27,479 nucleotides of DNA from IMG/VR virus record IMGVR_UViG_3300024323_000017, positions 1 to 27,479 of that record. One strand, written 5' to 3'. Positions 1-27,479 of this stretch are shown in pieces. The notes below the pieces were generated by a model. That model made no database searches and was not told where the DNA came from. It saw nothing but the letters and a program-made list of their open reading frames with translations. The translations under genes were made by a program, and so were the position numbers. How positions within the stretch are numbered: the first letter of the stretch is position 1; each line of letters begins with the position of its first letter. The DNA comes from a virus.

Positions 1-36
1 GTTCCAGCCCGGCTCAGGGATGGGCAAATCAGCCAT
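1..36 (-). CDS. Start of a leftward gene running off the window (partial)
   Basis: An ATG on the minus strand at 36 opens a frame reading MADLPIPEPGWN up to the window edge. A GGAGG sits about 5 nt upstream, and the start overlaps the stop of the preceding gene (ATGGCTGA), the coupling style used throughout this arm. Only 12 codons are visible, so no function can be given. Confidence 0.55.
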   Translation of the reverse strand, partial: MADLPIPEPGWN

Positions 37-352
37 TTTTCCTCCATTCTTCAAGTGCGGCTTCGTACTCCTGCATCAGTTGAGCATTGTACGCCTTGCG
101 CTTTTCAACCTCACTGCGAGGCATGGAAATCGAAATGGGCTCAAGCCCTACCCACACCCCATCGCGCCAGAAACCCTCGTAGGGATGGCGTGGCATGTGA
201 CGACGCCATGAACCATCAGGGCGAGTCGCCCAGGCTCTTTCTTCCAGCGAATGGTCGTGTGGATAGTCGTGGTCGCAGATCGGACAAGCGAATGTCCCAA
301 CCGCTTCCGGTACTGAGGCTACTTCTTTAGGATTGGCCGGGGGATTAGACAT
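29..352 (-). CDS. Small protein with CPxC zinc-knuckle-like motif, unknown function
   Basis: This 107-residue frame starts at the ATG at 352, preceded by GGAG 6 nt upstream; an in-frame ATG at 370 lacks a better site. The protein has FACPICDHDYPHDH near residues 22-35, a Cys/His cluster (C-x2-C plus several His) that could bind zinc. The C-terminus is charged and helical. Its N-terminus shares the words NPKEV and a following V with the gene just upstream (354-539), which suggests a common origin of the N-termini. It belongs to the leftward run of small genes. No known family is recognised. Confidence 0.7.
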   Translation of the reverse strand: MSNPPANPKEVASVPEAVGTFACPICDHDYPHDHSLEERAWATRPDGSWRRHMPRHPYEGFWRDGVWVGLEPISISMPRSEVEKRKAYNAQLMQEYEAALEEWRKNG

Positions 353-353
353 T

Positions 354-539
354 TTAACTCCTACGCGCAAGGCATTCCTGACAAGCGCATCTCGGATAGC
401 GACGAGGGGCGACCCACCGATGGATTAGGCGCGTCCACCAATGAAGTTCCCAACTGGCCTTGAGCGGGGCAGCGGGAATCCATCGACCATTCACCAGTTG
501 CTGCACTGTTGGTACTTCTTTAGGATTGGGTGCTGTCAT
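354..539 (-). CDS. Small basic, Trp-rich protein, unknown function
   Basis: The frame encodes 61 residues from the ATG at 539, chosen because GGGAGACACA immediately precedes it; two upstream in-frame ATGs (551, 566) lack such a site. The protein is basic and Trp-rich (WELHWWTRLIHRW) and ends with RCACQECLARRS, a Cys cluster without an obvious second half. Its N-terminus (TAPNPKEVPTVQQLV) resembles that of the next gene (SNPPANPKEVASVPEAV). It is the first gene after a 22-nt palindromic motif at 553-574, so it probably begins a short transcription unit with 29-352 and the partial gene at 1-36. No function is assigned. Confidence 0.65.
   Translation of the reverse strand: MTAPNPKEVPTVQQLVNGRWIPAAPLKASWELHWWTRLIHRWVAPRRYPRCACQECLARRS
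513..529. repeat. 17-bp direct repeat, second copy at 320-336
   Basis: TACTTCTTTAGGATTGG occurs at 320-336 and again at 513-529. Each copy lies in the codons for the NPKEV word near the start of one of two adjacent leftward genes. The simplest reading is a local duplication of a gene start, although convergence on the same short peptide is possible. Confidence 0.7.
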
Positions 540-552
540 TGTGTCTCCCATT

Positions 553-574
553 AAGATATCCGTCATTGGATGCC
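553..574 (-). promoter_or_regulatory. 22-nt palindromic motif, copy 1
   Basis: On the minus strand this reads GGCATCC-AATGAC-GGATATCTT, with inverted repeat ATCC/GGAT around a 6-nt centre. It lies 13 nt upstream of the start at 539. Four further copies (3534-3555, 6771-6792, 10269-10290, 18953-18974) align without gaps in the sense direction of their downstream gene, with consensus G-R-Y-ATCC-AAYRAY-GGATAYCT. A phage-specific promoter, an operator or a translational hairpin are all possible. Confidence 0.55.
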
Positions 575-577
575 TGT

Positions 578-649
578 CGTGGGAAACAAAGATGCTCCGG
601 CGGGAGACCGTCTTTGCTTGTCGGTGAGCCGTCCATCACCTATCCCACA
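578..649 (-). ncRNA. Structured tRNA-sized RNA element, candidate
   Basis: Read on the minus strand, a 7-bp closing stem (TGTGGGA with TCCCACG, one G-U pair) is followed by T8-A9-like TA, then a 4-bp D-arm-like hairpin (GGTG, 10-nt loop containing GG, CACC). A second helix (CAAAGA with TCTTTG) encloses a CGG-TCTCCCG-CCG hairpin. Closing stem and D-arm fit tRNA geometry, but there is no T-arm with TTC and no anticodon arm, so this is not a canonical tRNA. It could be a tRNA remnant or another structured RNA. Confidence 0.35.
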
Positions 650-662
650 ACATAAAGAATCT

Positions 663-774
663 GCACCGCTTTACCCCTACCAGGTCGACTGATTTGTGCG
701 AGAGGTCGGTGGTAGCCGCCTAGCTTTTGTCAGTCCTTATGCGGCATAGCCCTTTAACAGGATACCGGCGGTGC
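663..774 (-). other. Long-range stem in the non-coding block
   Basis: GCACCGC at 663-669 is complementary to GCGGTGC at 768-774. Inside it, GACTGA near 687-692 pairs with TCAGTC near 730-735. The two nested helices suggest a folded RNA of about 110 nt between the two tRNA-like elements. No family is recognised, and folding software was not available. Confidence 0.25.
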
Positions 775-777
775 CTA

Positions 778-853
778 TGGAGTCTTGTCGAATCGAACGA
801 CAGCGTGGCGGGAGACCAGACAGCATCGGAACCACGCATCCCAGATAGACCCC
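778..853 (-). ncRNA. tRNA-like element with intact acceptor and T arms
   Basis: On the minus strand GGGGTCT (853-847) pairs over 7 bp with AGACTCC (785-779, one G-U). A perfect T-arm (TGTCG, loop TTCGATT, CGACA) directly precedes the 3' acceptor strand, followed by discriminator A and no encoded CCA. Total length is 76 nt. The D-arm has only about 3 pairs, and the anticodon stem has at least two mismatches in every register tried, so the anticodon cannot be called with confidence. This is best described as a degenerate tRNA or tRNA mimic. It starts immediately after the terminator T-run. Confidence 0.4.
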
Positions 854-890
854 TAAAAGATAGGCCAGCACCCATACGTACTGACCTATC
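854..890 (-). terminator. Rho-independent terminator after the 940-1413 gene
   Basis: The arms at 881-890 and 859-868 form a 10-bp stem on the minus strand (GATAGGTCAG with CTGGCCTATC, one G-U pair) around a 12-nt loop. TTTTA follows at 858-854. It lies 50 nt beyond the stop of the leftward gene at 940-1413, the expected position for its terminator. Confidence 0.7.
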
Positions 891-939
891 AATCCGGTCT
901 TACTTGTTGTCCGCTCAACCGGCCTTGCGGAAGGGCTGC

Positions 940-1413
940 TTAGCTGGTGAGGCTCTGCAGATCCTCGATCGACAGCTGGCCATTGGCGATCTTCTCCAGG
1001 AGCGTGGTGACCAGATCACCCTGATCGCCGACCTTCTCGGCTGCCGACTTCGCGGCACGCGCTGCCCGACTGACCGGAGTGCTGACACCACCAGCCCGCT
1101 TGCCAGGCTTGAACTGGATCATCGCATTCTGAATCTCGGTGTCGGACTTTCCGGCCACCTTGTATCGACGAGCGATGTTCTGGAATGACACTCGAAGCGA
1201 CGTGCCGTCAAGCACATCATGGATTCCTTCCTCGCCATAATGCGCGATGGCAGCCGGCACGCTGTCCCAAACAAGAATCGGAACTTCTCCGAGGGACTCG
1301 GTGCCCTTGGCGGTTTTGACTTCCTCACGCTCGAAATGCGCGCCTTCGGGTACGTCTAAAGGCGTTGCCGGTGCAGCGGGAGCTGCCGATTCCGGCTGTG
1401 TTGCTGTTGCCAT
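940..1413 (-). CDS. Conserved phage protein, paralogue of the gene at 6001-6477
   Basis: This 157-residue protein starts at the ATG at 1413 behind AGGAGACC. The N-terminal 30 residues are Ala/Pro-rich. A central segment (about residues 40-105) matches the product of 6001-6477: LDGTSLRVSFQNIARR here corresponds to LDGTSIRVMSQDVSRR there, followed in both by a Lys-rich stretch and an IQ-A-I helix. The lengths are nearly identical (157 and 158 residues). The C-terminus is helical with Ala-rich repeats (SRAARAAKSAAEK). The segment may bind nucleic acid or mediate oligomerisation, but this is inference. A terminator follows at 854-890, so this gene ends a transcription unit. Confidence 0.8.
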   Translation of the reverse strand: MATATQPESAAPAAPATPLDVPEGAHFEREEVKTAKGTESLGEVPILVWDSVPAAIAHYGEEGIHDVLDGTSLRVSFQNIARRYKVAGKSDTEIQNAMIQFKPGKRAGGVSTPVSRAARAAKSAAEKVGDQGDLVTTLLEKIANGQLSIEDLQSLTS

Positions 1414-1426
1414 AATGACTGGTCTC

Positions 1427-1864
1427 CTATTGGACCTGTTGTTCACCAGTGATGCCACTGGCAGCTTGAACTGCCGCTACTACCATAGTAGGTTCGCAGC
1501 TTTTTAGCAGTTCGATAATTCTAGCTTTCCTTCTCTTCCCCATCAAAGGCAGAAGTCGTAACATCCACACTCTACATCTATGACCAGTGAGAGTTACTGT
1601 CCACTGATCTTTGTGGTGATCGAGCTTTTTGTCGTTAGATCTAAATATCGGTCTTACACTAAATAAGTTAGCAACTCTTTCAGCTGTATCAAAGTCAGTT
1701 GTTACTGCTTGCATGACTGGTGTTCGGTGAGCGCTTGTTGTAAAGCATCCTTCTCCTTCCCACCAGCCAGCTAGCCAGATAAGATCATCATGGCTAACGT
1801 CTGGAACATGCAAATCTACTTTCTTTGTAAGTGCCTTACCGATAGTTATTGGTGCCCACGACAT
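1427..1864 (-). CDS. Free-standing LAGLIDADG homing endonuclease
   Basis: The 145-residue product has LIWLAGWWEGEGCF at about residues 28-41, the signature helix and acidic catalytic residue of the single-motif LAGLIDADG family; the acidic residue is the Glu of GEGCF. The remainder (F-x-R, ...DQWTVTLTGHRCRVWMLRLLPLMGKRRKARI) fits the beta-saddle and the C-terminal helix with basic residues. A single motif implies that it acts as a homodimer. It would cut a specific DNA site and promote its own spread. There is no visible intron around it and the neighbouring genes look intact. The start at 1864 has only a weak SD (GGA), so expression may be low. Confidence 0.8.
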   Translation of the reverse strand: MSWAPITIGKALTKKVDLHVPDVSHDDLIWLAGWWEGEGCFTTSAHRTPVMQAVTTDFDTAERVANLFSVRPIFRSNDKKLDHHKDQWTVTLTGHRCRVWMLRLLPLMGKRRKARIIELLKSCEPTMVVAAVQAASGITGEQQVQ

Positions 1865-1929
1865 TTAATATCCGAGTCAGACTGTACCATCAATATACGC
1901 ATACTGGGCACAGTTGTCCATGCCCGATT

Positions 1930-2133
1930 TCATATCTGTGCGACATCCCTTAGCAGCGATTCAAGCATCTTGTCGTCTTGTGATGGGCGCCAGGATTCAG
2001 GAATCTTGTACCAACCAACTAGATCTTTCTTCAGTTTGTTTTTGACTCGAAGTTTACAGAGTCGGTATCCTGTAGCATGTCCAAGCCACCATGCGGCTGC
2101 GACGAGGGCGAGGCATATCCAGTTGCTATGCAT
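1930..2133 (-). CDS. Small single-pass membrane protein
   Basis: The 67-residue product begins with MHSNWICLALVAAAWWLGHATGY, one hydrophobic segment at about residues 4-20, followed by a basic stretch (KLRVKNKLKK) and a polar helical tail. By the positive-inside rule the tail is cytoplasmic. The ATG at 2133 overlaps the stop of the HTH gene upstream and has GGAG 11 nt before it. A gap of 65 nt follows before the homing endonuclease gene; nothing clear is seen there. Function is unknown. Confidence 0.7.
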   Translation of the reverse strand: MHSNWICLALVAAAWWLGHATGYRLCKLRVKNKLKKDLVGWYKIPESWRPSQDDKMLESLLRDVAQI

Positions 2134-2602
2134 CTTTGTCTAGCTCCGTGTTATCCAAGAGCCACATGGCTACTTGTTGTGGGGTCATCAGGCGGAAGCT
2201 TGCGACATTCTTGATGAATGTAGCGCGATATGAGTCGAGAGCTTCCAGGGTCATGCTGGTGCGAAGCCGTTGGGGCTGACGCAGGCTTGACACAAGCAAG
2301 CGATCTGCGGCAGCCATGATGGTCTGAGGGGCTACGCCATGCAAGCGTGCTATCTGTCGCCATGAGGCGCCGGCTAGCCAAGCAGCTAGCACCCATAGCG
2401 GACGAGATGGATCCTGCAAATGAATTATCATCGAGGAGCCTATGTCATCAGTCAAGTCGCGACCAATAATATCTTTCAGGCGCATCTTGTCGCCATCAGA
2501 TAGCTGATGCTTGGATAGAAACATCTCTGCGTCGACAGGCTTCATCTTGCGAAGCGCCGACAAGTCATCCATCGTGAGAGTGCCGAGGACTTGATTAGCC
2601 AT
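2126..2602 (-). CDS. Helix-turn-helix protein, putative DNA-binding regulator
   Basis: The 158-residue protein starts at the ATG at 2602, whose ATGGCTAA overlaps the stop of the preceding gene; longer in-frame starts run through that gene and look spurious. Residues 79-101 (ASWRQIARLHGVAPQTIMAAADR) have the pattern of a helix-turn-helix, with G at the turn and a recognition helix after VAP. The N-terminal part contains a DDLSALRKM and KDIIGRDL helical region of unknown role. A transcription regulator or a DNA-replication accessory protein would fit; the sequence does not decide between them. Confidence 0.7.
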   Translation of the reverse strand: MANQVLGTLTMDDLSALRKMKPVDAEMFLSKHQLSDGDKMRLKDIIGRDLTDDIGSSMIIHLQDPSRPLWVLAAWLAGASWRQIARLHGVAPQTIMAAADRLLVSSLRQPQRLRTSMTLEALDSYRATFIKNVASFRLMTPQQVAMWLLDNTELDKDA

Positions 2603-2840
2603 CTGACATATCCACGATCTTCTTGTGTTGCTTAGGGCCATGCAAGCTCTGGCACAACACCTTGCAGATATCCTTAGCGTAGCTGAATGCGCCTTGATGT
2701 CTGTCATTGATTAGCACATCGACCCAATGTTCAGCGAGCTTCTTGCCAGGATACAACACTAGCCGAGTTGTGTCAGACATGACAATTACTTTATTGGATC
2801 GAGTGTCAAGCTCGATGGTACAGTTGATTTGATATTTCAT
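2595..2840 (-). CDS. Hypothetical protein, 81 residues
   Basis: The frame starts at the ATG at 2840, which overlaps the upstream stop as ATGA and has AAGGACG about 9 nt before it. The N-terminal half looks like beta strands (YQINCTIELDTRSNKVIVMSDTTRLVLYPG). The C-terminal half has a helix with Cys and His (AKDICKVLCQSLHGPKQHKK). It is in a coupled run with 2837-3022 and 2126-2602. No family is recognised. Confidence 0.7.
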   Translation of the reverse strand: MKYQINCTIELDTRSNKVIVMSDTTRLVLYPGKKLAEHWVDVLINDRHQGAFSYAKDICKVLCQSLHGPKQHKKIVDMSDG

Positions 2841-3022
2841 GCTTCGCGTCCTTGTTCTTCCTTCCCATAAGCCCGCTCCATTCCCCTGACTAGTGCAACC
2901 TGCGTGTCATGCGGAACTTCCTGAGCGACACGTAGCTTGCTTACGTTCGACCAGAAATTGGCAAACCGCTTGAGGACTCGAAGATGAGAGTCAACATGCT
3001 CCTCGTGATTGTCTTGTGTCAT
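2837..3022 (-). CDS. Hypothetical small helical protein, 61 residues
   Basis: The start chosen is the ATG at 3022, which overlaps the stop of the upstream gene as ATGA and follows AAGGAC. A longer in-frame start at 3229 would run through the body of that gene. The product (MTQDNHEEHVDSHLRVLKRF...) is charged and helical. Its function is not known. It is co-transcribed with both neighbours, judging from the overlaps. Confidence 0.65.
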   Translation of the reverse strand: MTQDNHEEHVDSHLRVLKRFANFWSNVSKLRVAQEVPHDTQVALVRGMERAYGKEEQGREA

Positions 3023-3339
3023 AATGTCCTTGAGGGATATGTAAGGGTTGTCATCAAGTCGATCCTGATGATCTTCCGTGAGAAAAAGCCTGTCCATTTG
3101 GCATGAGCGCCATGAAAAGCACATGCCGCGCATAGCAACATCGGCCAGGTGCCATTGGTAAACTCGCAGCGCCATAATCCGCTGACGCCACCTTTGCGGT
3201 CGCAACAGGCGCATTTGAGCTTGACCCAATCCGAGTAGGCCAACACCTGAGTTGTCGCATCGCTTTCGACAGGCTCAGGTGGAATGTAGCCTTTGGGTGG
3301 ATGAAAGTAATAATAAAGGATCAGTTGTGCGGCTGTCAC
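3019..3339 (-). CDS. Putative zinc-ribbon protein (two C-x2-C pairs), GTG start
   Basis: A GTG at 3339 overlaps the previous stop as GTGA and gives 106 residues beginning (M)TAAQLILYYYFHPP. The only in-frame ATGs further up lie inside the upstream gene. The SD is not obvious, so translation probably depends on coupling. The protein has LKCACCDRKGG and, about 30 residues later, WPMLLCAACAFHGAH; the two C-x2-C pairs are typical of a zinc ribbon. The C-terminus is basic (FFSRKIIRIDL). It may bind nucleic acid, but no family is recognised. Confidence 0.6.
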   Translation of the reverse strand: MTAAQLILYYYFHPPKGYIPPEPVESDATTQVLAYSDWVKLKCACCDRKGGVSGLWRCEFTNGTWPMLLCAACAFHGAHAKWTGFFSRKIIRIDLMTTLTYPSRTL

Positions 3340-3518
3340 AGAGGCCAGATCGGATTGCGTCTGAGCAGTTCCGCCTCCCATTGGTCTGCTTCTTCGCGTA
3401 TCTTCTTTGCAACTGCAGGTGGGTGTTCGTCGGCTTCCATCAGATCCCATAGTTCGTACAATCGCTTCTCGATATTCTCCCGAGGGATCTTGGCAATGTA
3501 TTCCTTATTCATTTGCAT
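3336..3518 (-). CDS. Small charged helical protein, 60 residues
   Basis: The ATG at 3518 has a strong SD (GGGAGG, 6 nt upstream), and a second in-frame ATG follows at 3512. The product is almost entirely helical and charged (IEKRLYELWDLMEADEHPP, KKIREEADQWEAELLRR). It is the first gene behind the 22-nt palindromic motif at 3534-3555, so it probably heads the run 3518 to 940. Function is unknown. Confidence 0.7.
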   Translation of the reverse strand: MQMNKEYIAKIPRENIEKRLYELWDLMEADEHPPAVAKKIREEADQWEAELLRRNPIWPL

Positions 3519-3533
3519 CTTGGCCTCCCGAGC

Positions 3534-3555
3534 CAGATATCCGTCATTGGATACC
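3534..3555 (-). promoter_or_regulatory. 22-nt palindromic motif, copy 2
   Basis: The minus strand reads GGTATCC-AATGAC-GGATATCTG, differing from copy 1 at two positions only. It lies 15 nt upstream of the start at 3518, in the 59-nt gap between two leftward genes. Here the palindrome is extended (TATCC with GGATA). Confidence 0.6.
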
Positions 3556-3577
3556 TATGTAATTTAATGCAAGCAGG

Positions 3578-3925
3578 CTATCTTGTCAAACGCTCGATCA
3601 TGAGTTGACGCCATTCGAGAAACTTCTTGTACCTCACATCGCTGCCACTTCCACTTTCTGCCTCCCAAGCCTGATCTACAGTCGCCTGAATGAACTCATC
3701 CAGCAGGTGTCTGTCATTCTCGCTCAGTTGATCCATAGGATCTTCATGTGCCAACTCGGGGTGATGCTGAAGCAGAATCTGCAAACCTTCCTCAGCAAGC
3801 ATATGCAACCTCTGAGGGCCTATATCGCTGGAGGTGTCTCCTGGCATTGGTGGCCCAGGGTCAGCCACTTCCAAACATGCTTTGATTGCATGGAAGTGGG
3901 CTGCTGTGAATTCATCTGCTGGCAT
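3578..3925 (-). CDS. Hypothetical protein, 115 residues
   Basis: The frame starts at the ATG at 3925 with ATAGGGAGACACAA in front, an SD nearly identical to the one used at 539. The product opens MPADEFTAAHFHAIKACLEVADPGPPMPGD and is acidic through the middle (ELAHEDPMDQLSENDRHLLDEF). It ends with a basic helix (KKFLEWRQLMIERLTR). No motif or family is recognised. It follows the lipoprotein gene by 10 nt and ends 23 nt before palindromic copy 2. Confidence 0.7.
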   Translation of the reverse strand: MPADEFTAAHFHAIKACLEVADPGPPMPGDTSSDIGPQRLHMLAEEGLQILLQHHPELAHEDPMDQLSENDRHLLDEFIQATVDQAWEAESGSGSDVRYKKFLEWRQLMIERLTR

Positions 3926-3935
3926 TTGTGTCTCC

Positions 3936-4280
3936 CTATAAGTTGATAAGATCGCCGCACTTCTGGTTGAAGTATTCCGAAGGATGCTGGCCGCTTCGTA
4001 GCAGGCTATGCATCTCCTCATGTTGGACAAGGTGCTTGTAGTCAACAAGATCTGAACGTATGACTATCGTGTTGTCTGTATACCAATAGCCGTAGTATGA
4101 GTGACCATCGACTATCACATCTGGCTGGGTTGTCCAGTGGATCCTATCGAAGTCGCCACGAAGTCCTGAGCATGCCTCCACCTCAGCATACCACTCACGA
4201 TACTCAGTGGGTGGCGGCTGAGATGGCTCGACAGGCGAGGAGCAAGCCACTAGGGCCAGAACTATTGCAAGTCTGTCCAT
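3936..4280 (-). CDS. Lipoprotein with HExxH motif, putative zinc metallopeptidase
   Basis: The 114-residue product starts MDRLAIVLALVACSSPVEPSQ: two charged residues, a short hydrophobic core and a lipobox LVAC with Cys13, so it should be lipidated and anchored in the envelope. Residues 87-91 read HEEMH, the HExxH zinc-binding motif, preceded by hydrophobic VDYKHLVQ as in true metallopeptidase helices; His99 is a possible third ligand. The middle is rich in Tyr/Trp (YYGYWYTDNT). The start at 4280 lies inside the end of the 36-residue ORF at 4262-4372 and has no strong SD, so coupling is likely. A structural rather than catalytic role cannot be excluded. Confidence 0.7.
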   Translation of the reverse strand: MDRLAIVLALVACSSPVEPSQPPPTEYREWYAEVEACSGLRGDFDRIHWTTQPDVIVDGHSYYGYWYTDNTIVIRSDLVDYKHLVQHEEMHSLLRSGQHPSEYFNQKCGDLINL

Positions 4281-4372
4281 TTGACCAGTGGCTTGCGATG
4301 CTTGCGTGTGTGAGTGACCCACCAGCAATAGCACCTGATGGCTGCCCATTCAAGCTTCTGCATGTCAGTCAT
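4262..4372 (-). CDS. 36-residue ORF overlapping the lipoprotein start
   Basis: The ATG at 4372 has GGAAGG 5 nt upstream and sits within the last codons of the preceding gene (ATGACTGA). The frame runs MTDMQKLEWAAIRCYCWWV and ends KPLVKWTDLQ, stopping inside the first codons of the lipoprotein gene in another frame. It fills the 84-nt gap that would otherwise separate these two genes. The good SD and the position support a real gene; the lack of any recognised family limits confidence. It could serve mainly to couple translation of the lipoprotein. Confidence 0.5.
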   Translation of the reverse strand: MTDMQKLEWAAIRCYCWWVTHTRKHRKPLVKWTDLQ

Positions 4373-4592
4373 GACGACCTTCCACATCGCCACTTGTGAT
4401 TGTGTGAGGTTCTTCGTAGTTCATCTCCACCCACAAGGCAACAATGTTCTGACAATGGCTGCTGAATTGCATGGCTGCTGCAGGAGTCAAGTCACCAGTG
4501 GTGATCTGTGGAAACTGTTTGGCTACAGTCACCCAGAATGACATCTCGGCATCCTCAGCTGCATCTCGAATCTTGGATTCAGTGGGCTTCAC
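4365..4592 (-). CDS. Conserved small phage protein with FWxxVAxxFPxxTTGD pattern
   Basis: The GTG at 4592 overlaps the upstream stop as GTGA. The 75-residue product contains FWVTVAKQFPQITTGDLTP followed by a helix AAAMQFSSHCQNIVALWVEMN. This arrangement recurs in small proteins of many phages and prophages, to my knowledge without an assigned function. The recognisable pattern supports the frame. It lies in the coupled run 5323 to 4262. Confidence 0.7.
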   Translation of the reverse strand: MKPTESKIRDAAEDAEMSFWVTVAKQFPQITTGDLTPAAAMQFSSHCQNIVALWVEMNYEEPHTITSGDVEGRHD

Positions 4593-4873
4593 AGGAACCT
4601 CGCGTTGTCGGGCAGATCAGACTTGAATTCTTCAGGAATCGTGCCTTGCGACCACAGATTGGTGGTTGTCACAGTGCGTCCGTCATCGAAGCGAATGGTG
4701 AACTTGCGGCCAGAGTGACCCCTGAAAGCTCCTGTTGCGTCCTCACGAGCAATCATGTAGTGCTCGCCATCTATTCTGACCGAGTACGGTTGGAACTTCC
4801 TGTCGACTAGATCAAGCCAGTAACGCCTGACGAACGAGCGATTCCGCTCTAGCTCTCGAATGTCTTGGCTCAT
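4589..4873 (-). CDS. Hypothetical beta-rich protein, 94 residues
   Basis: The start at 4873 overlaps the previous stop (ATGA) and has AAGGTGGT upstream. After a charged helix (SQDIRELERNRSFVRRYW) the chain alternates short strands: KFQPYSVRIDGEHYMIARED, then GRKFTIRFDDGRTVTTTNLWSQG. A small barrel-like fold is plausible, but no family is recognised. Confidence 0.7.
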   Translation of the reverse strand: MSQDIRELERNRSFVRRYWLDLVDRKFQPYSVRIDGEHYMIAREDATGAFRGHSGRKFTIRFDDGRTVTTTNLWSQGTIPEEFKSDLPDNARFL

Positions 4874-5070
4874 GATACCACCTTGTAAAGCACTACTCCA
4901 GTCCGTGTGATAAGGCGCTTCTTGTATCCGTATCCTACGTTTATGCAGCTGAACCAGAAGCATGCACGATTCAACGAGTCGAATGAGTATCGTGTAGCAT
5001 ATGCGCCTTTCTTGCCACGTCCAACTTGCACATGGTAGATATGGTCGCTACTGGGAGTAGGCTTAGCCAC
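4870..5070 (-). CDS. Hypothetical protein, 66 residues, GTG start
   Basis: The start assigned is the GTG at 5070, which has AGGAG about 8 nt upstream and overlaps the stop of the basic protein gene (GTGGCTAA). A longer in-frame ATG at 5133 would lie inside that gene. The product (AKPTPSSDHIYHVQVGRGKKGAYATRY...) has an aromatic, basic character with two Cys in NRACFWFSCINVGYGYKKR. Function is unknown. Confidence 0.65.
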   Translation of the reverse strand: MAKPTPSSDHIYHVQVGRGKKGAYATRYSFDSLNRACFWFSCINVGYGYKKRLITRTGVVLYKVVS

Positions 5071-5323
5071 GGCGATTTCTCCTACGGCTGGCCTGTGCGA
5101 GTTTGCGTCTGCGTGAGATTCGCTTCCAAGCATCGGGCTTGTAGAACCTCTGTCGCTGGGCAGCCTCGCCAGCCTTCGGATGTGCAGACGAGTGCTGCAT
5201 CTTCAGTTGATTCTTGTATCGCTTTCGCTTCTCAGGTGGCAAGTCGTCACGCTTGAGTTGCTCGATCAGCCATGCGGCTTTGGTGGGGGAAGTCACTTTG
5301 TACCGTGTCCGCTTGGGCAGCAT
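5063..5323 (-). CDS. Small highly basic protein, possible nucleic-acid binder
   Basis: The ATG at 5323 follows GGGAAG by 11 nt; a TTG at 5332 is too close to that site. The 86-residue product is very basic, with LPKRTRYKVTSPTKAAWLIEQLKRDDLPPEKRKRYKNQLK at its start and RISRRRKLAQASRRRNRRG at its end. It contains almost no hydrophobic core. DNA or RNA binding would suit the composition, but this is inference. It overlaps the upstream zinc-knuckle gene by 31 nt in a different frame. Confidence 0.65.
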   Translation of the reverse strand: MLPKRTRYKVTSPTKAAWLIEQLKRDDLPPEKRKRYKNQLKMQHSSAHPKAGEAAQRQRFYKPDAWKRISRRRKLAQASRRRNRRG

Positions 5324-5472
5324 TTTCTGCAAAGCTTCCCATTGCAGTCATTGCACTGCATCTTGACACTTGTAGTGTAATCTCTGATCTGGCAGTTAGC
5401 ACAAACCACTGGGGTCTGCGTCAACTTGCGCTTGGCTTCTGCCAGTGTCTGGCCGCCAATGTAAGTTCGCAT
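5293..5472 (-). CDS. Small zinc-finger-like protein (four C-x2-C pairs)
   Basis: The 59-residue frame uses the ATG at 5472; an adjacent ATG at 5475 is only 3 nt from the GGGAG site. The product reads VVCANCQIRDYT, then MQCNDCNGKLCRKCCPSGHG: C-x2-C, a 15-residue gap, C-x2-C, and C-x2-C again, as in double zinc fingers or treble-clef knuckles. It is the first confident gene of the leftward run after the inverted-repeat region 5627-5711. It may bind nucleic acid or a host protein. Confidence 0.65.
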   Translation of the reverse strand: MRTYIGGQTLAEAKRKLTQTPVVCANCQIRDYTTSVKMQCNDCNGKLCRKCCPSGHGTK

Positions 5473-5626
5473 CATTCTCTCCCGAAAAAGGTTGGTCGGC
5501 CACTTTCAGTCGGATTGCGGCCATACACAAATATAATGCATCTGTGCCCGCTTTGCCATGCCAAATATATGCAGGAGGAGTAGTAGAGGTACCTAGCGGG
5601 GTGGTCATGCAAATGTGTTAGAGTAG

Positions 5627-5671
5627 GTAGTGTGTGTCTTTAAAAAAAATATCTAGTAAGAAAGACACTAC
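5627..5671. promoter_or_regulatory. Inverted repeat with A/T-rich centre
   Basis: GTAGTGTGTGTCTTT at 5627-5641 matches the complement of AAAGACACTAC at 5661-5671, apart from a 4-nt insertion, around a centre with eight consecutive A. The T-run on the minus strand lies inside the loop, so it is not a normal terminator. It sits just upstream of the leftward run and may be an operator or promoter; a weak TTGTAG/TATTTT pair is present on the minus strand. Confidence 0.4.
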
Positions 5672-5680
5672 AAGACTCCA

Positions 5681-5711
5681 CCTAGCATGTTTGCACATAC
5701 CCCATGCTAGG
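5681..5711. promoter_or_regulatory. Perfect 9-bp inverted repeat, 13-nt loop
   Basis: CCTAGCATG at 5681-5689 and CATGCTAGG at 5703-5711 are perfectly complementary. No T-run follows on either strand, so this looks more like a protein-binding palindrome or an RNA hairpin than an intrinsic terminator. With the inverted repeat at 5627-5671 it occupies most of the gap between the small genes at 5733 and the run that starts at 5472. Confidence 0.5.
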
Positions 5712-5732
5712 GGAGCCTTCTCCTTCTCCTGG

Positions 5733-5840
5733 TTACTTGACCAGTATCTGCCAGCCTCTGTGAGTCCAGACTTTGTCAGCGTAGGTCAAGAGCCAGTCGC
5801 TCTGGCGTGCTACCCAACTTGCAGTTAGTATGATACGCAT
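5733..5840 (-). CDS. 35-residue ORF with strong SD
   Basis: The ATG at 5840 is preceded by GGAGG with 5 nt spacing. The product (MRIILTASWVARQSDWLL, then ADKVWTHRGWQILVK) is Trp-rich with a partly hydrophobic N-terminus. It overlaps the end of the 27-residue ORF at 5825-5908 by 16 nt. The SD and coupling support it; its size is the main doubt. Confidence 0.45.
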   Translation of the reverse strand: MRIILTASWVARQSDWLLTYADKVWTHRGWQILVK

Positions 5841-5908
5841 ACGTGCCTCCAGCATGAGCCAGTGAGCCACACAAAATAGAGTTGCGTGGCAAGGATGATG
5901 ACCAACAC
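5825..5908 (-). CDS. 27-residue single-pass membrane peptide
   Basis: A GTG at 5908 follows a textbook AGGAGG with 7-nt spacing. The frame gives (M)LVIILATQLYFVWLTGSCW and ends RHVCVSY: one hydrophobic segment of about 15 residues, then two Cys. Phage membrane peptides of this size often act on host membrane proteins or on lysis timing, but nothing in the sequence selects a role. It is followed by the overlapping 35-residue ORF. Confidence 0.45.
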   Translation of the reverse strand: MLVIILATQLYFVWLTGSCWRHVCVSY

Positions 5909-6000
5909 GAGATTGCCTCCTGTCAAGGGTGAATTGTCCAGCGGGAATTGCGATAAGGGCATCGAAGCCCTGACCGAACAATCTTCTGACGGTATAGCGC

Positions 6001-6477
6001 TTACGCGGTGAACTTCTGGTTTGCAGCGATTGCAAGGGCGGCCGCACTCGGCACACCAGCATCGACCAACGCGGCAGCATATGCCTGTTGGTATTCGACC
6101 TCGCTTTCGCCTTCGTACTTGGTACCGTCCGGCAGTGCGTACACGTTCTTGATAACAGTGCGCACGCCTCCGCCAGTCGAATTGCGGACACCCTTCAGAC
6201 GATTGATAATTGCCGCCTGAATGTCTTCCGCCTTTTTCGTACCTTTGTTGAGCAATCTCCGAGACACGTCCTGAGACATGACACGAATTGAAGTGCCGTC
6301 CAGAATGCCAAGGACACATTCATCGCTGAATGCGGTGCGGAACTTTTCCAGGTCAGTGACAATCGCAATCTGTCCGTTCCCGAGTTCCACGCGGTCGCTC
6401 GCATGGTCGCCACGTTGTTTCGATACCGATTCAGTGGCGAATGTCAGGCCCATTTCGGCGTAGTCGTTTTCCGTCAT
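6001..6477 (-). CDS. Conserved phage protein, paralogue of the gene at 940-1413
   Basis: The 158-residue product starts at the ATG at 6477, behind GGGGAGACC. Residues 30-101 align with the product of 940-1413 (LDGTSIRVMSQDVSRR against LDGTSLRVSFQNIARR; the following Lys-rich turn and IQAAI helix also match). The C-terminal third differs: here a strand region (VIKNVYALPDGTKYEGE) and an Ala-rich helix. It is the first leftward gene of the divergent control region, so it is likely an early, strongly expressed product. Its function is unknown. Two non-identical copies suggest a multi-subunit assembly or separate timing. Confidence 0.8.
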   Translation of the reverse strand: MTENDYAEMGLTFATESVSKQRGDHASDRVELGNGQIAIVTDLEKFRTAFSDECVLGILDGTSIRVMSQDVSRRLLNKGTKKAEDIQAAIINRLKGVRNSTGGGVRTVIKNVYALPDGTKYEGESEVEYQQAYAAALVDAGVPSAAALAIAANQKFTA

Positions 6478-6478
6478 A

Positions 6479-6518
6479 GTATGGTCTCCCCGTTCGTTAG
6501 GATGTTTGTTTACCATAC
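6479..6518 (-). promoter_or_regulatory. 5' UTR hairpin holding the SD of the 6001-6477 gene in its loop
   Basis: On the minus strand GTATGGT (6518-6512) pairs with ACCATAC (6485-6479), 7 bp, ending 1 nt before the ATG. The 22-nt loop contains GGGGAG, the SD. This could expose or mask the ribosome site. The same strand encodes two loops with GGTCTCCC, complementary to GGGAGACC here. Confidence 0.45.
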
Positions 6519-6614
6519 CGTCAAAAGATTGTTCGTTCCGCACGCCGTTCGCGCGTATCGCTCATGTCGGGGGCCGCGTCTTCGCGGTGCCGATTCACGT
6601 ATATAACATACAAC

Positions 6615-6645
6615 AAACGGATGTTTCATGTATAAACGGACGTTT
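6615..6645. promoter_or_regulatory. Tandem operator-like repeats AAACGGAYGTTT
   Basis: AAACGGATGTTT at 6615-6626 and AAACGGACGTTT at 6634-6645 are spaced 19 nt start to start, close to two helical turns. Each is nearly palindromic (AAACG-N2-CGTTT in the second copy). They lie in the divergent region beside the AT-rich TATATAACAT at 6600-6609, which could be a leftward -10. A regulator binding site is likely. Confidence 0.45.
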
Positions 6646-6770
6646 GCCACTTCGCCCCGTTCACGGTCGGCGCGGTTGACATGGCACGAGACCCCCCCAC
6701 CCCCACACGCAGCGCGGCCACACGGCAGGTTGCATCCTCACCAAATTCCGCAAGATTTTTGAATCCAGAA

Positions 6771-6792
6771 GATATCCACCGGCGGATACCTT
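6771..6792 (+). promoter_or_regulatory. 22-nt palindromic motif, copy 5 (most diverged centre)
   Basis: The plus strand reads GATATCC-ACCGGC-GGATACCTT, with the TATCC/GGATA arms intact and a GC-richer centre than the other copies. It lies about 105 nt upstream of the first rightward gene, further than in the other four cases, and just before the sigma70-like promoter. The rest of 6519-6898 holds a C-rich tract at 6691-6704, a CCGCG-TCTT-CGCGG hairpin near 6574-6588, and no credible gene. Confidence 0.45.
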
Positions 6793-6821
6793 CGGCTGCG
6801 CCGATCCTGGATAATCAGCTA

Positions 6822-6850
6822 TTGACATCTGTGCGGCCAGCTACGATCAT
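6822..6850 (+). promoter_or_regulatory. Sigma70-like promoter for the rightward arm
   Basis: A perfect -35 TTGACA (6822-6827), a 17-nt spacer and GATCAT (6845-6850, four of six matches to TATAAT) precede the first rightward gene at 6899 by about 50 nt. This is the best host-type promoter in the control region. Confidence 0.55.
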
Positions 6851-6898
6851 TCCACACGACTCGAAAGCCGCTCCATATATTTCTCCTTTCAGGTGCAG

Positions 6899-7489
6899 AT
6901 GTCGGCAGCTAAACCTCAGCACGAACTTGCGGACTCGACAAAGAAGCTCTACGAGATTCTGCAGCGATCCGACCTGTCACCGCGCATGCGGATGGCCTTG
7001 AGGATGTATGCCTTCGGAGCGGTGCCTACCTTGTCGGCTGCGGCCGAGGCGGTGGGTGTCAGCCTCTCAGCCCTAAGTCTTAAAAAGAAAACTCCAGCCG
7101 GACAAGCTTACATGCAATCAGCACAACAGATCCTAGATGACAAGACCGCCTCAACTTCGCAGATTATCTCGCAGTTGGGGCGTCGTGCAATAGAGGTGAT
7201 TGCTGACAAGATGGAGAATGCCAAGGACGACAAGCTCCAGCTGCGAGCGGCGATCGACTTGGCTGATCGCGCACCCGAGACCTCGAAGGTTCAGAAGATT
7301 CAGATGGAAAGCTTTACCCTGGCTGGCAAGGATGCTAAGGCAATCGCCGAGGCACTAGTAGCTGGCAAGTCTGTCAATGAGCGCTTTGCGTCTCTTGCCC
7401 AGGGCGACTTCGACAAAGTAGGCGACCAGAAACTTCTACCGGAATCCACAGATGCCCCACGGAGCACGAGCAACACTCAGCATCCCTAA
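6899..7489 (+). CDS. Putative terminase small subunit
   Basis: The 196-residue product has an N-terminal helical DNA-binding region: MRMALRMYAFGAVPTLSAAAEAVGVSLSALSLKKK at about residues 30-65 fits a helix-turn-helix of the small-terminase type. A long helical middle (QILDDKTASTSQIISQLGRRAIEVIADKMENAK) would support the oligomeric ring. It is the first rightward gene and lies upstream of TerL, as expected. The ATG at 6899 has AGGTG close by; a GTG at 6893 is an alternative. TerS would bind the packaging initiation site and recruit TerL. The assignment rests on architecture and context, not on a diagnostic motif. Confidence 0.6.
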   Translation: MSAAKPQHELADSTKKLYEILQRSDLSPRMRMALRMYAFGAVPTLSAAAEAVGVSLSALSLKKKTPAGQAYMQSAQQILDDKTASTSQIISQLGRRAIEVIADKMENAKDDKLQLRAAIDLADRAPETSKVQKIQMESFTLAGKDAKAIAEALVAGKSVNERFASLAQGDFDKVGDQKLLPESTDAPRSTSNTQHP

Positions 7490-7817
7490 CGCAGGGACAA
7501 AGTCCGGAAGCATCCAGGGCTTCTGGGATTCGCCTAACGCTGGCAAGGTGGCGCTGGATAATGCAGCCACTATTACGATCAAAGCGCCTGCGGCCCTGAC
7601 AGGTACTGTCACGGTACAGGTTGCCATGACCCTGCCTAGTGTGGATGCTGACTTCAGCAATTACCAGGACACCCCTGGCACAGATGTTACTATTGGAGCC
7701 GGCAAAACTGTCCGAGTTGGCTTGCCAGGCTGCACCGATCTGCGGTTGATTTCAGGCTCCGCAGAGGCTGCACAGCGCGACTTCATCGTAGACATTCTTG
7801 AGGAGCTGGCAGGATGA
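7452..7817 (+). CDS. Beta-rich putative virion protein, 121 residues
   Basis: The frame overlaps the end of the TerS candidate by 38 nt and has a modest SD (GGAA). Its composition is typical of a small beta-sandwich: ATITIKAPAALTGTVTVQVAM, then GTDVTIGAGKTVRVGLPGCTDLRLISGSAE. The arrangement of strands resembles decoration or neck proteins, but no family is recognised. It has a single Cys and no signal peptide. Confidence 0.65.
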   Translation: MPHGARATLSIPNAGTKSGSIQGFWDSPNAGKVALDNAATITIKAPAALTGTVTVQVAMTLPSVDADFSNYQDTPGTDVTIGAGKTVRVGLPGCTDLRLISGSAEAAQRDFIVDILEELAG

Positions 7818-7864
7818 GTCTCAGACGCACTACATCACCCAATCGAGGCGGCAATCGCCGCTAG
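7814..7864 (+). CDS. Possible 16-residue peptide ORF
   Basis: The ATG at 7814 overlaps the previous stop as ATGA and has GGAG 9 nt upstream. It encodes the basic peptide MSLRRTTSPNRGGNRR and stops at 7864. It may be a real micro-gene or only a relay for ribosomes across the 74-nt gap to the next gene. Evidence is limited to the start context. Confidence 0.25.
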   Translation: MSLRRTTSPNRGGNRR

Positions 7865-7891
7865 GCAGTACCCACTTCAAGGAGGTATCCA

Positions 7892-8278
7892 GTGCCCAGA
7901 AAGGCTTCGGCCAGGAAGACATCAAAGGCCACAAAAACTTCAGCAAAAGCAAAGCCCGCAGACACGTCGGCTTCTGCTACGCGGGGAGCACATAGCTTCA
8001 CCGACCGCGAGCAGACTGCAGATCTCACCAACGTAGATCCCAACTCACCCCAAGGCCGTAGGATCAAGGAGCTTCAAGCTCAGATCAACGAGCAGGCTGC
8101 ACTGGCTCCCGCAGCGGCCAAGCCTAACTACGGTGAGAGCGTCATGAAGCTTGGAGGCGTCACCAAGATCCTTCGCGAGGCAGGTGACGAAAACACCGGC
8201 AAGCCGAACCCTACCCATATTGTGCAGCAGGGTGGCGGTGGGGCAGTGGATGGCAACACTGGGCAGCCGATCCGATGA
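7892..8278 (+). CDS. Lys/Ala-rich protein of the packaging region, GTG start
   Basis: A GTG at 7892 follows a near-perfect AAGGAGGT with 5-nt spacing, which settles the start. The 128-residue product begins with a histone-like low-complexity tail (PRKASARKTSKATKTSAKAKPADTSASATR). A central helix (RIKELQAQINEQAALAP) and a Gly-rich end (QQGGGGAVDGNTGQPIR) follow. The basic tail may contact DNA. Function is unknown. Confidence 0.7.
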   Translation: MPRKASARKTSKATKTSAKAKPADTSASATRGAHSFTDREQTADLTNVDPNSPQGRRIKELQAQINEQAALAPAAAKPNYGESVMKLGGVTKILREAGDENTGKPNPTHIVQQGGGGAVDGNTGQPIR

Positions 8279-8430
8279 ACAAGAAATTTGGCTCCCATGC
8301 TGGAGGTGTCACTCCGAAGGATCAGTCCTCGCATGGCAAAGCGAAGGGCCAGTCCGAGAAGGTTGTGCCGCCACAGAAGAAGGGTCCTCCGCAGGCTCAG
8401 GGGATGCCTCCAGCCCAGACTCCCAAGTAA
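8275..8430 (+). CDS. 51-residue Lys/Pro/Gln-rich protein
   Basis: The ATG at 8275 overlaps the preceding stop (ATGA). The frame reads MNKKFGSHAGGVTPKDQSSH, continues GKAKGQSEKVVPPQKKGPPQ, and ends AQGMPPAQTPK; the next gene starts in its stop (TAATG). It is disordered in character, basic and without hydrophobic core. The double overlap strongly suggests that it is translated. No family is recognised. Confidence 0.65.
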   Translation: MNKKFGSHAGGVTPKDQSSHGKAKGQSEKVVPPQKKGPPQAQGMPPAQTPK

Positions 8431-8636
8431 TGCCTGAAGAGCATAATTTCCTTGGCGCGGATGAAGCGACAGAAATCAACCACAGACAAGCGATTGTTGA
8501 GTTTGAGGATGATGTCTTTCCTGCGTACCGCGACAAGGGAATTACGCTCGGTGAGGCAATGATAATTTACAACCTGGTAACTGTTTACAATCGGCTCGGT
8601 GACATTCAATCACTCCTTGAAGAGAAGTATGCCTGA
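8430..8636 (+). CDS. Small acidic helical protein before TerL
   Basis: This 68-residue protein starts at the ATG at 8430 within TAATG. Longer in-frame starts upstream would overlap two genes and are rejected. The product (MPEEHNFLGADEATEINHRQ, then a helix EAMIIYNLVTVYNRLGDIQSLLEEKYA) is acidic and probably helical. TerL starts inside its last codons. No function is assigned. Confidence 0.65.
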   Translation: MPEEHNFLGADEATEINHRQAIVEFEDDVFPAYRDKGITLGEAMIIYNLVTVYNRLGDIQSLLEEKYA

Positions 8637-10269
8637 ACAAGATATCCCATATCTGGACGAAAGCATCTCGAAGCTGCCCTCGGACATCCGAGCAGACCTC
8701 GCAGAGCGCGGCCGGAAGGATCTGTTCTTCTTCAATCAAGGTGTGCTGAAAATGCGTGATATGACAGAGGATTGTCATGGGCCCTTGTGTGCATATGCCA
8801 CGCTGAACGTCAAGCAATTCAAGATGATGCTGATGCCCCGAGATCACCTCAAAACTTCGGTGATAACTATTGGTGGCACTATGCAGAAGATTGTGCAGAA
8901 TCAGGAAAACCGCATACTGATCGGCAACGAGAGCGGAACCAACGCCAATCGTATGCTAAGGTCGATAAGACACCACGCAGAAGGCAACAGGGTATTCAGG
9001 GCGTTGTATTCCGAAGTGATCCATAAAGACACACGCAAGGTCAGATGGAATGACTCCGAGCTGGATTTTGTCCGCGAAGGGATGTATCCCGAGCCCACTG
9101 TCGATTCGATAGGTATGACTGGGGCTGTCACAAGCCGCCATTATACTCATATCACCTATGATGATCCTATTTCAGAGGAAGCTGTCAAGTCGGAGAAGGT
9201 GATGCAAGACACAATAGGCCGCATGAGCGCAGCCATGTCCTTGCTTGTGGATCCTTCCAAAGACACGATATGGCTTGTCGGCACCCGATGGGCGCTGCAT
9301 GACGTATACTCCCATTGGCAGAATGTCTATCGTGAGAAGCTAGGCAGGTTCGTCCGAGCCGCCCTAGAATTCAATGAGAAGACTGGCATGCTTGAGCCGA
9401 TATGGCCTGAGCGGTTTACGCCAGATGTGCTAGCCCTGAAGCGTGCCACGTATGACTCCGAGTATAAGTGGTCATGCTTGATGATGAACAATCCCAGAAA
9501 TGTCGAGCTACAGGATCTGAATGTAGATGATCTGATGTTCTGGGAGTGGGATGCGCGCTGTGAAAACTGCATTATGTATAAGCGAGATGGCACAATACTT
9601 CGTATAGTTCCCTTTGATTTGCTGGATGTCACCACGACAGTTGATCTGGCGCCAGCCGAGAAGATGTCATCCGATAGGAATTGCATCACGACTGTCGGCG
9701 TGACACCCTGGAATGAAGCCATTGTGCTAGAATCATGGGCCAGACGTTGCACAGCCTTGGAGGTGATCCAACATCTATTTGAGGTTAAGGAGCGTTATCA
9801 GCCCCGAGCCTTCGGGATCGAAGATGTAGGCTATCAGAAGGTGCTGAAAACGTTTATCAAGCAGAAGATGAACGAGGACATGACTTATCTAAACATTGTG
9901 CCCCTTCCTGCCAAGGGTAAGAAAGAGCAGCGTATCCGTGGATTGCAGCCCTATATGGCGACAAGCCGAATATTCATCAGGGCAAACATGCACATCCTTC
10001 GGAACGAGATGTCGGAGTTTCCGCTGGGTGAGCATGATGACGCAGTCGAGGGCTTGAGTATGCACACAATGCTTTGGCGAGGACAGATGGCACCTGCGGC
10101 TAGGGCAAAGTATCGGGAGTCAGAGCAGAAGCTGATCCGCCGGATTCAGCAGAATCAGCTGCAGATCTCTGGCCCTCCGAATGTGCATCCCTCGAAGTGG
10201 ATTCAGCCAGAGCTTGACCAGGATGAGTTTGATTGGCCACAGGCACCTATCATAGAAGTTGTGGCATAG
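8629..10269 (+). CDS. terL: Terminase large subunit (TerL)
   Basis: The 546-residue motor protein pumps DNA into the prohead and cuts it. The ATPase domain shows a Walker A-like MPRDHLKTS at residues 69-77 (Lys75), a Walker B HITYDDP at 174-180 and a coupling motif WLVGTRW near 215-221. The RNase H-like nuclease domain has Asp339 in TTTVDLAP, Glu398 in FGIEDVG and Asp470/471 in EHDDAVEG, the three expected acidic positions. The ATG at 8629 overlaps the previous stop and has GAAGAG before it; an in-frame ATG at 8599 lies deeper in the upstream gene. All key residues are present, so the protein should be active. Confidence 0.95.
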   Translation: MPEQDIPYLDESISKLPSDIRADLAERGRKDLFFFNQGVLKMRDMTEDCHGPLCAYATLNVKQFKMMLMPRDHLKTSVITIGGTMQKIVQNQENRILIGNESGTNANRMLRSIRHHAEGNRVFRALYSEVIHKDTRKVRWNDSELDFVREGMYPEPTVDSIGMTGAVTSRHYTHITYDDPISEEAVKSEKVMQDTIGRMSAAMSLLVDPSKDTIWLVGTRWALHDVYSHWQNVYREKLGRFVRAALEFNEKTGMLEPIWPERFTPDVLALKRATYDSEYKWSCLMMNNPRNVELQDLNVDDLMFWEWDARCENCIMYKRDGTILRIVPFDLLDVTTTVDLAPAEKMSSDRNCITTVGVTPWNEAIVLESWARRCTALEVIQHLFEVKERYQPRAFGIEDVGYQKVLKTFIKQKMNEDMTYLNIVPLPAKGKKEQRIRGLQPYMATSRIFIRANMHILRNEMSEFPLGEHDDAVEGLSMHTMLWRGQMAPAARAKYRESEQKLIRRIQQNQLQISGPPNVHPSKWIQPELDQDEFDWPQAPIIEVVA

Positions 10270-10290
10270 ACATCCAACAATGGATACCTG
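10269..10290 (+). promoter_or_regulatory. 22-nt palindromic motif, copy 3
   Basis: The plus strand reads GACATCC-AACAAT-GGATACCTG and ends exactly at the ATG of the next gene (10291). It fills the only gap between TerL and the membrane/lysis island. The GGA of the right arm is at SD distance, so a hairpin formed by the two arms would mask the ribosome site. Confidence 0.6.
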
Positions 10291-10575
10291 ATGGCAAATA
10301 TAGACTACCAAGGCATCGCAATAGTCATAGGAGCTTTAGGAACTTTAGTTGTCACAATAGGCAATGCGGCACTCAGCTGGCGCCAATCGAAGAAAGCTGA
10401 AATCAACAAGAATGAGGCTATTGCAGCACGCACGGAGCAGACACAAAAGATTGACCATATCACTCATCTTGTGAATAACAGGTCGGATCAACAAGACGCT
10501 AAGATTGATGATCTGACGAAGAAGTTGGCTTCAGCGAACACTGCACTAGATAACAGCGGTAAAGGTCCTGCGTAA
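10291..10575 (+). CDS. Small single-pass membrane protein, holin candidate
   Basis: The 94-residue product has one hydrophobic segment at about residues 8-29 (GIAIVIGALGTLVVTIGNAALSW). A basic then mixed-charge helical tail follows (RQSKKAEINKNEAIAARTEQ, later KIDDLTKKLASANTALD) with coiled-coil periodicity. This resembles one-TM holins and spanin-like proteins of phages. It opens the island between TerL and portal, directly behind palindromic copy 3, and the next gene overlaps its stop (TAATG). A holin would permeabilise the inner membrane for the lysin at 12248-12928. Confidence 0.6.
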   Translation: MANIDYQGIAIVIGALGTLVVTIGNAALSWRQSKKAEINKNEAIAARTEQTQKIDHITHLVNNRSDQQDAKIDDLTKKLASANTALDNSGKGPA

Positions 10576-10922
10576 TGCAGAAGCGACGCGAGCATGACGA
10601 CACTGGCGAGAACCAAACCTATGTCTATACCCGCGCTGAAGATAGGTCACAGTGGATTCGACTGTCGTATATTCTGGACAAGTACAAGCCTATCATTTGG
10701 CTTCTGTGGGCAGCAGCTATCGCGTTTGGGTTTGGCTTCAAGACTCCCAAGCAAGCTATCGCAGAGGTCAAAGACAGCGTGGATTCAGTGAAGGTGCGCA
10801 CGGCAACGCTTGAAATGCTGGTTAGGTCTCAGCATGAAGATATACAGAATTTGCTTCGGCTCAGATGTCTAGATGTAGTAGGTCCTAAGCAGGCTGACAA
10901 GTGCTTCCAGGAGAACCCGTAA
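10575..10922 (+). CDS. Membrane protein with coiled-coil tail, holin/spanin candidate
   Basis: In the 115-residue product one transmembrane segment lies at about 38-56 (YKPIIWLLWAAAIAFGFGF), after a charged 35-residue N-terminus. A helical stretch follows (AIAEVKDSVDSVKVRTATLEMLVRSQHEDIQNLLRLR), with two Cys near the end (RCLDVVG, KCF). The topology suits an inner-membrane spanin-like or second holin subunit. No nested Rz1-type lipoprotein frame is seen. It overlaps both neighbours by TAATG junctions. Confidence 0.6.
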   Translation: MQKRREHDDTGENQTYVYTRAEDRSQWIRLSYILDKYKPIIWLLWAAAIAFGFGFKTPKQAIAEVKDSVDSVKVRTATLEMLVRSQHEDIQNLLRLRCLDVVGPKQADKCFQENP

Positions 10923-11125
10923 TGTTAGTCAATCCGACCACGACTGCAGATCATCCTGACGTTAGGCCAGGAGGATCCATCAACAACCCTATGGTACAGG
11001 CAGCCATATGGGCGTTCTATGAAAACAATCCAGATCGAGTGATCCTCAAGGTGTCGTTCATCAAGATCCGAGTCAAGGATCTCCGCGTGCTATTTGAACT
11101 CATCGCAGGCCCCGAGCCAGTCTGA
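10922..11125 (+). CDS. Hypothetical protein, 67 residues
   Basis: The ATG at 10922 lies in TAATG and has AGGAG upstream. The product (MLVNPTTTADHPDVRPGGSI, later VQAAIWAFYENNPDRVILKV and KDLRVLFELIAGPEPV) looks like a small alpha/beta domain. It sits between a membrane protein and the cysteine protease with overlapping codons on both sides. It could be a partner or inhibitor of one of these; this is only a guess from position. Confidence 0.65.
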   Translation: MLVNPTTTADHPDVRPGGSINNPMVQAAIWAFYENNPDRVILKVSFIKIRVKDLRVLFELIAGPEPV

Positions 11126-11916
11126 TGCCAGGCACCTCGATCGTTCCGCGCAAGATCAAGCGCTACGGCTGGATTCCAGATCTTCCTGACAATAGGGATA
11201 CTCTGTGGCATCCAGGTCGAAGGGCTGTCAAGCTACCGAGCAAGGTAGATTTGCGCACGACAGGCTTTATGCCTGATGTTTACGATCAAGGAGATCTTGG
11301 CTCATGCACTGCTAACGCAATCGGCGGGGCTTATGAGTACGAGCAGAAGCGACAAGGCCTGACAGATTATCAGCCATGCCGGCTGTTCATCTATTATGAA
11401 GAGCGTCGGTACATCAACGCCCTGGGCTATGATTCAGGTGCTAACATCCGAGATGGGTTGAAGGTAGTCAATAAGCTCGGTGCTCCGCATGAGACGCTTT
11501 GGCCTTATGACATCAACAAGTATGCTCAGATGCCCTCGGCTGACGCATACGAAGATGGACTGAAGCATCAAGCCACTGGCTATGCCTCGGTAGATAATCG
11601 GATTCAGTTGTCTGTGAAGCAAGCCCTCGCGATGGGTATTCCTATCGTGTTTGGCTTCACAGTGTATTCGTGGTTCGAGAATCCAGATGCGAATGCTGTA
11701 TGCACTCCGATCAAGGGCCAGGCTACGCTGGGTGGGCATGCAGTGATGCTCGTGGGATATGAGCGCATGCATGGCTCCCAGAAAACATGGGGCATAGTGC
11801 GGAACTCATGGGGGCCTAGTTGGGGTGACGCAGGGTATTGCTACATGCCCCTCAACTGGATCTGCAACTATGCGAACGCTGACGACTTCTGGGTTATCAA
11901 CCAGGTGGAAGCATGA
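11125..11916 (+). CDS. Papain-family (C1A-like) cysteine protease
   Basis: The 263-residue product contains the full papain signature. The oxyanion Gln55 and nucleophile Cys61 are in YDQGDLGSCTANAIGGAYEY, general base His205 is in LGGHAVMLVGYE, and Asn227 is in IVRNSWGPSWGDAGYCYMP. The N-terminal 45 residues (GWIPDLPDNRD...LPSKVDLR) match the segment that precedes the catalytic domain in bacterial members; there is no signal peptide and no long inhibitory propeptide. Substrates could be virion proteins, host proteins or cell-wall peptides. Its place among membrane, nuclease and lysin genes suggests a late function. The ATG at 11125 overlaps the previous stop (TGATG). Confidence 0.9.
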   Translation: MPGTSIVPRKIKRYGWIPDLPDNRDTLWHPGRRAVKLPSKVDLRTTGFMPDVYDQGDLGSCTANAIGGAYEYEQKRQGLTDYQPCRLFIYYEERRYINALGYDSGANIRDGLKVVNKLGAPHETLWPYDINKYAQMPSADAYEDGLKHQATGYASVDNRIQLSVKQALAMGIPIVFGFTVYSWFENPDANAVCTPIKGQATLGGHAVMLVGYERMHGSQKTWGIVRNSWGPSWGDAGYCYMPLNWICNYANADDFWVINQVEA

Positions 11917-12251
11917 ATCCGCTGGTCATCCTTCTTGCATGCCTTACGCTGGAGATTCCTTCAGCCCAAGTCAAGCGTGTGCATGACGGAGACACTTTCA
12001 CCCTGTATAGCGTTGGATTCACGAACGAAGAACAGGTGCGAGTCCTTGGCGTCAACACCCCAGAGCTTGGCACAGGTCCTGCTGCAGACTCAGCAACGGC
12101 TTTCACTCGTCGGTGGCTTGCAGCTGGCCCATTCAGCATCTCAGTCTGCAAACGCGAAAAGTATGGCCGGCTTCTGGCCGCAGTCACACGTAATGGAAAG
12201 AACTTAGCCGACACGCTCATCACCCTCCACTTGGGAGTAAAGGATCCATGA
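11913..12251 (+). CDS. Secreted staphylococcal-nuclease (TNase) homologue
   Basis: The 112-residue product starts MNPLVILLACLTLEIPSAQ, a short signal peptide; LLAC could be a weak lipobox at Cys10. The SNase fold follows: VHDGDTFTL (residues 23-31), VRVLGVNTPEL (42-52) and KREKYGRLLAAV (80-91). Arg43, Glu51 and Arg86 match the catalytic Arg, Glu and Arg of the family. Position 48 is Asn, where the staphylococcal enzyme has a calcium-binding Asp. The enzyme would hydrolyse DNA or RNA in the periplasm or at the cell surface. It overlaps both neighbours (ATGA). Confidence 0.85.
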   Translation: MNPLVILLACLTLEIPSAQVKRVHDGDTFTLYSVGFTNEEQVRVLGVNTPELGTGPAADSATAFTRRWLAAGPFSISVCKREKYGRLLAAVTRNGKNLADTLITLHLGVKDP

Positions 12252-12928
12252 CACTGCCAGGGAAGGTAATTGAGGTTGCAGATGGCACGCATGGCTTTGA
12301 TGCCAACTCATTCATTAGTCCAGAGCTATCGAAAAAGTTCAGGAATGATGGCATGCGATTCTGCATTCGCTATGTCCCCAGGGTCAAGCCAAATCCCAAT
12401 GACATCTCGGCAAGCGAGGCGGCTGGCATCCTGGATTGTGGCTTGGGCTTGATGCTGGTTCAGCATGTACATCCTGATTCGGAGCGCGAAGGATGGTCGC
12501 CGACTGGGCTGATGGGAAGTCAGTATGGCTCATTTGCAGCCAGCTCTGCATTTGTGGTCGGCTACAGGTATGGCGGAATGCTTTGGTGCGACCTGGAGGG
12601 TGTCAAGCCACATACTGATCCCCGAGACGTGATTGCCTTTTGCAACAACTGGTATCACGAAGTTGGTCAGGCCGGATTCACACCTGGACTCTATGTCGGG
12701 TTTGATGCAGGCCTGGATGCGAATGATCTGTACTACAAGCTGAAGTTCTCTCACTACTGGAGAGCCTACAATCTGAACCAGGACCAGTGGCCGGCTGTGC
12801 GTGGCTTGCAGATGACACAAGGCAGGCAGCTCACCGTGCATGGAGTCCAGATCGACCCCGACACTGTGCATCGGGATGCAAAGGGTGGACTTCCGCTTAT
12901 GCTCGTAGACATGGAGTTTACACCATGA
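12248..12928 (+). CDS. Glycoside-hydrolase-like lysin (DUF1906 / Rv2525c type)
   Basis: In this 226-residue protein GFDANSFIS near the start, RFCIRYVPR, the SASEAAGILDCGLGLMLVQHVH segment, LWCDLEGV at about residues 110-118 and GFTPGLYVGFD follow the order of the DUF1906 glycoside-hydrolase-like TIM-barrel domain, found in phage endolysins and actinobacterial secreted proteins. Acidic residues in DLEG are probable catalytic residues. No signal peptide or separate wall-binding domain is visible, so it should leave the cell through holin lesions. It is most likely the endolysin that degrades peptidoglycan. Confidence 0.8.
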   Translation: MTLPGKVIEVADGTHGFDANSFISPELSKKFRNDGMRFCIRYVPRVKPNPNDISASEAAGILDCGLGLMLVQHVHPDSEREGWSPTGLMGSQYGSFAASSAFVVGYRYGGMLWCDLEGVKPHTDPRDVIAFCNNWYHEVGQAGFTPGLYVGFDAGLDANDLYYKLKFSHYWRAYNLNQDQWPAVRGLQMTQGRQLTVHGVQIDPDTVHRDAKGGLPLMLVDMEFTP

Positions 12929-13389
12929 ATCGCAGACTTGACTACCAGCTGGATCTTCCACTGTTTGTGGAGCCAGAATGCGCTTCGAAGCCAGAATGCC
13001 ACTCCAGACTCTCCCCGCAAGATATTTTCACGGAGAGCGTAGTTAGTACGCCACGCAGGACTCAGAATGCCAAGTGCTCTAGTGTCACAAATCTCAGGAC
13101 CCCAGCTGCTGGTTATGATCGAGCAGCTGAATATGTATCGCAGCAGGTATCATCCTGCCAGATATTGGCGGATGTACCGCTTTCTGCGCAGCTGCTTCTA
13201 TCATTCGAGGGAGTGGATAATTCTGTCCAGGTCGGTCAGGAAAGAAGCTGGCTGCTGTCAGAAGAACTTCCAGCACAAAGGGCGTTTGCACTGCCATCAC
13301 GTGAAGAAACTCTGGAGTCATCCACATCTGGGACTTGCCAGAAGCAACTTGCTGGTGATATGTCAGTACTGTCACCGAAAGGAACATAA
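12925..13389 (+). CDS. ORF overlapping the HNH gene, doubtful beyond its first third
   Basis: The ATG at 12925 overlaps the lysin stop (ATGA) with GGAG upstream, a good start context. The frame opens MNRRLDYQLDLPLFVEPECA, then SKPECHSRLSPQDIFTESVV, and stays open to 13389. From 13067 on it shares the DNA with the HNH frame, which carries clear family motifs. Either the two are truly overprinted, or the 12925 frame is the remains of a gene replaced or disrupted by the HNH insertion. No family is recognised. Confidence 0.35.
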   Translation: MNRRLDYQLDLPLFVEPECASKPECHSRLSPQDIFTESVVSTPRRTQNAKCSSVTNLRTPAAGYDRAAEYVSQQVSSCQILADVPLSAQLLLSFEGVDNSVQVGQERSWLLSEELPAQRAFALPSREETLESSTSGTCQKQLAGDMSVLSPKGT

Positions 13390-13399
13390 ACGTGGCTGA
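13067..13399 (+). CDS. HNH-family endonuclease
   Basis: The 110-residue product has an N-terminal basic helical region (MYRSRYHPARYWRMYRFLRS). The HNH core follows: SREWIILSRSVRKEAGCCQK, LHCHHVKKLWSHP (catalytic His pair), SNLLVICQYCHRKEH (Asn and final His with a Cys-x2-Cys pair). Packaging-associated HNH nucleases are common near terminase and portal genes and assist DNA cutting in some phages; a homing-type role is the alternative. The ATG at 13067 follows AGGA; the frame is closed just upstream. Its stop overlaps the portal GTG. Confidence 0.8.
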   Translation: MPSALVSQISGPQLLVMIEQLNMYRSRYHPARYWRMYRFLRSCFYHSREWIILSRSVRKEAGCCQKNFQHKGRLHCHHVKKLWSHPHLGLARSNLLVICQYCHRKEHKRG

Positions 13400-15437
13400 T
13401 GTAGAGTATTCAAACGATCAAGCTCCTGTGGTGCAGTCTGTCACAGTTGATGATATGCCGGTCAAGGGTGAGAAACCTCAGACAGCATATCCGGCTGCGA
13501 TGCTGCAGATCAGCAATGAGGCCAAGGAAGATCTACTCACGTGGATAGATATTTGGTTTCAGGCCTGCAAGGGCTCCCACCAAGCTAAGCTCACCGAGTG
13601 GTCAGCACAGGAAGTCAGCTATCGAGCTCGCTCGTCGGGTCCTCTGAGCGTTCCTTTCCTCGGGGCCTGTGGCGACATTGTGCCTGTCACAGCAATGGCA
13701 GTGGATCCTGTTCACGCACGCCTTGACACTGGCATATTCAAAGCGGATCCTGTGTTCAGACTGAAGCCTCTCAAGAAGAAGACCTCTGCCTACGTAGATA
13801 GTCTAGAGCGATGGATTGAATACTATCAGAAACACAAGTTGCAACTTCGCAAGATAGCTTCGCCTCGCTTGCTTGAACTCACGAAGCATGGCACGATGAT
13901 CTTCAAGACGGTTTATGAGCATGAGAAGTACAACATCATGACTTATAATGCCAAGTGGAAGGTCATAAAGAAGGAAGTCACGAGGTTCAAGGGTCCTCGC
14001 GTCTTCGGAATCAGCCTTGCAGACTTCATGTTTCCGCCAGGCTATCAAGACGTGCAGGATTGCCCCATCACTTTCGAGAAGCAGAACTACTTCTACACAG
14101 ATATTCGGGTGCTTGAGGCTTCCGGAAAGCTCACAAATTGTGCAGCTGTCAATGACCAGAAGATGGTTGTCCGAAATGAGCTTGAAGTCACCCGTCAAGA
14201 ATCTGCAAATCACACAGAAACTGGCACTACCAATAGGGATCTGATCGAGCTTTGGGAAATATGGTGCGACTATGACATCAATGGAGACGGACTGCCGGAG
14301 AAGCTAGTCATCACTTGGCACGAAGCCACCAGAACTCTGCTGCAGCTGCGCTACAACTGGTATTTCCATCAGCGGAAGCCTTACACTGTCGTGCCTTATA
14401 GCGTGTCGAATGACAGCTTGTATGGCGTCGGCATCGGTGAGATGACCGCGTTCTTCCAGGATGCACAGACGAAGTGGCATCGTATGGCCACTGACAATAC
14501 CTACTTGGCAAATATCAGGATGTTTATTGCCAAGAAGGAGTCTGGCATCGAGGAAGTCCCGAAGCTTTACTCGGGTAAGACCTTCTTCGTAGACGATCCG
14601 TCTAAGGACTTCATTCCCTTTGCAGCCGCCAACACCTACCCGTCGACGCTTACTGAGCGCCAAAACCTATTCGGACTGGCTGAGAAGCGGACTGGAGTCT
14701 CTGACTACCTTACTGGACGTGAGTCTCCTATTGTGGGCTCTCGTGCCACAGCTACTTCCACAGTCGCACTTATTCAAGAAGGCACAAGGCGTGTGGAAGA
14801 AGTGCTTGAGAACATTCGAGTCGGGTTCTCAGAAGTCATAGAGAACTGTATCTACATTTGGATTCAGTATGGACTTGATGGCTTGGATGACACAGTCTTT
14901 GGTTCGGATAATGTAGCCACAGATCTGAAGGAATTCTTCGATTCTGTAACCGAACAGAATGTTCATGGTGCGCTGGCTGTGGATCTGTCAGCCACAGATG
15001 CTGCCACAAATAGATCTATCCAGCAGCAAGTCCAATTGGCCATCATTCAGACGATGATGACCTATCTGGACAAGTTGGTTCAAGCGGGCGAGCTTGCAAT
15101 TCAAGCCGCCCAGACAGCTCCTGAGCTTACTGAATTAATTGGCGAAGTCATGACTGCCGCTCGCAAGATGTTCCGTGACTTGCTGCAGAAGTATGACATC
15201 CCGAATCCTGATGATTATCTACCTGATCTGGAGAAGTACCTAAATGCCGCTGCCCAAAGACAAGGAGGGCCTGCTAGCCCTCAGGGACCAAATGCAGGAA
15301 CTCAAGGAGATGCAAGCATTCCGGCTCCTTCTGGAGAAGTATTCCAATCTCCAGTCTCAGTCGCAGCGACTACTGGAATCGGGTACGGAAATGGCCCTGG
15401 TGTACCGCAGCCAGGGGGAGGTCGCGGCTTACCGTAA
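13392..15437 (+). CDS. Portal protein (P22-like)
   Basis: This 681-residue protein begins at a GTG (13392) with AAAGGA 10 nt before it, overlapping the HNH stop. Portal features include the wing/stem region with LIELWEIWCDYDINGDGLPEKLVITWHE and the conserved PYTVVPYSVSNDSLYGVGIGEM. A later segment TGVSDYLTGRES...SRATATSTVALIQEG follows, and then the long C-terminal helices (QQQVQLAIIQTMMTYLDKLV). It would form the dodecameric ring at one vertex, through which TerL packages DNA. The last 65 residues are Gly/Pro/Ala-rich and share their DNA with another gene (15244-15507), which may explain their low complexity. Confidence 0.9.
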   Translation: MADVEYSNDQAPVVQSVTVDDMPVKGEKPQTAYPAAMLQISNEAKEDLLTWIDIWFQACKGSHQAKLTEWSAQEVSYRARSSGPLSVPFLGACGDIVPVTAMAVDPVHARLDTGIFKADPVFRLKPLKKKTSAYVDSLERWIEYYQKHKLQLRKIASPRLLELTKHGTMIFKTVYEHEKYNIMTYNAKWKVIKKEVTRFKGPRVFGISLADFMFPPGYQDVQDCPITFEKQNYFYTDIRVLEASGKLTNCAAVNDQKMVVRNELEVTRQESANHTETGTTNRDLIELWEIWCDYDINGDGLPEKLVITWHEATRTLLQLRYNWYFHQRKPYTVVPYSVSNDSLYGVGIGEMTAFFQDAQTKWHRMATDNTYLANIRMFIAKKESGIEEVPKLYSGKTFFVDDPSKDFIPFAAANTYPSTLTERQNLFGLAEKRTGVSDYLTGRESPIVGSRATATSTVALIQEGTRRVEEVLENIRVGFSEVIENCIYIWIQYGLDGLDDTVFGSDNVATDLKEFFDSVTEQNVHGALAVDLSATDAATNRSIQQQVQLAIIQTMMTYLDKLVQAGELAIQAAQTAPELTELIGEVMTAARKMFRDLLQKYDIPNPDDYLPDLEKYLNAAAQRQGGPASPQGPNAGTQGDASIPAPSGEVFQSPVSVAATTGIGYGNGPGVPQPGGGRGLP

Positions 15438-15507
15438 AGCCGTTAGTGGTTGGGACAGCCTATTCCAGGAAGTCTCAACAGCAATTTCATCCTTGGTGGA
15501 GAACTAG
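15244..15507 (+). CDS. Helical protein overprinted on the portal C-terminus
   Basis: The ATG at 15244 has GGAG about 10 nt upstream and opens an 87-residue frame. The first 194 nt overlap the portal gene in another frame. The product is a convincing helical protein: GLLALRDQMQELKEMQAFRL, LLEKYSNLQSQSQRLL, then YRSQGEVAAYRKAVSGWDSL. Small proteins with this layout (two helices, a QG-x-x-x-A-x-R turn) are common after portal genes of P22-like phages. The next gene starts 3 nt after its stop. Both overlapping frames therefore appear to be used. Confidence 0.7.
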   Translation: MPLPKDKEGLLALRDQMQELKEMQAFRLLLEKYSNLQSQSQRLLESGTEMALVYRSQGEVAAYRKAVSGWDSLFQEVSTAISSLVEN

Positions 15508-15509
15508 CA

Positions 15510-16337
15510 ATGCCGGAACCTGTAGCCCCAACGCCTGGGGGAGGAAGTGCGACGATTGACGAGTACGAGGAGTCTGTCAAGGCTCCTGCTGCACCTGTCA
15601 AAGCGTCAGAGTTCAAGCTGGAAGGGGAAGATGTTCCTGAGGAGTTTCGTGGAAAGACTGCTGCAGAGATAGCTGCGCAAGCAAAGGCAGCCATGTCTGC
15701 CCTCAGAACATCTGAAGAGTCCAGATTGACCATGAAGACCGCCTTGGAGACTCGGCAAGTTGAGCCTCCGAAGCCTGCGCCTGTTGTCGAAGAGCCAGAA
15801 ATGACTCGGGAGCAACTGAAGGAACTGTATGACACGGATCCTTTGGAAGCAATGGCGAAGATGACCGAGATCGCTGAGAAGCGGGCGACCAAGAACTTCA
15901 GCCAGCGTCTAGGTCAGATCGAAGGAAGTGGCATGAGCCTTGCTGAAAACTGGGCTAAAGAGGAATTTCCAGACGAATTTAGGCTATTCGGCAAGGAACT
16001 GGCAGATTTCACTGCTAAGTTTCCGCCTGCAACCTTCTCAACCAAGAAAGGTTGGGAGGATGCGGTAGCTTTTGTTCGTGGCCAGCGTGGAAATTTTGAA
16101 AAGCTCATGGAGTACCGTCAGAAAGGACCTGACAAGACTCCAGCGCAGGCTCGTCAGGAGCAGGAATCAGTGGCTGGTCATTCCAGTCGTGGCAATGGAC
16201 AGGGCGGAAGGGTTCCGGTAGAGTCGCCTATCATCTTGGATGCGACCCAGAAGCAGATCGTGCAGGAGTTCATTAACTCGGGCGTCTTCAAGGACGAGGC
16301 CGAGTACATCAGATGGCAGAAAATGGGGAGTGCATAA
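15510..16337 (+). CDS. Scaffolding protein candidate
   Basis: The 275-residue protein starts at 15510 with GGAG 8 nt upstream; an in-frame ATG at 15450 lies inside the previous gene. It has a Pro/Ala-rich, disordered N-terminus, then charged helices (EMTREQLKELYDTDPLEAMAKMTEIAEKRATKNF). A basic, Gln-rich stretch (GPDKTPAQARQEQESV) and a short C-terminal helix (QKQIVQEFINSGVFKDEAEY) follow. This helical, acidic, Cys-poor composition between portal and capsid genes is typical of scaffolds, which guide prohead assembly and then leave. The inference rests on composition and gene order. Confidence 0.7.
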   Translation: MPEPVAPTPGGGSATIDEYEESVKAPAAPVKASEFKLEGEDVPEEFRGKTAAEIAAQAKAAMSALRTSEESRLTMKTALETRQVEPPKPAPVVEEPEMTREQLKELYDTDPLEAMAKMTEIAEKRATKNFSQRLGQIEGSGMSLAENWAKEEFPDEFRLFGKELADFTAKFPPATFSTKKGWEDAVAFVRGQRGNFEKLMEYRQKGPDKTPAQARQEQESVAGHSSRGNGQGGRVPVESPIILDATQKQIVQEFINSGVFKDEAEYIRWQKMGSA

Positions 16338-16867
16338 TGAGTACAGCAAGTGACCTGGCAGCTAAGAAGGCTGCCGAGAAGCGTGTCGAGGCCGAACTGA
16401 AGGATCCTACGCCAGGTGTAAGCGTGCCTGCCGAAGGCGGCATTACAGCCAAGCAGGCTCTCGAAAACGCGAAGCGATTGGAAGCCCAGATGTACAGTGG
16501 GGCGCCAAGTAGGGCACCAAGACAGCAGATGCTTGATGCGTCGGCTGTCCAGGAACGCCATCCAGACAAACACGTTCGCTGGGTGGGTATCAGAGACCCT
16601 CAGAAGGCTGAGTCTCGTCAACTAGACGGCTACGAAAGGTTGACTTCTGAGGAGGGTGGAAAGCAGATCGGGAATGAGTTGGTGCTTATGGCTGCGCCGA
16701 GAGAACTTGTCGAGGCAAGGATCCAGTCCGAACGCCGACTCAACCGCGAAAGGCTTGAGGCTCCGAAGCGAATGATGCAGGAAGCTGCCGAGGGCATCGC
16801 CAGGGAACTCCGTGACAGACACGGAATCACTGTAGATGCTGATCGGATATTCGTCAACGAGCAATAG
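16337..16867 (+). CDS. Conserved head-module protein, unknown function
   Basis: The frame gives 176 residues from the ATG at 16337 (TAATG, GGGGAG upstream). It begins with an Ala/Lys-rich helix (MSTASDLAAKKAAEKRVEAE). A compact segment follows (HVRWVGIRDPQKAESRQLDGYERL then GNELVLMAAPRELVEARIQS), resembling small proteins found before decoration and capsid genes in other phages. The rest is a long charged helix. It may be an accessory scaffold or minor capsid component. Confidence 0.7.
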   Translation: MSTASDLAAKKAAEKRVEAELKDPTPGVSVPAEGGITAKQALENAKRLEAQMYSGAPSRAPRQQMLDASAVQERHPDKHVRWVGIRDPQKAESRQLDGYERLTSEEGGKQIGNELVLMAAPRELVEARIQSERRLNRERLEAPKRMMQEAAEGIARELRDRHGITVDADRIFVNEQ

Positions 16868-16880
16868 GAGAAAGTAACAC

Positions 16881-17351
16881 ATGGCTCAACCAGTATTTCC
16901 AGCGTCAATAGCATACTGGATCGACCAGGGCACAGGTAACGAAGAATACACCCCCAGTCAGACGGGTGGTGAAACCTTCGGCTATGGCGATTTCGTAAAG
17001 CTAGTGGCCAACGTAGTGAAGCTGTGCACTGCTGATCCGCCTTCCATTCTGGGTATCTCGGAAGTTGTCAGTCAGAATGCACGACTCATCACGCCGAATG
17101 GTAAGGTTCCGATTCGAGTACTCAGCAATAATGCGGTGCTCTTGATGTCGAGCCTTACAGTACCAGTCGAAGCCACACATCTCAATGTGCAGTACGGTAT
17201 TACAAGGGATGCCAACGGAAACTGGCAGGTCGACACAAGCAAAACAGGTGGCTCAGCACGAGTTGAGGTCGTGCGGCTCGACATAGCCCAGGGTTACTGG
17301 TATGTCAAGGTCATTCCGGCCTACCTGCCCAACACTAACATCGTCAGCTAG
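16881..17351 (+). CDS. Head decoration/stabilisation protein candidate
   Basis: The 156-residue product starts at 16881 behind GGAG. It opens with VFPASIAYWIDQGTGNEEYT and contains TFGYGDFVKLVANVVKLCTADPPSILGISEVV followed by several strands (KVPIRVLSNNAVLLM, ARVEVVRLDIAQGYWYVKVI). This layout, directly before the major capsid gene, fits the beta-tulip type of decoration proteins that bind the capsid lattice. It lacks charged helices or motifs for enzyme activity. Confidence 0.7.
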   Translation: MAQPVFPASIAYWIDQGTGNEEYTPSQTGGETFGYGDFVKLVANVVKLCTADPPSILGISEVVSQNARLITPNGKVPIRVLSNNAVLLMSSLTVPVEATHLNVQYGITRDANGNWQVDTSKTGGSARVEVVRLDIAQGYWYVKVIPAYLPNTNIVS

Positions 17352-17362
17352 GAGATCCCGAC

Positions 17363-18262
17363 ATGGTTATGCTACGCGGCGGGTTCTCTCAGCTGCTGGC
17401 TCCAGGCTATCGCAAGATAGTCTTCGAGACGTACAAAGAGAGACCCACAGAAGGTACGAAGATCCTCAATATGAACACCGAGGGGAAGCGGGCTTATATC
17501 GAGGACTTCAACCTTGCAGGATTCGGCACGCTTCAGCCGAAAGTTGAAGGTGGTCCGATCGTCTATCAGGACATCAAGCAGGGAACTCCGAAGCGTTACA
17601 CATGGACGACCTATGCACTGGGCTTCAGAATCACCCAGGAGATGATGGACGATGACCTCTACACGATCATGGGCAACAAGCTCAGCAAAGCGCTGGGCAG
17701 ATCGGCTCGAAACAACCAGGAGCTTGTGATCGCGTCAGTGCTGAACAACGCATTTGATAACACGTTCATCGGCTTCACAGCGGGTGAGTCGCTTCTTGGC
17801 TCGCACACCTCGCTTCGCGGCGTGATTCAGCGCAACTCGCCGGTCACTCCGGTGGATTTCAGCCTTCCTGCTCTGCAGGCTGCGCTGGAATTCTTCCATA
17901 ACCTGAAGGACGAGTCTGGCCTTCCGGCTATGTTCCATCCGAAGTACGTCGTGCACAACGTAGGTGACTACTGGATGGTCAACCAGGTGCTGAAGTCGCA
18001 GTTCCTGCCTGGTGGAAACCAGAACGACATCAATCAGGTAGCCAGAGAGGGCCTTGAGCCGATTCTCTACCACTATCTGACTGACTCAGATGCATGGTTC
18101 GTCATCGCTGACAATCATGACATGAACTTCTTCAGTCGCAGGCCGTTCACGTTTAGCAACACGGACGATTTCGAGACTGGCGACGCAAAGTTCAAAGGCA
18201 CGCTGCGTTCGGGTGCTGGATTCGGTGATTGGAGAGGCGTGTACGGATCGCAGGGAGCGTAA
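17363..18262 (+). CDS. Major capsid protein (HK97 fold expected)
   Basis: The 299-residue product has a strong SD (GGAG) before 17363. Features of the fold are the N-arm (MLRGGFSQLLAPGYRKIVFETYKERP), an E-loop region (GPIVYQDIKQGTPKRYTWTTYALGFRITQEMMDDDLY), the spine helix around QELVIASVLNNAF, and P-domain/A-domain segments such as LPAMFHPKYVVHNVGDYW and LEPILYHYLTDSDAWFVIADN. It ends with a typical beta strand pair (FKGTLRSGAGFGDWRGVYGSQGA). It is the structural shell subunit. No protease cleavage site or prohead protease gene is visible nearby. Confidence 0.9.
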   Translation: MVMLRGGFSQLLAPGYRKIVFETYKERPTEGTKILNMNTEGKRAYIEDFNLAGFGTLQPKVEGGPIVYQDIKQGTPKRYTWTTYALGFRITQEMMDDDLYTIMGNKLSKALGRSARNNQELVIASVLNNAFDNTFIGFTAGESLLGSHTSLRGVIQRNSPVTPVDFSLPALQAALEFFHNLKDESGLPAMFHPKYVVHNVGDYWMVNQVLKSQFLPGGNQNDINQVAREGLEPILYHYLTDSDAWFVIADNHDMNFFSRRPFTFSNTDDFETGDAKFKGTLRSGAGFGDWRGVYGSQGA

Positions 18263-18265
18263 CCC

Positions 18266-18949
18266 ATGAGCCCACTACCAGATAACAGCTCAGGCAGCTT
18301 CAGAGTCAACGCCTTCCATAATAGGTCGGTGCATATGTCGACTCTGTACCATGCTCAGTGGGGTGGAACGCTGCCACAGAGCTGGCCGGCTCCAGCGGCG
18401 GCAGTAGCTGCTGGAGGTGCGACAGGTATTGCAGGCCCGAATACCACAAGCAAGAGCATTCCTCTGACAGGATCCCTTACGTCAGGCGGAGTGATGATCT
18501 TTGATGTACCTCGCAATGTGGTTGTGGTAGTTACACATGCCACCTCGATCGTCGCGGTGACAGGTGTGATTACAGGCTTGGACCTGGATGGTCAGGTTAT
18601 CCAGGAGACCTTCACAATCACAGCTACAGGTACGTCAAAGACAGCTACAGGTGTCAAGGCGTTCAAGTCAGTAACCGATGTTACGATCACTGCAGTTGCG
18701 GATGCTTCAGCCGATAGTATTCAGGTTGGTTCAGGCAATGCACTGGGATTGGATGCCAGGTCGAGTCATATCTCGCCTGTGAAGGAGCTTACAGATGGTG
18801 CTGTACCGACAGCTGGGGTGCTTAGCATTGGTGTATGGCCTCAGGTCAGTACGTCGGATCAGCGTGGAACCTTCACGCCGAACACAGCGCCGAACGGATC
18901 TCACACGTATGACGTCTGGTATATTTCAGACGATCCTTGGTTCTCGTAA
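18266..18949 (+). CDS. Beta-rich head protein, possible fibre or decoration
   Basis: The 227-residue protein begins right after the capsid gene (GGGAG before the ATG at 18266). It has an Ala/Gly-rich linker (PAPAAAVAAGGATGIAGP) and then a Thr/Val-rich beta domain (VVVVVTHATSIVAVTGVITGL, VIQETFTITATGTSKTATGVKAFKSVTDVTIT). Such domains occur on outer capsid or neck proteins. No catalytic motif is visible. It ends the head module; a gap with palindromic copy 4 follows. Confidence 0.65.
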   Translation: MSPLPDNSSGSFRVNAFHNRSVHMSTLYHAQWGGTLPQSWPAPAAAVAAGGATGIAGPNTTSKSIPLTGSLTSGGVMIFDVPRNVVVVVTHATSIVAVTGVITGLDLDGQVIQETFTITATGTSKTATGVKAFKSVTDVTITAVADASADSIQVGSGNALGLDARSSHISPVKELTDGAVPTAGVLSIGVWPQVSTSDQRGTFTPNTAPNGSHTYDVWYISDDPWFS

Positions 18950-18952
18950 CAA

Positions 18953-18974
18953 GATATACAACAACGGATACCTA
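18953..18974 (+). promoter_or_regulatory. 22-nt palindromic motif, copy 4
   Basis: The plus strand reads GATATAC-AACAAC-GGATACCTA; the final A is the first base of the ATG of the next gene. One arm base differs (TATAC for TATCC). It occupies the single gap between head and tail modules, as copy 3 does between packaging and lysis modules. Confidence 0.55.
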
Positions 18975-19249
18975 TGAAAACGCGATTGGCTTTGGTGGCC
19001 TTCAGGGAGGCTGGAGTAGGACCCTGGATTCGCTCTCGTGGAAATGAGACGGGAATTCGAGTTAGAGCTTTGGGACTGGGTGAGCGTATCCTTGCGACTG
19101 CAGAGTTTGCGGATTCTTCCGAGAAATCGCAGGTCTTAGATCGTGAGGGTACGTTTCCCCTACCTACAGGTTGGCTTCGCATTAGGTTCGACAAGCAGTG
19201 TGAAGGTGATGGCATGTGTGATACTCACGTTGATCTTCTAGTGGCTTAA
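18974..19249 (+). CDS. Hypothetical protein, first gene of the tail module
   Basis: The 91-residue product starts at 18974 directly behind palindromic copy 4; the GGA of the motif is the only SD. It looks like a small beta-sandwich (MKTRLALVAFREAGVGPWIR, then GIRVRALGLGERILATAEFAD, GWLRIRFDKQCEGDGMCDTH, VDLLVA). No family is recognised. It could be a virion protein like its neighbours. Confidence 0.65.
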   Translation: MKTRLALVAFREAGVGPWIRSRGNETGIRVRALGLGERILATAEFADSSEKSQVLDREGTFPLPTGWLRIRFDKQCEGDGMCDTHVDLLVA

Positions 19250-19261
19250 GGAGCTACTCTC

Positions 19262-19741
19262 ATGGCAATGGGCAAGTGGAAGACATATGATCTGATGAAG
19301 TTCCGTATCGGAAACTTGACCATTGATCTTTCTGATACTACGAACTGGAAATGTGCACTCTTTCTTTCAACAAGTAACTGCAACACCCTCAGTGTCGGTA
19401 CGAACGTCTATGGTGATCTGACTAACGAGCATGCTAATGCCAATGGTTACACTACCGGCGGTGTGGCAATCACAGGTGTCACATGGACGAACTCGGCTGG
19501 CACGATAACTTTCGATTGCAATGATCTGGCACCAGGCTGGACTGCCACAGGTGGCAACATGGTGTTCAGATTCGCAGTGATATACAAGAATGCAACAGTC
19601 AATACGATTGTCAAGCCTCTGCTTTGTGTCTCGCTTGTGGATACAACACCGGCAGACGTCACGATCGTGAATGGCAACACCTACGGAATCACTATGAATG
19701 CTTCAGGATTGTTCACCTTGAGTGGAGGCACGGTAGACTAA
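19262..19741 (+). CDS. Beta-rich putative tail protein, 159 residues
   Basis: The ATG at 19262 follows AAGGAG. The product (MGKWKTYDLMKFRIGNLTID, later NGYTTGGVAITGVTWTNSAG, TITFDCNDLAPGWTATGGNM and VFRFAVIYKNATVNT) has the pattern of small phage proteins that begin with a helix-breaking aromatic segment and continue as a jelly-roll-like sandwich; I have seen this composition in virion proteins annotated only as hypothetical. A receptor-binding or tail accessory role is possible. Confidence 0.65.
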   Translation: MAMGKWKTYDLMKFRIGNLTIDLSDTTNWKCALFLSTSNCNTLSVGTNVYGDLTNEHANANGYTTGGVAITGVTWTNSAGTITFDCNDLAPGWTATGGNMVFRFAVIYKNATVNTIVKPLLCVSLVDTTPADVTIVNGNTYGITMNASGLFTLSGGTVD

Positions 19742-20304
19742 TGGCTGACGGACTATTTTACTGGGATGGCAGAGTTCCGCATATCTCATCAGACGTACCG
19801 GCAGTCACGTTGGCTACGACTGCCAAAGCTCTCTATACCCCATCATTCTTTCCGAATCTTGGTGGACAGTACTTCGCATTTATAGGCAAGAAGCTTCGCA
19901 TCCGGCTATTTGGCCGCATGACAACTGTCCTGACACCAGGTAACGGGTCGTTCAACGTCTATTATGGTGATGGCACTGATGCGAACGGCGTGCTTCTGAT
20001 GACCGGTACTCCAGTGGCACTGACAGCATCCAAGACAAATCTGTCATGGGATGCTCAGATATTTGTCCACTGTCGTTCGACAGGTAGTGCTGGCACGCTG
20101 TTCTGCACAGGTAGGGCCAATTTCAATGTCGGCTTGATTGCAAGCACGCTGCAACCGATCATGTTGCCTGACTCAGCCGCGGCTGTCTCGGGCGCATGCG
20201 ACTTGACTGCAGCCGGTAAGATCATAAGTGTTCAATACCTTCGTAGCGGCTCGACCGCTGAAACAATGCAAGTTCATGATATGGAAGTTACTGCCTGCAA
20301 CTAG
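19741..20304 (+). CDS. Beta-rich putative virion protein, 187 residues
   Basis: The ATG at 19741 lies in TAATG; a longer in-frame start at 19624 overlaps the previous gene and is rejected. The product opens MADGLFYWDGRVPHISSDVP, then ALYTPSFFPNLGGQYFAFIG, KKLRIRLFGRMTTVLTPGNG and NFNVGLIASTLQPIMLPD, an all-beta composition with GNGSFNVYYGD turns. It is probably part of the virion surface. No family is recognised. Confidence 0.65.
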   Translation: MADGLFYWDGRVPHISSDVPAVTLATTAKALYTPSFFPNLGGQYFAFIGKKLRIRLFGRMTTVLTPGNGSFNVYYGDGTDANGVLLMTGTPVALTASKTNLSWDAQIFVHCRSTGSAGTLFCTGRANFNVGLIASTLQPIMLPDSAAAVSGACDLTAAGKIISVQYLRSGSTAETMQVHDMEVTACN

Positions 20305-20313
20305 GAGGCATGC

Positions 20314-20541
20314 ATGTCCCGAGCAAGCGATTTTGCAGCAACGCAGGCAGCAGCGGCTGCACAGCAAGTCACAGCTAATCAAGCCGAGCCGCCAAAGCTT
20401 GAAGGGCCCAAAGCTACCTTTGTTGTGACAGACGAAGGTAACTTGCGGGTGATTCCGAAGTCCTCAACCGAAGATATGGTTGCTCCACCTGCGGCTGCAC
20501 TAGCCATTGCAGACTGGATCAACGCGACATTTAGAGACTGA
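20314..20541 (+). CDS. Small Ala-rich protein, 75 residues
   Basis: The frame starts at 20314 with AGGAGG upstream. The N-terminus is a polar Ala/Gln helix (ASDFAATQAAAAAQQVTANQ) and the C-terminus a compact part (KATFVVTDEGNLRVIPKSST, ALAIADWINATFRD). The next gene starts in its stop (TGATG). Function is unknown; it may be a small chaperone or a linker in the tail. Confidence 0.65.
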   Translation: MSRASDFAATQAAAAAQQVTANQAEPPKLEGPKATFVVTDEGNLRVIPKSSTEDMVAPPAAALAIADWINATFRD

Positions 20542-21152
20542 TGGCAATTCTAGCTACTGATAACTTTAACCGAGCAAATGCTAATCCTATTGGATCACCT
20601 TGGACGACTGCATCAGGCGAATCGGCAATGCAGATTGTATCAAATGCATGCACTCCGAGTTCGACTGCTGCGGATTGTGGTGCATACCATTCCACAATCA
20701 CTTGGCCGAACGACCAATACTCTAAGGCTAAGCTTTCGGTCAGTGGCACAGCTGGTTCCCAGGCTGGAGCGGTGCTTAAGGTTCGGCAAGCATCAGGAGC
20801 TCGTACATGCTATCAGCTAGAAGTCGATCACGCAGCAACCCTGAATGTGTGCATAAGCAAAGTCGTTGCTGGAGCTTTTACATCTCTCACAGGATTTCCT
20901 GTCACGCAGGCGTGGACCGATGGAGACACTTGGGAGATCCGCGCGGTCGGGACGACACTCAAGGTGTTCAGGAATGGAGTGCAAGTAGGTCCGACTGCAA
21001 CAGATAATGCAATTGCTTCAGGTTCGGCTGGTATTGGCTATTCGTCAGTTGAGACTTCATGCACGATAGATGATTGGGAAGGTGGAGATTTCAGTGGTGG
21101 CTTGGCTCCATTGCTTGGCTCCCTATTCGTTGGCCCTCAGTTGAGGTATTAG
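20541..21152 (+). CDS. LamG-like (concanavalin-type) virion protein
   Basis: The 203-residue product has the layout of a jelly-roll lectin-like domain. It opens with DNFNRANANPIGSPWTT. Alternating strands follow (YSKAKLSVSGTAGSQAGAVL, CYQLEVDHAATLNVCISKVV) and then WTDGDTWEIRAVGTTLKVFRNGVQVGPTATD, the usual strand pair of such domains. It ends in IGYSSVETSCTIDDWEGG. It may bind carbohydrate on the host surface or another virion protein. The tail gene context supports a structural role. Confidence 0.7.
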   Translation: MAILATDNFNRANANPIGSPWTTASGESAMQIVSNACTPSSTAADCGAYHSTITWPNDQYSKAKLSVSGTAGSQAGAVLKVRQASGARTCYQLEVDHAATLNVCISKVVAGAFTSLTGFPVTQAWTDGDTWEIRAVGTTLKVFRNGVQVGPTATDNAIASGSAGIGYSSVETSCTIDDWEGGDFSGGLAPLLGSLFVGPQLRY

Positions 21153-21959
21153 ATGCTTCAGAATGTAAGGATAGGTAACTACATAATCCCAGACAACACG
21201 GTGCTGTCTTCAGCGATCGTGGGTCTTGCTGGGCTTGGTAGTCTTATTATTACAGGATTTGCACCAACTGGCAACATTGGTGGTCAGCCAGGCACAGGAT
21301 CCCTGACAATCACAGGTCAAGCGCCTTCGGCACAAATTAGCACAGTGGCGGGGCTAGGTCAGCTTGTTATTACAGGTCAAGCGCCAGTCAGCGCAATAGC
21401 CACGGTGCCTGGCCTGGGACAAATAGTTATTAATGGACTAGCACCTACCAGTGTGCTGGGTACGAATGGCTTGCCAGGAACAGGGCAGCTTGCTATCAAT
21501 GGGCAAGCACCCACAGCAGCCATCAGCACTCTGCCAGGCACTGGCCAGCTTCTTATTAATGGATTTGCGCCTAGTGGGTCGATAGGAGCGACAGGCTTAC
21601 CTGGAACTGGTCAGCTTAGCATCACAGGATTTGCTCCGCTGGGAGCTATATCAGGACTTCCAGGTACAGGTAGTGTAGTTATAACTGGCTTTCCACCAGC
21701 CCAGTATATACCACCTGTCGGTATTATTGGTCTACCAGGAACTGGTCAGCTGGTTATTCTTGGATATGCTCCGAAGGGCACGGGAATATTCTTCCAAGTA
21801 GATCAGACTTCGGTAGCGTTCTCGAATGTGGATGAGTCAGTTAGTACGTTCAGCCAGATTAGTGGCTCAGCAATCACTACAACCGACTTGGATGAATCTC
21901 AGCCGACGTTCTCTGACATAGACGAATCAAATCCCACTTTCACGGATGTAGGCGAATGA
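21153..21959 (+). CDS. Repeat-containing virion protein (nine PGTGQLxITGxAP units)
   Basis: In this 268-residue protein residues 24-208 consist of nine imperfect repeats of about 20 residues, consensus PGTGQLxITGxAPxxxIxxL, each with a strand-forming LVITG flanked by Gly and Pro. A different, acidic repeat closes the protein (NVDESVSTFSQI, TTDLDESQPTFSDIDESNPTFTD). The regular strand/turn period suggests a beta-solenoid or elongated sandwich, as in fibres or adhesins. It starts one base after the LamG-like gene and overlaps the head-tail adaptor gene by ATGA. Its exact role is unknown. Confidence 0.75.
   Translation: MLQNVRIGNYIIPDNTVLSSAIVGLAGLGSLIITGFAPTGNIGGQPGTGSLTITGQAPSAQISTVAGLGQLVITGQAPVSAIATVPGLGQIVINGLAPTSVLGTNGLPGTGQLAINGQAPTAAISTLPGTGQLLINGFAPSGSIGATGLPGTGQLSITGFAPLGAISGLPGTGSVVITGFPPAQYIPPVGIIGLPGTGQLVILGYAPKGTGIFFQVDQTSVAFSNVDESVSTFSQISGSAITTTDLDESQPTFSDIDESNPTFTDVGE
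21222..21776 (+). repeat. Coding repeat array, nine units of about 60 bp
   Basis: The units encode residues 24-208 of the repeat protein. At DNA level they are diverged (for example GGTCAGCTTGTTATTACAGG and GGCCAGCTTCTTATTAATGG), so the array is old or under selection at the protein level. Unit length varies from about 19 to 25 codons between the Gly-Pro marks. Confidence 0.75.
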
Positions 21960-22633
21960 ATCTAGCAACCGCACGCACCCAGCTTCGAGGGAAGATAGGC
22001 AATCCATCAGTGGCTAACATTGCTGATTCTGAACTTACAGATGTGATAAACTCGGCCTATCGGTTCATCGTGGCTAGATATCCGTTTAATGAGTTCAGAA
22101 AGCTTGTAACATTCCCCACGGCTGTCGGCACTACCCGCTATATCATGCCATCAGACATAGCATGGGTTCGCAGGATGTGGGATGACACTAACAAAGTTAA
22201 GATAGGCAAACGAGGAATCAGTTGGCTAGCCCGAGTCCCCCTGAACACCCAAACTGGTAAGCCCCTATATTACATTAGGGCTGAAGATTGGGTACAGTTT
22301 GTGCCGAATGTAGATGGCGTCTACACGATCATGCTGTACTATCAGTATCAGCCACCTGCACTAGTGCTGGACGCAGATGTGCCGCTATTTGTTGAGTCCT
22401 GGCATGACGGATTGATTCTAAAGGCTCGGCATATCTATTATGATGGCAAGGGTGACATCGGCAAGGCAATCTACGCCAAGAATGAATGGAAAGATTGGGT
22501 ATCCGACAAGCCCTCAGAAATCGACCAAGAGAAGGAAGACATGGACGACGTAGGCATCGAACTTCCAGAACTGTCTACGTGGTCAGTCAAGCGAGACATG
22601 CGGTTTGACCCACTCTTTGACACGACCTTATAA
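21956..22633 (+). CDS. Head-tail adaptor protein (podovirus type)
   Basis: In this 225-residue protein the N-terminus MNLATARTQLRGKIGNPSVANIADSELTDVINSAYRFIVARYPF follows the helix pattern of phage adaptor/neck proteins that dock under the portal, with DSELTDVINSAYRFI as the core. The rest has strand segments (RYIMPSDIAWVRRMWDD, PLYYIRAEDWVQFVPN, YTIMLYYQYQPPAL) and a helical end. It would link the portal ring to the tail. It overlaps the previous gene (ATGA) and the next (TAATG). Confidence 0.75.
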   Translation: MNLATARTQLRGKIGNPSVANIADSELTDVINSAYRFIVARYPFNEFRKLVTFPTAVGTTRYIMPSDIAWVRRMWDDTNKVKIGKRGISWLARVPLNTQTGKPLYYIRAEDWVQFVPNVDGVYTIMLYYQYQPPALVLDADVPLFVESWHDGLILKARHIYYDGKGDIGKAIYAKNEWKDWVSDKPSEIDQEKEDMDDVGIELPELSTWSVKRDMRFDPLFDTTL

Positions 22634-23265
22634 TGGCATATTCAGCGGTATGGTCTGAGTCGATTCCAGCAGGATCCATCGCGGCGTCTGATCTTGACCA
22701 AGCTATCAGGGATGCGAAGCGAGACATTCGTGAGCGCATGTCAACAGTCTTCGGAATGGCCGATTGGAGTGCTGATCCGCTGGTGATTCAGCAACTAGCA
22801 TTCGGCACTAATCCAGCCTCGACAGGTTTGATTAGGTCACCGAATAATGTGGCTATCGAGGTGGCTAGGAATGCACTGAACACAGCTGACTTTGTCATCA
22901 CAAAGCTAAACTCCAGCAATATAGTCGAACTGGCTGGCGCTAAGCTCACGTTAGATCCCACGCTAGGCACGCTTGGCTTTACTGTTGCACAACAGAAGAT
23001 CAGTTTGCCAGCTGGATCCTATATTGATTTCAGGGCCAATGCCGATGCGTCATCTGTTCTGCTTGTCAAGGATGACGGCTCAGTGCAACTTTCGACTGGC
23101 CAACTAGCCTTGTATGCAGGTAATGCTGCCAAGGCTCCATTGCTTGTGCCAGATATGTCGAGTGCGGCTGCCCCGTCGGTTCTTGCAGATGGCATGCTTT
23201 GGTTCATAGCCAATGACCTCTGGCGGCGCATAGGTGGCGTGTCGAAAAAGGTTACATTCGTATGA
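22633..23265 (+). CDS. Tail-fibre-like structural protein
   Basis: The 210-residue product begins with a conserved virion-attachment domain: AVWSESIPAGSIAASDLDQAIRDAKRDIRERMSTVFGMADWSADPLV, a pattern seen at the N-terminus of many tail fibre or appendage proteins. The rest (ALNTADFVITKLNSSNIVEL, YIDFRANADASSVLLVKDDG) is beta-rich and ends with WRRIGGVSKKVTFV. It lacks a long fibre or depolymerase domain, so it may be a short fibre or base protein. Confidence 0.75.
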   Translation: MAYSAVWSESIPAGSIAASDLDQAIRDAKRDIRERMSTVFGMADWSADPLVIQQLAFGTNPASTGLIRSPNNVAIEVARNALNTADFVITKLNSSNIVELAGAKLTLDPTLGTLGFTVAQQKISLPAGSYIDFRANADASSVLLVKDDGSVQLSTGQLALYAGNAAKAPLLVPDMSSAAAPSVLADGMLWFIANDLWRRIGGVSKKVTFV

Positions 23266-23582
23266 AGAAAGTTACGATCGCTGAGGCTTGGCAATATGAG
23301 CTTCTATATGAGGCAGCTATTGCCAGGCCTGCAGGATATGGGATTCAGCAAGCTAGGGTGATCGGCAAGGTGCTCGACAAGTTTGAGGCTGCTGGCAAGG
23401 TCAGCGAAATCAAGAAAGGTATCACCTTGTTTACACCCATAAGCTTGCCGTGTGAGATAGAGCTTGAGGATGCTGAATACGCGCTACTCCTGGAAGTATT
23501 CAAGGAGATGGCATGGACAGGTTCAGGTGTGCGGAAGGCTGTATTACTTGAGGATCAACTGAATGGCCAGACAGCTTCGTAA
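23262..23582 (+). CDS. Hypothetical protein, 106 residues
   Basis: The ATG at 23262 overlaps the previous stop (ATGA). The product is an alpha/beta domain (KKVTIAEAWQYELLYEAAIA, QQARVIGKVLDKFEAAGKVS, then EIELEDAEYALLLEVFKEMAWTGSGV). Phages often carry such a gene next to tail genes without assigned role. The next gene starts 20 nt before its stop. Confidence 0.65.
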   Translation: MKKVTIAEAWQYELLYEAAIARPAGYGIQQARVIGKVLDKFEAAGKVSEIKKGITLFTPISLPCEIELEDAEYALLLEVFKEMAWTGSGVRKAVLLEDQLNGQTAS

Positions 23583-25146
23583 GAATCCTAGGTTCAATCA
23601 AGCTGCAATAGCTCAGTATCAGTACGATCCTAAGCTATATAGTCAGCCATTGCGTCTGCTAGGATTCAAGGGTCACGATAAGACCTCTCCACTTTCGCGG
23701 CTGCCAGAAGGCTATGCGAGGCTTGTGAGAGATCTGGCATATAGAGATAGTCAGTATGTGTCCAGAGATGGCACTGGAGTGCTAGGCTCAGCAGCCGGCT
23801 CGGCTATCGTGCATGCTCAGGAAGTCATCACCTCATGGGGTGGGTCATATCCCTTGAGATTCACCACAGGTGGCGTGGAAGTCTTTCAGGGCACATGGCA
23901 GGCTGCGACAGGCACTGCGTGGACAACTACCGATCTGCACAATTTCAGCATGACTGGCTGGAATGACTCAGTGGTGTTTGCAGATGATACAAGTGGAATC
24001 TTCGAGCTAACATTCACAGGTGCATTTCCTGTCATTCTGAGGAAGTTCCTTGCAGGCGTTAAGCATCTAGCTACATTCAATGGTAGAATCATTGCATCGC
24101 TAGACGACCGGATGCAGTGGACTGTCAAGGACGACCAGACAGATTGGACTGGTGTTGGCTCGGGATTTGAGGATCTGAAGTCAGCGCCAGGCGGCACACC
24201 CGACGGACAGACTGCGGTGGTTCCCTTGTCAAGTGACACAGCCCTAGTGATTCGCAGTCGAAGTATCTGGCTGATGACAACAACTGGAGACTTTGATGCT
24301 CCATTTAGGCCTACGTTGCTGACACAGGGCAAGGGTTGCATATGGCCCAGGACAGTGGCTGGCATTGCTGGCGGTGCGATATGGGTAGGCGAAGATGCCA
24401 CGATCTGGATGTACGACCAATCTGGCTTCACTAACATAGCACCACCAATCTATAAGACCTTACAAGTCACCCAGGCTGTCATGCGGAAAGCCACAGCTGC
24501 GTATGATCCCAGATGGGATGAATACCGGCTGTCGATTCCAGGCTTGCCAGTCCAAAGATTCAACCGAGCTACTGGAATGTGGACAGAAGACACCTATCAG
24601 TTTCCAATCCGTAGCTTGAGCTATGCAACCTATGCTCAGCCACTGACAGTCGATCAACTGGTAGGCACAGTTGATTCGCTGACGGGGGCGGTGGATGACT
24701 TAGGTGTAGGGGTTAAGGCTTCAAAGATGATGTTCGCTATGGCTGATCCTTCTAGGTATGTTGTGCTGGAGAAGGCATCAACTGCCACTCGGGATGTAGA
24801 TGGGAATGCAGCTGCAGTGGCTGGTAGTCTGCGGATCGAAACAGGTTACGTCCGGCAGCAGGATCCCTTGCATCGCACCGAAGTATTGCAGCTTATCACC
24901 GAGTATGAGTGTCAGTATGCTTGCACCTTGAATTATTACTACTCGGATGATGGCGGAGTGACTTGGAATCTGCTGGCAGCAGTGCCTGTCACGGCCACCA
25001 CGAAGGCTCAGCAGCTCACGCTGGACTACACCTTGGATCGTGAAGATATTCAGTTTGCAGTCGAGTCTCTGAATGTGGGTGGAATCAAGTTCATTGACTT
25101 CTTCGCCATGACTAGACTTGGAGGTTTGAAGTCAGATGCTAATTGA
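23563..25146 (+). CDS. Tail nozzle / stabilisation protein (P22 gp10-like)
   Basis: The 527-residue product is almost entirely beta-structured, with GGVEVFQGTWQAATGTAW, RIIASLDDRMQWTVKDDQTDWTGVG, SSDTALVIRSRSIWLMTTTG, GGAIWVGEDATIWMYD and AAYDPRWDEYRLSIPGLPVQRFN, which suggest propeller-like repeats. Proteins of this type and size form the lower tail tube or nozzle in podoviruses. Its position after the adaptor and before the ejection proteins supports this. The start at 23563 overlaps the previous gene. Confidence 0.75.
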   Translation: MARQLRKNPRFNQAAIAQYQYDPKLYSQPLRLLGFKGHDKTSPLSRLPEGYARLVRDLAYRDSQYVSRDGTGVLGSAAGSAIVHAQEVITSWGGSYPLRFTTGGVEVFQGTWQAATGTAWTTTDLHNFSMTGWNDSVVFADDTSGIFELTFTGAFPVILRKFLAGVKHLATFNGRIIASLDDRMQWTVKDDQTDWTGVGSGFEDLKSAPGGTPDGQTAVVPLSSDTALVIRSRSIWLMTTTGDFDAPFRPTLLTQGKGCIWPRTVAGIAGGAIWVGEDATIWMYDQSGFTNIAPPIYKTLQVTQAVMRKATAAYDPRWDEYRLSIPGLPVQRFNRATGMWTEDTYQFPIRSLSYATYAQPLTVDQLVGTVDSLTGAVDDLGVGVKASKMMFAMADPSRYVVLEKASTATRDVDGNAAAVAGSLRIETGYVRQQDPLHRTEVLQLITEYECQYACTLNYYYSDDGGVTWNLLAAVPVTATTKAQQLTLDYTLDREDIQFAVESLNVGGIKFIDFFAMTRLGGLKSDAN

Positions 25147-25435
25147 TTTCAGTCTAAGGGGCGATTCTGCGATCAAGCAGATTATGGATGCATTGCAGAA
25201 GCGCCTGACATTCACAGACAATATAGCATCATCTGATATAGTAATCGGAGATACAGGCTCAGCAGACACAGTGATTATGATTCAGCATAACTTGGGCAAA
25301 GTGCCTAGGTATTTCCTGGCTAACCTAGATCGGGCTGGCTCAGTATACGAATTCAACAGGCCACTATGGACACCAGTGCAAATGCAGTTGAAGTGTTCCG
25401 CAGCGAACGCGGTACTTCACCTGCTTGTATTCTAG
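25136..25435 (+). CDS. Hypothetical protein, 99 residues
   Basis: The frame overlaps the nozzle gene by 11 nt and the acetyltransferase gene by 70 nt. The product contains a central strand segment (NIASSDIVIGDTGSADTVIM, IQHNLGKVPRYFLANLDRAG), a pattern often found in small phage tail proteins with an LGKVPR-x-F turn. The C-terminus (MQLKCSAANAVLHLLVF) is hydrophobic. A structural role is likely; no family name can be given. Confidence 0.6.
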   Translation: MLIDFSLRGDSAIKQIMDALQKRLTFTDNIASSDIVIGDTGSADTVIMIQHNLGKVPRYFLANLDRAGSVYEFNRPLWTPVQMQLKCSAANAVLHLLVF

Positions 25436-25923
25436 AATACGACCGCTGGCGAGTCGTCGAGTTGGCATTGACACTTGAAAAGACCAAGTGGCTATGGGAC
25501 GAGATGCAGAAATACCGGACGCTATTCAGCGATTTCACCAGAGGAGATGCTGGCAATTTCTTCGATCTGATTAATGCGCCAGGTAGCTTGTGGCTGGAGA
25601 TTCTGGAAGGACAGCGAACGGTAGGTCTGATCTATTGGACTGGCTTGCAGAATGTGATTGATGCAGACATTCATCTGATCTTCTTTGATCGCAAGCCGGC
25701 TGAAAAGGTGGAGCTTTGCAAACAAATCGGAAGGTGGTTCTTCAAGGAATTTCCAGGATGCACCCGAGTGACAGCCACATTGCCGGTAATCTATCATGCA
25801 ACGATCCGGCTCGCCGAACGCATAGGGTTTAAGTGGGAAGGTTGCAAACGAAAATCGCAGTTGATGGGAGGTAAGTACGTGGATGAAGTTATCTTAGGCC
25901 TGCTCTATGAGGAGCTGACATAA
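25366..25923 (+). CDS. GNAT-family acetyltransferase-like protein
   Basis: The 185-residue product shows the GNAT order: helix WLWDEMQKYRTLF, strand LWLEILEGQRTVGLIYWTGL, strand DADIHLIFFDRKP, helix EKVELCKQIGRWFFKEF, then VTATLPVIYHATIRLAERIGFKWEGC with the RIGF-x-x-EG ending typical of the family. The acetyl-CoA loop (normally Q/R-x-x-G-x-G/A) is replaced by RKPAEK, so activity is uncertain. Phages with similar tail loci carry GNAT-like genes at this site. The start at 25366 is provisional because the SD is weak. Confidence 0.7.
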   Translation: MDTSANAVEVFRSERGTSPACILEYDRWRVVELALTLEKTKWLWDEMQKYRTLFSDFTRGDAGNFFDLINAPGSLWLEILEGQRTVGLIYWTGLQNVIDADIHLIFFDRKPAEKVELCKQIGRWFFKEFPGCTRVTATLPVIYHATIRLAERIGFKWEGCKRKSQLMGGKYVDEVILGLLYEELT

Positions 25924-26618
25924 TGGGCGCTACAACCAAGCGGTATGACACGACGCCTGCTCAGACATCACAACTCCGAGGTGGGATTGTAGATTATCTG
26001 ATGGGTAATAAGAATGGTGGTGGCACCAGCGGCTTTGGGACACAAGGCTACGGGACAGGCTCACCATACGACAGGATAAATGCAAGAGCCACGGCTCCGA
26101 CTCAGTCGATAGATCAGCTTGGCGGAGCGGACAGTGAGTTCTTCAAGAACATGATAGCCAGATATCAGCCGGCTTTCGACACACAGCGGAACCTAGCTAT
26201 TGCTGGAGCTAAAGAAGGAGCAGGCACCCTTACCGGCTCAGGGTTTGCGAACATTCTAGGCTCCAACATCAATAGGTCGCTTGGCGACGAGAACAATGCT
26301 TTGACAAGTATTGCTCGCCAAGGGATAGATGCAGAGCAAGCACGGCAGGCTGCAGATGCCAACCGCACGCAGGGTTTGAACCTTGCGAATGCAAGTAACT
26401 TCCTGCAGTTGCTTATGGGTCAAGGCTTGGCTGGGGTTGGGCCTGACACGATCAAGACTTCAGGCGGCATTGGAGCATTACTAGGGCCGATCCTCAGCCT
26501 GGCTGGTCAGTACTTTGGCCAAAGAAATGGAGCACCAAGTCCGACAGGTGGTACAGGTTACGGCCCTCAGACACCAACAGGTGAAGGTCCATACGTTGAC
26601 CCCTATGGGAGGCCCTAA
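25923..26618 (+). CDS. Putative ejection (internal virion) protein
   Basis: The frame gives 231 residues from the ATG at 25923 (TAATG). The product is Gly/Ala/Gln-rich with TSQLRGGIVDYLMGNKNGGG, an amphipathic central region (QRNLAIAGAKEGAGTLTGSG, ANILGSNINRSLGDENNALT, SIARQGIDAEQARQAADANR) and a hydrophobic part (GGIGALLGPILSLAGQYFG). Such proteins sit inside the capsid and are ejected with DNA to form a channel. Its place after the nozzle and before a second Gln/Ala-rich protein supports this. The family cannot be named from sequence alone. Confidence 0.65.
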   Translation: MGATTKRYDTTPAQTSQLRGGIVDYLMGNKNGGGTSGFGTQGYGTGSPYDRINARATAPTQSIDQLGGADSEFFKNMIARYQPAFDTQRNLAIAGAKEGAGTLTGSGFANILGSNINRSLGDENNALTSIARQGIDAEQARQAADANRTQGLNLANASNFLQLLMGQGLAGVGPDTIKTSGGIGALLGPILSLAGQYFGQRNGAPSPTGGTGYGPQTPTGEGPYVDPYGRP

Positions 26619-27479
26619 TGCCAGTTATTGACTCGCCCAGCATATGGGACTACATAGCGAATGCTGGTGGGCAGGCAATCACAAGCTACCAGCAGGCACA
26701 AGATAAAGTTCGACAGCAGGCTGAGCAGAATGCAGGATTGCTAACCCAGTTGTTTGGAGCAGGTGCGATCAACTCAGATCAGCTAGCGCCGGCAGTCAGC
26801 AAGATTCCTGGTATGGGACAAGTGAAGATTCAGCCAAGCAAGCAGGAGAAAGCTGCCACACCTGGCACTCCAGAGAATCTTGCTGAGCAGGCTAGCGTGG
26901 GTGAGACTCAGCAGAAGCTACAGAAGCAGGACATCTTGAAGCGGTGGTCAGGTGGGCAGCCTGTAACAGAGCAAGAAGCTCTGATCGCTGGCGTGCCCAC
27001 GGCTCAGGATATGGCGCTGGCTAAATCTGCCAAAGTGAATGCATCGCTAGATGAGGCTGGTAAGCAGTATGTGGATGCTCAATTCCTGGCTCATGGTGGC
27101 AGGATAAATCCTCATGAAGCTATTGATATTGCTGCAAATGCATATCAGAAGTATGTCAAGGATTACCAGGATGCAGGTCTAGGCACCCTAACTCAGTCTG
27201 ATCTGCAGAATGCTCAGAGATATTTTGCTGGTAGGGCAATGGATCGCCTGACTGAACAGCGGAAGCTGGACATTGAAGCTGTGGCTGCAGCGAACCGAGG
27301 CAACAACATGGCGCTGTCTCGTGAAGACAAGATGTTCAGCAACCTTACAGGATTGATCGAAAGCAATCGTAAAGCTCAGGCTGACTTTCTGAAGTCACCC
27401 CTTGGGGCTGCAGCTGAATTAAAGGTTGATCTGCCGGATAATCAGATTCCCCCTGCGTTCTTGGGAGCGGTCAGAACCC
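26618..27479 (+). CDS. Large internal virion/ejection protein, 5' part (partial)
   Basis: The ATG at 26618 overlaps the previous stop (TAATG) and the frame stays open to the window end (287 full codons). It begins MPVIDSPSIWDYIANAGGQA with helical Gln/Ala-rich stretches (ITSYQQAQDKVRQQAEQNAG, LAEQASVGETQQKLQKQDIL). A longer helical region follows (DIAANAYQKYVKDYQDAGL, AMDRLTEQRKLDIEAVAAAN). Composition and position fit the ejection proteins that follow the nozzle genes. Its enzymatic domains, if any (transglycosylase, for example), would lie beyond the window. Confidence 0.7.
   Translation, partial: MPVIDSPSIWDYIANAGGQAITSYQQAQDKVRQQAEQNAGLLTQLFGAGAINSDQLAPAVSKIPGMGQVKIQPSKQEKAATPGTPENLAEQASVGETQQKLQKQDILKRWSGGQPVTEQEALIAGVPTAQDMALAKSAKVNASLDEAGKQYVDAQFLAHGGRINPHEAIDIAANAYQKYVKDYQDAGLGTLTQSDLQNAQRYFAGRAMDRLTEQRKLDIEAVAAANRGNNMALSREDKMFSNLTGLIESNRKAQADFLKSPLGAAAELKVDLPDNQIPPAFLGAVRT

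Follow-up and report, generated by a model that had tools for sequence, protein, structure and literature searches.

Between the genes for its terminase large subunit (TerL) and its portal protein, an uncultured phage carries two putative membrane proteins, a papain-type protease, a nuclease with a putative export signal, a wall hydrolase and an HNH endonuclease. What this gene set serves, and whether it works as one system, is the question raised by the window analysed here, i.e. the whole 27,479-base IMG/VR virus record IMGVR_UViG_3300024323_000017. On balance, we read the interval as a late lysis cassette into which the papain and the SNase-family nuclease have probably been inserted, the papain plausibly and the nuclease possibly aiding lysis; the HNH gene would be independent of it.

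The interval is bordered on the left by TerL (8635-10269; phrog_38, E 2.7e-61; close relatives 45-61% identical) and on the right by the portal gene (13392-15437; PF23899 SU10_portal, 102 bits; relatives 39-65% identical), and all genes of the window named here read on the plus strand. Six open frames, at 10291-10575, 10575-10922, 10922-11125, 11125-11916, 11913-12251 and 12248-12928, succeed one another with overlaps of 1, 1, 1, 4 and 4 nt, and each of the six has a coding signal. There is no overlap between the HNH gene and the gene upstream of it: the earliest start codon of the former, at 13067, lies 138 nt past the stop of the DUF1906 gene. The first-pass annotation had described seven overlapping genes from 10291 to 13399, which holds for the first six but not for the HNH gene. 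The gap before the latter is bridged only by a 154-aa frame (12925-13389) already called doubtful: Pfam and PHROG searches returned no homologue or family match for it, its coding score is -0.02 bits per codon and its synonymous-codon signal is weak (z 2.9). The four enzyme identities proposed earlier were confirmed, as papain C1 (62.7 bits), SNase (23.4 bits, cut-off 21), Rv2525c/DUF1906 (59.8 bits, cut-off 27.2) and HNH (23.3 bits) all exceed their Pfam cut-offs. No RNA family or tRNA was found in the window.

To see what this position holds elsewhere, we turned to relatives. TerL and portal searches gave about 100 locus matches, many of them the same contigs found twice, and after removal of repeat records 44 contigs with a bounded TerL-portal interval were left (the window and 43 relatives). 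This interval is a variable slot in the phage group. Ten contigs have a peptidoglycan hydrolase but no HNH there, 19 an HNH but no hydrolase, 14 neither, and the window alone both. Hydrolase and HNH are thus nearly mutually exclusive (Fisher p 0.006, on a set in which some contigs are near-copies and with profiles partly built from these same slots). The hydrolases are of the M15 type in L003, L008, L010, L015 and L208, CHAP-like in L006 and L007, amidases in L016 and L203, and DUF1906 in L201. Six of the seven slot hydrolases used as queries matched PHROG lysis families; the CHAP-like protein of L006 matched none and was placed by its similarity to that of L007. Several are accompanied by small membrane proteins. 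These comparisons support the view that the slot serves lysis in several relatives and that the interval of the window would be a late lysis cassette.

In the window, the hydrolase is a DUF1906/Rv2525c GH25-like muramidase (12248-12928; PF08924), a family that PhaLP lists among muramidase-type lytic domains (PMC8310338). It shares this domain with other Rv2525c/DUF1906 lysins but differs from them in being a stand-alone domain without recognisable wall-binding domain. It was the only protein modelled. The AlphaFold model, built from three sequences (mean pLDDT 64, with the first two thirds or so reliable and the C-terminal third unreliable), matches 1sfs and Rv2525c (4pmn) and, less strongly, GH25 endolysins of phages (best E 3.7e-7). 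A search with the single sequence found no match among viral contigs or phage records, and PF08924 is absent from all 50 related records; the orthologue of L201, 46% identical, surfaced only via the portal profile. Since this orthologue occupies the corresponding position in L201, and nine other relatives carry M15, CHAP-like or amidase endolysins there, the DUF1906 enzyme is, judging from homology and position, very probably the endolysin of the cassette. The earlier proposal of a lysis region with DUF1906 as its lysin is borne out to this extent.

The L201 slot (IMGVR_UViG_3300049298_000004) is the most informative one. From TerL to portal it encodes two TM proteins, a 73-aa protein alike to the 67-aa product of 10922-11125 (shuffle z 9.9) and the DUF1906 enzyme, whereas papain, SNase and HNH are all absent from it; its second TM protein is also of a different type from that of the window. 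The same cassette therefore exists, at the same position, without the two extra enzymes. The L015 slot contains a mem2 homologue, a holin-like protein, a homologue of the 67-aa protein, a further TM protein and an M15 endolysin. From the comparison with these two slots, the window appears as an L201-type lysis cassette with papain and SNase placed between the 67-aa protein and the endolysin, and HNH behind.

The small proteins of the cassette are less well defined. The first, mem1 (10291-10575, 94 aa), is a holin candidate with one clear N-terminal TM segment (best 19-aa hydropathy 2.07) and a polar tail, and it shows a weak resemblance to the gene that opens the L201 slot (shuffle z 3.8). The second, mem2 (10575-10922, 115 aa), has a coiled region, two C-terminal cysteines and a hydrophobic segment that is only marginal (19-aa mean 1.47), although the homologue from the slot of L015 (34% identity; tblastn 1.7e-8) scores as one TM. 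Of the two membrane proteins announced in the first-pass annotation, one is thus clear and the other rests on a marginal segment in the window. Neither matched a holin family in Pfam or PHROG searches (mem1 at E 0.1). The 67-aa protein is conserved in lysis slots, with homologues in L015 and L201 and weaker ones in L007 and L010. Proteins of the mem2 type also occur in L015 (4093-4431), L010 (6639-6983) and L006 (1820-2119), the likeness to the last two being much weaker than to L015; all have a membrane segment at the N-terminus and a pair of cysteines at the C-terminus, and possibly represent an unrecognised lysis protein family.

The first inserted gene (11125-11916) encodes a xylellain-type papain (C1A; PF00112) of 263 aa with no signal peptide seen. 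Its catalytic Q-C-H-N set is intact, Q55, C61, H205 and N227 being invariant in the family alignment. The best solved match is 3ois (E 3.3e-51; next best structure 3.6e-11), the xylellain of Xylella fastidiosa. Both are short papains with an N-terminal extension, whereas xylellain is bacterial and not tied to lysis. Among the 44 slots papain is found in the window only, and the 22 TerL-relative records contain no papain-family domain. The second inserted gene (11913-12251) encodes an SNase-family nuclease of 112 aa (PF00565; phrog_452, E 5e-18), for which no homologue was found in any relative retrieved. Its N-terminus is hydrophobic and lipobox-like (LLAC; hydropathy 2.70 over 11 aa), without a positive n-region, so that export is plausible. 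It reads NTPE at the site where the Staphylococcus aureus nuclease has DTPE. Because papain is in no other slot, gain of both genes by insertion is the simpler reading, the alternative being their loss in the L201 lineage, and we infer the direction of change on this ground.

According to the model that we propose, mem1 and mem2 would form the holin or membrane part of the cassette and open the membrane, and the DUF1906 muramidase would reach the wall via these lesions and cut glycan strands. Papain and SNase, lying between the 67-aa protein and the endolysin, would share the expression of the latter. The papain would be made in the cytoplasm and released together with the endolysin, most likely helping lysis through cleavage of envelope proteins or of peptide links, and the SNase, with its putative export signal, would most likely attack released or periplasmic DNA.

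The main rival, which keeps a considerable share of the probability, restricts the lysis cassette to mem1, mem2, the 67-aa protein and the DUF1906 enzyme, papain and SNase being horizontally acquired passengers of a permissive late slot, engaged in counter-defence or in turnover of host proteins or DNA and with no role in lysis. Several observations agree with it, among them the restriction of papain to a single slot and the lack of SNase homologues mentioned above. Moreover, peptidases of the xylellain type have reportedly passed from bacteria to Caudoviricetes in independent transfers (PMC10380794), so the presence of a papain in a phage is not new. The family is also widespread: our survey matched 239 viral and 295 bacterial loci, with mostly unrelated contexts. 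From the 80 viral loci kept (54 non-redundant), 125 adjacent proteins were scanned and proved heterogeneous, and most viral papains searched do not adjoin a lysis gene. In a permutation test, TM neighbours of papain were not significantly in excess (19 of 54 loci vs 15.9 expected, p 0.18).

Against passengers without lysis role stand, first, the seamless stop/start overlaps, which suggest that co-expression has been kept, and second, the links between papain and lysis in other viruses. The annotated endolysin of Alicyclobacillus phage MMB025 (XXN61434.1, 753 aa) consists of papain, Big_1, DUF1906 and PG_binding_1 domains. As in the window, papain and DUF1906 are combined, but in one fused protein with two further domains and with no SNase. 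A search for further papain-DUF1906 fusions returned only a second copy of this protein, and the fusion is thus that of one phage. In THSA-485A, papain lies directly behind a GH25 endolysin, and in L096, L100, L054, L114, L053, L068 and L110 it adjoins, or lies within a few genes of, CHAP, GH19, Phage_lysozyme, Phage_lysozyme2 or Amidase_2 domains. When papain was placed at random within each record, a distance of at most 2.5 kb to a lysis domain, observed in 7 of 15 records, was expected in 2.0 (P 0.0011). The enrichment is weaker at 1.5 kb (P 0.04) and 5 kb (P 0.03), and is partly post hoc, the lysis families having been picked after inspection of the neighbours; with four families alone the outcome was mixed (P 0.10, 0.014 and 0.12), and addition of CHAP and PG_binding_1 made it stronger. 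Terminase, used as control, was not enriched (P 1.0 at 1.5 kb, 0.24 at 2.5 kb and 0.14 at 5 kb). These data give moderate support to a lysis role for part of the papain family, and such a role appears plausible for the papain of the window. The earlier suggestion of a protease in lysis is supported by the MMB025 fusion, the adjacencies and the distance test, and weakened by the many papains found away from lysis genes.

It is very improbable, in our opinion, that all seven genes, HNH included, form one co-adapted multi-enzyme envelope-breakdown system, as first proposed. The genes are indeed contiguous, mostly overlapping and placed behind one conserved 22-bp element. However, in L201 and L015 the cassette lacks papain, SNase and HNH, and the order of the seven genes, sought in the slots of relatives, is not conserved. 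Independent scattering of the genes, which would speak against one system, was found in part, in that papain elsewhere is mostly distant from lysis genes. The HNH (13067-13399; PF01844; phrog_144, E 4e-11) is a member of a distinct family of slot genes: an alignment with 11 HNHs of this slot shows invariant HH and CxxCH motifs and includes a further H, and this family occurs in 19 other slots, but together with a lysin in the window only. We regard it as a slot gene in its own right, probably of homing or packaging type, outside the lysis genes. The one-system proposal is thus largely refuted, while its remark that the combination is unusual stands.

Beside the slot HNH, a basic protein of about 56 aa (type MPLKxGxSxKTxSxNIxEFHKGxTYAxTxSKFGKERADAQAIA) was observed in L021, L023, L024, L027 and L217, and a shorter variant of it in L030.

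More improbable still is a papain acting as head-maturation protease, which its location between TerL and portal, beside scaffold and capsid genes, might suggest: we reject it because relatives whose records (some of them partial) contain no papain-family gene have nevertheless kept portal, scaffold and capsid, and because the structure closest to this papain is xylellain.

The motif noted earlier ahead of these genes is real. It is a 22-bp dyad-symmetric element, AGACATCC-N6-GGATACCT, at 10268-10289, directly before the first slot gene. Five copies, one of them inexact, are present in the window (554-575, 3535-3556, 6770-6791, 10268-10289 and 18952-18973), against a chance mean of 0.23-0.41 for two search patterns. 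Relatives have kept it as well (L004 at 9967; L015 at 4081 and 10535; L016 at 15874; L201 at 7041; L203 at 1798 and 7276). In the form AGnnATYC-N6-GRATACCT, there are 24 distinct matches in the phage group, including those of the window, and none in 1.2 Mb of control loci or in shuffled sequences. The two arms covary between genomes, reading TCC/GGA or TTC/GAA. The element often adjoins a start codon, as at the first slot gene, the portal gene and the gene that follows the capsid block, and no ribosome-binding site is obvious between the two. It is a candidate operator or promoter, or an RNA hairpin, and to our knowledge it is undescribed.

Compared with canonical holin-endolysin cassettes of tailed phages, that of the window likewise combines small membrane proteins with a peptidoglycan hydrolase that has no signal peptide, all in overlapping genes, but it lies between TerL and portal and contains the inserted papain and SNase. 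A cassette with a papain and a nuclease added is unusual and not a conserved new system. A literature search of limited scope found no report of C1A proteases in phage lysis, and PhaLP, whose peptidase clusters are M15, M23, C39, U40, C70 and YkuD, has no entry for a C1A papain domain (PMC8310338). We would go further only tentatively, and with more doubt than belief: xylellain-type papains might recur in phage lysis as a protease component not catalogued so far, which would break envelope proteins together with the hydrolase, separate here and fused in MMB025, with an exported nuclease as an additional helper in the phage of the window. The pair formed by L201 and the window, the same cassette without and with the two extra genes, is a natural comparison that makes the question testable. 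Should the protease indeed aid lysis, holin-endolysin models would gain a step in which proteins are cut, and enzyme-based antibacterials a new type of domain.
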